A stretch of 64,000 nt of DNA from Ramlibacter algicola. GTDB taxonomy: Bacteria; Pseudomonadota; Gammaproteobacteria; Burkholderiales; Burkholderiaceae_C. The translations under genes and the position numbers were made by a program. Positions 1 through 64,000 of the stretch are shown piece by piece. The DNA is taken from positions 2,232,001-2,296,000 of the forward strand of contig NZ_JAEDAO010000001.1 in NCBI RefSeq assembly GCF_016641735.1, given 5' to 3'. The notes beneath the pieces were generated by a model. That model was not told where the DNA came from. It worked only from the letters and a program-made list of their open reading frames with translations, and did no database searches. Every line of letters begins with the position of its first letter. The first letter of the stretch is position 1.

Positions 1-1
1 C

Positions 2-2281
2 GGCGAGATCAGGGAAGCCGTCCAGCATCCCAATGCCGACCGCCTGCGCGTGTGCCAGGTGGACGTGGGGCAGGGCGCGCTGCTGAACATCGTCTGCGGC
101 GCGCCCAACGCGCGCGTGGGCATCCGCGTGCCGACGGCGCTGGTCGGCGCCGAGCTGCCGCCCGGCGAGGACGGCAAGCCGTTCCAGATCAAGCTGGGCA
201 AGCTGCGCGGCGTCGAGAGCCAGGGCATGCTGTGCTCGGCGCGCGAACTGCAGCTGTCCGAAGACCACGGCGGGTTGCTGGAACTGGCGGCCGATGCGCC
301 GGTGGGCGGCGACGTGCGCGAGGTGCTGCAGCTGGACGACCATGTCTTCACGCTCAAGCTCACGCCGAACCTGGCGCACGCGCTGAGCGTCTACGGCGTC
401 GCGCGCGAACTGTCGGCACTGACCGGTGCGCCGCTGAAGGCGCCGAAGTTCCACCCCGTCGAGCCGCGGCATGACGCCAGGCTGCCGGTGAAGGTCAGCG
501 CGCCCGACCTGTGCGGCCGCTTCTCGGGCCGCATCGTGCGCAACGTCGACACGACGGCGAAGACGCCGCAGTGGATGGTGGACCGGCTCGCGCGCTGCGG
601 GCAGCGCAGCGTCACGGCGCTGGTGGACATCTCGAACTACGTGATGTTCGAGTACGGCCGGCCGTCGCACATCTTCGACCTGGACAAGATCCACGGCGCG
701 CTCGATGTGCGCTGGGGCAAGCCGGGCGAGCAGCTGAAGCTGCTCAATGGCAGCACGATCACCGTCGACGAGAAGGTCGGCGTCATCGCGGATGACCGCG
801 AGGTCGAGTCGCTGGCCGGCATCATGGGCGGCGACGCCACCGCGGTATCCGATGCGACGCGCAACGTCTACGTCGAAGCCGCGTTCTGGTGGCCCGAGGC
901 CATCCAGGGCCGCTCGCGCCGCTTCAACTTCTCCACCGATGCCGGCCACCGTTTCGAGCGGGGCGTCGACCCGGCGCTGACGGTGGAGCACATCGAGCAC
1001 ATCACGCGCCTGATCGTCGACATCTGCGGCGGGGAAGCCGGTCCGATGGACGACCACGTCGTGCGCCTGCCCGAGCAGCGCACGGTGTCGCTGCGCGTTG
1101 CGCGCGCCTCGAAAGTGATCGGCATGCCGGTGACCCCCGCGCAATGCCTCGACGCGTTCACGCGACTGGGCCTGCCCGCGCGCGAGCAGTCGCCCGGCAC
1201 CATTGCCGTGCAGCCGCCGCCGTACCGTTTCGACATCTCGCTCGAGGAAGACCTGGTCGAGGAAGTCGCGCGCGTCATCGGCTACGAGCGCCTGCCGACC
1301 ACGCCGCCGCTGGCGCCGATCGCCGCCCGCACGGGGTCCGAGTCGCGGCGCTCGCGGTTCGCGCTGCGCCGCCAGCTGGCCGCGCTGGGCTACCAGGAGA
1401 CGATCAACTTCAGCTTTGTCGAGGAACGCTGGGAGAAGGAGCTCGCGGGCAACGACGACCCGATCCGGCTGCTGAACCCGATCGCCAGCCAGATGGGCGT
1501 GATGCGTTCGTCGCTCGTGGGCTCGCTCCTGCAGGTGCTGCGCTTCAACCTCGATCGCAAGGCGGAACGCGTGCGAGTGTTCGAAGTGGGTCGCGTGTTC
1601 CTGCGGGACGCCGCCATCCAGACCACCGACACCAGCGTGCGTGGCGTGCGGCAACCGATGCGCGTGGCCGCGCTGGCCTATGGCAGCGTCGACGGCCTGC
1701 AATGGGGCCGTCCTGCGGCGCCGGCAGACTTCTTCGACGCCAAGGGTGACCTCGAGGCGCTGCTGCTGCCGCGCCGTGCGGTGTTCGAGCCCGCGCAGCA
1801 TCCCGCTCTGCATCCCGGCCGGTGCGCGCGCATCGTCCTCGACGGCACGCCGATCGGCCACGTGGGTGAACTGCACCCGCGCTGGCGCCAGGCCTGGGAC
1901 CTGCCGCTGGCGCCGGTGCTGTTCGAACTCGATCTCGAGCCGGTGCTCGCGCACCCGCTGCCGGCCGCGCAAGCGGTGCCGCGCCACCAACCTGTCGAAC
2001 GCGACATCGCCGTCATCGTGGGCGACGCCGTCACGCACGACGCGCTGCTCGGGGCCATTCGCACCGCGGATACCGGCGGCCTTCTGCGCGACGCGTCGCT
2101 GTTCGACGTCTACCGGCCCAAGCAACCCCTGACCGGCATTGCGGCGGGGGAGAAGAGCATGGCGGTTCGCTTGACGCTCGGCGACCCGGACGCGACACTG
2201 ACCGAAGCCCAGATCGATGCCGCCGTGGCCGCCGTGGTGGCGCGATTGCAGTCCGCGCTCGGTGCACGGCTGCGTGGCTGA
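2..2281 (+). CDS. pheT: phenylalanyl-tRNA synthetase beta subunit, 5' end missing
   Basis: This is the beta chain of the alpha2-beta2 phenylalanyl-tRNA synthetase, which charges tRNA-Phe in the cytosol. The frame is open from base 2, and the first visible residues (EIREAVQHPNADRLRVC) belong to the N-terminal EMAP-like tRNA-binding fold, so the true start lies a little upstream of the window. B3/B4 (for example LVDISNYVMFEYGRPSH), B5 and the catalytic-like core (ERWEKEL, LLNPIASQMGVMRSSL) follow. The chain ends with the ferredoxin-like anticodon-binding domain (RDIAVIVGD, SLFDVYRP). About 760 residues are present of the usual roughly 800. It is followed at 51 bp by ihfA, the usual pheS-pheT-ihfA order of beta- and gammaproteobacteria. 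Identification is secure. Confidence 0.97.
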   Translation, partial: GEIREAVQHPNADRLRVCQVDVGQGALLNIVCGAPNARVGIRVPTALVGAELPPGEDGKPFQIKLGKLRGVESQGMLCSARELQLSEDHGGLLELAADAPVGGDVREVLQLDDHVFTLKLTPNLAHALSVYGVARELSALTGAPLKAPKFHPVEPRHDARLPVKVSAPDLCGRFSGRIVRNVDTTAKTPQWMVDRLARCGQRSVTALVDISNYVMFEYGRPSHIFDLDKIHGALDVRWGKPGEQLKLLNGSTITVDEKVGVIADDREVESLAGIMGGDATAVSDATRNVYVEAAFWWPEAIQGRSRRFNFSTDAGHRFERGVDPALTVEHIEHITRLIVDICGGEAGPMDDHVVRLPEQRTVSLRVARASKVIGMPVTPAQCLDAFTRLGLPAREQSPGTIAVQPPPYRFDISLEEDLVEEVARVIGYERLPTTPPLAPIAARTGSESRRSRFALRRQLAALGYQETINFSFVEERWEKELAGNDDPIRLLNPIASQMGVMRSSLVGSLLQVLRFNLDRKAERVRVFEVGRVFLRDAAIQTTDTSVRGVRQPMRVAALAYGSVDGLQWGRPAAPADFFDAKGDLEALLLPRRAVFEPAQHPALHPGRCARIVLDGTPIGHVGELHPRWRQAWDLPLAPVLFELDLEPVLAHPLPAAQAVPRHQPVERDIAVIVGDAVTHDALLGAIRTADTGGLLRDASLFDVYRPKQPLTGIAAGEKSMAVRLTLGDPDATLTEAQIDAAVAAVVARLQSALGARLRG

Positions 2282-2332
2282 CGAACGAGCGACCGGTCGA
2301 TGCTGACAACAACAACGAAGGACGAGGGCGCG

Positions 2333-2668
2333 ATGGAGTTCACCGTGGAAAGCCTGGAGACGCCGGCGCTGACGAAGGCGCAGCTGGCGGAACTCCTGTT
2401 CGAGCAGATCGGGCTGAACAAGCGCGAGTCCAAGGACATGATCGACGCCTTCTTCGACCTGATCGCCACCAGCCTGGTGGACGGGCAGGACGTGAAGATC
2501 TCCGGCTTCGGCAACTTCCAGATCCGCACCAAGGCGCCGCGCCCTGGCCGCAACCCGCGCACCGGCGAGGCCATTCCCATCGATGCACGCCGCGTCGTCA
2601 CGTTCCACGCCAGCCACAAGCTGAAGGAACAGATCCAGGGCAATGGCGCCGGCGCGGACGACAGCTGA
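2333..2668 (+). CDS. ihfA: integration host factor subunit alpha
   Basis: This is a nucleoid-associated DNA-bending protein that pairs with IhfB, taking part in recombination, replication and sigma-54 promoter architecture. The 111-residue chain has the HU/IHF fold: helices ([19 protein letters not shown]), the VKISGFGNF core and the minor-groove beta arm [15 protein letters not shown] with its intercalating proline. The ATG at 2333 is preferred over the in-frame ATG at 2300 because an AAGGA-type ribosome site precedes it, and because the protein then begins [16 protein letters not shown] as in relatives. It is probably cotranscribed with pheT. IHF-alpha rather than HU is indicated by the pheT context and by the chain being longer than HU. 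Confidence 0.96.
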
Positions 2669-2750
2669 CGTTTTCGCGCACCCCGGGTGCAGGCGCGGCT
2701 TGGCGCGCCCACTCTCTTAGAGTAACCTTCGAGCTTTCTCTCCTAGCGCA

Positions 2751-3203
2751 TTGATTTCAGTGGAGAAAGCGCTCCCTTCCATTCCGGCCAAACGCTACTT
2801 CACCATCGGTGAGGTCAGCGACCTGTGCGGCGTCAAGCCGCACGTGCTGCGCTATTGGGAGCAGGAATTCACGCAGCTGCGCCCCATGAAGCGGCGCGGC
2901 AACCGCCGCTACTACCAGCACCACGAGGTGCTGATGATCCGCCGCATCCGGGACCTGCTGTACGACCAGGGCTTCACCATCAGCGGCGCGCGCAACAAGC
3001 TGCAGGAGCTGGTGCAGGTGGAGCGGGACAAACGCCGCTCCGGCGAGGTGATGCTCGAGGGCGTCGAGGTGATCGAGGTCGAGGATTCCGTGCTCGAGGA
3101 TTTCGAGGACAGCACGCCCCCCGAGCCCGCGATCTCCGACAAGCTGCTGTTCGTGCGGCGCGAACTCTCCGAAATCCGCGACCTGCTGTCGTCGAACCAC
3201 TGA
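2751..3203 (+). CDS. MerR-family transcriptional regulator downstream of ihfA
   Basis: This is a MerR-type DNA-binding protein of about 150 residues. The N-terminal winged helix is clear (KRYFTIGEVSDLCGVKPHVLRYWE, then KRRGNRRYYQHHEVLMIRRI), followed by a short helix (QGFTISGARNKLQEL) and an acidic tail. No cysteine-rich metal site or large effector domain is seen, so the signal is unknown. The start is uncertain: TTG at 2751 gives MISVEKAL, and an in-frame GTG at 2760 is equally possible; neither has a clear ribosome site. A MerR gene between ihfA and a tRNA-Pro(GGG) is a conserved arrangement in proteobacteria. The family is secure; the function is unknown. Confidence 0.9.
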   Translation: MISVEKALPSIPAKRYFTIGEVSDLCGVKPHVLRYWEQEFTQLRPMKRRGNRRYYQHHEVLMIRRIRDLLYDQGFTISGARNKLQELVQVERDKRRSGEVMLEGVEVIEVEDSVLEDFEDSTPPEPAISDKLLFVRRELSEIRDLLSSNH

Positions 3204-3214
3204 CCGCGCCGGTG

Positions 3215-3220
3215 TAGAAT
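3215..3220 (+). promoter_or_regulatory. -10 hexamer of tRNA-Pro
   Basis: TAGAAT lies 9 bases before the 5' end of the tRNA, the spacing expected for a sigma-70 promoter whose transcript begins just ahead of the mature tRNA. The -35 region, inside the end of the merR gene, is poor. Confidence 0.5.
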
Positions 3221-3229
3221 CGCGGGCTT

Positions 3230-3306
3230 CGGCGTGTAGCGCAGCCTGGTAGCGCACTTGCATGGGGTGCAAGGGGTCGCGAGTTCGAATCCCGCCACGC
3301 CGACCA
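3230..3306 (+). tRNA. tRNA-Pro (anticodon GGG)
   Basis: A complete 77-nt cloverleaf with encoded CCA. Acceptor CGGCGTG pairs with CACGCCG. The D arm is GCGC..GCGC. The anticodon stem CTTGC/GCAAG encloses loop ATGGGGT, giving anticodon GGG at loop positions 34-36 (reads CCC). The T arm is GCGAG-TTCGAAT-CCCGC with one imperfect pair. CCC codons are frequent in this GC-rich genome. Confidence 0.97.
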
Positions 3307-3315
3307 CCAACACGG

Positions 3316-3350
3316 GCCGGCGCTTTCGCAAGGAAGCGCCGGCTTCTTTG
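3316..3350 (+). terminator. intrinsic terminator after tRNA-Pro
   Basis: A GCCGGCGCTT / AAGCGCCGGC stem around a short loop is followed by the T-rich run TTCTTTG. It sits 9 bases after the tRNA CCA end, ending the pheT-ihfA-merR-tRNA unit. Confidence 0.85.
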
Positions 3351-3375
3351 TGCCCGCTGAGCTGGGGCATACAAT
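3348..3375 (+). promoter_or_regulatory. candidate sigma-70 promoter of the cyclase/kinase pair
   Basis: TTGTGC (3348-3353) and TACAAT (3370-3375) are 16 bases apart. The ATG of the cyclase is at 3384, only 8 bases after the -10, and no Shine-Dalgarno sequence is present. A leaderless or near-leaderless transcript is therefore inferred. Confidence 0.45.
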
Positions 3376-3383
3376 CCCGCCGC

Positions 3384-4274
3384 ATGGCCACTGTCGTCTT
3401 CGCAGACCTCGTCGGGAGCACGGGCATCTTCGAGCGCCTCGGCGATGAAACCGCCGGCCGTTTCGTGACCCAGCTCACGACCGCCCTGTCCCGCAGCTTC
3501 GAGCAGCACAACGGCCGCGTCGTCAAGCTGCTGGGGGACGGCCTCTTCGTCACGTTCCCGCAGGAGGGCGACGCCATCGACGCCTGTGTCGCCATCCAGA
3601 AGCGCCTGAAGGACACCCCGGTCTATCCCGGGGGCACCGGCAAGCCCGTGCAGATGCAGATGGGCGTCGAATCCGGCGAAGTGGTCGAGATCGAAGGCGA
3701 CTGCTACGGCGATGCCGTCAACAGCGCGGCACGCCTGGCCGACCTGGCCGGCGCCGACCAGATCCTCACGACGTCGCGCGTGCGCGACGCCCTCGGCCCG
3801 CAGCAGCGCGGCCCGCTGCGCAGCATCGGTCCCATGTACCTGCGCGGCAAGTCCGAGGCCACCGAGGTGTTCCGCGTCCAGTGGCAGCCCGAACGCGATG
3901 TCGACGCCACGATGATGGGCGCGTCCATGTTCAAGCCGGTGGCCGAAGCGCACCTGGACCTGTCCGCCAATGGCCAGACGCTGCGCCTGGACCCGCACGG
4001 CCAGCCGCTCTCGCTGGGCCGGGCCGCCACCGCGTCGCTGTCGGTCAACGATTCGCGCGTGTCGCGGGTGCATGCCACCGTCGAATGGCGCGGCGGCCAC
4101 TTCATCCTGAACGACCAGTCCAGCTTCGGCACCTGGGTGTACGTGGGCGGGCAGGCCGCGCCCATCGTCCTGCGGCGCACCGAGTGCTACCTGGTGGGCA
4201 GCGGCGTGATCACCCTCGGCTGCGACCGCGAGGCCGAAGCTGCCCCGCGCGTCGAATACAGCGTCACCGGCTGA
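3384..4274 (+). CDS. class III adenylate/guanylate cyclase with C-terminal FHA domain
   Basis: A 296-residue cytosolic enzyme predicted to make a cyclic nucleotide. The N-terminal cyclase homology domain starts at once (MATVVFADLVGST): the two metal aspartates are D8 and D52 (KLLGDGLF), and the transition-state Asn/Arg are in AVNSAARLADLAG. Lys48 and the Asp of GDCYG occupy the positions that usually select adenine, so an adenylate cyclase is favoured; this is inference. Residues about 190-290 form an FHA phosphothreonine-binding domain (LSLGRAATASLSV, SRVSRVHATVEW, SFGTWVYV). The next gene, 16 bp on, is a Ser/Thr kinase, so the FHA domain may dock on that kinase when it is phosphorylated. 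The start at 3384 is chosen because upstream in-frame codons lie inside the tRNA gene. Confidence 0.9.
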   Translation: MATVVFADLVGSTGIFERLGDETAGRFVTQLTTALSRSFEQHNGRVVKLLGDGLFVTFPQEGDAIDACVAIQKRLKDTPVYPGGTGKPVQMQMGVESGEVVEIEGDCYGDAVNSAARLADLAGADQILTTSRVRDALGPQQRGPLRSIGPMYLRGKSEATEVFRVQWQPERDVDATMMGASMFKPVAEAHLDLSANGQTLRLDPHGQPLSLGRAATASLSVNDSRVSRVHATVEWRGGHFILNDQSSFGTWVYVGGQAAPIVLRRTECYLVGSGVITLGCDREAEAAPRVEYSVTG

Positions 4275-4290
4275 GGCCGCGGACAACCAC

Positions 4291-6120
4291 GTGCACCAAC
4301 GCAAGCTGGGCCGCTACGAGCTGGTGCGGGTCCTCGGCAAGGGCGCCATGGGCGTCGTCTACGAGGGCCTCGATCCCAACCTGGACCGGCGGGTCGCCAT
4401 CAAGACCATCATGGTCGACGACCTGTCCAGGGACGCGGCCGCCGAGTACGAGGCCCGCTTCCGCGTCGAGGCACGCTCGGCGGCGCGGCTGCAGCACCCG
4501 AACATCGTCACCGTCTACGACTCCGACCGCGATGGCGACACCGCCTTCCTGGTGATGGAGTTCATCGAGGGCGACGACCTCAAGCAGCACCTGGACCGCG
4601 GCGTCAGCTACGACACGGCGGGCGCGCTGCGTCTCATCGTCGACCTGCTCGCCGCGCTGGACTTCGCGCACCGCCAGGGCGTGGTGCACCGCGACGTGAA
4701 GCCGGCCAACCTGCTGATCGAAACCGGCGGCCGCCTCAAGCTCACCGATTTCGGCGTCGCGCGCATCGCCGGCGAGGCCACGCGCACGCAGGGCAGCATG
4801 ATCGGGACGCTGAAGTACATGGCGCCCGAGCAGGTGCAGGGCCAGAAGACCGACGGCCGCGCGGACCTCTATTCGGCGGCCGTCGTCGCGTACCACCTGC
4901 TGACGGGCGTGCGGCCCTTCGACGGCGACAACGACTTCACGATCATCCACCAGATCATCGGCCACACGCCGGCCGCACCCAGCAGCATCAAGCCGGACCT
5001 GCCCGCGGCGGTCGACGCGGTGTTCGAGCGTGCGCTCGCCAAGAGCCGCGACGACCGCTTCCAGACCGGCGCCGACTTCTCGATGGCCTTGCGCCGCGCG
5101 CTGCACGACGTGGTTCAGGAAGGCCCCGACGCGCCCACCGTGCCGGGCACGGTGCCCGGCATCGCGCGGCGCAGCGACACCTTGCCCGGCGCACCGGCGG
5201 ACCACCAGCTCGAACTCGAATACTGGCGCGCCATCCGCGATAGCGTCGACGCGGGCGACATGGAAGGCTTCCTGGCGCGCTTTCCGCAGGGCATCTATGC
5301 CGACCTGGCCCGGCGCCGGCTCGAGCGGCTCACGGGCAGCGGCGACCCCGAGCGCACCGTGCTGCAAGGCATGACCAAGCCGCCGGGCACGGCGGCGCCG
5401 GTGGAATCGACGTCCACCATGCCATTCGAGCGTTCAGTGCCGGCTGGCGGTGCGACGGCGACCGAGCCGGTCGTGATCCAGTTCGCGCAGCAGCCTGCGG
5501 CGGCACCCGCACCGCCATCGGCGGGCGCGACCTCTGCCAAGCGGTCCGCGTCCTCGGAGGACACCACGACGACCGTCATTCCGCTGGCGGTCGCGGCAAG
5601 TGCCAAGCCGCCGTTCCTCTGGATCGGTGGCGCGGCTGTCGCAGTGTTCGCGGCCATAGCACTCTGGCTGGGCCCGGGCCGCGCGCCGGCGCCTGCGCCC
5701 ACCACGGTGGACGCTCCGGCCGGGGCGCCCGCGCCGGTCGTCGCGCAGCCTGCGTCGGCTCCGGCCATCGCTGCGACGCCGGCGGCTGCTGCTGCGTCCG
5801 CGTCACTGGCCGCCGCGGCACCCGCCGCCAGCGCACCTGGGAAGCCGGTCGCGAAAGCCCACACGCCGGCGCCCCAAGGCACCGCCACCGCGAAGCGCCA
5901 GGAAGGCGCCCGCGCCGCGCGTCGCGACGTCGCGGAGACGTCGTCACGCAGCAGTGGTGAACGGCCGGTGTCGCCCGACGTCACCTGCCGCGACAAGGTG
6001 TTCATCTCCCGGCAGATCTGCGTCTACAACGAATGCCAGAAGCCGGGCTACGGCCACTTCCAGGCGTGCGTGCAACTGCGCGAGGACGCCAAGCTGCGCG
6101 AAGGCAAGCCCGGGATCTGA
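4291..6120 (+). CDS. membrane-anchored Ser/Thr protein kinase (Hanks type)
   Basis: A 609-residue kinase whose catalytic domain (residues 8-270) has every key element: glycine loop GKGAMGVVY, Lys38, the catalytic loop HRDVKPAN with Asp135, DFG at 153-155 and an APE motif after GTLKYM. A low-complexity Pro/Thr/Ala linker follows, then one membrane segment at about 440-458 (WIGGAAVAVFAAIALWLG). An Ala/Pro-rich stretch comes next and finally a short cysteine-bearing tail (TCRDKV, QICVYNECQK, ACVQLRED) that should be periplasmic. The tail is a possible sensor but is not a family I recognise. The start is GTG at 4291; no good alternative exists. Substrates are unknown; the FHA-cyclase upstream is the obvious candidate partner. 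Confidence 0.92.
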   Translation: MHQRKLGRYELVRVLGKGAMGVVYEGLDPNLDRRVAIKTIMVDDLSRDAAAEYEARFRVEARSAARLQHPNIVTVYDSDRDGDTAFLVMEFIEGDDLKQHLDRGVSYDTAGALRLIVDLLAALDFAHRQGVVHRDVKPANLLIETGGRLKLTDFGVARIAGEATRTQGSMIGTLKYMAPEQVQGQKTDGRADLYSAAVVAYHLLTGVRPFDGDNDFTIIHQIIGHTPAAPSSIKPDLPAAVDAVFERALAKSRDDRFQTGADFSMALRRALHDVVQEGPDAPTVPGTVPGIARRSDTLPGAPADHQLELEYWRAIRDSVDAGDMEGFLARFPQGIYADLARRRLERLTGSGDPERTVLQGMTKPPGTAAPVESTSTMPFERSVPAGGATATEPVVIQFAQQPAAAPAPPSAGATSAKRSASSEDTTTTVIPLAVAASAKPPFLWIGGAAVAVFAAIALWLGPGRAPAPAPTTVDAPAGAPAPVVAQPASAPAIAATPAAAAASASLAAAAPAASAPGKPVAKAHTPAPQGTATAKRQEGARAARRDVAETSSRSSGERPVSPDVTCRDKVFISRQICVYNECQKPGYGHFQACVQLREDAKLREGKPGI

Positions 6121-6129
6121 GCGCCGCGC

Positions 6130-6678
6130 TCAGCTGACGTGCAGCGTGTGCACGCCGAACGTGCCGCGCTTGCGGTCGGCGAAGAATGCCAGCAGCGTCT
6201 CGCGCACCGTCTTGAACGCGATCTCCTCCCAGGGGATCTCGTCCTCGCCGAACAGCCGCGCCTCGATCGTCTCGTGGCCGGGCTCGAAGCGGTCGCTGAG
6301 CAGCCGCGCGACGTAGAACAGGTGCACCTGGCCGACGCGCGGCACGCTGATCACGCTGATCAGGCCTTCGAGCGCCACCTGCGCGCCGGCTTCCTCGTCG
6401 GTCTCGCGCGCCGCGCCTTCCTCGGCGGTCTCGCCGAGTTCCATGAATCCCGCCGGCAGGGTCCACTTGCCCCAGCGCGGCTCGATGTTGCGCTTGCACA
6501 GGAGCACGCGGTCGCCCCAGTAGGGCACGGTGCCGACGACGTTCAGCGGGTTCTCGTAGTGGATCGTGCCGCACTGCGGGCACACGGCACGCTCGCGCGT
6601 GTCGCCGTCGTCCGGCACGCGGTACACGACGGCATGGCCGCACTCGCGGCAATGCTTGATCGGCGTGCGGAAGGGCAT
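6130..6678 (-). CDS. NUDIX hydrolase with N-terminal zinc ribbon
   Basis: A 182-residue hydrolase of nucleoside diphosphate derivatives. The N-terminus carries two Cys pairs (CRECG, CPQCG) forming a zinc ribbon of the Nudix_N_2 type. The Nudix box follows (GFMELGETAEEGAARETDEE), with the REXXEE core intact. The substrate cannot be told from sequence; relatives are annotated as ADP-ribose or NADH pyrophosphatase-like. The ATG at 6678 (MPFRTPIKHC) is chosen because the upstream in-frame ATG at 6705 adds nine residues that overlap the terminator hairpin of the neighbouring dctP gene. It lies convergent to the kinase gene, 9 bp away. Confidence 0.88.
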   Translation of the reverse strand: MPFRTPIKHCRECGHAVVYRVPDDGDTRERAVCPQCGTIHYENPLNVVGTVPYWGDRVLLCKRNIEPRWGKWTLPAGFMELGETAEEGAARETDEEAGAQVALEGLISVISVPRVGQVHLFYVARLLSDRFEPGHETIEARLFGEDEIPWEEIAFKTVRETLLAFFADRKRGTFGVHTLHVS

Positions 6679-6705
6679 CGGCCGAGTGTAGCCAAGGCCG
6701 TCCAT

Positions 6706-6733
6706 GCAAAAGGGCTCCCCGCGGGGAGCCCTT
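6706..6733 (-). terminator. intrinsic terminator of dctP
   Basis: AAGGGCTCCCC / GGGGAGCCCTT form a perfect 11-bp stem around a 2-base centre. On the minus strand it is followed by TTTTGC, so it ends the dctP transcript before the NUDIX gene. Confidence 0.85.
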
Positions 6734-6751
6734 CGCGTGGAGCCGGGCCGC

Positions 6752-7801
6752 TCAGGACTTGGTCGACTTCGTGTGCTTGTCGATCAGGCTGCGGGCCGTG
6801 TCGAGCAGCTTGCGGCCGTCGAAGCCGCGCTTGTTCATGTCCTCGACCCACTCGACCTCGATCTGGCGCGAGCGGCGGCGGAATTCCTGCGCTTCCGAGG
6901 CACTGACCGTGAAGATGGTGTTGCCGCGGTCGACCGCCGCCCTGCGGCCTGCGACGTCCCCGCCTTGCTGCACCTTGCCCAGCCAGCCCGAGGTCTGCAT
7001 CCCGGAGTTGGCGTCGATGACCTTCTTCAGGTCCGGCGGCAGCGAGTTGTACTTGGCCTTGTTCATCGCCATCACGAACGTCGTCGTGTAGAGCGAGCCG
7101 CCCGCCGGGTCGAACTCGGCGTGGTACTTGGTGAGCTCGTGCACCTTCACGGACGGCACGACTTCCCAGGGGATCACGCAGCCCTGGATGGTGCCCTTGG
7201 ACAGCGCGTCGGGGATCTGCGGCAGCGGCATGCCCACCGGCGTGGCGCCGAGCGCGCCCATCAGCTTGGTGATCTGCCGGGTCGGCGCGCGCATCTTCAG
7301 GCCGCGCATGTCGCCGACCGTCTTCACCGCCTTCTCCGCCGTGTGGATCACGCCGGGGCCGTGCACCTGCAGCGCGATGACCTGCGTGTCCTTGAACTCG
7401 TCGGGCGCCATGGTCTGCACGTACTCCCAGTACGCCTTGGACGTGGCTTCCGCGTTGGTCATGATGAACGGCAGCTCGAACACCTCGATGCGCGGGAAGC
7501 GTCCCGCCGTGTTGCCCGGCAGCGTCCAGATGACGTCGACGACGCCGTCGCGCGCCTGGTCGTACAACTGCACCGGCGTGCCGCCCAGCTGCATCGCGGG
7601 GTAGGCCTCGAACTTGATGCGGCCGTTGGAGTCCTTCTCCACCTTGTCCATCCACGCCTTGTGCATGTTGAGCCAGACGTTGGACGTCGGCGCCATGAAG
7701 GTGTGGAACTTGAGGGTGACCGACTGCTGGGCGAAGCCCGCGAGCGAGGAGCCGCCGAGGGCGGCCGCGGCGGTGGTCTTCAGGAGGGTGCGACGCTGCA
7801 T
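6752..7801 (-). CDS. dctP: TRAP transporter periplasmic substrate-binding protein (DctP family)
   Basis: A 349-residue extracytoplasmic solute receptor that hands an organic acid to the DctQM permease. The first 25 residues are an export signal (MQRRTLLKTTAAAALGGSSLAGFAQ) with a twin-Arg-like RRTLLK start. The family hallmark region is VVDVIWTLPGNTAGRFPRIEVFELPF, followed by MKAP-like TRQITKLMGALGATPVGMPLPQ. The TRAP genes lie in the order dctQ-dctM-dctP on the minus strand, downstream of the gentisate genes, so an aromatic or other carboxylate is the likely ligand (inference). A GGAGAAC ribosome site precedes the ATG. Confidence 0.93.
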   Translation of the reverse strand: MQRRTLLKTTAAAALGGSSLAGFAQQSVTLKFHTFMAPTSNVWLNMHKAWMDKVEKDSNGRIKFEAYPAMQLGGTPVQLYDQARDGVVDVIWTLPGNTAGRFPRIEVFELPFIMTNAEATSKAYWEYVQTMAPDEFKDTQVIALQVHGPGVIHTAEKAVKTVGDMRGLKMRAPTRQITKLMGALGATPVGMPLPQIPDALSKGTIQGCVIPWEVVPSVKVHELTKYHAEFDPAGGSLYTTTFVMAMNKAKYNSLPPDLKKVIDANSGMQTSGWLGKVQQGGDVAGRRAAVDRGNTIFTVSASEAQEFRRRSRQIEVEWVEDMNKRGFDGRKLLDTARSLIDKHTKSTKS

Positions 7802-7885
7802 GGATGTTCTCCGCGGTGGGACGCGGGGACCATACCGCAGGGCCTGCGTGGGGCGGCTCGGGGCTTCCCCGAGCGGGATTCCCCC

Positions 7886-7960
7886 AGGAGCCTGGGCGGC
7901 AGAGAGACGGGTTCGCGTTGGGTCGAGAAGGGGCCAGGCTAGGCTGCCCCCCAGGCTCCT
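7886..7960. repeat. short copy of a dispersed ~60-bp repeat, with 10-bp inverted ends
   Basis: Bases 7886-7944 begin AGGAGCCTGGGCGGCAGAGA, continue through GGGTTCGCGTTGGGTCGAGA and end GGCCAGGCTAGGC. They match, with few differences, the reverse complement of 35242-35302 and, more loosely, 35032-35091. The copy closes with CCAGGCTCCT (7951-7960), the inverse of its own start, so the 75-bp element can form a cruciform. Its right edge overlaps the TAG stop of dctM. It occupies most of the 157-bp gap between dctP and dctM. Confidence 0.85.
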
Positions 7961-9275
7961 AGCCGACGTAGCGCACGAGCCAGAGCGAGATCGGGGGGAA
8001 GAACAGCAGCAGCAGGGTGCGCAGCGTGTCGCTCACCAGGAAGGGCATGACGCCGCGGTAGCTATCGGCGATCGGAACGTCCTTCGCCATGCCATTGACG
8101 ATGTACACGTTCAACCCGACCGGTGGCGCCAGCAGCCCGAACTCCACCACCATCAACACCATGATGCCGAACCAGATCGCGACGGATTCCTTGGGCATGC
8201 CGAAGTCCAGGCCCATCACCATCGGGAAGAAGATCGGGATCGTCAGCAGGATCATGCTGAGCTCGTCCATCACCGCGCCCAGCACGACGTAGAACAGCAG
8301 GATGGCGGCGACCACCGCCAGCGGCGACAGGCCCCAGGACGCCACGGTGGCGGCCAGCTGGTTCGGCACCTGGGTCAGCGCGAGCGCGGCGTTCATCAGG
8401 TCGGCGCCGAGGAAGATCAGGAAGATCATCGCCGAGCTCTCGGCCGTCGCGTAGAAGCACTGCTTGAACTTGTCCCAGGTGATCTCGCGCTTGATCAGCG
8501 CCGCGACGAAAGTCGAAGCCGCACCGACCGCGGCGCCCTCGGTGGGCGTGAACCAGCCGCCGTAGATGCCGCCGAACACCAGCAGGAAGATCAGCACGAT
8601 CGGCAGCACGCCGATGATCGCGTCGCGCGTGAGCGCGGGCGCATCGTCGGTCTCGGGTGCCTGGCCCGGCACGAGCCGGACGTAGATCGCGATGGCCACC
8701 ATGTAGCCGAACATGGCGATGATCCCCGGCACCATGGCGGCCGCGAACAGCTTGGCGATGTTCTGCTCGGTCAGGATCGCGTAGATCACCAGCGGCACGG
8801 ACGGCGGGATCAGGATGCCCAGCGTGCCGGCGGCGGCCAGGGTGCCGGTAGCGAGGCGGCCGCTGTAGCCGTGCCGCTTCATCTCCGGCAGCGCCACCGA
8901 CGTGATGGTGGCGGCCGTCGCCACCGACGACCCGCAGATCGCACCGAACGCCGCGCACGCGAGCACGGACGCCATCGCGAGGCCGCCCTTGAAGCGCCCC
9001 ATCACCGCGGCGGCGAACGAGAACAGCGCCTTGCTGATGCCACCCTGCGTGGCGAAGTGCCCCATCAGGATGAACAGCGGGATCACGCTCAGGTCGTAGC
9101 TGGCGAAGCGCGCGAAGGCCTGCGTGTTGAGGAAGTTCGCGAACGGCGCCCAGCCGGTCTGCAGCAGGTAGCCGGCCGTGCCGGCCGCGAACATCGCGAT
9201 GGAGATCGGCGTGCGGATCGCCATCAGCACCAGCATGGTGGCGAAGATGAGGATGGTGAGGGGCAGCGCGGACAT
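7959..9275 (-). CDS. dctM: TRAP transporter large permease (DctM)
   Basis: A 438-residue inner-membrane protein with about a dozen hydrophobic segments, the main Na+/H+-driven channel of a TRAP carboxylate transporter. Typical stretches are the start PLTILIFATMLVLMAIRTPI, FGAICGSSVATAATITSVALPEM, GILIPPSVPLVIYAI and PTEGAAVGA. Length is normal for the family. A GGAGG site lies before the ATG at 9275. The gene ends in TAG within the terminal sequence of the repeat at 7886-7960. It is preceded at 52 bp by dctQ. Confidence 0.95.
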   Translation of the reverse strand: MSALPLTILIFATMLVLMAIRTPISIAMFAAGTAGYLLQTGWAPFANFLNTQAFARFASYDLSVIPLFILMGHFATQGGISKALFSFAAAVMGRFKGGLAMASVLACAAFGAICGSSVATAATITSVALPEMKRHGYSGRLATGTLAAAGTLGILIPPSVPLVIYAILTEQNIAKLFAAAMVPGIIAMFGYMVAIAIYVRLVPGQAPETDDAPALTRDAIIGVLPIVLIFLLVFGGIYGGWFTPTEGAAVGAASTFVAALIKREITWDKFKQCFYATAESSAMIFLIFLGADLMNAALALTQVPNQLAATVASWGLSPLAVVAAILLFYVVLGAVMDELSMILLTIPIFFPMVMGLDFGMPKESVAIWFGIMVLMVVEFGLLAPPVGLNVYIVNGMAKDVPIADSYRGVMPFLVSDTLRTLLLLFFPPISLWLVRYVG

Positions 9276-9327
9276 CAGGAAGCCTCCGCCTGCGGCTGCG
9301 GTATTCCTCTTCGGGCGGCCGTGCGGG

Positions 9328-9810
9328 TCATGCGTGCGCCTCCGGCGCGTCGCCGAAGCCGAAGGCGGCTTGCCGGAGGGCGATCAAGGCGGTGAGCACG
9401 AAGGGCGGCACCATGGCCGTGTGCACCACCCATTCGGGGAAGCCGAGGATCTGGCTTTCCGTGTGCCCGTTCCAGGCGCTCAGCGCGCCGAGGGTGGTGC
9501 GCCACGCGAGCAGCGCGAAGGTCGCGGCCAGCAGCACCGCGCCGATGCGGTCGAGCGTGGCGTTGGTGCGCGCGCTGGCGCGCGCGGTGAAGAAGTCGAC
9601 GATGATGTTCCCGCGCCGCAGCTGGCACCAGGGCATGAACAGCGCGATGGCCGCGCCGGTCGCGACCCCGGTGAGTTCGAAGTCGCCGACCAGCGTGGTG
9701 CCGACGGTATTGCGGCCCAGGAGGCTCGCGCAGGTCATGAGGGTGATCAGCGTGAGCAGCACGCCGGCAAGGACGGCGCAGGCGCGCGCCAGGAGATCGA
9801 GCAGCTTCAA
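9328..9810 (-). CDS. dctQ: TRAP transporter small permease (DctQ)
   Basis: A 160-residue inner-membrane protein with four predicted helices, the small partner of DctM. The DctQ pattern is visible: an N-terminal helix ending in SLLGRNTVG, then TGVATGAAIALFMPWCQLRRGNI and VDFFTAR. The start is a TTG at 9810 supported by a GAAGGA ribosome site six bases upstream; no nearer ATG fits. The chain ends GFGDAPEAHA. Confidence 0.9.
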   Translation of the reverse strand: MKLLDLLARACAVLAGVLLTLITLMTCASLLGRNTVGTTLVGDFELTGVATGAAIALFMPWCQLRRGNIIVDFFTARASARTNATLDRIGAVLLAATFALLAWRTTLGALSAWNGHTESQILGFPEWVVHTAMVPPFVLTALIALRQAAFGFGDAPEAHA

Positions 9811-9840
9811 GCCGGTCCTTCGAAGTTCGTCGCCGATTGT

Positions 9841-9861
9841 AAAAAGCGGCCCGCAGGCCGC
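9841..9861 (-). terminator. intrinsic terminator after the fumarylpyruvate hydrolase gene
   Basis: On the minus strand GCGGCC-TGCG-GGCCGC is followed by TTTTTAC. It lies 25 bases past the stop of the hydrolase, so the TRAP genes may be read from their own promoter or by read-through. Confidence 0.75.
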
Positions 9862-9885
9862 CTCTCGGGGTGAACGCCGATGGCG

Positions 9886-10581
9886 TCAGGCGATGCGCAC
9901 GCGCAGTTCGGTCAGGCCACCGACGCTGCCCACCAGCGTGTCGCCCTGCACGACGGCCGCGACGCCTTCAGGCGTGCCCGTGAAGATCAGGTCGCCGGGC
10001 GCGAGCTCCCACGCCGTCGACAGGTGCTCGATGATCTCGCCCAGGTTCCAAATGAGCTTGGACACGTCGCTGCGCTGGCGGTCCTTGCCATTGACCTGCA
10101 GGAAGATCTCGGCCTTCTCGATGTCGCCGGCCTGCGCGGCGGGCGTCACGGGACCGCAGGGAGCGGACTGCTCGAAGGACTTGCCGATCTCCCAGGGGCG
10201 GCCCTGCTTCTTCATCTCGCCCTGCAGGTCGCGGCGCGTCATGTCCAGGCCGACGGCGTAGCCCCAGATGTGCTTGCGCGCATCGGCGGCCTTGATGTTC
10301 TTGCCGCCCGTGCCGATCGCCGCCACCAGTTCGATCTCGTGGTGCAGGTCCTTGGTCAGGCTCGGATATGCGATGGTGGCGGTTTCGCCCGCGGGCACCG
10401 GCACGATCGCGTCGGCCGGCTTGAAGAAGAAGAACGGCGGCTCGCGCCCGGTGAACCCCATCTCCTTGGCGTGCTCGACATAGTTGCGGCCGACGCAGAT
10501 GACGCGGCGCACCGGGAATCGCTCGCCGCGGCCGATGACGGGCAGCGAGACCTGCGGGGGAGGGGTGATGACGAAGCTCAT
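9886..10581 (-). CDS. fumarylacetoacetate hydrolase family, probable fumarylpyruvate hydrolase
   Basis: A 231-residue FAH-fold enzyme. In the gentisate pathway this family (NagK type) splits fumarylpyruvate into fumarate and pyruvate. Motifs: ICVGRNYVEHAKEMG, PPFFFFKPADAIV, the metal-binding EIELVAAIG and the SFEQSAPCGP and FTGTPEGVA segments. The ATG overlaps the stop of the gentisate dioxygenase by 4 bp (ATGA), which implies translational coupling and fixes its pathway role. Family assignment is secure; the exact substrate rests on context. Confidence 0.92.
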   Translation of the reverse strand: MSFVITPPPQVSLPVIGRGERFPVRRVICVGRNYVEHAKEMGFTGREPPFFFFKPADAIVPVPAGETATIAYPSLTKDLHHEIELVAAIGTGGKNIKAADARKHIWGYAVGLDMTRRDLQGEMKKQGRPWEIGKSFEQSAPCGPVTPAAQAGDIEKAEIFLQVNGKDRQRSDVSKLIWNLGEIIEHLSTAWELAPGDLIFTGTPEGVAAVVQGDTLVGSVGGLTELRVRIA

Positions 10582-11633
10582 GACAGCCTTTCTTCCTTGT
10601 GGATGGACAGCGCGGCGTGCACCGGCCGGTCCGAGAAACTGAACAGGACGCAGCCCGCGTCGGAACGAAGCCGGGCAGTGTGCCACGAGGGCACCACGAA
10701 GTGATCGCGTGGGCCGAACGCGAACGACCAGCGCTGCTCGCCGCACTCGATGTCGACGCTGCCCGTGCCCTCGACGACGCTGTACACGGCGCCATCGGTC
10801 TGCCGCCAGCCCTGGCCACGGAAACCGGCGGGCAGCTTCTGCAGGAAGGTCGCGATGGTCGGCATCGGCGAGCCGCCGGTCTGCGGGTTCACGTAGCGCA
10901 GCTTCACGCCCTCCCACGGGTCGAGGGGCGCGCCGCGCTCGAGCGTGTCCAGTGCTTCGCGGCTGCGCTCGTACGGGTAGCTGAAGATCGGTGACGTCGC
11001 GCCGAACGGCGCGTCGTGGCGCACCGGCGCCATGTTGTGCCCGTAGCGCGCGAAGCTGCTGCCTTCGGAGCGCGTGACCTGCTGCGACCGCGCGGTGTCG
11101 TTCTCGGCAAAGCCCGCGTCGAAGAACCGGAGCATCGGGATGTCCAGGCCATCGAGCCACACGACCGGGCCGTCGGCTTCGCTGCCATGGTCGTGCCAGG
11201 TCCACGACGGCGTGATGATGAAGTCGCCCGGCTTCATGGTCGTGCGTTCGCCGTCGACGGCGGTGTAGGCGCCGCTGCCCTCGACGATGAATCGCAGTGC
11301 GCTCTGCGTGTGGCGGTGGCTGGGCGCCACTTCGCCCGGCAGGATCAGCTGCAGGCCCGCGTACAGCGACTGCGTGATGCACGACTGGCCGCGCAACGCC
11401 GGGTTCTCCAGGATCAGCACGCGGCGCACGGCTTCTTCCGCAGTGATCGCCTCGCCGGCGCGCATCAGGAAGGGACGGACCTCGTCGTACTTCCACAGCG
11501 CCGGCACGCAGGGCGTCGCCGGTCTCTGCGGCACGAGCGCATGCAGCACTTCCCACAGCGGCGTGAGGTGGTGCGGGTGCATGTCGCGGTACAGCTGTTC
11601 GCGCACGTGCAGTGCAGTGTCGGGGGCGTTCAT
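10578..11633 (-). CDS. gentisate 1,2-dioxygenase
   Basis: A 351-residue bicupin enzyme that opens the ring of gentisate (2,5-dihydroxybenzoate) to maleylpyruvate using Fe(II) and O2. The N-terminal cupin carries the iron ligands H106 and H108 in PSHRHTQSALRF, followed by GDFIITPSWTWHDHG. The C-terminal cupin is degenerate (VYSVVEGTGSVDI). The ATG at 11633 (MNAPDTALHV) has an AGGAG site nine bases upstream. It sits between the hydroxylase that makes gentisate and the hydrolase that handles the downstream product. Confidence 0.95.
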   Translation of the reverse strand: MNAPDTALHVREQLYRDMHPHHLTPLWEVLHALVPQRPATPCVPALWKYDEVRPFLMRAGEAITAEEAVRRVLILENPALRGQSCITQSLYAGLQLILPGEVAPSHRHTQSALRFIVEGSGAYTAVDGERTTMKPGDFIITPSWTWHDHGSEADGPVVWLDGLDIPMLRFFDAGFAENDTARSQQVTRSEGSSFARYGHNMAPVRHDAPFGATSPIFSYPYERSREALDTLERGAPLDPWEGVKLRYVNPQTGGSPMPTIATFLQKLPAGFRGQGWRQTDGAVYSVVEGTGSVDIECGEQRWSFAFGPRDHFVVPSWHTARLRSDAGCVLFSFSDRPVHAALSIHKEERLS

Positions 11634-11661
11634 TCCGTTCTCCTTCGGATCGGGCGGCACG

Positions 11662-12855
11662 TCATGTGAACAGCCGCTCCGGGTCGATGCCTTCGTACAT
11701 CCACTTCAGGCCGGCGAATCCGGCGGATTCCTGGCCCGACTGGAACATGCGGTTGCGCAACTCACGGGCGACGCCGCTCGCATGGTAGATGTCGCCGTAG
11801 AACCGCGCGGTCAGCTGCACCCGGCCCGTGCGCAGGTAGCGGGCGCGCTGGTACAGCTGGAACGCCTGCGGCCAGTCGCCCTTCGCATGGCGCAGCGCGG
11901 CGCCGAGCACGACGGCGTCCTCGATGGCCTGCCCGGCGCCTTGCGCCAGGTACTGCAGCATCGGGTGCGCCGCGTCGCCCAGCAGCGTGACGCGGCCCTG
12001 GGTCCAGTTGTCCACCGGCTCGCGGTCGCACAGCACCCACATCTTCCAGGTCTCGATCTTGCCCAGCAGCTCGCGCACCGGCGGCACGGCGTGGGCGAAG
12101 CGTTCGTTCAGTTCCGCGGTGTCGCCGAAGGTGTTCCAGCCTTCGTCGTACTTGCTGCTGTGGAACACCGCGACCAGGTTGAACAGCTCGCCGCGGCGCA
12201 GCGGGTAGTGCACCAGGTGCGTCTTCTCGCCGCCCCACAGCAGCACGTCGTCGCTCCACAGGTGCGCCGGCACGTCTTCGCGCTTGAGGACCGCGCGGTA
12301 CGCGATGTGTCCCGACACGCGCGGCTTGCCGTCGCCCACCACCGCTTCGCGGATGCGGCTCCACAGGCCGTCGGCGCCGACCAGGGCCGCGCCCTCCAGC
12401 ACTTCGCCACCAGCCAGCTTCACGCGGACGCCGCTCGCGTCCTGCGCGAAACCCTCGACTTTGGCCGAGGTACGCAGCGTCACGCCCGGCAGCGACTTGC
12501 ACGCGGCGAGGAACACGTCGTGCAGGTCGGCGCGGTAGATCACGCCGTAGGGAAAGCCATAGGTGGCGACGGCAGCGTCGCCGAGCGGCACGCGCACCAC
12601 CTTCTCGCCGGTGCGCACGTCGTTCATTCCCAGGCCGGGCGGGAAGTACGCCACGCGGCGGATGGCGTCGGTGAGCCCGAGCCGCTCGAACATGCGGAAG
12701 ATGTTCGGCCCCAGCTGGATGCCGGCGCCGATCTCGCCGAAGGCGGCGGACTGTTCCAGCACCGTGACGGGGACGCCGTCGCAAGCCAGCACGTATGCAG
12801 CCGCGAGGCCGCCGATGCCGCCGCCGGCGACGAGGACGGGACGAGGGGAGGGCAT
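11662..12855 (-). CDS. FAD-dependent 3-hydroxybenzoate 6-hydroxylase
   Basis: A 397-residue group A flavoprotein monooxygenase predicted to turn 3-hydroxybenzoate into gentisate with NADH and O2. It has the Rossmann GGGIGGLAAAYVL start, the DG motif (ALVGADGLWSRIREAVVG) and the FAD-ribityl GDAAHPMLQYLAQGAGQAIED segment (residues about 285-305). It resembles XlnD/MhbM-type 3-hydroxybenzoate 6-hydroxylases, and its position upstream of gentisate dioxygenase supports that over salicylate 1-hydroxylase. A divergent MarR gene lies 65 bp away and is the likely regulator. Confidence 0.92.
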   Translation of the reverse strand: MPSPRPVLVAGGGIGGLAAAYVLACDGVPVTVLEQSAAFGEIGAGIQLGPNIFRMFERLGLTDAIRRVAYFPPGLGMNDVRTGEKVVRVPLGDAAVATYGFPYGVIYRADLHDVFLAACKSLPGVTLRTSAKVEGFAQDASGVRVKLAGGEVLEGAALVGADGLWSRIREAVVGDGKPRVSGHIAYRAVLKREDVPAHLWSDDVLLWGGEKTHLVHYPLRRGELFNLVAVFHSSKYDEGWNTFGDTAELNERFAHAVPPVRELLGKIETWKMWVLCDREPVDNWTQGRVTLLGDAAHPMLQYLAQGAGQAIEDAVVLGAALRHAKGDWPQAFQLYQRARYLRTGRVQLTARFYGDIYHASGVARELRNRMFQSGQESAGFAGLKWMYEGIDPERLFT

Positions 12856-12920
12856 GAAATGCTAAGAATACATACGAATTGCGGACACGGCAATGCGGGG
12901 TGCTGGCTACACTCGCGCGC
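12856..12920. promoter_or_regulatory. divergent promoter/operator between the gentisate operon and marR
   Basis: This 65-bp gap holds an AT-rich stretch (AAGAATACATACGAATTG) in otherwise GC-rich DNA. AATACATACGAATT is an imperfect palindrome (10 of 14 positions symmetric), as expected of a MarR operator. It can also supply a -10-like TATGTA element on the minus strand. No footprint is implied. Confidence 0.45.
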
Positions 12921-13361
12921 ATGCCCAAGAGCTACGACTTCCGCCAGGCGCCCGGGCACCTGATCCGGCGCGCGCACCAGGTCGCGGTCGCGGTGTTCAT
13001 GGAGGAGACCGCGGCGCACGAAGTCACGCCGGTGCAGTTCGCGATCCTGAACGCGCTGATGGACGACCCTGGCGAGGACCAGGTGACGCTGGCCGGCCGC
13101 GTGGCGTTCGATGCGGCGACGTTCGGCTCCGTCATCGGCCGGCTCGAAGCCAAGGGCTGGGTGCGGCGCCAGCTGGACGGCGCGGACCGGCGGCGCAAGC
13201 TGCTCTGGGTCACGGCCGAGGGTGAGCAGGCCGCGCAGGCAATGAAGAGGTCCGTGGCCAAGGCGCAGCGCCGCATCCTCGGGCCGCTGGACGCCGCGGA
13301 GCAGGAGCAGCTCGTCGGGCTGCTCGCCAAGCTCGTCCGTGGGCACGAAGAAGGGACGTGA
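12921..13361 (+). CDS. MarR-family regulator of the gentisate operon
   Basis: A 146-residue winged-helix repressor of the MarR family. Visible features: dimerisation helix (HLIRRAHQVAVAVFMEE), recognition segment (QVTLAGRVAFDAATFGSVIGRLEAKGWV) and wing (DGADRRRKLLWVTAEGEQ). MarR proteins next to aromatic hydroxylase operons usually release DNA when they bind the aromatic acid or its CoA ester. The divergent layout predicts control of the 3-hydroxybenzoate/gentisate genes. The ATG at 12921 (MPKSYDFRQAPGHL) is preferred over an upstream in-frame ATG at 12879 that would place extra residues in the operator region. Confidence 0.92.
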   Translation: MPKSYDFRQAPGHLIRRAHQVAVAVFMEETAAHEVTPVQFAILNALMDDPGEDQVTLAGRVAFDAATFGSVIGRLEAKGWVRRQLDGADRRRKLLWVTAEGEQAAQAMKRSVAKAQRRILGPLDAAEQEQLVGLLAKLVRGHEEGT

Positions 13362-13462
13362 ACCGCAGACGGGTCCTGCACGACCTGTCGGCAGTGTCCG
13401 GTGCAGGGCTGGCGCGCCGCGGCCTTCAATCGCAAGGTCAAGCAGAAGAAAGGACGACGACC

Positions 13463-14182
13463 ATGCGACGCAGATTCCACATGACCCTGCTGTGCACCAG
13501 CCTCGCCGCAGTGCTGGCCACCGGCTGCGCCGAGATGCAGCAGATGAGCCCGACGGCGCGCAACACCGCCATCGGTGCCGGCATCGGCGGCGTCGCCGGC
13601 GCGGCGATCGGCCGCGATACCAAGGGTGCGGCCATCGGCGCCGGCCTGGGCGCCCTCGGCGGCTATGTCTGGTCGCGCCAGATGGAGCAGAAGAAGCAGG
13701 CGATGGAGCAGGCGACGGTGGGCACCGGCGTCGCCGTCACCCAGACCGCGGACAACCAGCTGAAGCTGAACATCCCCAGCGACATCTCCTTCGACACCAA
13801 CCGCGCCGACATCAAGCCGAACCTGCGGCCGGTGCTGGACCAGTTCGCGCAGGGCCTGTCGCAGCAGCCGAACACCGAAGTGCGCATCGTCGGCCACACC
13901 GACAGCACCGGCAGCGACGCGATCAACGATCCACTCTCGCTGCGCCGTGCCGAGGCGGCGCGCGAGTATCTCGCGGCGCGCGGCGTGAACCCGGCGCAGG
14001 TCCTGGTGGCGGGGCGTGGGTCGCACGAGCCCGTCGCGGACAACAACTCGGACACGGGCCGGTCGCGCAACCGCCGCGTGGAGATCTTCCTCGGCGAACG
14101 CCAGAACGTCGCGGCGGCCCCGCAGCAGCAGCCGCAGCCGATGCCACAGCAGCCGGGCATCCAGGCTCGCCCGGTGCGCTGA
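13463..14182 (+). CDS. OmpA-family lipoprotein with glycine-zipper domain
   Basis: A 239-residue envelope protein. The signal peptide ends in ATGC, a lipobox-like site, so the mature N-terminus would be an outer-membrane lipid-anchored Cys. A glycine-zipper block follows (AIGAGIGGVAGAAIGRDTKG). The C-terminal half is an OmpA/MotB peptidoglycan-binding domain (SFDTNRADIKPNLRPVLDQF, HTDSTGSDAINDPLS, RRVEIFL). It ends in a Gln/Pro-rich tail. Its role is tethering the outer membrane to the cell wall. The ATG at 13463 has AAGGA upstream; an earlier in-frame start at 13358 lacks a signal peptide directly behind it. Confidence 0.92.
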   Translation: MRRRFHMTLLCTSLAAVLATGCAEMQQMSPTARNTAIGAGIGGVAGAAIGRDTKGAAIGAGLGALGGYVWSRQMEQKKQAMEQATVGTGVAVTQTADNQLKLNIPSDISFDTNRADIKPNLRPVLDQFAQGLSQQPNTEVRIVGHTDSTGSDAINDPLSLRRAEAAREYLAARGVNPAQVLVAGRGSHEPVADNNSDTGRSRNRRVEIFLGERQNVAAAPQQQPQPMPQQPGIQARPVR

Positions 14183-14195
14183 GCTAGAGCAGGGC

Positions 14196-15674
14196 TCAAA
14201 AGCGCGAGAAGTACTCGCGCCGCTGGAAGTCCAGCTTGTCCTGCGCCGCCTCGTGGCGCTGGTGCTCGAACGCCTTGACCTGGCAGAAGTAGTCGACGAA
14301 GCCGCTGCCGAACGCGCGCACCAGCGGCTCGTCGGCGCGCAGCGCTTCGATCGCCTCACCCAACGAGGTCGGCAGGCGGACGTCGGCCGGGCCGTAGGGC
14401 GCCTCCGTAGCGGGTGGCGGTTGCAGGCCGCGCTCGATGCCGTCCAGGCCCGCATGCACCTGCGACGCGAAGTACAGGTACGGGTTCGCTGCCGGTTCGC
14501 CGATGCGGTTCTCGATGCGCGTTGCCGCATCGCCGGCACCGCCGACGACGCGCAGCATCGCGCCGCGGTTGTCGCTCCCCCACAGCACCGACTGCGGCGC
14601 GAGCGCGTTCGGGCGGAAGCGGCCGAAGCCGTTGGCGGTCGGCGTGCAGAACACGGCCATCGCGCGGCCGTGGTCTAGCAAGCCGGCGAGGTACTGCGCG
14701 CCGAGGTCGCTCAAGGCATGCGTCGCATCGGCGGGCGTTGAGCCGGCCGCCGGTGATTCGCGCATGAACACGTTGCGGCCCGTCTCCGCGTCGACCAGCG
14801 ACTGGTGCAGGTGCCAGCCGCTGGACATGATCTCGGGGAAGGGCGGGCGGCACATGAAGGTCGCGTGGTAGCCAGCGCGGCGCAGCGCCTGCCGCACGCC
14901 ATTGCGGAACAGCACCATGTTGTCGGCGGCGGTGAGCGCATCGGTCGCGTCGAACACGGCCTCCACCTGGCTCGGGCCGAGTTCGATCTCCAGCGACGAC
15001 AGCGGCAGGCCCAGGCCTTCCGCCGTGCGCCGCACGACGCGCAGCGCGTCGTCGGCGAGGTCGCCCCAGTTCTCGGCGAGCAGGTTGTAGCCGGGGTGGA
15101 TCAGGCGCACGCCCGGTGGCTGGCCGGGCCACGCGGCAGTCTCCGGGTCGAGTTCGGGTGCGTCGTCGGTGATGCGGTAGATGTGGAACTCGACCTCGAG
15201 CCCGCAGCGCATCGCCAGGCCCCGCGGTGCCAGCCGCGCGAGCGCGTCCTGCAGCACGCGCCGGCTGTCCAGCGACACCGGCGTGCCGTCCTGGAACCAG
15301 GGCTGCGCGCGCAACCAGCCGGTGGCCGGCGCCCATGGCAGCTGCCGGTAGCTGTCCGGGTCGGGCAGCAGCAGGAGGTTGTTGGCGAATGCGAAGCCGG
15401 GCAGCGACGCGGTGCCGCCCGGCTCGAATACCTTGAACGCCGTGCGATCCGAGGTGTCCTTGAGCATCAGCGTGCTGACCATGCTGATGCCCTCGTGCAG
15501 CGCGCGCTGCGCGGCGCGGACCGTCAGCGCCTTGCCGCGCGTGACGCCGTGCAGGTCGCACCACGCGATGCGCACCAGGTCGACGCCGCTGGCCTCGATC
15601 AGCCCCGAGAGCTGCGCGGCGGAATGCTGCCGCTGCGCGTCGTCGAGGCCGCAGCGCTGGGCGAAGCTGCTCAT
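14196..15674 (-). CDS. glutamine synthetase family ligase (gamma-glutamyl-amine synthetase-like)
   Basis: A 492-residue protein of the GS superfamily, closer to PuuA/GlnT-like ligases than to GlnA. Diagnostic parts are the metal-binding EVEFHIY, the SSLEIELGPSQVE segment, SGWHLHQSLVD and RIENRIGEPAANPYLYFASQ. The usual nucleotide-site sequence is altered (FMCRPPFPEIMSSGWH). Such enzymes join glutamate to amines, as in polyamine or aniline catabolism. Its ATG overlaps the stop of the Rieske oxygenase gene by 4 bp, so the two are translationally coupled and probably act on one substrate. That substrate is unknown; an arylamine or amino-aromatic acid is an inference. Confidence 0.88.
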   Translation of the reverse strand: MSSFAQRCGLDDAQRQHSAAQLSGLIEASGVDLVRIAWCDLHGVTRGKALTVRAAQRALHEGISMVSTLMLKDTSDRTAFKVFEPGGTASLPGFAFANNLLLLPDPDSYRQLPWAPATGWLRAQPWFQDGTPVSLDSRRVLQDALARLAPRGLAMRCGLEVEFHIYRITDDAPELDPETAAWPGQPPGVRLIHPGYNLLAENWGDLADDALRVVRRTAEGLGLPLSSLEIELGPSQVEAVFDATDALTAADNMVLFRNGVRQALRRAGYHATFMCRPPFPEIMSSGWHLHQSLVDAETGRNVFMRESPAAGSTPADATHALSDLGAQYLAGLLDHGRAMAVFCTPTANGFGRFRPNALAPQSVLWGSDNRGAMLRVVGGAGDAATRIENRIGEPAANPYLYFASQVHAGLDGIERGLQPPPATEAPYGPADVRLPTSLGEAIEALRADEPLVRAFGSGFVDYFCQVKAFEHQRHEAAQDKLDFQRREYFSRF

Positions 15675-17059
15675 GCCACCGTCGCGGCGGCGGGCGCCTT
15701 CCCGGTCCAGGGCGCGCCGGCGCGCTTGGCGTCGGCACGCTCGCGCCACCAGGTGGGCCAGGCGCCCGCGGGGGCGATGCCGTCGACGGTGTCGGGGCCG
15801 TGCATCCCGCTGGCCAGCGACGCGTCGGCGACGCCGGGCGCGGATCCACCTTGTTCGACCGAGTCGATCGCCTGCAGCAGCATCCGCCGGTTGGCCATGA
15901 TGACCTTGTCGGTGGTGCCCAGGTGCTCACGCGTGCGGTCCTGGATCGGCCCCATGCTCTCGACCGCCCACTGGTCATGCACGTTGATGTCCTCCTCGCC
16001 CATGCCGAGGAAGGTGCGCGTGCGCTGCTCGTCGGGGTTGAACCCCCAGCCGTTGTGGCGACCGGACTTCGGGACGTAGTCCGGCAGCGAGATGAACTGC
16101 AGCCGCTGGTTGCGCATCGCGGCCTTGTCGACCGGGCCCGCGAAGCTGGTGAACACCGAATACCAGTAGGTGTGCGTGTCGTCGACCGGCACGTGCATCT
16201 GCGTGATCGTGAGCGTCTCCGACAGCGGGATGACGAAGGTGTGCGGAAAGATCGCATGCGTCACGCGCACGTGCGTCAGGTCCTGCGTCATCGGGCGCAG
16301 CGCGGTGAGCTGCAGGCCCCAGGGACGCGGTTCGAAACTGATCTCCGGCTGGTGGAACTCCCGCATGATCCGCGTCATCGGCCACTTCTCGCCACCGGGC
16401 GCTTCGCCTGCGCTGGCGCTGCGGAACTGCTTGCCCGCCGGGTTGTCGCCGATCGCGTCGAGCGCCTCGTCGCTGAGGAAGCGGTGCAGGAACGAAGGAT
16501 GCGCCGGGTCGATGCCGACTTCGAACGCCTGCAGCCAGTTGCAGTGCCACAGGCCCTTGAACGCGAAGGTGTGCGTGCCCGGCGCGGCGAAGCAGTCGAA
16601 GGCAGGGAAGGGCGGCGGCTCGCTGCCTTCGTCGCCGAACCAGCCGAACAGGATGCCGCTGCGTTCGAGCACCGGGTAGCTGCGCTGCTTGACGCGTTCG
16701 CAAAGGCGGCTGCCGGCGGGCTCGCCGGGCGTCTCCAGGCAGGCGCCGGCCGCGTCGAACTTCCAGCCGTGGAAGGGGCAGCGCACGCCATCACCTTCGT
16801 GGCGGCCGAACGCAAGGTCGGCGTTGCGGTGCGGGCAGTCGCGATCGAGCAGGCCCCAGCGTCCGGACGCGTCGCGGAAGACGATGAGGTCCTGCCCCAG
16901 TACGCGCACGGCCTTGAGCGGCCGGTTCGCCATGCGGGGGTCGAGGACCGGATCGAATTCGTCCACCAGCGCCACCGGCTGCCAGTAGCGGCGCATCAAC
17001 GCGCCGCAGGCGGTGCCGGGGCCGATGCGCGTGACGCGCTCGTTCTGCTCGGCTTTCAT
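15671..17059 (-). CDS. Rieske non-haem iron oxygenase, alpha subunit
   Basis: A 462-residue aromatic ring-hydroxylating or demethylating oxygenase of the phthalate dioxygenase/vanillate demethylase group. The Rieske [2Fe-2S] ligands are C75, H77, C94 and H97 (CPHRN, CPFHGWKFD). The mononuclear iron site lies in FEVGIDPAHPSFLH (D-x2-H-x4-H). The protein ends in an Ala/Pro-rich tail. No reductase or ferredoxin gene is adjacent, so electrons must come from elsewhere. The ATG at 17059 has an AGGAG-type site. It is the first gene of a two-gene operon with the GS-like ligase. The substrate is unknown. Confidence 0.92.
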   Translation of the reverse strand: MKAEQNERVTRIGPGTACGALMRRYWQPVALVDEFDPVLDPRMANRPLKAVRVLGQDLIVFRDASGRWGLLDRDCPHRNADLAFGRHEGDGVRCPFHGWKFDAAGACLETPGEPAGSRLCERVKQRSYPVLERSGILFGWFGDEGSEPPPFPAFDCFAAPGTHTFAFKGLWHCNWLQAFEVGIDPAHPSFLHRFLSDEALDAIGDNPAGKQFRSASAGEAPGGEKWPMTRIMREFHQPEISFEPRPWGLQLTALRPMTQDLTHVRVTHAIFPHTFVIPLSETLTITQMHVPVDDTHTYWYSVFTSFAGPVDKAAMRNQRLQFISLPDYVPKSGRHNGWGFNPDEQRTRTFLGMGEEDINVHDQWAVESMGPIQDRTREHLGTTDKVIMANRRMLLQAIDSVEQGGSAPGVADASLASGMHGPDTVDGIAPAGAWPTWWRERADAKRAGAPWTGKAPAAATVA

Positions 17060-17133
17060 CGCTGCTCCTTCGGGCGTGCCGCAACCCGTCGCGCCAGTGT
17101 AGCGGCGGCTTTCCGCGGGTTTATCCTTGCCGC

Positions 17134-17775
17134 ATGAAGCTGCACAACTACTTCCGCTCCTCGGCGTCGTTCCGCGTGCGCATCGCGCTCGAACTCAAGG
17201 GCCTGCCGTACGAGTACGTGCCCGTGCACCTGGTCAAGGGCGAGCACAAGCAGGAAGGCTACGCGGCGCTGTCGCCCTCGATGCTGGTGCCCACGCTGGT
17301 CACCGATGCCGGCGAGCACCTCGGGCAGTCGATGGCGATCATCGAGTGGCTCGACGAAACGCATCCGCAACAGCCGCTCATGCCGCGCGATCCCCTGGGG
17401 CGTGCGCGCGTCCGCGCGTTGTCGCAGCTGATCGCGTGCGAGATCCATCCGCTGAACAACCTGCGCGTGCTGAAGTACCTCACGCAGGAACTGAAGGTGG
17501 ACGAGGAGACCAAGGCCACGTGGTACCGCCACTGGGTGCGCGAGGGCCTGCTGGCCTTCGAGCGTGAACTCGCGCAGCTGCCGCGCGGCAAGTACGCGTA
17601 CGGCGACACGCCGACGCTGGTCGACTGCTGCCTGGTGCCGCAGATCTTCAACGGCAAGCGCTTCAACACCGACTACTCCGGCCTCGATCGCACGATGGCC
17701 GCGTTCGATGCCTGCATGGAGTTGCCCGCGTTCCAGCGCGCGCAACCATCCCATCAACCGGACAACGAAGCGTGA
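17134..17775 (+). CDS. zeta-class GST: maleylpyruvate/maleylacetoacetate isomerase
   Basis: A 213-residue glutathione-dependent cis-trans isomerase. The zeta-class active-site signature is present as SSASFRVRIALELKGLPYEYV. The cis-Pro region reads SPSMLVPTLV. The C-terminal domain carries HPLNNLRVLKYL and DTPTLVDCCLVPQIFN. It would convert maleylpyruvate to fumarylpyruvate (NagL role), linking gentisate dioxygenase and the FAH hydrolase encoded at 9886-11633. The alternative is maleylacetoacetate isomerase of tyrosine breakdown. Its stop overlaps the next start (GTGA). Confidence 0.9.
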   Translation: MKLHNYFRSSASFRVRIALELKGLPYEYVPVHLVKGEHKQEGYAALSPSMLVPTLVTDAGEHLGQSMAIIEWLDETHPQQPLMPRDPLGRARVRALSQLIACEIHPLNNLRVLKYLTQELKVDEETKATWYRHWVREGLLAFERELAQLPRGKYAYGDTPTLVDCCLVPQIFNGKRFNTDYSGLDRTMAAFDACMELPAFQRAQPSHQPDNEA

Positions 17776-18530
17776 GCGTCGCGTTGCGGTCCGGTTGGCT
17801 GGCCGGCGACTGGCCCGCCGGCGACGGCGTGCTCGCCACCTGCTCGACCCGCACGGGCGGCGTGTCGAACGCGCCGTACGACAGCCTCAATCTGGGTGAC
17901 CACGTGAACGACGACCCGGCCGCGGTCGCCGCGAACCGTCGCCGCTATGCGGAAGCGCTTGGTGCGCGACCCGTGTTCCTGCGCCAGGTGCACGGGACGG
18001 GCATCGTGCCGCTCAGCGCGGCGACACCCGATGGCACCGAGGCCGATGCGTGCTGGACGCGCGAGCGCGGCATCGCCTGCACGATCCTCGTCGCCGACTG
18101 CATGCCGGTGCTGCTCGCGGATGCGCGGGACGGCATCGTGGGCGCCGCGCACTGCGGCTGGCGCGGACTCGCTGGCGGCGTCCTGCCGAACGTGCTGCAA
18201 GCGATGGGCGTGGGCGATGGCGTGCGGCTGCGTGCGTGGCTCGGCCCCTGCATCGGCCCGCAGCGGTTCGAGGTGGGTGAAGACGTGCTCGCTGCCTTCA
18301 CGAAAGACGATGCGGACGCGGTGCGCTTCTTCAGGCCGCACGCGCAAGGCAAGTTCCTGGCGGATCTTCCGGCACTCGCGCGCCGGCAGCTGGCCGGACT
18401 GGGCATCACGCAGGTGGAAGGCAACGACGGCAGCGACGCGTGGTGCACCGTGACGCAGGGGTCACGGTTCTTTTCGCACCGGCGTGACCGCGTCAGCGGC
18501 CGCTTCGCCGCCAGCATCTGGCTGGCCTGA
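17772..18530 (+). CDS. pgeF: peptidoglycan editing factor / multicopper polyphenol oxidase family (YfiH)
   Basis: A 252-residue member of the YfiH/LACC1 family. The conserved metal/active-site residues are visible: His in FLRQVHGTGI, Cys in VADCMPVLLAD, His in GAAHCGWRG and the PCIGPQRFEVG segment. The family has been described both as purine nucleoside phosphorylase-like enzymes and as a peptidoglycan editing factor; the sequence does not decide. The GTG start overlaps the stop of the isomerase gene, suggesting coupling. The last 69 bases are antiparallel to the small membrane protein gene at 18462-18752. Confidence 0.92.
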   Translation: MSVALRSGWLAGDWPAGDGVLATCSTRTGGVSNAPYDSLNLGDHVNDDPAAVAANRRRYAEALGARPVFLRQVHGTGIVPLSAATPDGTEADACWTRERGIACTILVADCMPVLLADARDGIVGAAHCGWRGLAGGVLPNVLQAMGVGDGVRLRAWLGPCIGPQRFEVGEDVLAAFTKDDADAVRFFRPHAQGKFLADLPALARRQLAGLGITQVEGNDGSDAWCTVTQGSRFFSHRRDRVSGRFAASIWLA

Positions 18531-18752
18531 CGCGGCCGCGGCCTGCGCCGCTTCCCGCTCAGCTTGCTCCCGGGCGCGCATGGCCTTCTTGCGGGCCGGG
18601 GTGCCCATGATGTACATCAAGAGCGCCACCGGCGCGAGACCGTAGAACACGAACGTGACGATGGCACCGAGCACGGTGCCGTTGCTGTTCGTGGCTTCGG
18701 CCACGGCCATCATGAGCGCGACATACAGCCACGCGACTGCGACGATGTACAT
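18462..18752 (-). CDS. small membrane protein of unknown function
   Basis: A 96-residue protein with two predicted membrane helices (MYIVAVAWLYVALMMAVAEA; TVLGAIVTFVFYGLAPVALL). A short basic/charged tail follows (TPARKKAMRAREQAEREAAQ), ending GEAAADAVTPVRKEP. I do not recognise a family. The gene is divergent from phaC and its 3' end overlaps the end of pgeF by 69 bp on the opposite strand. No clear ribosome site is seen before the ATG. The strong hydrophobic pattern and polar tail argue that it is real. Confidence 0.65.
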   Translation of the reverse strand: MYIVAVAWLYVALMMAVAEATNSNGTVLGAIVTFVFYGLAPVALLMYIMGTPARKKAMRAREQAEREAAQAAAASGQPDAGGEAAADAVTPVRKEP

Positions 18753-18766
18753 GGAGAGCTGGCTGG

Positions 18767-18783
18767 ATGTTGCGGTGCAACAT
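18767..18783. promoter_or_regulatory. candidate PhbF/PhaR operator of phaC
   Basis: ATGTTGC-GGT-GCAACAT is a perfect 7-bp inverted repeat with a 3-base spacer. It contains an exact match to TGNTGC-N3-GCAA, the motif described for the PHB regulator PhbF of Herbaspirillum. It lies 46 bp before the phaC start, between the divergent genes. No phaR gene is in the window. Confidence 0.7.
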
Positions 18784-18829
18784 TGAAGCTGCGATACTGC
18801 GGGAAAACCCCGAAGAACAGGAGACAAGG

Positions 18830-20527
18830 ATGCATTCTGACCCAACGTGGGCGGCCGCCGCGCAGCACTTCCAGCACACGCTCGGCGAGCAGTGGACGAA
18901 GGCGATGCAGGCTTTCGGCAGCTTCCAGCCTCCGACTGCGGCGGGTCCCGCCGCTCTCCCGCAGATCCAGTTTTCCCCCGACAAGCTCGCGGCCCTGCAG
19001 CAGGCGTACCTGCAGGAAGCGGCGGAGCTGTGGAACAAGGGACTGGCGGGCGCCGCGGCGAGCGACAAGCGCTTTGCCTCCGAGGCATGGGGCGGCAACC
19101 CGGTCGCCGCGTTCACGGCGGCCGTGTACCTGCTCAATGGCCGCACGCTGATGGGCCTGGTCGACGCGACCGAGACCGACGCCAAGACCAAGGCGCGCCT
19201 GCGCTTCGCGGTGGAGCAGTGGATGGCCGCAACCGCGCCGAGCAACTTCATGGCGCTCAATGCCGAGGCGCAGAAGAAGGCGATCGAGACGCGCGGCGAA
19301 AGCATCGCCAAGGGCCTGCAGAACCTGCTGCACGACATGCAGCAGGGCCACGTGTCGATGACCGACGAGAGCCAGTTCGAGGTCGGGCGCAACGTCGCCA
19401 CCACCGAAGGCGCGGTCGTCTACGAGAACGAACTGTTCCAGCTGGTCGAATACAAGCCGACGACGGCCAAGGTGTACGAGCGGCCGTACCTGGTCGTGCC
19501 GCCTTGCATCAACAAGTTCTACATCCTCGACCTGCAGCCGGAGAACTCGCTGGTCAAGCACCTCGTCGACCAGGGCCACCGCACCTTCGTCGTGAGCTGG
19601 CGCAATCCCGACGAGTCGATGCAGCAGCTGACGTGGGACGACTACGTCGCCGACGGCCCGATCGAGGCGGTCCGCGTCGTGCAGGAGATCGGTGGCAGCA
19701 AGCAGATCAACGCGCTGGGCTTCTGCGTCGGCGGCACGCTGCTCGGCACCGCGCTGGCGGTGCTGGCGGCGCGCGGCGAGAAGCCGGTGCACTCGGCGAC
19801 GTTCCTGACCACGCTGCTGGACTTCACGACCACCGGCGTGCTGGACGTGTTCATCGACGAGGCATTCGTGAAGTTCCGCGAGATGCAACTGGCCAGCGGC
19901 GGCATGCTCAAGGGCCAGGAGCTCGCGTCGACCTTCAGCTTCCTGCGCCCGAACGACCTGGTGTGGAACTACGTCGTCGGCAACTACCTCAAGGGCGAGA
20001 CGCCGCCCGCGTTCGACCTGCTTTACTGGAACAGCGACTCGACCAACCTGCCGGGCCCGATGTACGCCTGGTACCTGCGCAACACCTACCTCGAGAACAA
20101 CCTGGTCAAGCCGGGCAAGCTCGTGGTCTGCGACGAGAAGATCGATTTCCGGAAGGTCGACCTGCCGGTCTACATCTACGGCTCGCGCGAGGACCACATC
20201 GTGCCGATCGACGCCGCGTATGCGAGCGTCAAGCACCTGCCGGGCAAGAAGCGCTTCGTGATGGGCGCGTCCGGCCACATCGCCGGCGTGATCAACCCGC
20301 CGGCGAAGAAGAAGCGCTCGTACTGGACCAACGACAAGCTGCCCGCGACGCACGAGGAGTGGCTCGCCGGCGCCACCGAGCATCCGGGCAGCTGGTGGAC
20401 CGACTGGACCGCCTGGCTCAAGCCGCACGGCGGCAAGCAGGTGGCCGCGCCCAAGCGCTACGGCAAGGGAACGCAGTACAAAGCGATCGAGCCCGCCCCC
20501 GGCCGCTACGTGAAGGTGAAGTCCTGA
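18830..20527 (+). CDS. phaC: class I polyhydroxyalkanoate synthase
   Basis: A 565-residue polymerase that builds polyhydroxybutyrate from (R)-3-hydroxybutyryl-CoA at the granule surface. It has the alpha/beta-hydrolase catalytic triad in place: C299 in the lipase-like box GFCVGGT, D455 (GSREDHIVP) and H483 (GASGHIAGV). The N-terminal domain and length are typical of class I. The ATG at 18830 has AGGAGACA upstream; an earlier in-frame ATG at 18767 lies in the operator. It is followed by phaA and phaB in the standard phaCAB order. Confidence 0.97.
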
Positions 20528-20544
20528 GCGCAGCGAAGGACTTC

Positions 20545-20564
20545 ATCCCGGCGAAAGCCGCGAT
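20545..20564. repeat. small hairpin between phaC and phaA
   Basis: ATCCCGGC-GAAA-GCCGCGAT forms an 8-bp stem with one mismatch and a GNRA-type GAAA loop. It looks like the short palindromic intergenic repeats common in Burkholderiales. It may trim phaCAB mRNA but has no T-run. Confidence 0.5.
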
Positions 20565-20591
20565 CCACCCCCATCCCAAAGGAACGCCCCC

Positions 20592-21773
20592 ATGGAAGAC
20601 ATCGTCATCGTTTCCGCCGTTCGCACCGCGATCGGCAAGTTCGGCGGCTCGCTCGCCAAGGTGCCCGCGCCGGAGCTCGGCGCCATCGTGATCCGCGAGG
20701 CGCTCGCGCGCGCCAACGTCGACCCGGCGCAGGTCAGCGAAGTCATCATGGGCCAGGTGCTCGCGGCGGGCTCGGGGCAGAACCCCGCGCGCCAGGCGCT
20801 GATCAAGGCGGGGCTGCCCAAGGAAGTGCCGGGCCTGACCATCAACGCCGTCTGCGGCTCGGGCCTGAAGGCCGTGATGCTGGCCGCGCAGGCCATCGCC
20901 TGGGGCGATGCCGAGATCGTGGTCGCGGGCGGGCAGGAGAACATGAGCGCCGCGCCGCACGTGCTGCTGAACTCGCGCGACGGCCAGCGCATGGGCGACT
21001 GGAAGATGATCGATTCGATGATCGTCGACGGCCTCTGGGACGTCTACAACCAGTACCACATGGGCGTCACGGCCGAGAACGTCGCCAGGGAGCACAACAT
21101 CGCGCGCGCCGCGCAGGACGAGCTCGCGCTGGCCAGCCAGCGGAAGGCCGCGGGCGCGCAGGAAGCCGGCCGGTTCAAGGACGAGATCGTCCCCGTCTCC
21201 ATCCCGCAGAAGAAGGGCGACCCGGTCGTCTTCGCGCAGGACGAGTTCATCAACAAGAAGACCAGTGCCGAGGCGCTCGCGGGTCTCCGCCCGGCGTTCG
21301 ACAAGGCCGGCACGGTGACGGCCGGCAATGCATCGGGCATCAACGACGGCGCCGCGGCGCTGGTCGTGATGTCGGCGAAGAAGGCGCAGGCGCTGGGCCT
21401 GAAGCCGCTGGCGCGCATCGCCTCGTTCGGCACCTCCGGCCTCGATCCGGCCACGATGGGCATGGGCCCGGTGCCCGCCTCGCGCAAGGCGCTGCAGCGC
21501 GCCGGCTGGAAGGTGCAGGACGTCGACCTGTTCGAGCTCAACGAAGCCTTCGCGGCGCAGGCCTGTGCGGTCAACAAGGCGCTGGACATCGACCCGGCCA
21601 AGGTCAACGTCAACGGCGGCGCCATCGCGCTGGGCCACCCCATCGGTGCGTCCGGTGCGCGCATCCTCGTCACGCTGCTGCACGAGATGCAGCGCCGGGA
21701 CGCGAAGAAGGGGCTCGCCGCGCTTTGCATCGGCGGCGGCATGGGAGTTTCCCTCGCCGTGGACCGGGGTTGA
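20592..21773 (+). CDS. phaA: acetyl-CoA acetyltransferase (beta-ketothiolase)
   Basis: A 393-residue thiolase that condenses two acetyl-CoA to acetoacetyl-CoA, the first step of PHB synthesis. The catalytic residues are C88 ([11 protein letters not shown]), H349 ([13 protein letters not shown]) and C379 (ALCIGGGMG). It has the length of biosynthetic PhaA. The ATG follows AAAGGA. The next gene, phaB, uses the product. Confidence 0.97.
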
Positions 21774-21844
21774 TTGGCTAGAGTGGGTCGCGTCCGCGGC
21801 TTCGGCACGCACCCCGGCTTTGTCGCAATTTGCAAGGAGAACAC

Positions 21845-22585
21845 ATGGCTCAGCAGAAGATCGCTTACGTCACCGGGGGCATGGGGGGCATCGGCACCGC
21901 CATCTGCCAACGCCTGCACAAGGAAGGCTTCAAGGTCATCGCGGGTTGCGGTCCATCGCGCGACTACACCAAGTGGCTCGACGAGCAGAAGGCGCAGGGC
22001 TTCACCTTCCACGCGTCGGTCGGCAACGTCGCCGAGTGGGATTCGACGGTCAGCGCGTTCAGCAAGGCCAAGGCCGAGCACGGCCCGATCGACGTGCTGG
22101 TGAACAACGCCGGCATCACCCGCGACCGCATGTTCCTCAAGATGACGCGCGAGGACTGGGACGCGGTGATCGAGACCAACCTCAACTCCATGTTCAACGT
22201 GACCAAGCAGGTGGTCAGCGACATGGTCGAGCGGGGCTGGGGCCGCATCGTCAACATCTCGTCGGTCAACGGCGAGAAGGGCCAGTCGGGGCAGACCAAC
22301 TACTCGGCGGCCAAGGCCGGCATGCACGGCTTCTCGATGGCGCTGGCGCAGGAACTGGCGGGCAAGGGCGTGACCGTCAACACCGTCAGCCCGGGCTACA
22401 TCGGCACCGACATGGTCCGCGCCGTGCGCCAGGACGTCCTGGACAAGATCATCGCCACCATCCCGGTCAAGCGGCTCGGCGAGCCGTCCGAGATCGCGTC
22501 GATCATCGCGTGGCTGGCGGGCGAGGAGAGCGGGTACACCACCGGCGCCGATTTCTCGATCAACGGCGGCATGCACATGCACTAG
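21845..22585 (+). CDS. phaB: acetoacetyl-CoA reductase
   Basis: A 246-residue short-chain dehydrogenase reducing acetoacetyl-CoA to (R)-3-hydroxybutyryl-CoA with NADPH. It has the cofactor loop VTGGMGGIGTAI, NNAGITRD, and the catalytic pair Y153/K157 (YSAAK). The C-terminal lid reads PGYIGTDMVRAV. The ATG at 21845 is preceded by AAGGAG; an upstream in-frame ATG at 21830 would only add MQGEH. It closes the phaCAB operon. Confidence 0.97.
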   Translation: MAQQKIAYVTGGMGGIGTAICQRLHKEGFKVIAGCGPSRDYTKWLDEQKAQGFTFHASVGNVAEWDSTVSAFSKAKAEHGPIDVLVNNAGITRDRMFLKMTREDWDAVIETNLNSMFNVTKQVVSDMVERGWGRIVNISSVNGEKGQSGQTNYSAAKAGMHGFSMALAQELAGKGVTVNTVSPGYIGTDMVRAVRQDVLDKIIATIPVKRLGEPSEIASIIAWLAGEESGYTTGADFSINGGMHMH

Positions 22586-22650
22586 TGCTGAGCCGTCAAC
22601 GGTTTCCGGGCCGGTTTAATTCCGGTTCCGGATGTCACAGTCGTCACGAC

Positions 22651-22678
22651 ATGAAGCCCGCGGGAACGCGGGCTTCAT
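22651..22678 (+). terminator. strong hairpin after phaB
   Basis: ATGAAGCCCGCG-GGAA-CGCGGGCTTCAT is a perfect 12-bp stem with a GNRA tetraloop, 66 bases past the phaB stop. Only a weak T-containing tail follows (GCATTGTG), so it is either a terminator or a 3'-end stabiliser. It also lies just before the response regulator ribosome site. Confidence 0.6.
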
Positions 22679-22701
22679 GCATTGTGGAGGGCTTGTTCCT
22701 G

Positions 22702-23451
22702 ATGAGGACCCCCGAGCGCCGGCTGACAACGGGCGAGGGTCCCGACCCGCGAGTGACCCAAAGAAAAAGAATCCTGATCGTCGAAGACGATGCGTCGATC
22801 GGCGCGGCGTTGTCCGAGTACCTGCAGTCGCAGGGCTTCGCCACGACCGTGCTGATGAACGGCCTGCACGTGGAGCCCGAGGTGCGCCGGGCCGAACCGG
22901 CGCTGGTGCTGCTGGACGTCACCCTGCCGGGCCTGGACGGCCTCGAGGTGTGCCACCAGCTGCGCCGCTTTTCCGCCGTGCCGATCATCATGCTGAGCGC
23001 GCGCGACGAGGAGATCGACCGCGCGCTCGGCCTCGAGCTGGGCGCCGACGACTACGTGTGCAAGCCATTCGGCACGCGCGAGATCCTCGCCCGCATCAAG
23101 GCGCAATTGCGCCGCGCCGAGGGCCGCCTCGGCGCCAGCGTGTCGCAGCATGGGTTCCGCGTCGACGACGCGGGCCGGCGCATCGCGTTCGGCGAGGCCT
23201 GGCTGCCGCTCACGCCGCAGGAATATCGCCTGCTACGCAAGCTGCTGTCGCGCCCCGGCCACCTGTTCACGCGCGAGGACCTGCTCGATCCCGCCGACGA
23301 TGGCTCGCGCGCGCCGAGCGACCGCGCCGTGGACAGCCACGTGAAGAACCTGCGGCGCAAGCTCGCGCCCGCGTGCGGGGACGCGGTGGCCATCGTTTCC
23401 GTCTACGGGGCCGGCTACCGACTCGAAGCCACGTCGCTCGCCACAGCCTGA
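22702..23451 (+). CDS. OmpR/PhoB-type response regulator, orphan
   Basis: A 249-residue two-component regulator. The receiver domain begins after a 20-residue lead (RILIVEDDASIG). The acidic pair is D29/D30, the phosphoacceptor D72 (LLDVTLPGLDG), with S99 and K121 (VCKPFG) in their usual positions. The C-terminal winged helix spans LPLTPQEYRLLRKLLSRPGH to VSVYGAGYRLE. No histidine kinase is adjacent, so partner and target are unknown. The start at 22702 is the only ATG; GGAGG lies 11 bases upstream, slightly far. Confidence 0.9.
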   Translation: MRTPERRLTTGEGPDPRVTQRKRILIVEDDASIGAALSEYLQSQGFATTVLMNGLHVEPEVRRAEPALVLLDVTLPGLDGLEVCHQLRRFSAVPIIMLSARDEEIDRALGLELGADDYVCKPFGTREILARIKAQLRRAEGRLGASVSQHGFRVDDAGRRIAFGEAWLPLTPQEYRLLRKLLSRPGHLFTREDLLDPADDGSRAPSDRAVDSHVKNLRRKLAPACGDAVAIVSVYGAGYRLEATSLATA

Positions 23452-23553
23452 GCGCGACCGCAGGATGAGCCGCGCCTGCGGCCTTCCTCCGCAATGCCTC
23501 CACGGTTGCTTCCAAGAATGGCCGACTTTGATCGACCAACGAGGAAGCAGACG

Positions 23554-24825
23554 ATGCCCCTGAGCTTGCACGGGACCTGGCGCCATGCCCCCGCCACCGC
23601 CGCGATCACGGCGCTGATCACCGGTTGTGGCGGCGGTGGAGGCGGCGGGCCGGCCCAGCCGCCGTCCGCAGCAGCCACTGCCACGCCATCCGCCGCGGCG
23701 GTGCCCGCGTCGGTGTCGCAATCCCCGCAGGTCGCCGCCGTGCTGCGCCTCGACCCGCAGCTCCCCAGCTACGCGCCGACGCTGCCCGCGCACTTCGCGG
23801 GCGTCGGGGCGCTGGAGAACACGCCGGTCGGCACGGTGGAATCGCCGGTGGTCGCAACGCTCGGGCGTGTGCTGTTCTACGAGCGCCAGTTGAGCGTCAG
23901 TGGCGCGGTGTCGTGCGCCACCTGCCACAACCAGGCGACCGACTTCGGCGATGCGACTCGCTTTTCGCTGGGCGTCGACGGCCTCACCGGCAACCGACAC
24001 GCCATGCGGCTGGCCAACGTGCGGTACTACCAGCCCGGCACGATGTTCTGGGACAAGCGAGCCGCCACCTTGCAGGAGCAGGTCACGCAGCCGGTGCAGA
24101 ACCCGGTGGAGCAGGGCTTCGACGCCGCGCATGGCGGCCTCGCGGCGGCGACGCAGCGCCTGCAGCAGCTGCCGTACTACAGCGACCTGTTCACGGCGGC
24201 CTTCGGCGATCCCGCGATCAACGAGCAACGCGTGCAGCAGGCGCTGGCGCAGTTCGTGCGCGGCATCGTGTCGACGAACAGCCGATGGGACGAAGGCGCG
24301 GCGAAGGTGTTCGACGCGGCATTGCCCGACAAGGGCTTCAACAAGCCCTTCCCGAACTTCACCGAGGAAGAGAACCGCGGGCGCTTCCTGTTCATGGCGC
24401 CGCGCAACGAAGGCGGCCAGAACTGCGCCGCCTGCCACGCGCCGCCGACCTTCGCGCTGACCAACTCCGGCAACAACGGCCTCGACGCGGGCGAGGCGAT
24501 CCGCTTCAAGTCACCGTCGTTGAAGAACGTCGGCCACTCGGGCGCCTTCATGCACGACGGCCGGTTCTCCAGCCTGGAGCAGGTCGTGGAGCACTACAGT
24601 TCGGGCGTGCAGGACGGCCCTGGCCTCGACGGGCGCCTGAAGAACCCGGATGGCACGCCGGCCCGGCCCAACCTGTCGACGGAGGACAAGGCGGCGCTGG
24701 TGGCGTTCCTGCGCACGCTCAGCGACCCCGTGCTGGCGGTGGACCCGCGCTTCAGCGACCCGTTCCGGACGACGGACGCATCGGCCTCCGCTTCGGTGTC
24801 GGCCGATGCATCGGCGTCCCCGTGA
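23554..24825 (+). CDS. di-haem cytochrome c peroxidase family protein (MauG/CcpA-like)
   Basis: A 423-residue exported protein. The N-terminus has a signal ending ITGC followed by seven glycines, so it is probably lipid-anchored. Two c-type haem sites are present: C121-A-T-C124-H125 and C291-A-A-C294-H295, each heading a cytochrome domain, with an MHDGRFSSLEQV segment late in the chain. These enzymes reduce H2O2 in the periplasm or oxidise protein side chains; which applies here cannot be told. The C-terminus is a low-complexity Ala/Ser stretch. The ATG at 23554 has GAGGAAG upstream. Confidence 0.88.
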   Translation: MPLSLHGTWRHAPATAAITALITGCGGGGGGGPAQPPSAAATATPSAAAVPASVSQSPQVAAVLRLDPQLPSYAPTLPAHFAGVGALENTPVGTVESPVVATLGRVLFYERQLSVSGAVSCATCHNQATDFGDATRFSLGVDGLTGNRHAMRLANVRYYQPGTMFWDKRAATLQEQVTQPVQNPVEQGFDAAHGGLAAATQRLQQLPYYSDLFTAAFGDPAINEQRVQQALAQFVRGIVSTNSRWDEGAAKVFDAALPDKGFNKPFPNFTEEENRGRFLFMAPRNEGGQNCAACHAPPTFALTNSGNNGLDAGEAIRFKSPSLKNVGHSGAFMHDGRFSSLEQVVEHYSSGVQDGPGLDGRLKNPDGTPARPNLSTEDKAALVAFLRTLSDPVLAVDPRFSDPFRTTDASASASVSADASASP

Positions 24826-24828
24826 CGG

Positions 24829-25233
24829 TCAGGCCAGGTCCTCGATCACCAGCATCCGGTACTTCTGCGCGTGCGCGACGGGATGGCCGCGCAGCGCGTG
24901 CATCACCCGCTCGCTGTCGTCGCTGTCCGGCGCACGCACGAGCAACGCGTGGTGGCCCTGCGAGGCGTACTGCGCGAACCGCCGCACGGTGTCGGCCTCG
25001 GTACCGGGCGAGGGGAGCGTCGCACCCGAATCGCCAATGGTGCGGACGACCTGGCCCAGCATCACCTCGGGCGTGATCAGCTGGATGTCGGCATCGGCCA
25101 GGCCCGCGTCCACCAGGGCGCGGCCCGCTGCCTCGGCGGCACCGGCGTCGGGCAGCATCAGCAGGATGTGGCCCGTCGGGTAGAACTGCCCGCGGATGTT
25201 GGTCATGTCCTTCGTGAGCTCGAAGTGCTTCAT
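24829..25233 (-). CDS. uncharacterised 134-residue protein
   Basis: A soluble protein starting MKHFELTKDMTNIRGQFYPT. A beta-alpha-beta pattern follows: GHILLMLPDAGAAEAAGRAL, DADIQLITPEVML, HALLVRAPDSDDSERVMHAL and KYRMLVIEDLA. The repeat of strand-helix-strand resembles stress-protein or ACT-like ferredoxin folds, but I do not recognise a named family. It has no signal peptide or membrane helix. It is convergent with the di-haem peroxidase (3 bp between stops) and divergent from dusA. Confidence 0.8.
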   Translation of the reverse strand: MKHFELTKDMTNIRGQFYPTGHILLMLPDAGAAEAAGRALVDAGLADADIQLITPEVMLGQVVRTIGDSGATLPSPGTEADTVRRFAQYASQGHHALLVRAPDSDDSERVMHALRGHPVAHAQKYRMLVIEDLA

Positions 25234-25347
25234 CGGGAAACGGCTCTTTCTGCTTCGTTCCCTGCATTGCAGCCCCGGTGCCGCGGTCGCACTGTCGTCC
25301 GGCGAGGCTTGCCCCTGTAGGAAGTCGCCCGCGCGGTGCCCGGTACG

Positions 25348-26349
<1,002 letters not shown>

Positions 26350-26419
26350 ACGCGACCGTGCGAGGGTGGCGCGGCCACCCAGATGCTTTAAACTTCAATT
26401 ATCCAGGCTTGGAGCATCC

Positions 26420-28777
26420 ATGAAGATCGTCTGCATCGGCGGCGGCCCGGCCGGCCTGTACTTCGCCCTGCTGATGAAGAAGCAGGACCCGCGCCACGAC
26501 ATCACCGTCGTCGAGCGCAACCGCCCCTACGACACCTTCGGCTGGGGCGTCGTGTTCTCCGACCAGACGCTGGGCAACCTGCAGGCCGCGGACGCACCGA
26601 CGGCGGACGAGATCCTCGGCGCGTTCAACCACTGGGACGACATCGAGGTCCACATCCGCGGCGAGACCTTTCGCTCGGGCGGCCACGGCTTCTGCGGCAT
26701 CGGCCGCAAGCGCCTGCTGAACATCCTGCAGAAGCGCTGCGAGGACCTGGGCGTCAAGCTGCAGTTCGAGACCGACGTGCAGGACGAGTCCGCCTACGCC
26801 GATGCCGACCTGGTGATCGCCAGCGACGGCCTGAACAGCCGTGTCCGCACGCGCTACGCGGCGACCTACCAGCCCGACATCGACCTGCGCGACTGCCGCT
26901 TCGTCTGGCTGGGCACGCACAAGAAGTTCGAGGCGTTCACCTTCGCGTTCGAGGAGACGCCGCACGGCTGGTTCCAGGCGCACGCGTACCAGTTCGATGG
27001 CGACACCTCGACCTTCATCATCGAGACGCCCGAGGACGTCTGGCGCAAGGCAGGCCTCGAGGACATGCCGAAGGAGGAGGCGATCGCCTTCTGCGAGCGG
27101 CTGTTCGCGAAATACCTCGATGGCCAGCCTCTGATGTCGAACGCGTCGCACCTGCGCGGCTCGTCGCAATGGATCCGGTTCCCGCGCGTGGTGTGCCGCA
27201 CCTGGGTGCACCACAACGGCCGGCAGCCGGTGGTGCTGATGGGTGACGCCGCGCACACGGCGCACTTCTCGATCGGCTCGGGCACCAAGCTCGCGCTGGA
27301 GGACGCGATCGAGCTCGCGCGCCGCATCGGCGCCGCGGACGGTGACCTGCCGCAGGCGCTGGCCACCTACGAGGCCGTGCGCAGCGTCGAGGTGTTGAAG
27401 ATCCAGAACGCGGCGCGCAACTCGACCGAGTGGTTCGAGAACGTCGATCGCTACGTCAACCTGCCGCCGCGCCAGTTCGCCTACTCGCTGCTGACGCGCA
27501 GCCAGCGCATCAGCCACGAGAACCTGCGCCTGCGCGACCGCGGCTACGTCGAGCAGCACGAAGACTGGATTGCGCAGGTGGCCGGCGTGCGGCGCGAGCC
27601 CGCGCAGCAGTCGGTGCCGCCGATGCTGACGCCCTTCAAGCTGCGCGACGTCACGCTGAAGAACCGCGTCGTCGTCTCGCCGATGGCGCAGTACTCCTGC
27701 GTCGACGGCGTGCCGGCCGACTACCACCTCGTCCACCTCGGCGCGCGCGCCATGGGCGGCGCGGGCATGGTGGTGGCGGAGATGACCTGCACGTCGGCCG
27801 ACGCGCGCATCACGCCGGGCTGCCCCGGCCTGTGGAGCGAGCAGCAGTGCACGGGCTGGAAGCGCATCGTCGATTTCGTCCATGCCAACACGGACGCGAA
27901 GATCGCCATGCAGCTGGGCCACGCGGGTCCCAAGGGATCGACGCGCGTGCCCTGGGAAGGCGAGGACCAGCCGCTGGCCGAAGGCAACTGGCCACTGCTG
28001 TCCGCTTCGCCGCAGCAGTACATCGACGGCGTGAGCGACTGGTCGCGTGCGATGACTCGCGCCGACATGGACCGCGTGGGTGACGATTTCGTGCGCAGTA
28101 CGCGCTTCGCGGCGCAGGCTGGCTTCGACTGGCTGGAGCTGCACTGCGCGCACGGCTACCTGCTCTCCAGCTTCATTTCGCCGTTGACCAACCAGCGCAC
28201 CGACGAGTACGGCGGCTCGCTGGAGAACCGGTTGCGCTATCCGCTGGAGATCTTCCGCGCGATGCGCGCCGCCTGGCCGCAGCACCTGCCGATGTCGGTG
28301 CGCATCTCCGCGCACGACTGGGTCGACGGTGGCATCACGCCGGACGACGCGGTGGAGATCGCGCGCATGTTCAAGGCCGCGGGCTGCGACCTGGTCGACT
28401 GCTCGTCGGGCCAGGTGAGCAAGAAGCAGAAGCCGGTGTACGGCCGCATGTACCAGACGCCGTTCGCCGACCGCGTGCGCAACGAAGCGGGCATCGCGAC
28501 GATGGCCGTCGGCGCCATCACCGATGCGGACCAGGTCAACAGCATCATCGCGGCCGGGCGTGCGGACCTGTGCGCGATCGCACGGCCACACCTGGCCGAT
28601 CCGGCCTGGACGCTGCACGAAGCCGCCAAGCTCGGGTACACCGGCGTGCGCTGGCCCGTGCAGTACCTGTCGGGCAAGTCGCAGCTGGAGCGCAACCTCG
28701 AACGCGACCGGCAGGTGGCCGCGCAGAACGCCGGCCTGAGTGCCCTCGAGCAGGCCAACCGGGCGCAGGGCGCCTGA
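26420..28777 (+). CDS. bifunctional aromatic-CoA monooxygenase/reductase (2-aminobenzoyl-CoA or salicylyl-CoA type)
   Basis: A 785-residue natural fusion. Residues 1 to about 390 form an FAD hydroxylase ([47 protein letters not shown]). Residues about 400-770 form an Old Yellow Enzyme-type FMN reductase ([51 protein letters not shown]). This architecture is that of 2-aminobenzoyl-CoA monooxygenase/reductase, which hydroxylates and then reduces the CoA-bound ring without ring fission; databases also label it salicylyl-CoA 5-hydroxylase. The ATG at 26420 has GGAG upstream. It heads a five-gene operon of beta-oxidation-like enzymes and RidA. Confidence 0.92.
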
Positions 28778-28797
28778 GCCCACGACAAGGAGACGAC

Positions 28798-29658
28798 ATG
28801 CAGGACACGGACAACCGGGTCGACCCGGCGCTGGTGGCGGGCAACCGCAAGAAACTGGCAGGCTATGCCGCACGCCACTTCGGCTGGTCGGTGCAGGGCA
28901 AGGTCGCGACCATCACGCTGAACCGGCCCGAGCGCAAGAACCCGCTCACGTTCGATTCGTACGCGGAACTGCGCGACCTGTTCGGCCAGCTGCGCCATGC
29001 CACCGACGTGCATGCCGTCGTGGTGACGGGCGCGGGCGGCAACTTCTGCTCCGGCGGCGACGTGCACGAGATCATCGGCCCGCTGGTGCAACTCGAAGCG
29101 CCGGAACTGCTGATGTTCACGCGCATGACGGGCGACCTGGTGAAGACGATGCGCGCGTGTCCGCAGCCGATCGTCGCGGCGATCGACGGCGTGTGCGCCG
29201 GGGCTGGCGCGATCGTCGCGATGGCTTCCGACCTGCGCCTGGGAACGACGCGCAGCAAGACCGCGTTCCTGTTCAACCGCGTCGGCCTGGCCGGTTGCGA
29301 CATGGGCGCCTGCGCGCTGCTGCCGCGCATCATCGGCCAGGGGCGTGCGAGCGAACTGCTGTACACGGGCCGCTCGATGACGGGCGAGGAGGGCGAGCGC
29401 TGGGGCTTCTTCAACCGCCTGTGCGAGCCGGACGCCGTGCTCGCCGAAGCGCAGAAGCTCGCCACCGACATCGCGTCCGGCCCGACCTTCGCCAACGGCA
29501 TCACCAAGACCATGCTCCACCAGGAGTGGGCGATGACCATCGACCAGGCCATCGAAGCCGAGGCACAGGCGCAGGCCATCTGCATGATGACCGAGGACTT
29601 CACCCGCGCGTACAAGGCGTTCGTGGCCAGGCAGAAGCCGGTGTTCGAGGGGAACTGA
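28798..29658 (+). CDS. enoyl-CoA hydratase/isomerase family protein
   Basis: A 286-residue crotonase-fold enzyme. An N-terminal lead of about 35 residues precedes the core ([21 protein letters not shown]). The oxyanion-hole segments are [16 protein letters not shown] and [34 protein letters not shown] replaces the second catalytic Glu region of classical hydratases, so the reaction may be hydration, isomerisation or hydrolysis of a cyclic CoA ester. A strong AAGGAG site precedes the ATG. It lies 20 bp after the monooxygenase/reductase gene, so it probably handles its non-aromatic product. Confidence 0.9.
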
Positions 29659-29659
29659 G

Positions 29660-30829
29660 ATGGCGGACACCGCTTATCTCGACTGGCCTTTCCTCGAGCC
29701 GTGGCACAAGGAGCTCGCCACGTCCCTCGACGCCTGGGCCACGCAGCACGTGCCCCACGCGCACGGCCCCGACGTCGACGCCGAGTGCCGCGCTCTGGTG
29801 AAATCGCTCGGCGCGGCCGGCTGGCTGCGCCACGCCGTCGGCGGGGAGTGGGGTGCGTCTCCCGCGATCGATACGCGGGCCATCTGCCTGATCCGGGAAA
29901 CCCTCGCGCGCCACAGCGGCTTGGCCGACTTCGCCTTCGCGATGCAGGGCCTGGGCTCGGGCGCGATCAGCCTGCAGGGCACGCCGGCGCAGAAGCAACG
30001 TTACCTGCCGCGCGTCGCTTCGGGCGAGGCGATCGCCGCGTTCGCCTTGTCCGAACCCGACGCGGGCTCCGACGTTGCCGCGATGCAGTGCGCTGCGCGC
30101 ATCGACGGCGACCACGCCGTGCTCGACGGCGAGAAGACGTGGATCTCCAACGGCGGCATCGCCGATTTCTACGTGGTGTTCGCCCGCACCGGCGAGGCGC
30201 CCGGCTCGCGCGGCATCAGTGCCTTCATCGTCGACGCGGGCACGCCCGGGTTCGAGATCGCCGAGCGCATCGAAGTGATCGCCCCGCATCCGCTGGCGCG
30301 CCTGCGCTTCACCAACTGCAGGGTGCCGCTGTCGCAGCGCATCGGCGAGCCGGGCGAAGGCTTCAAGGTCGCGATGCGCACGCTCGACGTCTTCCGCACG
30401 TCCGTGGCTGCCGCGGCGCTGGGCTTCGCGCGACGCGCGCTGGACGAGGCGCTGCGCCGTGCAACGACGCGCAAGATGTTCAACGGCGTGCTCGCCGACT
30501 TCCAGCTCACGCAGGCCAAGCTGGCGCAGATGGCGCTGACGATCGACAGCGCCGCGTTGCTGGTCTACCGCGCCGCCTGGCAGCGCGACCAGGGCCGCAC
30601 CGTCACGCGCGAAGCCGCCATGGCCAAGCTGGCCGCCACCGAAGGCGCGCAACAGGTGATCGACGCCGCCGTGCAGGTGTTCGGCGGCCTCGGCGTGGTC
30701 AGCGGCCAGCCCGTCGAAACCCTCTACCGCGACATCCGCGCGCTGCGCATCTACGAAGGCGCCAGCGAAGTGCAGCAACTGATCATCGCCCGCGAACTGC
30801 TGAAGGACACGCCATGCGAGACGAAGTGA
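29660..30829 (+). CDS. acyl-CoA dehydrogenase
   Basis: A 389-residue flavin enzyme oxidising an acyl-CoA at the alpha-beta bond. Family signatures: [57 protein letters not shown] and the C-terminal [18 protein letters not shown] holding the catalytic Glu region. It starts one base after the hydratase stop and overlaps ridA by 16 bp, so coupling is tight. Substrate by context: the ring-derived CoA thioester of this operon. Confidence 0.92.
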
Positions 30830-31224
30830 GCCACCAGGCCATCCTGCCCGAGGGCTGGCCGCGCCCCAAGGGCTATGCCAATGCCGTGCTGGCGCGCGGC
30901 CGCATCCTGTCCATCGCGGGGATGATCGGCTGGGACGCCGAGCAGCAATTCCACAGCGACGATTTCGGCGAGCAGGCGACGCAGGCGTTGCGCAATGTCG
31001 CCGACGTGCTGCGGGCCGCCGGCGGAAAGCCGGAAGATATCGTCCGGATGACCTGGTACGTCACCGACAAGCGCGAATACCTCGCGGCCGGCCGCCAAGT
31101 GGGCGCCGCGTTCCGCGAGCTGATCGGCCACTACGACATCGCCATGACCGCCGTGGAAGTGAAAGCGCTGATCGAGGACCGTGCCAAGATCGAGATCGAG
31201 GTCACTGCCGTCCTTCCCGACTGA
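30814..31224 (+). CDS. RidA/YjgF-family enamine/imine deaminase
   Basis: A 136-residue trimer-forming protein of the YjgF/YER057c/UK114 fold. Known members hydrolyse reactive enamines and imines to ketones plus ammonia. Here the core reads [42 protein letters not shown] and a C-terminal [11 protein letters not shown]. The Arg that binds substrate carboxylate in archetypal RidA is not obvious at the IEIE position, so this belongs to another subfamily. The gene overlaps the preceding dehydrogenase by 16 bp. Deamination of an amino-cyclohexene-type CoA intermediate is an attractive inference. Confidence 0.88.
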
Positions 31225-31245
31225 ATTTTCTATTTGGAGCTTTCC

Positions 31246-32424
31246 ATGGCAACCAAGGCCACGTTCCACTGGGCCGACCCGCTGCTGCTCGACCAGCAGC
31301 TCACCGGCGACGAGCGCGCCGTGCGCGACGCGGCCGCCGCGTACTGCCAGGAGAGGCTGGCACCGCGCGTGCTCGAAGCGTTCCGCACCGAGACCACCGA
31401 TCCGAAGATCTTTCGCGAGATGGGCGAGCTGGGCCTGCTCGGTCCGACCATCCCGGAGCAGTACGGCGGCGCCGGCCTCAACTACGTCAGCTACGGCCTG
31501 ATCGCCCGTGAGGTCGAGCGCGTCGACTCGGGCTACCGCTCGATGATGTCGGTGCAGTCCTCGCTGGTGATGGTGCCGATCTTCGAATTCGGCAACGAGG
31601 CCACGAAGCAGAAGTACCTGCCCAAGCTGGCCACCGGCGAGTTCATCGGCTGCTTCGGCCTGACCGAGCCGAACCACGGCTCCGATCCCGCCAGCATGGT
31701 CACGCGGGCCCGCAAGGTGGACGGCGGCTACAAGCTGACGGGCAGCAAGATGTGGATCTCCAACTCGCCCTTCGCCGACGTGTTCGTCGTCTGGGCCAAG
31801 GACGACGAAGGCGCGATCCGCGGCTTCGTGCTGGAGAAGGGCTGGAAGGGCCTGTCCGCACCGAAGATCCAGGGCAAGGTGGGCCTGCGGGCTTCCGTCA
31901 CCGGCGAGATCGTGATGGACGAGGTGTTCTGCCCCGAGGAGAACGCGTTCCCCGAGGTGCGCGGCCTGAAGGGCCCGTTCACGTGCCTGAACTCCGCCCG
32001 CTACGGCATCGCCTGGGGCGCGCTCGGTGCGGCGGAAGACTGCTGGTTCCGCGCCCGCCAGTACGTGCTGGACCGCAAGCAGTTCGGCAAGCCGCTCGCG
32101 GCCAACCAGCTGATCCAGAAGAAGCTGGCCGACATGCAGACCGAGATCACGCTGGGCCTGCAGGGCTGCCTGCGCCTCGGTCGCATGAAGGACGATGGGA
32201 CGGCGTCCGTGGAGATCACGTCGATCCTGAAGCGCAACTCCTGCGGCAAGGCGCTGGACATCGCGCGGACCGCGCGCGACATGATGGGCGGCAACGGGAT
32301 CAGCGACGAATTCGGCGTCGCCCGCCACCTCGTGAACCTGGAAGTCGTGAACACCTACGAAGGCACCCACGACATCCACGCCCTCATCCTCGGGCGCGCA
32401 CAGACCGGGATCGCGGCGTTCTGA
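31246..32424 (+). CDS. gcdH: glutaryl-CoA dehydrogenase
   Basis: A 392-residue acyl-CoA dehydrogenase that oxidises and decarboxylates glutaryl-CoA to crotonyl-CoA. The GcdH-specific pattern is clear: [20 protein letters not shown] at the start, [38 protein letters not shown] and the ending [20 protein letters not shown] with the catalytic Glu. The ATG at 31246 has GGAG upstream. As last gene of the operon it would channel a C5 dicarboxylyl-CoA product into central metabolism. Confidence 0.93.
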
Positions 32425-32428
32425 CCGC

Positions 32429-33439
32429 CTAGTTCGCCGCCGCCGGTGCCTCGACCGGCGGCAGGCGAAACAGCCGCTCGGCGTTGCGCCATGCCACCTT
32501 CTCGGCGGTGGCGGGCGTCAGCTTCGCCAGCACGCCCTCGCGGATGGCCGCCACGGTGTCGTCGTACACGCCCCAGCTGTGCACGTCGTCGATCCCCACC
32601 ATGAACCGGTCGGAATGGTCTTCGATCAGCTGGCGCCATTCCGGCCGGATGCCGGCGGCCTGCAACAGGCCCGGCCCCCAGAAGACCAGCCGGTTGGGAT
32701 CCTTCTGGCTCTCCTGCAAGGCGAGCGGCGCGCCGCGGAAGCTCAGGTCGCAGAACAGGTTGGGATGCTTGTCGAGCATCGTGCGAATGTCTGCCGCCGT
32801 GGTGTCCTTGCCGCAATGCGACAGCAGCACCTGGCCGCCCGGATGGTCCTGCAGCAATTGCGACAGCTGCGCCACCGAGTCGGGATGCCATTGCATGTGC
32901 ATCGGCACCGGCCGCTTCTCGCGCACCGCGATGGCCATCAGCCGGCGGAAGAACGGTCCGTCCGTGGCGACGCGGCGGCGGCGCAGCGGGTCGGCGCTCG
33001 ACGTCTCGGCATTGGGAAAGGTCTCGGCCAGCATGCGCGGCGGCGCCGCCATTTGCGTGTCGATGCGGCCCAGGGCCTCTTCCCGCTCGGGTCCCGGCTC
33101 GTCGGAGTAGAACCGCGGGCCAATGCGGCGCTCGGCCAGGTAGGTCTCGGACGCGCCCGTGGCGGGGATGAAGCGCTCGCCCAGCAACTGCCGCACCGCG
33201 GCATCGCGCGTCGCGGGCGAGGCGACGCCGGGGTTGCCCACGGCGCCGGCGCTCAGCGTCCAGCGGATGTTGTGCCGGTCCATATGCTCCTTCAGGTCCG
33301 CCGGGGTCATGAACAGCATCAGGTGGAAATGCACGTCGGCGATCGGCAGCGGCGGCGCCGGCCGCGCCTCCTGGGCGCACACCGGCGCGAAGGCGAGGGC
33401 AGCGGCAAGGGCAAGAAGGGCGCGGTGGGCACGAGGCAT
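32429..33439 (-). CDS. exported amidohydrolase-2 family protein
   Basis: A 336-residue TIM-barrel metal hydrolase with a cleavable signal peptide (ALLALAAALAFAPVCAQ), hence periplasmic. The metal HxH is in IADVHFHLMLF. Other sites are PMHMQWHPDS, VLLSHCGKDTT, DLSFRG and VGIDDVHSWG with the late Asp. Amidohydrolase-2 members include decarboxylases and lactonases; the substrate is not predictable. It is divergent from a tctC gene with 131 bp between, so a shared substrate is possible. Confidence 0.85.
   Translation of the reverse strand: MPRAHRALLALAAALAFAPVCAQEARPAPPLPIADVHFHLMLFMTPADLKEHMDRHNIRWTLSAGAVGNPGVASPATRDAAVRQLLGERFIPATGASETYLAERRIGPRFYSDEPGPEREEALGRIDTQMAAPPRMLAETFPNAETSSADPLRRRRVATDGPFFRRLMAIAVREKRPVPMHMQWHPDSVAQLSQLLQDHPGGQVLLSHCGKDTTAADIRTMLDKHPNLFCDLSFRGAPLALQESQKDPNRLVFWGPGLLQAAGIRPEWRQLIEDHSDRFMVGIDDVHSWGVYDDTVAAIREGVLAKLTPATAEKVAWRNAERLFRLPPVEAPAAAN
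32439..32462. terminator. hairpin at the convergent gcdH/amidohydrolase junction
   Basis: GCCGCCGGT / ACCGGCGGC form a perfect 9-bp stem with a 6-base loop inside the last codons of the amidohydrolase gene. The two genes' stops are 4 bp apart. It lacks a T-run, so terminator function is a guess. Confidence 0.35.
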
Positions 33440-33570
33440 GCGGTGCTCAAGGATCGTTTCGACGCGCGATCATGCCCAGCGGCATTCCGTGGCGGGCCCC
33501 TCGCTTACCCGGTGCAGCACGCCCGGGGCACTGGGCAGAATGGCCCCACAAGCCCACCAGGAGACACCGG

Positions 33571-34533
33571 ATGTTCAATCGCCGCTCGATCGCGCTGGCC
33601 ACGCTCGCCTTGGCCGCCGCTCCCGCATTCGCCCAGCAGGTCCACTGGCCGACCAAGCCGATCCGCATCGTCGTGACGTTCACGCCCGGCGGCGCGCCGG
33701 ACACATTGGCGCGCATCCTGGCGGACAAGTGGAGTTCGCTGGGCCAGACGGTCACCGTCGACAACAAGCCCGGCGCCGGCGGCAACATCGGCGCCGACTT
33801 CGTCGCCAAGAGCGCGGCGGACGGGCACACCCTCGTCGTCGGCACGGTCGGCACGCACTCGATCAATCCGGCGCTGTACGCCACGATGCCCTACAACGCG
33901 CAGAAGGACTTCACGCCGATCGTCTTCCTCGCGTCCACGCCGAACCTGCTGGTCGTCAACAAGGACGTGCCGGCGAAGACGACGCAGGAGCTCATCGCCC
34001 TCGCGAAGAAGCAGCCGCTGTCGTTCGGCTCCAGTGGCAGCGGCACGTCGATCCACCTGTCCGGCGAGCTGTTCAACACCATGGCCGGGGTGAAGATGCA
34101 GCACATCCCCTACAAGGGCCGCGCCGCCGCCATCCCGGACCTGCTGGGCGGGCGCATCCAGATGATCTTCGACAACATGCCCTCGGCGCTGCCGCTGGTG
34201 AAGACCGGCGAGCTGCGGGCCATCGCGGTCACCAGCGCCAAGCGCTCGCCGGCGGCGCCGGACATCCCGACGCTGGCGGAGACCGGCCTGCCCGGGTTCG
34301 AGGCGACCTCGTGGTTCGCGCTGTTCGCGCCCGCGGGCCTGCCGCGTGACGTGCAGATGAAGATCAATGCCGAGACGGCGCGCGTGCTCGCGATGCCCGA
34401 CGTCAAGGAGAAGCTCGCCACGCTGGGCCTCGAGCCGAATCCCGGCACGCCGGAGCAGCTCGCCACCTTCCAGCAGGCCGAGCTGGTGAAGTGGGCGAAG
34501 GTCGTCAAGGAGTCCGGCGCGAAGGCCGACTGA
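33571..34533 (+). CDS. tripartite tricarboxylate transporter substrate-binding protein (TctC/Bug family)
   Basis: A 320-residue periplasmic binding protein. Signal peptide MFNRRSIALATLALAAAPAFAQ, then the family core: [56 protein letters not shown] and PTLAETGLPGFEATSWF. Bug proteins are greatly expanded in Burkholderiales and bind small carboxylates. No tctA/tctB permease is next to it, which is common for these orphans. An AGGAGACA site precedes the ATG. Confidence 0.93.
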   Translation: MFNRRSIALATLALAAAPAFAQQVHWPTKPIRIVVTFTPGGAPDTLARILADKWSSLGQTVTVDNKPGAGGNIGADFVAKSAADGHTLVVGTVGTHSINPALYATMPYNAQKDFTPIVFLASTPNLLVVNKDVPAKTTQELIALAKKQPLSFGSSGSGTSIHLSGELFNTMAGVKMQHIPYKGRAAAIPDLLGGRIQMIFDNMPSALPLVKTGELRAIAVTSAKRSPAAPDIPTLAETGLPGFEATSWFALFAPAGLPRDVQMKINAETARVLAMPDVKEKLATLGLEPNPGTPEQLATFQQAELVKWAKVVKESGAKAD

Positions 34534-34551
34534 CGGCCGCCCGGCGCGGCC

Positions 34552-34923
34552 TCACTTGGGCTGCGCGTCGGGTCCCGCGGGCGTCGGCATCACCGGCCCG
34601 GCGCCCAGCGACTGCGTCTGGTTGGCGCGCAGCGCGGTGGCGCGCTCGGACGTCACCAGCATCACTTGGCCGTCCTGCGCCACCATCTCGGCGGCGGGGG
34701 CGGGTCCACCACCCAGCACCATCCCATTCGCGCCGGCGGTGACGATCGCCAGCGGGCGCACGTCCGCCACCGTGCCGGGGAAGTACAGGTGCTGGTCGCG
34801 CGCGGAGACGCGGTTCCAGTCGACGCCGTGCGGTGCGGACGCGCAGCCGCCGAGCAGCGCGAGGGCGAGGGCGGCGGCGCCACCGGCGATCGCGCCACGG
34901 GCGCGCGTGATGCTGGACTTCAT
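34552..34923 (-). CDS. hypothetical lipoprotein
   Basis: A 123-residue protein with a clear lipobox (ALALALLGGC), so the mature protein would start at that Cys and sit in the envelope. The rest (WNRVSARDQHLYFPGTVADV, MVAQDGQVMLVTSERATALR) has no family I recognise. The C-terminus is Pro/Gly-rich. The ATG at 34923 (MKSSITRARGAI) gives the canonical signal; an earlier in-frame ATG at 34944 adds seven residues. Confidence 0.78.
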   Translation of the reverse strand: MKSSITRARGAIAGGAAALALALLGGCASAPHGVDWNRVSARDQHLYFPGTVADVRPLAIVTAGANGMVLGGGPAPAAEMVAQDGQVMLVTSERATALRANQTQSLGAGPVMPTPAGPDAQPK

Positions 34924-35031
34924 GTCGGGCTCCCTGGACGGCACGCCTGTGCCACGGGGCCACTCTAGGAAGCTCGGCGCTGGCCGTGTGTGTGCGACTG
35001 TTGGAGTGGTGTGCGGCTGTGCCGCACCAGC

Positions 35032-35302
35032 AGGAGCCTGGGCGGCAGAGAGACGGGTCCGCGCCGCGACCAGAAACGCGCCAGGCTAGGCGAGGTCCGA
35101 CGCGCTGTACTCGATGTACAGAAGGAGGCCGTAACGACGCATGGCGCGTTTCTGGTCACGGCCCGAAGGGTTGGGCCGATAAGGGGCCAGATGCGTCGTT
35201 GCGGCCACGGGTCCAGCCGGCCGGGCTGGACCCGCGCCCGCGCCTAGCCTCTGGCCCCTTCTCGACCCAACGCGAACCCGTCTCTCTGCCGCCCAGGCTC
35301 CT
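35032..35302. repeat. 271-bp mosaic palindromic element with 26-bp perfect terminal inverted repeats
   Basis: Left end 35032-35057 and right end 35277-35302 are exact inverse copies (AGGAGCCTGGGCGGCAGAGA..). Nested inside are: 35068-35082 inverse to 35143-35157 (15 bp exact), 35133-35142 inverse to 35191-35200 (10 bp exact, extended to 16 with one mismatch), and hairpins CTGTAC-N5-GTACAG (35105-35121), CGGCCC/GGGCCG (35159-35178) and a 10-bp stem at 35209-35233. No reading frame of transposase kind fits inside. Its arms match the 7886-7960 repeat. It fills most of the 377-bp gap between the lipoprotein and gntR genes and overlaps the gntR stop codon. Confidence 0.9.
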
Positions 35303-35936
35303 AGGCCGCGGCCTGCAGCCCGTTGCGGAAGTGTTCCTGCATGCGCTGGTGCGCCGCGGCGGCGTCGCGCGCCTGCAGCGCCTTCACCAGCCGGCCGTGC
35401 TCGGCCAGGCTCTCGTCGATGCGGCCGGCTTTCAGCAGCGAGTTGTGCCGGTTCAGCTTCATCACCTTGCGCAGGTCGGCGACGAGCTGGTTGCGCCAGC
35501 GGTTGCCGGCCAGGTCCAGCAGCTTCATGTGGAAGCGCTCGTTGAGCGCGAAGAAACGGTCGCGGTCCCGTGTCGCGCCTTCGAGTTCGTCGTGCAGCGC
35601 CTGCAACTCGGCCAGCTGCGCGTCGGTGGCGGTGGACGCGACGACGGCCGCGGCGTCGCTCTCCAACAGTGCGAGCAGGTGGTAGACCTCGGCCAGGTCG
35701 CGCTCGGACACCTCGGTGACGTACGCCCCGCGGCGCACCTTCATCGTCACCAGGCCCTCGGCGGCCAGCACCTTCAGCGCTTCGCGCAGCGGCGTGCGGC
35801 TGATGCCGAACTCCTGCGCGATCTTCACCTCGTCGATCCAGCTGCCCGGCTCCAGTTCGCGTCGGAAGATGCGCTGGCGCAACTGCTCGGCCACCTCTTC
35901 GTAGAGGGCGCGCGGGGCGAGCGAAAGGGCCGACAT
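35301..35936 (-). CDS. GntR-family regulator (FadR/FCD subgroup)
   Basis: A 211-residue repressor. The N-terminal winged helix (ALYEEVAEQLRQRIFRRELE, IAQEFGISRTPLREALKVLA, VTMKVRRGAYVTEV) is followed by an all-helical FCD effector domain (YHLLALLESDAAAV, FFALNERFHMKLLDLAGN, EHGRLVKALQARDA) with the His/Asp metal positions. It is divergent from scpA across 91 bp, so it probably controls the methylmalonyl-CoA/propionyl-CoA genes. The TAG stop lies at the edge of the inverted repeat. Confidence 0.92.
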   Translation of the reverse strand: MSALSLAPRALYEEVAEQLRQRIFRRELEPGSWIDEVKIAQEFGISRTPLREALKVLAAEGLVTMKVRRGAYVTEVSERDLAEVYHLLALLESDAAAVVASTATDAQLAELQALHDELEGATRDRDRFFALNERFHMKLLDLAGNRWRNQLVADLRKVMKLNRHNSLLKAGRIDESLAEHGRLVKALQARDAAAAHQRMQEHFRNGLQAAA

Positions 35937-36027
35937 GGCTGCGATTCTAGGGTGGCGAGGCGTTCTGAATCAATAATTATGGGGCTGCCCGTTGCGGTAA
36001 GATGCCGCACTCTCGCGCATCCCCTCC
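35937..36027. promoter_or_regulatory. divergent gntR/scpA promoter region
   Basis: An AT-rich island GAATCAATAATTATGG contains the perfect palindrome ATAATTAT (35973-35980), a plausible GntR operator. TAAGAT at 35998-36003 is a possible scpA -10. The palindrome would sit at about the -35 of that promoter. Confidence 0.45.
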
Positions 36028-38184
36028 ATGTCCAAGACTCCCGAATTTCCCCGCGCCGGCCTGGCCGCGTGGACGCAAGCCGCCACCAAGTCCGCGCCCG
36101 GCGGCGACCTCGACGCGCTGGCCTGGGTGACGCCCGACGGCATCCGCGTCAAGCCGCTCTATACCGCCGCCGACCTCGAAGGACTGCAGCACGCCGACAC
36201 CCTGCCGGGCTTCGCGCCCTACCTGCGCGGCCCGCAGGCCACGATGTACGCGGTGCGCCCGTGGACGATCCGCCAGTACGCGGGCTTCTCCACCGCCGAG
36301 GAGTCCAACGCCTTCTACCGCCGCGCGCTGGCCGCCGGCGGGCAGGGCGTCTCGGTCGCGTTCGACCTGGCGACCCACCGTGGCTACGACAGCGACCACC
36401 CTCGCGTGTTCGGCGACGTCGGCAAGGCCGGCGTGGCGATCGACTCGGTCGAGGACATGAAGATCCTGTTCGACGGCATCCCGCTGGACAAGGTGTCGGT
36501 GTCCATGACGATGAACGGCGCCGTTTTGCCAGTGCTGGCGGGCTACGTCGTCGCCGCCGAAGAGCAGGGCGTGAAGCAGGACCAACTGTCCGGGACCATC
36601 CAGAACGACATCCTCAAGGAGTTCATGGTCCGCAACACGTACATCTACCCGCCCGAGCCCTCGATGCGCATCGTGGGCGACATCATCGAGTACACGGCGT
36701 CGCACATGCCGAAGTTCAACTCGATCTCGATCTCCGGCTACCACATGCAGGAGGCGGGGGCCAACCAGGCGCTGGAACTCGCGTTCACGCTGGCCGACGG
36801 CAAGGAGTACGTGAAGACGGCGCTGGCCAAGGGGCTGGACGTCGATGCGTTCGCGGGCCGCCTGTCCTTCTTCTGGGCGGTCGGGATGAACTTCTATCTC
36901 GAGATCGCCAAGATGCGCGCGGCGCGCCTCTTGTGGTGCCGGATCATGCAGGGCTTCGGCGCGAAGAACCCCAAGAGCCTGATGCTGCGCACGCACTCGC
37001 AGACCTCGGGCTGGTCGCTCACCGAGCAGGACCCGTACAACAACGTCGTGCGGACCACCATCGAGGCGATGGCCGCGGTGTTCGGCGGCACGCAGTCGCT
37101 GCACACCAACAGCTTCGACGAGGCGATCGCGCTGCCTTCGGAGTTCAGCTCGCGCATCGCGCGCAACACGCAGCTGATCATCCAGGAGGAAACGCACATC
37201 ACGAACGTGATCGACCCCTGGGCCGGCAGCTACATGATGGAGAAGCTGACCCAGGAGATGGCGGATGCCGCCTGGAAGATCATCGAGGAAGTCGACGCCA
37301 TGGGCGGGATGACGCGCGCCGTCGACTCGGGCTGGGCCAAGCTGAAGATCGAGGCCGCGGCCGCCGAGAAGCAGGCGCGCATCGACTCGGGCAAGGACGT
37401 GATCGTCGGCGTCAACAAGTACCGCCTCGCGAAGGAAGACCCGGTCGAGATCCTCGAGGTTGACAACCACATGGTGCGCGAGCAGCAGGTCGCGCGCCTG
37501 CAGCAGATCCGCGCCATGCGCGATGGCGCCAAGGTGCAGCAGGCGCTGGACGCGCTCACCGCCGCCGCGCAATCGGGGCAGGGCAACCTGCTGGCCCTGG
37601 CCATCGACGCCATCCGCCTGCGCGCGACCGTGGGCGAGGTGTCCGACGCGCTGGAGAAAGTCTTCGGGCGCCACCGCGCCGACACGCAGAAGGTGACCGG
37701 TGTGTACGCAGCCGCCTACGACTCCGCCGAAGGGTGGGAAAAGCTCCAGCAGGAGATCGCGCAGTTCGCTGAAGACCATGGCCGGCGGCCGCGCGTGATG
37801 GTCGCCAAGCTGGGCCAGGACGGCCACGACCGCGGCGCCAAGGTCGTCGCCACCGCCTACGCCGACCTCGGCTTCGACGTCGACATGGGCCCGCTGTTCC
37901 AGACGCCCGAGGAATGCGCGCGCCAGGCGATCGAGAACGACGTGCACGCGGTCGGCGTGTCGACGCTCGCGGCCGGCCACAAGACGCTGGTGCCCGCGAT
38001 CCTCGAGGAACTGAAGAAGCAGGGCGGCGGCGACATCATCGTGTTCGTCGGCGGCGTGATCCCGCAGCAGGATTACCAGTCCCTCTACGACGCCGGCGTG
38101 AAGGGCATCTACGGCCCCGGCACGCCGATCCCCGCCAGCGCGAAGGACGTGCTGGAGCACATCAAACGGGCCGTGGCCGAATGA
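36028..38184 (+). CDS. scpA: methylmalonyl-CoA mutase, single-chain type
   Basis: A 718-residue B12 enzyme interconverting (R)-methylmalonyl-CoA and succinyl-CoA. The TIM barrel holds [58 protein letters not shown] and [10 protein letters not shown]. The C-terminal cobalamin domain carries the D-x-H-x-x-G motif, D598-G599-H600 (lower axial His ligand), then [11 protein letters not shown]. Both domains in one chain means a homodimeric mutase. It is followed by its chaperone meaB and the propionyl-CoA carboxylase subunits. No cobalamin riboswitch is visible in the 91-bp leader. Confidence 0.96.
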
Positions 38185-38201
38185 CCGCGGAGGGCTGGGG
38201 C

Positions 38202-38241
38202 GGGGGCGCCCCCCTCCCGACCTCCCCCTGCAGTGGGGAGG
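38202..38241 (+). promoter_or_regulatory. hairpins covering the meaB ribosome-binding site
   Basis: GGGGGCGCCCCC (38202-38213) is a palindrome. CCTCCCC (38221-38227) pairs with GGGGAGG (38235-38241), the only Shine-Dalgarno-like sequence before meaB. A folded leader would hide the site. It sits in the 67-bp scpA-meaB gap. Confidence 0.45.
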
Positions 38242-38251
38242 AGATCCGGCC

Positions 38252-39241
38252 ATGAGCCTCGCGCCGCTGGTGATCGGCCCTGCCGGCGCCGCGCAGCGCC
38301 GCGCCATCGCCAAGGCCATCACCCTTCTCGAATCCACCCGCGCCGACCACCGCGCGCAGGCGGACCAGTTGCTCACCGAACTGCTGCCGCACACGGGCAA
38401 GTCGTTTCGCCTCGGCATCTCCGGCGTGCCGGGCGTCGGCAAGAGCACCTTCATCGAGGCGCTCGGCCTGTGCCTCATCGCGCAGGGGCATCGCGTCGCG
38501 GTGCTGACCATCGATCCGTCGAGCACCGTCTCGGGCGGCTCCATCCTGGGCGACAAGACGCGCATGGAGCAGCTGTCCGTGCACCCGCAGGCCTACATCC
38601 GCCCGAGTCCCTCGGGCGGCACGCTGGGCGGCGTGGCGGAGAAGACGCGCGAGGCGATGCTGGTGTGCGAAGCCGCCGGCTACGACGTCGTGATCATCGA
38701 GACGGTCGGTGTCGGCCAGAGCGAGACCGCCGTCGCTGGCATGACCGACATGTTCGTGCTGATGCAGCTGCCCAATGCGGGCGACGACCTGCAGGCGATC
38801 AAGAAGGGCGTGATGGAGCTGGCCGACCTGGTCGTGATCAACAAGGCCGACATCGACGCCGACGCCGCCACGCGGGCGCAGGCCCAGATCACCAGCGCGC
38901 TGCGCCTGTTCACGCAGCAAGGGCGCGAGCGCGGCGGCTGGACGCCGCAGGTCGTTCAGCTGAGTGCGCTCAAGCAGGTCGGCGTCGACGCCTTCTGGCA
39001 GGCCGTCTCGAAATTCCGCGAAGTCCGCACCAGCGAAGGCCGGCTGCAACAGCGCCGCCAGCACCAGGCACTCGCGTGGATGCACGAGCGCATCGAAGCC
39101 GGCCTGAAGCAGGCCTTCCGCTCGCATCCGCAAGTGCGTGCGCTGCTGCCCCAACTCACCGCCGACGTGGAGCAGGGCCGCCTGCCCGCGTCGACCGCCG
39201 CGCGCCAGTTGCTGGCCGCGTGGCACCCGAACACACCCTGA
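38252..39241 (+). CDS. meaB: methylmalonyl-CoA mutase-associated GTPase (MeaB/ArgK)
   Basis: A 329-residue G3E-type GTPase that protects and reloads the mutase with adenosylcobalamin. Walker A is GVPGVGKST with K64. Other motifs are [31 protein letters not shown] (Walker B/switch region) and NKAD for guanine. The position directly after scpA supports the role over the older ArgK (arginine transport kinase) label. The ATG at 38252 has the GGGGAGGAG site inside the hairpin described at 38202-38241. Confidence 0.95.
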
Positions 39242-39264
39242 AGAACGAGAGTCCGGAGAGCACC

Positions 39265-40797
<1,533 letters not shown>

Positions 40798-40810
40798 AGG
40801 AGGCCTGAGC

Positions 40811-41431
40811 ATGTCCCTCGTCCTGCACTACCACCCGTATTCGCGTGCCGCCGGCACGCTCTGGGCACTCGAGGAAGCCGGCCAGCCCTACGAGCTGAAG
40901 GTCGTCGACATCATGAAAGGCGAGCAGAAGGGGCCCGGGCTCGTCGCGAAGAACCCGATGGGCAAGCTGCCGACGCTCGAGGACGGCGACGTGGTCGTGA
41001 CCGAGGCGGCGGCGATCTGCCTGTACCTGGCGGACCGCTATGCGCCCGGCAAGCTCGCGCCGGCGCTGGACGATCCGCGCCGCGGCACCTACCTGCGCTG
41101 GTCCTTCTTCGCGCCCAGCGTCATCGAGCCGGCCGTGATGGCCAAGGTGTCCGGCTGGACCTACAAGGAGGTCGCGGCGGGCTGGGGCAACTACGACTCG
41201 ATGATCGCCGCTGCCGAGAGTGCGCTGGCCCACGGCCCGTTCGTCCTCGGCGAGCAGTTCTCGATGGCCGACGTGGTGCTCGGCGGGCTGCTGCGCTTCA
41301 TGCTGCAGTTCAAGACCATCGAGCCGCGGGCCGCCTTCACCGGGTACGTCGCGCGCCTCGACCAGCGTCCTGCCTTCCAGCGCGCCGAGGCGCGCAACCT
41401 CGCCATGCGCCAGCAACTGGGCCTCAAGTGA
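40811..41431 (+). CDS. glutathione S-transferase family protein
   Basis: A 206-residue protein with a thioredoxin-like N-domain (LVLHYHPYSRAAGTLWALEEAGQPYELKVV, reduced to HYHPYSRA at the catalytic site, cis-Pro KLPTLEDGDVVVTEAAAICLYL) and an all-helical C-domain (FVLGEQFSMADVVLGGLLRF). It lies between pccB and pccA. Why a GST sits in a propionyl-CoA operon is not clear. It could detoxify an acyl intermediate or simply have been inserted. The stop overlaps the start of the 13-codon frame before pccA. Confidence 0.9.
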   Translation: MSLVLHYHPYSRAAGTLWALEEAGQPYELKVVDIMKGEQKGPGLVAKNPMGKLPTLEDGDVVVTEAAAICLYLADRYAPGKLAPALDDPRRGTYLRWSFFAPSVIEPAVMAKVSGWTYKEVAAGWGNYDSMIAAAESALAHGPFVLGEQFSMADVVLGGLLRFMLQFKTIEPRAAFTGYVARLDQRPAFQRAEARNLAMRQQLGLK

Positions 41432-41472
41432 TGTCCAAGAAAATCCTGATCGCGAAGGGGCACCATGTTTAA
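41431..41472 (+). other. 13-codon frame resembling a duplicated pccA start
   Basis: ATG TCC AAG AAA ATC CTG encodes MSKKILIAKGHHV and stops at 41470-41472, inside the first codons of pccA (MFKKILIAN). The two start regions, 34 bp apart, match at most of 26 positions. The frame's ATG overlaps the GST stop (TGATG). It could be a duplication relic or a coupling peptide that keeps ribosomes near the pccA site. Confidence 0.55.
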
Positions 41473-43513
41473 GAAGATCCTGATTGCGAATCGCGGCGAG
41501 ATCGCGTGCCGCGTCATCAAGACGGCCAAGAAGATGGGTATCGCGACCGTCGCGGTGTATTCCGATGCGGATCGCGATGCCCGCCACGTGCAGCTGGCCG
41601 ACGAGGCCGTGCACATCGGCGCCGCGCCCTCGCGCGAGAGCTACCTGCAGGCCGACCGCATCATCGCGGCGTGCAAGCAGACCGGCGCGCAGGCCGTGCA
41701 CCCCGGCTATGGCTTCCTGTCGGAGAACGAGGACTTCGCGAGGAAGGTCGAGGAGGAGGGCATCACCTTCATCGGCCCCAAGCACTACTCGATCGCGGCG
41801 ATGGGCGACAAGATCGCGTCCAAGAAGCTGGCCAACGAGGCCAAGGTCAACACGATCCCGGGCTACAACGACGCGATCGAGTCGGCCGAGCAGGCCGTGG
41901 CCATCGCCAAGGACATCGGCTACCCGGTGATGATCAAGGCGTCGGCCGGCGGCGGCGGCAAGGGCCTGCGCGTCGCCTGGAACGACAAGGAAGCCTTCGA
42001 AGGCTTCACGTCGTGCCGCAACGAAGCCCGCAACAGCTTCGGGGACGACCGCGTGTTCATCGAGAAGTTCGTCGAGGAGCCGCGCCACATCGAGATCCAG
42101 GTGCTGGGCGACTCGCACGGCAACGTGATCTACCTGAACGAGCGCGAGTGCTCGATCCAGCGCCGCCACCAGAAGGTCATCGAGGAGGCGCCGTCGCCCT
42201 TCATCAGCGACAAGACGCGCAAGGCGATGGGCGATCAGGCCGTCGCGCTGGCCAAGGCGGTGAAGTACCAGTCAGCGGGCACGGTGGAATTCGTGGTCGG
42301 CAAGGACCAGTCGTTCTACTTCCTGGAGATGAACACGCGCCTGCAGGTGGAGCACCCGGTCACCGAGTGCATCACCGGCCTGGACCTCGTGGAGCTGATG
42401 ATCCGCGTCGCGGCCGGCGAGAAGCTGCCGATCGCGCAGAAGGACGTGAAGCGCGACGGCTGGGCGATCGAGTGCCGCATCAACGCCGAGGACCCGTTCC
42501 GCAACTTCCTGCCGTCCACCGGCCGGCTGGTGCGGTTCCAGCCGCCGAAGGAGACCATGTGGGCTTCGGACACCGAGCACCTGCAAGGCGTGCGCGTCGA
42601 CACCGGTGTACAGGAGGGCGGCGAGATCCCGATGTACTACGACTCGATGATCGCCAAGCTCATCGTGCACGGGAAGGACCGCAACGAAGCGATCGCGAAG
42701 ATGCGCGAGGCGCTCAACGGCTTCGTGATCCGCGGCATCTCCAGCAACGTGCCGTTCCAGGCCGCGCTGCTGGCGCACCCGCAGTTCGTCGCCGGCCAGT
42801 TCAACACCGGCTTCATCGCCGAGCACTACGGCCAGGGCTTCCGCGCCGAGGACGTGCAGCACGACGATCCGGACTTCCTCGTGGCGCTGGCCGCGTTCGT
42901 GAACCGGCGCGCGCTCCAGCGCTCGGCCGGCATCAGCGGGCAACTGCGTGGCCACGAGTTCCGCGTGGGCGAGGACTTCGTCGTCGTGGTGGCGGGGCAG
43001 GGCGCGGACAACCGCCGCGTCCCGGTGAAGGTGTCCGACTTCCAGGCCGTGTCCGGCTCCAGCGTCGTCATGGTGGCCGACAAGCGCTACGAGATCTGCA
43101 CCAAGTGGCACCTGGGCGGCGCGCGCATCCGCGGCACGGTGAACGGCCAGCCGTTCACGGCGCAGGTGGAGCGCGGCATCGGCAAGAACCCGCTCGCCAT
43201 CTCGATCAACCACGACGGCACGCGCCTGGTGGCGATGGTGTTCACGCCGCGGACGGCGGCACTGCACGAGCTGATGCCCTACAAGGCACCGCCGGACTTG
43301 AGCCGCTTCGTGCTGTCGCCGATGCCGGGCCTGCTGGTCGACGTCGCCGTGCAGCCGGGCCAGAAGGTGCAGGCCGGCGAGCGCGTCGCGGTGATCGAGG
43401 CGATGAAGATGGAGAACGTGCTGTTCGCCACTGCGGACGGCGTCGTCGCCAAGGTGCTCGCGGGCAAGGGCGAATCGCTCGCGGTCGACCAGCCGATCGT
43501 GGAATTCGAATGA
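41465..43513 (+). CDS. pccA: propionyl-CoA/acetyl-CoA carboxylase alpha subunit (biotin carboxylase + BCCP)
   Basis: A 682-residue biotin enzyme. Biotin carboxylase domain at 1-450: FKKILIANRGEIACRVIKTA, HPGYGFLSENEDFA, the ATP-grasp glycine loop KASAGGGGKGLRV, EMNTRLQVEHPVTE. A linker region (PccA-type BT domain) follows, then the C-terminal biotinyl domain with K648 in VIEAMKMENVLF. Propionyl-CoA is favoured because pccB, scpA and meaB are neighbours. AAGGGG six bases before the ATG is the ribosome site. Confidence 0.95.
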   Translation: MFKKILIANRGEIACRVIKTAKKMGIATVAVYSDADRDARHVQLADEAVHIGAAPSRESYLQADRIIAACKQTGAQAVHPGYGFLSENEDFARKVEEEGITFIGPKHYSIAAMGDKIASKKLANEAKVNTIPGYNDAIESAEQAVAIAKDIGYPVMIKASAGGGGKGLRVAWNDKEAFEGFTSCRNEARNSFGDDRVFIEKFVEEPRHIEIQVLGDSHGNVIYLNERECSIQRRHQKVIEEAPSPFISDKTRKAMGDQAVALAKAVKYQSAGTVEFVVGKDQSFYFLEMNTRLQVEHPVTECITGLDLVELMIRVAAGEKLPIAQKDVKRDGWAIECRINAEDPFRNFLPSTGRLVRFQPPKETMWASDTEHLQGVRVDTGVQEGGEIPMYYDSMIAKLIVHGKDRNEAIAKMREALNGFVIRGISSNVPFQAALLAHPQFVAGQFNTGFIAEHYGQGFRAEDVQHDDPDFLVALAAFVNRRALQRSAGISGQLRGHEFRVGEDFVVVVAGQGADNRRVPVKVSDFQAVSGSSVVMVADKRYEICTKWHLGGARIRGTVNGQPFTAQVERGIGKNPLAISINHDGTRLVAMVFTPRTAALHELMPYKAPPDLSRFVLSPMPGLLVDVAVQPGQKVQAGERVAVIEAMKMENVLFATADGVVAKVLAGKGESLAVDQPIVEFE

Positions 43514-44562
43514 GCGGCATCCAGCGTCGCGAGCTGCTGGTCGGCACCGCCGCGGTCGCGCTGGCGGGCTGTGCCACGACCACGCCGGCGCAACAGCCGC
43601 TGCGGCGCGTGGCGTTCGGCTCCTGCTTCGACCAGTCGCAGGCGAAGCAGCCGGTGTGGGACGCGATCCTCGCCGCGAAGCCGGATCTGTTCCTCTTCGG
43701 CGGCGACAACGTCTATTGCGAGATGCCGTTCACGCGCGAGCGCCTGCGTGAGGCGTATGCGCAGGCATCGACATCGGCTGGCCTGCGTCGCGTGCGTGAA
43801 ACCATCCCGCACCTGGCGATCTGGGACGACCACGACTACGGCCAGAACGACGGCGGCGCCGACTTCGCGGGCAAGCAGGTGGCGAAGGAGGAATTCCTCG
43901 CCTACTGGAACGTGCCCGCCAACGATGCCCGGCGCCAGCGCGAAGGGCTCTACACCTCGCAGGCGTTCGGCCCGCCGGGGCAGCGCGTGCAGGTCATCGT
44001 GCTCGACACGCGCTGGTTCCGCTCGCCGTGGAAGCGCACCGACCAGCGTGACGCGCCCGGCAAGGAACGCTACGTGGCCGATGCCGACCCTTCAAAGACG
44101 ATCCTGGGCGCCGCGCAGTGGGCCTGGCTGGAGCAGCAGTTGCGCGAGCCCGCGCAGGTGCGCCTCATCCTGTCCGGCTACCAGGTGCTGGCGGAAGGCC
44201 ACGGCTGGGAACGCTGGGGCCTCTTGCCGCACGAGAAGCAGAAGCTGCTGCGACTGCTCGCGGACACGCGCGCCGGTGGCGTCGTGCTGCTGTCCGGCGA
44301 CCGGCACATCGGTACGTTCTACCGCGATCCCGGCACTGCCTATCCGCTGACCGAAGTCACGGCCAGCGGCTTCACGCACACCTGGGAGGCGGCGCGCGAA
44401 GCCGGTCCCAACCGCATCGGCGAGCTGTTCACCGAACTCCACTTCGGCACCGTCGACATCGACTGGGCCGCGCGTGCGATCCAGCTGGCCCTCGTGGACC
44501 TGCAGGGGCGCACGCGCCGCAGCGTCGCGCTCTCCTTCGACGAACTGAAAGTCACCGCATGA
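43510..44562 (+). CDS. PhoD-like metallophosphatase, exported
   Basis: A 350-residue alkaline phosphatase D-type enzyme. The N-terminus ([18 protein letters not shown]) combines a twin-Arg-like start with a lipobox. The metal-binding core shows [46 protein letters not shown] and [13 protein letters not shown]. PhoD enzymes split phosphodiesters or monoesters at the cell surface. Its ATG overlaps the pccA stop by 4 bp and its stop overlaps the next gene, so it is read within the propionyl-CoA operon, with no obvious metabolic reason. Confidence 0.9.
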
Positions 44563-45044
44563 CACGTCCCTTCAAGGTGCTGGGCATCCAGCAGATCGCC
44601 ATCGGCGGCCCGGACAAGCAGCGCCTGCGCCAGCTCTGGGTCGACCTGTTCGGCCTGGAAGTGACGGGCACCTACGTGAGCGAGCGCGAGAACGTCGACG
44701 AGGACATCTGCGCGACGGGCGCGGGCGCGTTCAAGGTCGAAGTCGACCTGATGCAGCCGCTGGACCCGGAGAAGAAGCCGGCCGTGCATGCCACGCCGCT
44801 GAACCACGTGGGCCTGTGGATCGACGACCTGCCCAAGGCCGTCGAATGGCTGCAGGCGCAGGGCCTGCGCTTCGCGCCGGGCGGCATCCGCCGCGGCGCG
44901 GCGGGCTTCGACATCACCTTCGTGCACCCGAGGGGGAACGAGGAGTTCCCCCTCGGCGGCGAAGGCGTGCTGATCGAGCTGGTGCAGGCGCCGCCGGAGG
45001 TGGTGCGCGCCTTCACCGCGCTGGCTCAGTCGACCGACATCTGA
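44559..45044 (+). CDS. VOC-fold protein, candidate methylmalonyl-CoA epimerase
   Basis: A 161-residue protein of two beta-alpha-beta-beta-beta modules. Its second half closely follows the epimerase pattern: [20 protein letters not shown], then [11 protein letters not shown] and GVLIELVQ, holding the His and Glu metal ligands. In the first half the usual DHxA metal His is replaced (GIQQIAIGG), so one ligand is Gln. The operon otherwise lacks an epimerase between PccAB (S product) and the mutase (R substrate), which makes this the natural candidate. A lactoylglutathione-lyase-like or other VOC function remains possible. Confidence 0.75.
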
Positions 45045-45985
45045 GCCTTGCGGGCGACCTCGCCCAGGCGCACGTACTCGGCCTGGGTGAGCTTCTCCAG
45101 CTCCTGCGCGGTCGAGCCCTGCGGCGTGAAGCCGGCCTTCACCAGCTTCTCCTTCACAGCGGGCGTCGCCAGCGCTTCGGCGAAAGCGTCGCTCAGCACC
45201 TTGACGACCTTCGGGTCCATGCCGGCGGGGCCGTACAGGCCGAACCACGGATCGACCTCGTAGCCGGCCAGGCCCGCTTCGGCGATCGTGGGCACGTCGG
45301 GCAGCGACGGCGAGCGGCGCTTGCCCGCGACCGCGAGGGCCTTGAGCTTGCCGGCCTGGATGTGCGGCAGCGACGCCGGCAGGTTGTCGAACATCGCCGG
45401 CAGGTGGCCGCCGATCGTGTCGGTGATGCCGGGGACGCTGCCCTTGTACGGCACGTGCGTGAGGTCCACGCCGGCCATCTGCGAGAACATCACGCCGGCC
45501 AGGTGCATCGACGTGCCCGCGCCGGCGGTGCCGAACTGCAGGCCGGGCGTCTTTTTCGCGTAGGCGATGAATTCCTTGACGTTGTTCACCGGGACCTGCG
45601 GGCCGACTTCCAGCACGATGGTCGAGTAGCCCAGCATGCTGATCGCCGTGAAGTCCTTGCGCGGGTCGAACGGCATCTTCTTGTACAGGTGCGGGTTCAG
45701 GGCATTGGTCGAAATGGCGCCGAAGCCGATCGTGTAGCCGTCGGGCGCGGCCTTGGCGACGGCGTCCATGCCGATGTTGCCGCCGGCGCCGGGGCGGTTC
45801 TCGATGACAACGGGCTGGCCCAGCTTGTGCGAGACGTGCTCGCCGACGGTGCGCGCCACCAGGTCGGTGGTGCCGCCCGGCAGGTAGGGCACGACGAACT
45901 TGATCGGCTTGGCGGGGAAGCCTTGCGCCGAGGCAGCGGCGGAGGTGACGGCGAGCGCGAACGCGGCGATCCAGCGGACTTTCAT
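45026..45985 (-). CDS. tripartite tricarboxylate transporter substrate-binding protein (TctC/Bug family)
   Basis: A 319-residue periplasmic binding protein. Signal [21 protein letters not shown], then [57 protein letters not shown] and [20 protein letters not shown]. The acid/ligand is unknown. No permease is adjacent. It converges on the VOC gene, overlapping its 3' end by 19 bp. The start at 45985 is taken because it gives a proper signal peptide; an in-frame ATG at 46066 is too far upstream. Confidence 0.93.
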
Positions 45986-46053
45986 CTGGGTGGGTGTCAG
46001 TGCTTGTTGGGGAAGGGACGATTCTAGGTTCGCGCCCTCGCTAAGATCGTGCG

Positions 46054-47088
46054 ATGGACCTCTCACGCATCCCCCGCCGTTGCTACACGCCGTTCGCGAC
46101 GCCGCTCGAATTCCTTCCGCGCTTTTCCGACGCGCTCGCCGCCAGTTGCCCGGACGGGCAGGGGCCGCGCGTGTGGATCAAGCGCGATGACATGCTCGGG
46201 CTGTTCCCGGGCGGCAACAAGACGCGCAAGCTGGAGTTCCTCGTGGCCGACGCGCTGGCCAAGGGCGCGGACACGCTGGTGACCTGCGGCGCGCCGCAGT
46301 CCAACCATTGCCGCATCACGCTGGCGGCCGCGGTGAAGGAAAGCCTCAAGTGCCGCTTCGTCATCGAGGAGCGCGTCCCCGGCAGCTACGACCCCAAGGC
46401 CAGCGGCAACAACTTCATGTTCAAGCTGCTCGGCGTCGAGGCCATCACCGTGGTGCCCGGCGGCAGCAACATGGCCGCCGAGATGCAGAAGGTGGCGGAC
46501 GCCGTCGAGAAGGAAGGCCGCAAGGCGTACATCATCCCGGGCGGCGGCTCCAACGCCGTCGGCGGCCTGGGCTACGTCGCCTGCGCGCAGGAACTGCAGC
46601 AGCAGCTGTACGACACCGGCACGCGCATCGACAAGGTCGTCGTCGGCTCGGGCAGCTCGGGCACGCACGGGGGGTTGCTCGCCGGCTTCATCGGCAACAC
46701 GATCCGCATCCCGATCATCGGCATCGGCGTCAGCCGCGACCCCGCCGACCAGGAACCGCTGGTGCACAAGGAAGCGCAGGCGGTGCTCGATCTGCTGGAG
46801 ACTGGCCTGACGGTGCCGCGCGAGATGGTGCGCAGCGTCGGCGGCTACTGGCAGCCCAAGTACTCGATCCCCAACGAGGCGATGGTCGAAGCGGTGCAGA
46901 TGCTCGCGCGCACCGAGGGCATCCCGCTGGACCCGGTCTACACCGGGAAGATCATGGCGGGCCTGATCGGCCTCGCGCGCCAGGGTGAACTGAAGGCCGG
47001 CGAGAACGTGCTGTTCCTGCACACGGGCGGCCTGCCGTCGCTGCACGCGTACGAGCCGGTGGTGCTGGGCGAAGCGCCGGCGGCCTGA
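46054..47088 (+). CDS. dcyD: D-cysteine desulfhydrase family PLP enzyme
   Basis: A 344-residue PLP enzyme of the ACC deaminase/D-cysteine desulfhydrase group. The cofactor lysine lies in FPGGNKTRKLEFLVADAL. Next come the substrate Ser/Asn loop CGAPQSNHCRITLAAAV, the phosphate loop SGSSGTHGGLLAGF and the C-terminal LFLHTGGLPSLHAYE. It would split D-cysteine to pyruvate, H2S and ammonia; L-cysteate sulfo-lyase (CuyA) is a close relative and cannot be excluded. TAAGAT ten bases before the ATG may be a -10 of a short-leader transcript. Confidence 0.85.
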   Translation: MDLSRIPRRCYTPFATPLEFLPRFSDALAASCPDGQGPRVWIKRDDMLGLFPGGNKTRKLEFLVADALAKGADTLVTCGAPQSNHCRITLAAAVKESLKCRFVIEERVPGSYDPKASGNNFMFKLLGVEAITVVPGGSNMAAEMQKVADAVEKEGRKAYIIPGGGSNAVGGLGYVACAQELQQQLYDTGTRIDKVVVGSGSSGTHGGLLAGFIGNTIRIPIIGIGVSRDPADQEPLVHKEAQAVLDLLETGLTVPREMVRSVGGYWQPKYSIPNEAMVEAVQMLARTEGIPLDPVYTGKIMAGLIGLARQGELKAGENVLFLHTGGLPSLHAYEPVVLGEAPAA

Positions 47089-47089
47089 G

Positions 47090-47749
47090 TCAGGACTGTT
47101 GCTGGCGGCGCGCCCGGGCGCGCGCCAGCGCGGCCTCGATCACGCGCTTCTTGCGATCGGCTTCGTCGCCCTCGGCGCCGTGCGTGTGCGCCTGCAGGTC
47201 GGCCAGCTTGGCCTCGGCCTTGCGCTCCAGCCGCTCGGCCTGTTCGAGCTCCTCGCGCTTCAGCCGCTGTTGCCGCGCCTCGTAGCGCGCGAGGGCCTGC
47301 GCCGCATCCGCTTCGCTCCACGCGGCCCAGCCCGTGCGGGCGCCGGTGGTGTTCTCCAGCGCGATGCAGTCGACCGGGCACACCGGCACGCACAGCTCGC
47401 AGCCGGTGCAATACGGCTCGATCACGGTGTGCATGTGCTTGTTGATGCCGGTGATGGCATCGGTGGGGCAGGCCTTCAGGCACAAGGTGCAGCCGATGCA
47501 CCAGGCCTCGTCGATGACGGCCAGCGTGCGCGGGCCTTCGTGGCCGTTCCCCGGATTGAGGGGGATGTCCTCGCGGCCGAGGATCGCGGCCAGGCGATGC
47601 ACGCCTTCCGCGCCACCGGGCGGGCACTGGTTGTGCGCGGCCTCGCCGGAGGCCATCGCCTCGGCGTAGGACCGGCAATCGGGGTAGCCGCAGCGCGTGC
47701 ACTGCGTCTGCGGCAGCGCGGCGTGCAGCCGCGCTGCGAGCGGGGTCAC
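47090..47749 (-). CDS. RnfB-like ferredoxin, soluble (RnfABCDGE-type subunit B)
   Basis: A 219-residue iron-sulfur protein. The 4Fe-4S module [20 protein letters not shown] ending in CPPGG comes first, followed by two bacterial ferredoxin clusters ([16 protein letters not shown] and [16 protein letters not shown]). The tail is a long charged helix ([20 protein letters not shown]). Classical RnfB has an N-terminal membrane anchor that is missing here, and no other rnf gene is near. The GTG start overlaps the phaZ stop (GTGA), so translation is coupled to the PHB depolymerase. The electron donor and acceptor are unknown. Confidence 0.88.
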
Positions 47750-49074
47750 GCCGCGGCGGCCGCCTTGCGCCGCCGCGCCGGAGCCGCGCGCTTGGCCGTG
47801 GCCGGCGCCTCGCCGAAGCGGGCGATGAAGTCGCGCACCTGCGGGTAGGCCAGCTCGCGCCAGCGGCGGCCGCTGAAGATGCCGTAGTGGCCCGCGCCCT
47901 TGACCTCGTAGTGCTGCTGGCGCGCCTTGGGAACGCCGGTGCACAGGCCGTGCGCGGCCTCGGTCTGGCCGGCGCCGGAGATGTCGTCCAGCTCACCCTC
48001 GATCGTCAGCAGCGCCGTGGTCGTGATGTCCTGCGGCCGCACGCGCTCGACGTCGTCGCCGTCGACGGTGGGCACGTCCCACGTGCCGTTCACGAGCGCG
48101 AAGTCCTGGAAGACCGTCTTGATGGTCTCCAGGTAGTAGTCCGCGTCCATGTCGAGCACCGCGTTGTACTCGTCGTAGAACTTGCGGTGCGCCTCGGCGC
48201 TGGCGTCGTCACCGGCGATCAGGTGCTTGAAGTAGTCGTAGTGGCTGGACAGGTGGCGGTCCGGGTTCATCGCGACGAAGCCGGTGTGCTGCAGGAAGCC
48301 GGGGTACACGCGACGGCCCGCGCCGGGGAAGCTGGACGGCACGCGGTAGATCACGTTCGACTCGAACCACTCGTAGCTCTTGTTCGTCGCGAGGTTGTTC
48401 ACCGCGGTCGGCGACTTCCGGGCGTCGATCGGGCCGCCCATCATGGTCATCGTCAGCGGCGTCTGTTCGCCGCGCGACGCCATCAGCGAGACGGCCGCCA
48501 GCACCGGCACCGTCGGCTGGCACACGCTGATCACGTGGCAGTTGCCGTATTCGGACTGCAGCAGGCGGATGAAGTCCTGGATGTAGTGGACATAGTCGTG
48601 CAGGTGGAAGGTGCCACGCTCGAGCGGCACCATGCGCGCGTCCTTCCAGTCCGTGATGTAGACCTTGTGGTCCTGCAGCAGCGTGCGCACCGTGTCGCGA
48701 AGCAGCGTGGCGTAGTGGCCCGACAGGGGCGCGACCACGAGCACGGCGGGCTGGGTCTTCAGCTTGGCGAGCGTGTGCGGCTCGTCGGAGTAGCGCTTGA
48801 AGCGGCGCAGTTCGCAGAACGGCGTGTCGACGACGACGCGTTCCTGGATCGCCACGTCGACGCCGTCCACTTCCACGGACGTGATGCCGAACTGCGGCTT
48901 CTCGTAGTCCTTCCACAGCCGGTACATCAGCTCGTAACCGGCGGACACGCGCTGCGAGAGCGGGTTCTGGGCGAAGGGGGCGAGCGGGTTGCTGTACAGC
49001 TTCGCCGCGGCCTGGGCGAAGTCGGCGAAAGGTTCCATCAGCGAGCGCTGCGCTTCGTAGATCTGGTAAAGCAT
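47746..49074 (-). CDS. phaZ: intracellular polyhydroxybutyrate depolymerase
   Basis: A 442-residue granule-bound depolymerase of the PhaZ1 (Cupriavidus) type, mobilising stored PHB. It starts [20 protein letters not shown]. The nucleophile is C185 in [12 protein letters not shown], replacing the Ser of secreted depolymerases. The Asp and His lie in [14 protein letters not shown] and [13 protein letters not shown]. The basic Ala/Lys/Arg tail ([16 protein letters not shown]) may bind granules or DNA. The ATG at 49074 follows a candidate operator at 49089-49101. The other PHB genes are at 18830-22585. Confidence 0.95.
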
Positions 49075-49088
49075 GGCTGGACCCTCGG

Positions 49089-49101
49089 TTGTGCAGCGCA
49101 A
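49089..49101 (-). promoter_or_regulatory. candidate PhbF/PhaR operator at the phaZ promoter
   Basis: TTGTGC-AGC-GCAA differs at one position from TGNTGC-N3-GCAA and shares the TGC-N3-GCA core with the phaC site. On the minus strand it directly follows a TATATT -10-like hexamer, overlapping the expected transcription start. Confidence 0.5.
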
Positions 49102-49236
49102 TATAACAGTCCGCCCGGAGGGGCTGCTCATCCACGCGCCGGGCGCCAGCCGCCGGTGCGCAGGCTTCGATGATCGCGTTGCCGCGCCGCCGCAACTGCA
49201 GGAGGTTCCAGCGTCCTGCTGTGGGACGCCCATGCA

Positions 49237-49263
49237 AAAAGGCCGCCCGTGGGCGGCCTTTTT
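49237..49263 (-). terminator. intrinsic terminator of tyrB
   Basis: AGGCCGCCC / GGGCGGCCT stem with a 2-base centre and A/T flanks on both sides. On the minus strand it is followed by TTTTTGC, 18 bases past the tyrB stop. The symmetry would also allow bidirectional use. Confidence 0.9.
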
Positions 49264-49280
49264 GGACGGCTGGGAGAAGC

Positions 49281-50480
49281 TCAGCCCAGCACGGTGGCGA
49301 TGGAGCGGCAGACGTGGTCGATGTTGCGGCTGTTGAGTGCCGCCACGCACATGCGGCCGCTGTCGGTGCCGTACACGCCGAACTCGGTGCGCAGGCGGAC
49401 CATCTGGTCCTTGCTGAGGCCCGAGTAGCTGAACATGCCGACCTGCTGGGCGATGAAGGACATGTCTTCCTTCACGCCGGCCGACTTCAGCTTCTCGACC
49501 AGTGCGACCCGCATCTCCTTGATGCGCACGCGCATGCCGGCCAGTTCCTTCTCCCACAGCTGGCGCAGCTCGGGCGTGGACAGCACGGTGGCCACCACCA
49601 TCGCGCCGTGAATCGGCGGGTTGCTGTAGTTGGTGCGGATGACGATCTTCAGCTGGCTCAGCACGCGGTCGGCTTCCTCCTTGGAGACGCAGACCACGGA
49701 CAGTGCGCCGACGCGCTCGCCGTACAGGCTGAAGCTCTTGGAGAACGAGGTGGAGACGAAGAAGTCCTGGCCGGAGGCGACGAACTTGCCGATGACGGCG
49801 CCGTCTTCGGCGATGCCCTGGCCGAAGCCCTGGTAGGCCATGTCGACGAAGGGCACGAGGCCGCGCGCCTTGGTGGCCGCGATGACCTGGTCCCACTGGT
49901 CGGCGGTGAGGTCGTAGCCGGTCGGGTTGTGGCAGCAGGCATGCAGCACGACGATCGTGCCGGGCGCGGCCACGTTCAGCGCGGTCAGCATGCCGTCGAA
50001 GTCGATCCCGCGACGCGACGCGACGTAGTACGGATAGGACTCGACGGTGAAGCCGGCGTTGGTGAACAGCGCGCGGTGGTTCTCCCAGCTCGGGTCGCTG
50101 ATGAGCACCTTGGCGCCCGGGTTCAGGCGGCGCAGGAAGTCCGCGCCGAGCTTGAGGCCGCCGGTGCCGCCGAGGGCCTGCACGGTCGCGACGCGACCGG
50201 CCTTGACGACGGCGCTGTCGGCCCCAAATACGAGGCCCTTGACCGCAGCGTCGTACGCGGCGATGCCGTCGATGGGAAGGTAGCCGCGCGCCTTGGGTGC
50301 TTCCATCATCTGGCGCTCGGCGCGCTGCACGCACTCCAGCAAGGGGAGCTTGCCCGCATCGTCGTAGTACACGCCGACGCCGAGATTGACCTTGTCCGGG
50401 TTGGTGTCGGCGTTGAACGCCTCGGCCAGGCCCAGGATCGGGTCGCGGGGAGCCATCTCGACGGCTTGGAACAAAGACAT
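49281..50480 (-). CDS. tyrB: aromatic amino acid aminotransferase
   Basis: A 399-residue class I PLP aminotransferase of the AspC/TyrB (Ia) subgroup. Key parts: start SLFQAVEMAPRDPILGLAEA, cofactor tyrosine/lysine region STSFSKSFSLYGERVGALSV, HACCHNPTGYDLTADQW and the substrate arginine near FGVYGTDSGRMCVAALN. It transaminates tyrosine, phenylalanine and aspartate with 2-oxoglutarate. AspC and TyrB cannot be told apart with certainty; the subgroup call is secure. Divergent from uvrB. Confidence 0.93.
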   Translation of the reverse strand: MSLFQAVEMAPRDPILGLAEAFNADTNPDKVNLGVGVYYDDAGKLPLLECVQRAERQMMEAPKARGYLPIDGIAAYDAAVKGLVFGADSAVVKAGRVATVQALGGTGGLKLGADFLRRLNPGAKVLISDPSWENHRALFTNAGFTVESYPYYVASRRGIDFDGMLTALNVAAPGTIVVLHACCHNPTGYDLTADQWDQVIAATKARGLVPFVDMAYQGFGQGIAEDGAVIGKFVASGQDFFVSTSFSKSFSLYGERVGALSVVCVSKEEADRVLSQLKIVIRTNYSNPPIHGAMVVATVLSTPELRQLWEKELAGMRVRIKEMRVALVEKLKSAGVKEDMSFIAQQVGMFSYSGLSKDQMVRLRTEFGVYGTDSGRMCVAALNSRNIDHVCRSIATVLG

Positions 50481-50595
50481 GCGGGGAATCCTCTGGAAGT
50501 GGGCGGGCGCGGCCCACGCGCCGTGCCGGTGATGCGGTACGCTGTCCGGCTGCCTGCGATTTTAGTTCGCCGCCTCCTGCCAACCCCCGAGAAAC

Positions 50596-52695
50596 ATGCC
50601 CGCCGCCACCGAAGTCCAAGCCGAGCAGAAAAACGGCGAGTTCATCAGCTTTCCTGATTCCCCCTTCGAGCTGTTCCAGCCGTACCCGCCCGCCGGCGAC
50701 CAGCCGCAGGCGATCGACAAGCTGGTGGAAGGCGTGCGTGACGGCGAGGTGTTCCAGACGCTGCTGGGCGTGACGGGATCCGGCAAGACCTTCACGATGG
50801 CCAACGTCATCGCGCGCCTGGGGCGGCCCGCGATCGTGTTCGCGCCGAACAAGACGCTGGCCGCGCAGCTGTACTCCGAATTCCGCGAGTTCTTCCCGAA
50901 GAACGCGGTGGAGTACTTCGTCAGCTACTACGACTACTACCAGCCCGAGGCCTACGTCCCGCAGCGCGACCTGTTCATCGAGAAGGACAGCTCGATCAAC
51001 GAGCACATCGAGCAGATGCGGCTGTCGGCGACCAAGAGCGTGCTGGAGCGCCGTGACACGGTGATCGTCGCCACGGTGAGCGCCATCTACGGCATCGGCG
51101 CCCCCGAGGACTACACCAAGATGCGGTTCATCTGCCGCGTCGGCGACAAGATCGGCCAGCGCGATGCGATCGCGCAGTTGATCCGCATGCAGTACACGCG
51201 CAACGAGCACGACTTCGCGCGTGGCACGTTCCGCGTGCGCGGCGACACCATCGACGTGTTCCCGGCGGAACACAGCGAGCTGGCGGTGCGGCTGGAGCTG
51301 TTCGACGAGGAGATCGAGACGATCCAGCTGTTCGACCCGCTCACCGGGCGCATCCGGCAGAAGGTGCCGCGCTTCACGATCTATCCCTCGAGCCACTACG
51401 TCACGCCGCGCGACAAGGTGCTGTCGGCGGTCGACTCGATCAAGCTGGAACTGTCCCAGCGGCTGAAGGAACTGGTTGGCGCGGGCAAGCTGGTGGAGGC
51501 GCAGCGGCTGGAGCAGCGCACGCGCTTCGACCTGGAGATGCTCAGCGAAGTGGGCCACTGCAAGGGCATCGAGAACTACACGCGGCACCTGTCCGGGTCG
51601 CCCCCGGGCGCGCCGCCTTCGACGCTGACGGACTACCTGCCGAAGGACGCGTTGATGTTCCTGGACGAGAGCCACCAGATGATCGGCCAGCTGAACGCGA
51701 TGTACGCCGGCGACCGCCAGCGCAAGACGACGCTGGTGGAGTACGGCTTCCGGCTGCCGTCGGCGCTGGACAACCGGCCGCTGAAGTTCGAGGAGTTCGA
51801 GACGCGCATGCGCCAGGTCGTGTTCGTGTCGGCGACGCCGGCTGCGTACGAGCAGGAACACACGGGCAACGTGGTCGAGCAACTGGTGCGGCCCACGGGC
51901 CTGGTCGACCCGGAAGTCGAGGTGCGGCCGGCGACGCACCAGGTCGACGACGTGCTGCAGGAGATCCGCATCCGCACCGAGAAGAACGAGCGGGTGCTGA
52001 TCACGACGCTGACCAAGCGCATGGCCGAGCAGCTGACCGACTACCTGGCCGACAACGGCGTCAAGGTGCGCTACATGCACAGCGACATCGACACCGTCGA
52101 GCGGGTCGAGATCCTGCGCGACCTGCGGCTGGGCGCCTTCGACGTGCTGGTGGGCATCAACCTGCTTCGCGAAGGCCTGGACATCCCCGAGGTGTCCCTG
52201 GTCGCGATCCTGGACGCGGACAAGGAAGGCTTCCTGCGCGCCGAGCGCTCGCTCATCCAGACCATCGGCCGCGCCGCGCGCAACCTGCACGGCCGCGCCA
52301 TCCTGTACGCCGACCGCATCACCGATTCGATGCGCAAGGCCATCGACGAGACGGAGCGCCGCCGCGAGAAGCAGATCGCCTTCAACCTGGCCAACGGCAT
52401 CACGCCGCGCAGCATCAAGAAGGAAGTGCGCGACCTGATCGACGGGGTCTACAGCGAGAAGGCGAGCAAGGAGCAGGAGAAGCAGGAACTGCAGCGCGCC
52501 ATGGTCGAGGACATGTCCGAGAAGGACGTGGCCAAGGAGATCAAGCGGCTGGAGAAGCTCATGCTCGAGCATGCGCGCAACCTCGAGTTCGAGAAGGCCG
52601 CCCGGGTCCGGGACCAGCTGGCGCTGCTCAAGCAGCAGGCATTCGGCGCGGCCGCGCACGACAACGTCGTGCCCATCCAGGCCGGCCGCAAGTAG
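50596..52695 (+). CDS. uvrB: excinuclease ABC subunit B
   Basis: A 699-residue helicase-like damage verifier of nucleotide excision repair. Domains: Walker A GVTGSGKT with K64; the beta-hairpin [27 protein letters not shown] for motif [18 protein letters not shown] and [16 protein letters not shown] (helicase motifs IV-VI) with [10 protein letters not shown]. The C-terminal UVR motif ([20 protein letters not shown]) binds UvrC. No LexA-like CTGT-N8-ACAG box is seen in the 115-bp upstream gap, so SOS control is not evident. Confidence 0.97.
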
Positions 52696-52787
52696 GGCGG
52701 CGCGCCCACCTGTCCGGCTGCCCGGCCGGGGAACTCCCACCGCGACCGTCCGGTCTACTTACCCGAGCGGAATGGCGGGTCTTCGGG

Positions 52788-52813
52788 TATACTTGACAGG
52801 AACGCTCAGGAAA
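52788..52813 (+). promoter_or_regulatory. candidate IscR type 1 site and -10 of the isc operon
   Basis: ATACTTGAC (52789-52797), 7 bases, then CTCAGGAAA (52805-52813) match the 25-bp type 1 IscR frame ATAsYYGAC-N7-GTCrrsTAT: the left half is perfect, the right half partial. TATACT (52788-52793) overlaps it as a good -10. Autorepression of iscR by the cluster-loaded protein is expected. The remaining 52696-52942 leader shows nothing else. Confidence 0.6.
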
Positions 52814-52942
52814 ACAAAACGACCGGTCCAGTGGCCGGCACACACCGGCGGGGAGCGCCGAAAACCATGGGTGGGAGACGATCGCGGCGGCTGGGGCCGG
52901 CGCGGCGCAATGGGTGACGGACTAGAGCACAAGGAGCTTGCG

Positions 52943-53479
52943 ATGCGTCTCACGACCAAAGGCCGCTTTGCGGTCACCGCGATGATCGACCTGGCACTGC
53001 GCCAGAACAATGGCCCGGTGACCCTGGCCGCGATCAGCCAGCGGCAGCAGATTTCCCTCTCCTACCTCGAGCAGCTGTTCGGCAAGCTGCGCCGGCACGA
53101 GCTGGTCGAGTCGACCCGCGGCCCCGGCGGCGGCTACACGCTCGGCCGCAAGGCGTCGGAGATCACCGTCGCCGACATCATCGTCTCGGTGGACGAGCCG
53201 ATCGATGCCACCCAGTGTGCCGGCAAGGAGAACTGCAACGACGGCGGCCGCTGCATGACGCACGAGCTGTGGTCGCAGCTGAACCAGCGCATGGTCGAGT
53301 TCCTGGACTCGGTGTCGCTGCAGAAGCTGGTCGACGAGCAGCTGGCCAAGGGCGTGCAGGTCGAGGACAAGCCGGCCGTCAAGCGGGCGATCTCCAGCTC
53401 GCCGGTGGTCAAGCCGATCCGCGTCAACGCGCCCAACTCCGTCTTCGCGCTGGGCAGCATGTCCCCCGCGAAATCCTGA
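52943..53479 (+). CDS. iscR: Fe-S cluster assembly transcription factor
   Basis: A 178-residue Rrf2-family regulator. The winged helix is [18 protein letters not shown] to [14 protein letters not shown]. The [2Fe-2S] ligands C92, C98, C104 and H107 are at the same positions as in Escherichia coli IscR. It senses cluster supply and represses the isc operon. AAGGAG precedes the ATG. The C-terminus is longer than in E. coli ([20 protein letters not shown]). Confidence 0.97.
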
Positions 53480-53501
53480 AGCCACGAACGGCGACGCCGA
53501 G

Positions 53502-54728
53502 ATGACCACGACTCCGCACTTCCCGATCTACATGGATTACGGCGCGACGACGCCGGTCGACCCGCGCGTGGTCGACGCCATGATCCCCTGGCTGCGCGAG
53601 CACTTCGGCAACCCGGCATCGCGCAGCCATGCGTGGGGCTGGGAAGCGGAAGCCGCCGTCGAGAAGGCGCGCGAGCAGGTCGCCGCGCTGATCGGCGCCG
53701 ACGCGCGCGAGATCGTGTGGACCTCCGGGGCGACCGAGTCCAACAACCTCGCGCTCAAGGGCGCCGCGCACTTCTACAAGGGCAAGGGCAAGCACCTCAT
53801 CACGGTGAAGACCGAGCACAAGGCCGTGCTCGACACCATGCGTGAGCTGGAGCGGCAGGGCTTCGAGGTCACCTACCTCGACGTGCAGGAAGACGGGCTG
53901 CTGGACCTGGAGAAGTTCAAGGCCGCGCTGCGCCCGGACACGATCCTGGTCAGCGTCATGTTCGTGAACAACGAGATCGGCGTGATCCAGGACATCCCGG
54001 CCATCGGCGCGATGTGCCGCGAGCGCGGGATCATCTTCCACGTCGACGCCGCGCAGGCGACGGGCAAGATCGAGATCGACCTGGCCAAGCTGCCGGTCGA
54101 CCTCATGAGCCTGGCGTCGCACAAGACGTACGGCCCCAAGGGCATCGGCGCACTCTACGTGCGCCGCAAGCCGCGGGTGCGCCTGGAAGCGCAGATGCAC
54201 GGCGGCGGGCACGAGCGCGGCATGCGCTCGGGCACGCTGCCCACGCACCAGATCGTCGGCATGGGCGAGGCCTTCCGCATCGCCCGCGAGGAGATGGCGC
54301 AGGACAACGAGAAGGCGCGCGCGCTGCAGAAGCGGCTGCTGGACGGCCTGGCCGACGTGGAGCAGGTGTTCATCAACGGCACGATGGCGCCCGGCCGCCG
54401 CGTGGCGCAGAACCTGAACATCAGCTTCAACTACGTCGAGGGCGAGTCGCTGATCATGGGCATCAAGGGCCTTGCGGTGTCGTCCGGTTCGGCCTGCACG
54501 TCGGCGTCGCTGGAGCCCAGCTACGTGCTGCGCGCGCTGGGCCGCAGCGACGAGCTGGCGCACAGCAGCCTGCGCATGACGATCGGCCGCTTCACGACGG
54601 CCGAGGAGATCGACTACGCGGTCGACACCATCCGCAAGAACGTCGCCAAGCTGCGCGAGCTCAGCCCGCTCTGGGAGATGTACCAGGACGGCATCGACAT
54701 CAGCGCGATCCAGTGGACCGCGCATTGA
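53502..54728 (+). CDS. iscS: cysteine desulfurase
   Basis: A 408-residue PLP enzyme that strips sulfur from L-cysteine for cluster assembly and tRNA thiolation. PLP Lys is K208 in [12 protein letters not shown]. The persulfide-carrying Cys is C332 in [14 protein letters not shown] on the mobile loop. The start [16 protein letters not shown] is typical. It lies 22 bp after iscR. Confidence 0.97.
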
Positions 54729-54751
54729 CCCGAGCACTTTGAGGTACTGAC

Positions 54752-55138
54752 ATGGCTTATTCCGAAAAGGTCGTCGACCACTACGAGAACCCGCGCAACG
54801 TGGGCTCTTTCGACAAGGGCGACTCGTCCGTCGGCACCGGCATGGTGGGCGCGCCCGCCTGCGGCGACGTGATGAAGCTGCAGATCAAGGTGAACCCGCA
54901 GACCGGCGTCATCGAGGACGCGCGGTTCAAGACCTACGGCTGCGGCTCCGCCATCGCGTCGAGCTCGCTCGTGACCGAGTGGGTCAAGGGCAAGACGCTG
55001 GACGAGGCGGCGGCGCTGAAGAACAGCCAGATCGCCGAGGAACTGGCGCTGCCGCCGGTGAAGATCCACTGCTCGATCCTGGCCGAGGACGCGATCAAGG
55101 CCGCGATCGAGGATTACAAGAAGAAGCGCACGCATTGA
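54752..55138 (+). CDS. iscU: Fe-S cluster scaffold protein
   Basis: A 128-residue scaffold on which [2Fe-2S] clusters are built. Ligands C37, D39, C64, H106 and C107 are present (PACGD, YGCGSA, KIHCSI). LPPVK (100-104) is the HscA recognition motif. It follows iscS by 23 bp. Confidence 0.98.
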
Positions 55139-55143
55139 CCTCG

Positions 55144-55467
55144 ATGGCAGTCACGTTGACGGAAGCGGCGGCCCGCCACGTCCAGCGCTACCTGGGCAAG
55201 CGCGGCAAGGGCATCGGCGTGCGGCTGGGCGTGAAGACGACCGGCTGCTCGGGCTTGGCGTACAAGCTCGAGTACGTGGACGAGGCCGCGCCCGAGGACC
55301 TCGTGTTCGAGGACCATGGGGTGAAGGTGCTTGTCGATCCCAAGAGCCTGGCCTACATCGACGGCACGCAGCTGGACTTCGTGCGCGAGGGCCTGAACGA
55401 GGGCTTCCGCTTCAACAATCCGAACGAACGCGACCGCTGCGGCTGCGGCGAATCGTTCCGCATCTGA
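55144..55467 (+). CDS. iscA: A-type Fe-S carrier
   Basis: A 107-residue carrier that passes clusters or iron to apoproteins. The three conserved cysteines are C35 (TTGCSGLAY), C99 and C101 (RCGCGESF). The ATG lies 5 bp after the iscU stop. Confidence 0.97.
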
Positions 55468-55498
55468 CCCCGGCCGGCCCGCGCGGCCGTTGCGTTCC

Positions 55499-56017
55499 AT
55501 GAACCTGCAGGACAACGACTTCGTGCTGTTCGGCGTGCCGGAACGGTTCGCGCAGGACGGCGCGGTGCTCGACGCCCGCTGGAAGGAACTGCAGCGTGAA
55601 GCCCATCCCGACCGGTTCGCGGCACAGGGCGCCGCCGCCCAGCGCGTGGCGATGCAGTGGTCCGTCCGTATCAACGAGGCCTACAAGCGCCTGAAGAACC
55701 CGCTGAAGCGCGCGGCGTACCTGTGCGAGCTTCGCGGGACGCCGATCGACGCCGAGCGCAACACCGCGATGCCGCCGCAGTTCCTCATCGAGCAGATGGA
55801 ATGGCGCGAGGCGCTGGAAGAAGCGTCGTCCGAAGCCGATGTCAACGCCGTGGACGCGCAGCTGCGCGCGGCGCGCGCACGCACGCTGGCGGACATCGAG
55901 CACCTGCTCGACACCGAAGGCGATGCAAGGGCGGCGGCCGAACAGGTTCGCGCCCTGATGTTCCTCGACCGCTTTGCCCACGACGTCGAAGCGCGTTTCG
56001 AGCAACTGGGACAATGA
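55499..56017 (+). CDS. hscB: Fe-S assembly J-type co-chaperone
   Basis: A 172-residue J-protein that brings IscU to HscA. The J domain carries the HPD motif at 36-38 (EAHPDRF) and [20 protein letters not shown]. The C-terminal three-helix bundle ([15 protein letters not shown]) binds IscU. An in-frame TTG at 55490 is possible but the ATG at 55499 gives the usual N-terminus. Confidence 0.96.
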
Positions 56018-56021
56018 CGGC

Positions 56022-57878
56022 ATGGCGCTGCTGCAGATTTCCGAACCGGGCCAGGCCCCCGATCCGCACCAGCGGCGCATCGCGGTCGGCATCGACCTGG
56101 GCACCACGCATTCGCTCGTCGCGGCGGTGCGCAACGGCGTGGCCGAGTGCTTGCCCGACACCGAGGGCCGCGTGCTGCTGCCTTCGGTCGTGCGCTACAC
56201 CGAAGGCAACGGCCGCCAGATCGGCTACGACGCGCAAGGCGCGCAGTCCGACGATCCCGAGAACACGATTGCTTCGGTGAAGCGCTTCATGGGCCGCGGC
56301 CTGGCGGACATCGGCAACCGCGCGAAGCTGCCTTACAGCTTCGCCGACAAGCCGGGCATGGTCGCCCTGCACACGCGCGCCGGCGAGAAATCGCCGGTGG
56401 AAGTCAGCGCCGAGATCCTCGCGACGCTGCGCTACCGCGCCGAAGACACGTTCAACGACGACCTGTACGGCGCCGTCATCACCGTACCCGCGTACTTCGA
56501 CGACGCGCAGCGGCAGGCCACCAAGGACGCTGCGCAGCTAGCGGGCCTGAAGGTGCTGCGCCTGATCAACGAGCCGACCGCCGCGGCCATCGCCTACGGC
56601 CTGGACAACGCCAGCGAAGGCATCTACGCCGTGTACGACCTGGGCGGCGGCACCTTCGACATCTCGATCCTGCGATTGTCGCGCGGCGTCTTCGAGGTGA
56701 TCTCCACCGGTGGCGACTCCGCGCTGGGTGGCGACGATTACGACCGTGCGCTCGCCGACCTGCTGCTGCAACGCGCGGGCATCGATGCCGTGTCGCCGTC
56801 CGACAAGGCGGCCGTGAAGGTCGCGGCGCGCGCGCTGAAGGAACGGCTTTCCGACGAGGACAGCGCTCGCATCGACTTCACGCTGGGCAGCCAGGCCGTG
56901 CACGTCGACGTGACGCGCGCCGACTTCGAGCAGGCGACCGCGGCCTTGACGCAGAAGACGATGGCCGCCGTGCGCAAGGCGCTGCGCGACGCGAAGCTCG
57001 CCCGCGAGGACGTGCAGGGCGTGGTGCTGGTGGGCGGCTCCACGCGCATGCCGCAGGTGCGCGCCGCAGTCGCCGAGTTCTTCGGCCGCGAGCCGCTGAC
57101 CAACCTGAATCCCGACGAAGTTGTCGCACTGGGTGCGGCCATCCAGGCCAACGCGTTGGCCGGCAACGACACCGCGGGCGACCTGCTGCTGCTGGACGTG
57201 ATCCCGCTGTCGCTGGGCATCGAGACCATGGGCGGCCTGGTCGAGCGCATCGTGCATCGCAACGAGACGATCCCGACCGCCAAGGCGCAGGACTTCACGA
57301 CCTACAAGGACGGCCAGACCGCGATGGCGATCCACGTCGTGCAGGGCGAGCGCGACCTGGTGCAGGACTGCCGCAGCCTCGCGCGCTTCGAACTCCGGGG
57401 CATCCCGCCGATGGCCGCCGGCGCCGCGCGCATCCGCGTCACCTTCACCGTCGACGCCGACGGGCTGCTGAACGTCAGCGCGAAGGAGCAGGGCAGCGGC
57501 GTCGAGGCCCGCATCGACGTCAAGCCCTCGTATGGCCTGGCCGACGACGAGATCGCGCGCATGCTGCAGGAGAGCTTTTCCACCGCGCAGCAGGACATGC
57601 AGGCGCGTGCGCTTGCCGAGGCGCGGCTGGACGCGGATCGCATGCTGCTGGCGACGCAGTCCGCGCTGGATGCCGATGGCGCGCTGCTGGAAGCAGCTGA
57701 GCGCGCGACGATCGATTCGCTCATGTCCGCTTTGCGCGAGAGCGCGCAAAGCGACGACGCTGCGGTGATCGAGACGGCGACCGAAGCGCTGGCCAAGGGC
57801 ACCGAGGCCTTTGCCGCCCGCCGCATGAACCAGAGCATCCGGCAGGCGCTGGCCGGCCGCAGCGTGGAGACCCTGTGA
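56022..57878 (+). CDS. hscA: Fe-S assembly Hsp70-type chaperone
   Basis: A 618-residue DnaK-like ATPase specialised for IscU. Nucleotide domain: [48 protein letters not shown] and [11 protein letters not shown]. The substrate domain follows [18 protein letters not shown]. Length and the slightly shortened lid match HscA rather than DnaK. The ATG at 56022 ([10 protein letters not shown]) lies 5 bp after the hscB stop; its own stop overlaps fdx (GTGA). Confidence 0.97.
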
Positions 57879-58213
57879 CCGTCATTCGCATCCTGCCGCA
57901 CCCCGAGTACGCGCCCAACGGCGCGGAGGTGCAGGCGCCCCCCGGCACGTCGATCTGCGAGGCGCTGCTCGACAACGGCATCAAGATCGAGCACGCCTGC
58001 GACATGAGCTGCGCATGCACCACCTGCCACGTGATCGTGCGCGAGGGCTACGAGTCGCTCAACGAAGCGGACGAGAACGAGGAAGACCTGCTGGACCGCG
58101 CCTGGGGCCTGGAGCCGCAGTCGCGCCTGTCCTGCCAGGCGATCCTGGCGCAGAAGGACGTGGTGGTCGAGATTCCGAAGTACTCGATCAACCACGCGAA
58201 AGAGAACCACTGA
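57875..58213 (+). CDS. fdx: ISC-type [2Fe-2S] ferredoxin
   Basis: A 112-residue adrenodoxin-type ferredoxin giving electrons to IscS/IscU. Ligands C42, C48, C51 and C87, and the extra C46, are at the same positions as in E. coli Fdx ([21 protein letters not shown]). The GTG start overlaps the hscA stop. It is the last isc gene here; no iscX follows. Confidence 0.97.
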
Positions 58214-58254
58214 CGTCGCTGGTGCGGCAACGCGCCCGCTCGAGAAAGCGATGG

Positions 58255-58274
58255 ATTCCCGCCTCCGCGGGAAT
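58255..58274. repeat. dRS3-like palindrome ATTCCC-N8-GGGAAT
   Basis: The 20-bp sequence has the ATTCCC-N8-GGGAAT form known for neisserial dRS3 repeats. Here the centre GCCTCCGC extends the stem to CCCGC/GCGGG. It lies between the convergent fdx and SDR genes and could act as a shared terminator. The resemblance may reflect a general betaproteobacterial short palindrome. Confidence 0.6.
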
Positions 58275-58282
58275 GACGGCTC

Positions 58283-59038
58283 TCAAGCGATCGCGTAACC
58301 CCCATCCACCGGGATCGCCGTCCCCGTCACGAAGTCGCTGGCCTTGCTCGCGAGGAACACCGCGATGCCCGCCAGATCCTCCGGCTTCCCCCACCGAGCC
58401 ACCGGCACCCGCGCCAAAACGCGCTCGTTGAGGCCCGGCACCTGCTCGCGCGCACCGACGGTCATCTCGGTGTCGATCCATCCCGGCAGCACCGCGTTGG
58501 CCTGGATGTTCTCCTTGGCCCACGCCAGCGCGATCGACCTGGTGTACTGCACGATGCCGCCCTTGCTGGCGCAGTACGGCCCCGCATAGGGCGCGCCGAA
58601 GATCGACAGGATCGAGCCGATGTTGATGATCTTGCCGCCGCCGGCCGCCTTCAGCAGCGGGTAGGCCGCGCGGCAGCACAGGAAGGCGCTGGTGAGGTTG
58701 GTGTCCATCACCGTCGTCCACTCGGCCAGGGTCATGTCCTGCGGCTGGCGGCGGATGCTGGTGCCGGCGTTGTTCACCAGGATGTCGAGCCGGCCATGCT
58801 GGTCGCGGAGCTGCGCGAACAGCGCCTGCACCTGCGCTTCGTCAGCCACGTCCGCGGCGATCTCGCTCGCGGCCAGGCCTTCGCCTTGCAGCGCGCGCAG
58901 GGCCGCCGCCGATTTTTCACGATTGCGTCCCGAGACCACCACGTGCGCGCCGGCCTGCGCGAGCCCGCGCGCCATGCCCAGGCCGATGCCGCCGTTGCCG
59001 CCCGTGACCAATGCCACCTTTCCCGCCAGATCGAACAT
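58283..59038 (-). CDS. short-chain dehydrogenase/reductase
   Basis: A 251-residue classical SDR. Cofactor loop VTGGNGGIGLGMARGLAQ with VVVSGRNREKS (Arg after the second strand suggests NADP(H)), NNAGTSIRRQP, catalytic Ser in IINIGSILS and the Tyr/Lys in PYCASKGG, where Y-x-x-x-K is YCASK. C-terminal VTGTAIPVDGGYAIA. Resembles gluconate 5-dehydrogenase or 3-oxoacyl-ACP reductase-like SDRs; the substrate cannot be set. Confidence 0.9.
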   Translation of the reverse strand: MFDLAGKVALVTGGNGGIGLGMARGLAQAGAHVVVSGRNREKSAAALRALQGEGLAASEIAADVADEAQVQALFAQLRDQHGRLDILVNNAGTSIRRQPQDMTLAEWTTVMDTNLTSAFLCCRAAYPLLKAAGGGKIINIGSILSIFGAPYAGPYCASKGGIVQYTRSIALAWAKENIQANAVLPGWIDTEMTVGAREQVPGLNERVLARVPVARWGKPEDLAGIAVFLASKASDFVTGTAIPVDGGYAIA

Positions 59039-59082
59039 GCGTGCCTCCGTGGAACGAGTTGCTGCCGAGCATAATCCCGCGC

Positions 59083-59811
59083 ATGCGCCAGATCGTCCTC
59101 GACACCGAAACCACGGGCCTGTCGGCCGAAGCCGGGGACCGCATCATCGAGATCGGCTGCGTCGAACTGCTCGCGCGCAAGCTCACGGGCCACAACAAGC
59201 ACTGGTACCTCAATCCGGAGCGGGACAGCCACGAGGACGCGCTGAAGGTCCACGGCATCAGCAACGAGTTCCTGCGCGACAAGCCCAAGTTCGCGGCGGT
59301 CGTCGACGAACTGCTGGAGTACCTGCGCGGCGCCGAGGTGATCATCCACAACGCGGCGTTCGACGTCGGCTTCCTGGACAAGGAACTCGAACTGCTCGGG
59401 CGCCCCAAGCTCTCCACGGTCGTCGGCAGCGTGACCGACACGCTGGCCATGGCCAAGGAGCTGTACCCGGGCAAGCGCAACAGCCTCGACGCGCTGTGCG
59501 ACCGCCTGGGCGTCGACAACTCCGGCCGCACGCTGCACGGCGCGCTGCTCGACGCGGAACTGCTGGCCGACGTCTACATCAACATGACGCGCGGCCAGGA
59601 GGCGCTGCTGATCGACGCCGCGCCGCAGGACGCCGTCGGCGCCATCCACACCCGCGTCGACCTGCGCCAGTTCACGCTGCCCGTGCTGCTCGCCAGCGAC
59701 CAGGAGTCCGCGGCGCACGAGGAAGTGCTCGCGCAGTTGGACAAGGAGAGCAAGGGCAGGACGCTCTGGCGCATCCAGACGCGCGAAAGCGGCTCGGCCC
59801 CTGTGGCATAA
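59083..59811 (+). CDS. dnaQ: DNA polymerase III epsilon subunit (3'-5' proofreading exonuclease)
   Basis: A 242-residue DEDDh exonuclease. Exo I D7/E9 in QIVLDTETTGL, Exo II HNAAFDVGFLDKEL, Exo III with the catalytic His in LHGALLDAELLADVY. The C-terminal part (residues about 190-242) replaces the alpha-subunit contact of E. coli. The ATG at 59083 gives the usual MRQIVLD start; longer frames run into the divergent SDR gene. It is followed by tRNA-Val. Confidence 0.96.
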   Translation: MRQIVLDTETTGLSAEAGDRIIEIGCVELLARKLTGHNKHWYLNPERDSHEDALKVHGISNEFLRDKPKFAAVVDELLEYLRGAEVIIHNAAFDVGFLDKELELLGRPKLSTVVGSVTDTLAMAKELYPGKRNSLDALCDRLGVDNSGRTLHGALLDAELLADVYINMTRGQEALLIDAAPQDAVGAIHTRVDLRQFTLPVLLASDQESAAHEEVLAQLDKESKGRTLWRIQTRESGSAPVA

Positions 59812-59852
59812 TCTCGTGCTTTCCCGCACCGCGCTTGGCGGTGCAGCGGAAG

Positions 59853-59927
59853 GGGTGATTAGCTCAGCGGTAGAGCACTGCCTTCACACGGCAGGGGTCG
59901 CAGGTTCAAACCCTGCATCACCCACCA
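59853..59927 (+). tRNA. tRNA-Val (anticodon CAC)
   Basis: A 75-nt cloverleaf with encoded CCA. Acceptor GGGTGAT pairs with ATCACCC. Anticodon stem CTGCC/GGCAG encloses TTCACAC, giving CAC (reads GTG, frequent in this genome). T arm GCAGG-TTCAAAC-CCTGC. CATAAT at 59807-59812, overlapping the dnaQ stop, may be a -10 although about 40 bases upstream. Confidence 0.97.
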
Positions 59928-59945
59928 ATCAAAAACAACGACTTG

Positions 59946-59967
59946 CGGCACCTTCGGGTGCCGTTTT
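59946..59967 (+). terminator. intrinsic terminator after tRNA-Val
   Basis: CGGCACC-TTCG-GGTGCCG with a UUCG tetraloop, followed by TTTTCGTT, 18 bases past the tRNA. Confidence 0.92.
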
Positions 59968-60056
59968 CGTTGGCGGTATGGAAATCGGACCCGGTCCACG
60001 TCCTTGGTCGACGAGGTCGAGTGGGTGGATGCTGATCCCTGTGCTGCGGTCGCTGC

Positions 60057-61205
60057 TCAAACGGAACTGCTTTCGTTTCCCGTTCCCGTTCCCGTTCCCG
60101 TCGCCGGACCCGTGCGAGGGAGCCGCAACGCGAACTCGGACCCTCTTCCATGTCCGCCGCTGCGCACCTGGACCACGCCGCCATGGAGTTCAGCGATCTG
60201 GTTCACGATGGCCAAGCCGACGCCCAGTCCGCCAGGGACAAGGTCGGCGGCACGCGGCTCCTGCGTGAACAGGTCGAAGATGCGGGGCAGTACGTCTGTT
60301 GCGATGCCGATGCCGGTGTCCTGCACGCGGATCACGAGGTCATCCGCCTCGTGGGTCGCCTTGACCCAGACCCGCCCGTCGGGTGGGGTGTACTTGACGG
60401 CGTTCGTCAGCAGGTTGGCCACGGCCTGCCGCAAACGGTCGGCGTCGGCCAGCACGGGAAGCGGCTGGTCGGGCAGCACTGCCTCGAGTCGAACGCCCTT
60501 GGATCGGGCCGCTGCCATCTGGCCGCCGACTTCGTTGTCGATGAGAACCCGGACATCGAATTGCGTCAGCCGAAGTTCCAGTTTGCGGTGCTGCAACCGC
60601 GAAACGTCCATCAAGTCGCCGATCAGCCGCTCCAGCACGGCGACCTGGTTGTTGATGGTCTGCGCCGCCTTGTCTGCCCTCGCGTCGCTGCTCGTCTTGC
60701 TGACGATGTACGCGGCATTCTTGATCGGGGCGAGCGGGTTCCGCAGTTCGTGGCCCAGTGTGTCCAGGAAGCGGTGCGTCCTCGCCATCGCCTGCTCGAC
60801 GGAATCCAGCTGGTTGGCGCGGTTCTCCGCGTTCATCCGTTGATCGGTCCGGTCCCTCATGATCTTGATGTAGCCGCGAAGGGCCGTCCCTTCCCAGAGT
60901 GCCGTCACGGTGCCCGACACCCAGATTCTTGTGCCATCCTGCCGCAGGTGCCACCGGTCGTCATGTGCGTAGCTGTTGGCGCGGGCGACGGCGAGTTCAT
61001 GGACGTCCAGCCCCTTGGCAACGTCCTCGGGCACGAACAGCATCGAGATGTGCTTCCCGACGGCCATGCCGGGCGCGTAGCCGAAGATGTCCTCGGCTCC
61101 GCAGAGCCAGTCCACGATCACGCCGGCGGGGTCCAACAGCACGACCGCGTAGTCCCGCAGTCGGGGCAATGCCAGCTCGAGCAGTTCACGCGACTCGGGT
61201 CTCAT
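60057..61205 (-). CDS. cytosolic PAS sensor histidine kinase
   Basis: A 382-residue kinase without membrane helices. PAS domain at about 15-120 (YAVVLLDPAGVIVDWLCGAE, SGTVTALWEGTALRGYIK). Dimerisation helix with H152 (LDTLGHELRNPLAPI), N box NLLTNAVKYTPPDG, G1 DTGIGI, G2 GGLGVGLAIVNQ. The signal would be cytosolic. The last residues (TGPATGTGTGTGNESSSV) are encoded by a hexanucleotide repeat. No response regulator is adjacent; the orphan regulator at 22702 is a remote possibility. Confidence 0.9.
   Translation of the reverse strand: MRPESRELLELALPRLRDYAVVLLDPAGVIVDWLCGAEDIFGYAPGMAVGKHISMLFVPEDVAKGLDVHELAVARANSYAHDDRWHLRQDGTRIWVSGTVTALWEGTALRGYIKIMRDRTDQRMNAENRANQLDSVEQAMARTHRFLDTLGHELRNPLAPIKNAAYIVSKTSSDARADKAAQTINNQVAVLERLIGDLMDVSRLQHRKLELRLTQFDVRVLIDNEVGGQMAAARSKGVRLEAVLPDQPLPVLADADRLRQAVANLLTNAVKYTPPDGRVWVKATHEADDLVIRVQDTGIGIATDVLPRIFDLFTQEPRAADLVPGGLGVGLAIVNQIAELHGGVVQVRSGGHGRGSEFALRLPRTGPATGTGTGTGNESSSV
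60075..60100 (+). repeat. hexanucleotide microsatellite in the kinase tail
   Basis: Four near-perfect GTTCCC units in tandem (the first is GTTTCC). They encode Thr-Gly repeats at the C-terminus on the minus strand. Unit loss or gain keeps the frame, so length would vary without truncation. Confidence 0.75.
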
Positions 61206-61409
61206 GGGACGATTCTGGGCGGGCTGGCAGGCCGGTCATGTCCGGGGCACGGCCAGCGCAGGTAGGACGACGTTGACACGCGGGAGTCGCGCTGCTCCCA
61301 GGTCGGCACGGTCGAGCTTGGCTTCTCCACCGCGACTTCTCAAGCAAAGCATCTGCGCCGGTGGCCGGCCGCGAGTTCGCCGCGGGGTCCGGTGCCTGTG
61401 AGAAAGCAT

Positions 61410-61580
61410 TCAACGCGCGGTCGTGGCGGCAGGCGCGGAGGCGGCGGCACGTGCGTGCGCGACCTTGCTGCTCGCTTCTTCGCGCGGATGCCCGATCAGC
61501 GCGACGGATTGCAGGATCGCCAGCGTCAGGATGGCGGAGGCGCAGGCGGCGGCGAGGCGTTCGGTCAGGGGCGTGGTCAT
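61410..61580 (-). CDS. small single-helix membrane protein
   Basis: A 56-residue protein, MTTPLTERLAAACASAILTL, with one hydrophobic helix (AACASAILTLAILQSVALIG) and a charged Ala-rich tail (EEASSKVAHARAAASAPA). A GAGGAG ribosome site lies seven bases before the ATG. I recognise the general type from Burkholderiales genomes but not a function. It is the only coding sequence supported in 61206-61865; the rest of that stretch shows only the promoter at 61761. Confidence 0.6.
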   Translation of the reverse strand: MTTPLTERLAAACASAILTLAILQSVALIGHPREEASSKVAHARAAASAPAATTAR

Positions 61581-61760
61581 GGCAGCTCCTCGGGTGGTCG
61601 ACGAGCCTGCGACATGCGGCTGGTCGGACCCTGGGTTGCAGCCCACGCGCGAACCGTTCAAGGAAATGCTGGCTCAGCCGGCCCGCGCTCGACACCGTGC
61701 GCTCGCGTTGCGCGAACGCTTGCGCGCGCACGACCGCGTTGATGCCTGCATCTGCTGACC

Positions 61761-61790
61761 TTGACAGGCTTGCGCCCCGGCAGACAAATA
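61761..61790 (+). promoter_or_regulatory. candidate sigma-70 promoter of the FecR-receptor-kinase operon
   Basis: TTGACA (61761-61766), an 18-base spacer, then CAAATA (61785-61790), 75 bases before the start of the FecR-domain gene. The -35 is consensus; the -10 is moderate. Confidence 0.5.
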
Positions 61791-61865
61791 GGTGAACGCA
61801 TGGGGTACGCCGATGCCTGGCGTTGATGTCCAGGCCGGTTCGCCCGCCGCGAGCGGAGGTCCGTC

Positions 61866-62816
61866 GTGCCGCACGCCACGAGTTCGCTGGGGTCCGTCCT
61901 GCTGTGGGTCGCGGGCCTGCTCGCGTCGTCGCTGGCATGCGCGCAACCAGCCACCGTGGTCGGCATCCTCGAAGGCAGCGCCACGCTGATTCGCCAGACC
62001 ACGCGCTACGCGCTCGCCGAGGGCATGGCACTGCACGAGCAGGACATCGTCGAGACGGCGCCCGGCGCGTTCGCGCAGCTGGAACTGCCCGGCGGCGTCC
62101 TTGTGGGCCTCGGCGAATCGACGCGGCTGATGCTGCGGCCGCGGCTCGCGAAGGGAAAGGGCGCGACCCCGCTCTACCTGCTCCAGGGTTGGGTGAAGGC
62201 CAGCAGCACTGGCGGGTTCGGCTACGCCAGTCCCGCCTTCGAGATCGCGACGCAGGCGGGCACCAGCGTCGTGCGCCTCGCAGGCGCGCAGTACGAGGTG
62301 TTCCTCGAGAGCGGCGGCGGGAAGCTGACAGCGCGCGACGGTCCGCCGGCGGTGCTGCAACTGGCCGGCGGCGACTTCGTGCAGCGCCGCGAGGGCGCCA
62401 CGCCGGCGGTGGCGCGGCGTGCCACGCCCGAGTTCCTGGCCCGCGTGCCGCGCCAGTTCCGCGATCGCCTGCCCGCTCGCGGCGAGCAGCTGGCGCGGCG
62501 GAACGTCGTGGCCAAGCCGCTCGGCGAGATCGCCTACAACGACGTCGCGCCGTGGTTGCGCACCGAACCGGCGATGCGCCTGCAACTGCTGCCGCTGTGG
62601 CGCGCGCGGGCCGCCGACCTGGCCTTCCGCGCCGGCGCCAAGGCCGACCTCGCGCAGCACCCGGAATGGGAACCGTACGCGGACCCGGAAGGCTATGCGC
62701 GCCGGCTGGCGGAAGAGGCCGAGCGCCGTCGGGCGCGCGAGGCGGCGCGGCAGGCCGCCCGGGCCGCCGCGGCCGCCAGCGCAGCCGCCGCCAACGCGGC
62801 GGGCAAGCAACCATGA
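61866..62816 (+). CDS. FecR-domain periplasmic protein
   Basis: A 316-residue exported protein. A signal peptide (LGSVLLWVAGLLASSLACAQ) is followed by a FecR-like beta domain (VGILEGSATLIRQTTRYALA, DIVETAPGAFAQLELPGGVL, TRLMLRPRL). A second beta-rich region is GFGYASPAFEIATQAGTSVV, and it ends in a long charged Ala-rich helix (YARRLAEEAERRRAREAARQ). Such proteins, unlike sigma-linked FecR, often accompany CHASE2/kinase sensors and may scaffold or sense at the envelope. The GTG start has GGAGGT six bases upstream. It is probably first in an operon with the haem receptor and kinase. Confidence 0.85.
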   Translation: MPHATSSLGSVLLWVAGLLASSLACAQPATVVGILEGSATLIRQTTRYALAEGMALHEQDIVETAPGAFAQLELPGGVLVGLGESTRLMLRPRLAKGKGATPLYLLQGWVKASSTGGFGYASPAFEIATQAGTSVVRLAGAQYEVFLESGGGKLTARDGPPAVLQLAGGDFVQRREGATPAVARRATPEFLARVPRQFRDRLPARGEQLARRNVVAKPLGEIAYNDVAPWLRTEPAMRLQLLPLWRARAADLAFRAGAKADLAQHPEWEPYADPEGYARRLAEEAERRRAREAARQAARAAAAASAAAANAAGKQP

Positions 62817-62874
62817 ACCATGCGGCCGCCTGCCGCAACGCAGTGACTCGGACAGCCAAGCTGGGAGAACCGTC

Positions 62875-63756
62875 GTGCGCCTCTTGCTCAAGTTCAACCT
62901 GATCTTCCTGGTCGTCTTCGTCGCGGGCCTGCTGGGCGCCGCCAAGGTGTCGCATGACCTGCTGCAGAGGAACGCCAAGCAGGAAGTGCTGGACCACGCC
63001 CGCCTGACGATGGAGAAGGCGTCGGCGATCCGCAGCTACACCAACGACCAGATCCGGCCGTTGCTGGAGACGCAGATGAAGTACACGTTCCTGCCGCAGA
63101 CGGTGCCCGCCTACTCGGCCACCGAGGTGCTGGCCACGCTGTCGAAGACCTTTCCCGACTACACCTACAAGGAAGCGACCCTGAACCCGACCAACCCGCG
63201 CGACCGCGCGGTGGACTGGGAGGCCGACATCGTCAACCGGTTCCGCACCCAGGCCGACCAGAAGGAGTTCGTCGGCGAGCGCGAGTCCGGCACCGGCCGC
63301 GCGCTGTACATCGCGCGCCCCCTGCGCATCACCAATGGCGCCTGCCTCACGTGCCACAGCACCGTGGAAGCGGCGCCGCGCACGCTGATCGACAAGTACG
63401 GGTCGGCCGGCGGCTTCGGCTGGCAGATGAACGAGGTGATCGGCGCGCAGGTCGTCTCGGTGCCGATGTCGGTGCCGCTGGCGCGCGCCGACGAGGCCTT
63501 CAAGGTGTTCATGGCGTCGCTGGTCGGGATCTTCGTGGCCGTCGCCGCGGCGCTGAACGTGATGCTGTACCTGCTGGTGGTCCGCCCGGTGACCAAGCTG
63601 TCCACGCTGGCCAACCGCGTCAGCCTGGGCGAGCTCGATGCGCCGCCGTTCCCCGCCTCCAGCCGCGACGAGATCGGCACGCTCTCGCGTTCGCTCACGC
63701 GCATGCGCAACAGCCTCGACCAGGCCATGAAGATGCTGGAGCCCGAGGCTGCATGA
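62875..63756 (+). CDS. haem-binding Tll0287-like (DUF3365) receptor with HAMP domain
   Basis: A 293-residue membrane receptor. Helix 1 is LLLKFNLIFLVVFVAGLLGA. The periplasmic part (about 25-210) matches the Tll0287-like/DUF3365 pattern, with IRSYTNDQIRPLLETQ, a PAYSATEVLATLSKTFPDYT segment and one c-type haem site C157-L-T-C160-H161. Helix 2 is FMASLVGIFVAVAAALNVML. A HAMP linker follows (VVRPVTKLSTLANRVSLGEL), ending in RDEIGTLSRSLTRMRNSLDQ with no kinase domain of its own. The start is GTG at 62875 after GGGAGAAC. The stop overlaps the kinase ATG (ATGA), so the output is probably that kinase. Redox or gas sensing is inferred from the haem. Confidence 0.85.
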   Translation: MRLLLKFNLIFLVVFVAGLLGAAKVSHDLLQRNAKQEVLDHARLTMEKASAIRSYTNDQIRPLLETQMKYTFLPQTVPAYSATEVLATLSKTFPDYTYKEATLNPTNPRDRAVDWEADIVNRFRTQADQKEFVGERESGTGRALYIARPLRITNGACLTCHSTVEAAPRTLIDKYGSAGGFGWQMNEVIGAQVVSVPMSVPLARADEAFKVFMASLVGIFVAVAAALNVMLYLLVVRPVTKLSTLANRVSLGELDAPPFPASSRDEIGTLSRSLTRMRNSLDQAMKMLEPEAA

Positions 63757-64000
63757 CGCGCATGCCCGCACCCATCCCATCGCGCATCGGCTCGTACCTG
63801 GTCCGGGGCGTGGTCGGCTCGGGCGCGATGGGCATCGTCTACCTGGCGCACGACCCGGCCATCGACCGGCCCGTCGTGGTCAAGACCATCCACCGCCGCC
63901 TGCTGGAGGGCGGCGACGACGAAGCGGGCGTGACGGCCCGTTTCCGGATCGAGGCGCAGGCCGCGGGGCGGCTCACGCACCGCAACATCGTGCCCGTCTA
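63753..64000 (+). CDS. Ser/Thr protein kinase, 3' end beyond window
   Basis: The first 82 residues of a Hanks-type kinase: glycine loop GVVGSGAMGIVYLAHDPAID, catalytic-lobe lysine in VVVKTIHRRLL, helix C and QAAGRLTHRNIVPVY. It resembles the kinase at 4291-6120. The ATG overlaps the stop of the haem receptor gene by 4 bp, so the two are made together. The remainder of the kinase lies outside the window. Confidence 0.92.
   Translation, partial: MTRMPAPIPSRIGSYLVRGVVGSGAMGIVYLAHDPAIDRPVVVKTIHRRLLEGGDDEAGVTARFRIEAQAAGRLTHRNIVPV

Follow-up and report, generated by a model that had tools for sequence, protein, structure and literature searches.

An inverted-repeat element at the end of a regulator gene

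In the window (the whole stretch of 64,000 nucleotides that was analysed), the gene of a GntR/FCD-type regulator (35301-35936, minus strand) ends at a palindromic element of 269-271 bp, likely mobile, whose conserved ends GGAGCC...GGCTCC place it at 35033-35301, with no strand assigned. The perfect 26-bp terminal inverse copies (35032-35057 and 35277-35302) from which a sequence-only reading of this DNA had set out were confirmed, and extend into 44-nt arms of 86% identity; the conserved end lies one base inward of the ends given by that reading. The left terminal inverted repeat, GGAGCCTGGGCGGCAGA (35033-35049, plus strand), is an ISKpn6/IS1182-type end with one mismatch, and the right repeat (35285-35301, minus strand) is its exact inverse. 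On the plus strand the element is flanked at the left by GCAG (35030-35033), which is read as a decayed CTAG, and at the right by CTAG (35301-35304), where 35301-35303 on the minus strand form the TAG stop codon of the GntR/FCD gene.

Further inverse pairs lie nested within these ends, at 35060-35086/35139-35165 (27 nt, 89%), 35170-35194/35247-35271 (25 nt, 88%) and 35201-35218/35224-35241 (18 nt, 89%), and the predicted fold is a Y, in which an outer stem P1 (35032-35058 paired with 35276-35302, both given on the plus strand) bears two arms, each a long hairpin, with a small hairpin at the junction. The 271-bp stretch folds at -115.3 kcal/mol as DNA (z -12.0) and at -204.6 kcal/mol as RNA (z -13.6), with none of 200 shuffles as stable in either calculation. 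Arm 1 (35061-35165) holds a hairpin unit, U, in plus sense, with box 1, AGGCTAGGCG, at 35083-35092 and box 2, GTAACGACGCAT, at 35131-35142, both on the plus strand; arm 2 (35168-35273) holds the unit in minus sense, with box 1 at 35241-35250 and box 2 at 35191-35202 on the minus strand. The arms end in apical hairpins (35105-35121 and 35209-35233, plus strand) and are joined by CCCGAAGGG (35162-35170, plus strand).

Consistent with the sequence-only reading, which had seen no transposase-like frame, the three overlapping ORFs of the element gave no Pfam match at E 0.1. Rfam returned one match for the stretch in the window, at 27.5 bits against a gathering cut-off of 80, and for five other loci of the element three matches, also below threshold and every one outside the element. 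No promoter- or terminator-like site was found in 34900-35420; an intrinsic terminator, with a GC-rich stem followed by a T run, was rejected on that count and for want of a T run, and the lack of a terminator-like site argues against simple intrinsic termination. The attC site of an integron folds with RYYYAAC at its 5' end and GTTRRRY at its 3' end; this candidate was also rejected, since arm 2 has the motifs the other way round (GTTGGGC at 35170, ACCCAAC at 35265).

Arm 1 and the reverse complement of arm 2 have two collinear boxes in common on different stems, and the score of their best local alignment was reached by 1 of 1000 shuffles. A model, R1, built from 36 arms, matched arm 2 at 102.2 bits and arm 1 at 73.2 bits in the window, matched arm 2 on its other strand as well (46.2 bits), and gave beyond the two arms one insignificant match (E 0.13). 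As judged by these alignments, the interior consists of one hairpin of ~104 nt, with conserved internal-loop boxes, in two copies that face inward; the arms meet at a CCCnnnGGG junction and are enclosed by the outer stem, in ~270 bp overall. Since the arms are inverted copies of one unit inside the outer stem, their nesting needs no insertion, and the earlier suggestion of one palindrome inserted into another was abandoned, as was a version in which inner CTAGs are the scars, because the pairing within arm 1 spans such a boundary.

Two more inverse pairs link the boxes of opposite arms (35083-35095/35238-35250, 13 nt, 92%; 35127-35142/35191-35206, 16 nt, 94%). As a pseudoknot or alternative fold this pairing was rejected, the observed share of paired cells being equalled by 215 of 500 shuffles. 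Among 51 elements, the likeness between the two arms in one box was 0.74 within elements versus 0.73 between them (permutation p 0.13), and in the other box 0.70 versus 0.68 (p 0.03), a very small difference; the inter-arm complementarity appears better explained by sequence boxes on two inverted copies. In the same 51 paired elements the box variants are seemingly linked, CTAGGCG standing mostly with CAACGACG and CAAGGCG mostly with CAACG then C, which in this listing looks like a covarying contact within the internal loop.

Copies, target sites and partner insertion sequences

The own genome contains seven near-full copies, including the window element, at 81-100% identity, and several deleted copies besides; an internally deleted second copy in the window (7884-7964, minus strand) retains the left end and some of the right half, and has CTAG at its right end. 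Matches to the element occur in 21 of the 61 genomes searched (own genome included), from 2 of 25 genera, and the hairpin pattern of arm 2 was found in 30 stretches of named genomes (28 Ramlibacter, 1 Caenimonas and 1 Rubrivivax). Covariation was measured on 26 near-full copies from nine genomes, one copy (L012) being without a right end: 96.6% of cells are paired in the Y structure, double-sided changes affect 44 of its 85 pairs (shuffle mean 21.8), 0 of 500 shuffles reached any of five covariation measures, and the signal vanishes when the partner is slid. The changes in the outer stem P1 in Ramlibacter are nearly all Watson-Crick on both sides. For the sequence-only reading, a want of further copies and of compensating changes would have meant a local accident; the genome searches that it proposed turned up further copies with compensating changes.

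CTAG adjoins both ends in 5, one end in 10 and neither end in 10 of 25 Ramlibacter copies (L012 left out); the corresponding numbers for 36 further elements are 13, 9 and 14, and the background is 9 in 5970 random 10-mers from the further loci. Alignment of the copies, which the earlier reading had recommended as a way to both ends and target duplications, delivered the conserved ends; a duplication is unreadable in the diverged flanks. At one locus (L005), both flanking genes are kept in relatives and the orthologous site is empty, in that 7 of the 20 loci examined in relatives have the flanks separated by 4-48 bp, this being the one locus compared; the intergenic flanks at empty sites have diverged, so that an exact target duplication is unreadable there too, and since CTAG is palindromic, duplications of TA and of CTAG are indistinguishable. 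CTAG is scarce in the window (16 occurrences versus 183 expected from base composition and 44 from trinucleotide counts), and among the 27 copies inspected, 11 run into the TAG stop of a long neighbouring ORF (in two cases at both ends), the ORFs having been filtered by codon composition; targeting of a scarce CTAG accounts for this overlap.

A transposase with matching inverted repeats, which the sequence-only reading had advised looking for, was found by an end search in a relative (G019), in a 1.55-kb element that begins with CTAG followed by GAGCCTGCGCGGCAGA and finishes with TCTGCCGCGCAGACTC followed by CTAG; its 432-aa transposase scores 383.8 bits against the IS1182 model (cut-off 270). 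A 30-base end query gave partial matches in 2018 plasmid records, of which two were inspected: in an annotated one, ISKpn6, called IS1182-like, is enclosed by ends as in the G019 element, and the second has no named IS at the matching end. The own genome yielded no relative of the G019 transposase, and mobility there would therefore be past or driven from outside. In a BLAST comparison of the window element with the IS1182 and ISKpn6 loci (E below 0.1), the match is confined to the ends, and R1 has no match in three IS loci. On this comparison the interior is not derived from IS1182, and the element is not simply a shrunken IS.

The genus also contains deletion derivatives of IS1182 (L121, L122). 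End-only hairpins of ~27-54 bp with CTAG on one or both sides (L126 2290-2316, L132 1993-2022 and L133 from 1025) were found in relatives and in the own genome. At L296 (1343-1366) a mini-hairpin with IS1182-type ends adjoins a Y element, CTAG being common to both, which looks like a reuse of CTAG flanks as targets. At two loci of relative G007 (L129, L130), a long-hairpin element has GAGTCTG-type ends beside CTAG and an unrelated interior.

A constant core with changeable ends

The outer stems of Y elements start with GGAGCCTG, GGGCCTGTT, GGGTCTGTT, GGAGGCTGTCGGG and other sequences. In relatives G007 and G022, GTGTCCTGTCCC-ended elements share arm 2 with the window element (80-85% over 74-90 nt), and in G007 GGGCCTGTT-ended elements share arm 1 with it (75-78% over 87 nt). 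In relative G011 (L164), GTGTCCTGTCCC ends and CTAG enclose an IS630-family transposase gene (257.3 bits, cut-off 100), and this IS matches a GTGTCCTGTCCC-ended Y element in the ends and not in the interior; in relative G004, an IS630-like reading frame begins behind a GTGTCCTGTCCC-type end. No autonomous IS with GGGCCTGTT ends was recognised in 8 genomes searched and 15 stretches inspected for ends and ORF lengths. Arms are thus common to elements with IS1182-type, IS630-type and other ends, and by this comparison the core would be a module carried by several transposases that target CTAG. The own genome, too, has a Y element with very different ends, TTAGGGCCTGCGCGCC (L354 395-666, G000:C1:4142294-4142565).

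R1 matches 20 of 37 genomes of the relatives set (E 0.01). Within the family it matches 127 of 299 genomes, spread over 76 of 141 genera, and within the phylum 32 of 398, spread over 22 of 213 genera (both at E 0.001 per genome). These are counts of genomes, not copies, as matches on both strands are included and the candidates scored per genome were capped; the loci inspected were the best ones. Two adjacent inverted arms are present at 22 of the 28 loci inspected in the family and at 12 of the 19 in the phylum, again the best loci only. Together with three loci of the relatives set these make 37 paired elements, none of them used in training R1, and an outer stem closes 36 of the 37 at 264-276 bp despite very different ends, the one left out (L324) being a failure of the stem finder. 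Of 17 single-arm matches tried, 11 close into an outer stem (score at least 20), and the remaining 6 may be remnants or false. The element at L315 occurs in five plasmid records (Azotobacter 3, Halomonas 1, Pseudomonas 1), with no match in phages or in the E. coli genomes searched; the L294 element matched no plasmid record, and a Variovorax plasmid carries paired arms.

The arms differ from the outer stem in their non-Watson-Crick pairs. In 118 arms read in unit sense (160 R1 matches, of which the aligner retained 150, with matches overlapping a better one then removed), non-Watson-Crick cells comprise 169 GU, 34 AC and 135 others. As the alignment might favour GU, the outer arm stems were recounted without gaps, in a register set by Watson-Crick pairs only, giving 75 GU versus 32 AC (41 versus 18 in plus-strand arms, 34 versus 14 in minus-strand arms); these cells are not independent events, and some of the GU excess adjoins the internal loop. 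P1 is without such a bias, with 11 GU versus 13 AC in the 36 elements and 7 versus 9 in Ramlibacter. The two arms thus appear to be under selection on opposite strands, in either case in the sense that a transcript from that side would meet first; single-stranded DNA could also be a source of the bias. The idea of a structured RNA folded over nearly its whole length accordingly survives in part: covariation and the wobble bias of the arms favour the fold, and the RNA level itself is putative.

Explanations and known systems

The element is likely a non-autonomous miniature inverted-repeat transposable element (MITE) with ISKpn6-type IS1182 ends that has been moved in trans into CTAG, carrying a conserved double-hairpin core that serves as a module on several transposases and whose arms are probably selected as folded RNA at gene 3' ends. 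The MITE part, already proposed by the sequence-only reading, is borne out by dispersed copies, ends identical or nearly identical to those of the IS1182 family, CTAG flanks and an empty orthologous site. An ISKpn6-type transposase of the IS1182 family would move the element in trans into CTAG sites, the act of transposition being deduced from these features. The non-IS interior, with its two inward-facing units of ~104 nt, CCCnnnGGG junction and surrounding outer stem, would hitchhike on several CTAG-targeting transposases. The order of the units is identical from either strand, so that a transcript from either side first meets a unit in its own sense; the wobble bias suggests selection on each arm in that sense and in the folded state, most likely at the RNA level at the 3' ends of genes, where a putative partner would read the internal-loop boxes. 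Protection or processing of mRNA 3' ends is a candidate role for the arms, and the core is perhaps an orientation-independent structure acting as RNA at gene ends.

MITEs are usually regarded as shrunken insertion sequences with meaningless interiors, and the chief rival follows that pattern: an IS1182 that lost its transposase by internal deletion would have a palindromic interior without meaning, kept paired by hairpin-driven repair (template switching) rather than by selection. The deletion derivatives in the genus (L121, L122) and the minimal end-only hairpins (L126, L132, L133) fit this course, and template switching would produce the almost wholly Watson-Crick, double-sided changes of P1. 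It is nevertheless improbable, because the likeness to the IS is limited to the ends, the boxes and the ~270-bp size are kept across genera and across different ends, and a strand-specific wobble bias in the arms is not expected of symmetric repair. An immobile element fixed as a cis-regulatory RNA or as a terminator for the neighbouring gene, which would suit the very stable fold and the 11 of 27 copies at a TAG stop, is very unlikely in view of the unrelated dispersed loci, the empty orthologous site, the lack of a terminator-like site and the explanation of stop-codon overlap by targeting of scarce CTAG. Just as little credit is due to a REP/BIME- or REPIN-type element of giant size, mobilised by a tyrosine transposase through recognition of folded single strands: the two palindromic units in inverted orientation, with their conserved mismatched boxes, resemble such repeats, and the strand-specific folding bias suits recognition of folded single-stranded DNA, but IS1182-type ends and CTAG flanks speak against it, as do a size and tags unlike the GTAG/CGTC families in the available part of their description (PMC3733652). 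The sequence-only reading's alternative of an extended REP/BIME-type repeat likewise finds no support in size, ends or target.

The preferred reading of a MITE with a selected core has a broader form, which is doubtful at present: the Y core, a conserved and structured nucleic acid independent of orientation, may be a distinct class of mobile element that is bound to no single transposase. It would exchange terminal repeats and arms between CTAG-targeting DDE transposases that are unrelated to one another (IS1182, IS630 and others), be maintained across Pseudomonadota, and work as RNA at the ends of genes, where a partner would recognise its two internal-loop boxes. In Y elements it is the interior that stays constant and the transposon ends that vary, in many genera. 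If borne out, this would make selection on a MITE core directly testable, add a large class of repeats at gene ends that is unannotated in the records inspected, and explain palindromes that lie exactly at TAG stop codons. In the open-licence PMC literature, ISfinder being outside the scope, no account of a constant double-hairpin core combined with exchangeable ends was recognised.

Among known systems, ISKpn6 and the IS1182 family have the ends of the element, CTAG followed by GAGCCTGCGCGGCAGA and TCTGCCGCGCAGACTC followed by CTAG, but differ in encoding a transposase and in having no similarity in the interior and no hairpin unit. The IS630-family element (L164, in G011) has GTGTCCTGTCCC ends beside CTAG, like those Y elements of Ramlibacter whose arm 2 is shared with the window element, but differs in its transposase family, in ends unlike those of the window element and in having no hairpin unit. 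As a MITE the element is of a known kind, and the precedent at CTAG, within the available part of its account, is MITEPsy1 of Pseudomonas syringae, which is non-autonomous and duplicates 4 nt on insertion at CTAG or YTAA (PMC3189936). MITEPsy1 differs in its length of 100 nt, its 18-nt ends of another type and its IS5-like partner, and no double-hairpin core is described for it in that portion of the account (PMC3189936). The REP/BIME and REPIN repeats resemble the element as dispersed, extragenic, inverted pairs of palindromic units, but the element has units of ~104 nt and no GTAG or CGTC terminal tag, whereas REP/BIME units are 20-40 bp with GTAG or CGTC tags and with tyrosine transposases linked or none, according to the portion of the source at hand (PMC3733652). 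The intergenic repeats R0, R2, R26 and R200 of Pseudomonas fluorescens come close in another respect, since the ends of R0 and R2 are IS ends and the repeats are biased to sit between gene tails, as stated in the available part of that study (PMC2718517). R0 and R2 are only 89 and 110 bp, compared with ~270 bp for Y elements; R26 (352 bp) and R200 (320 bp), known here by description only, from the same part of the source, may themselves be Y elements (PMC2718517).
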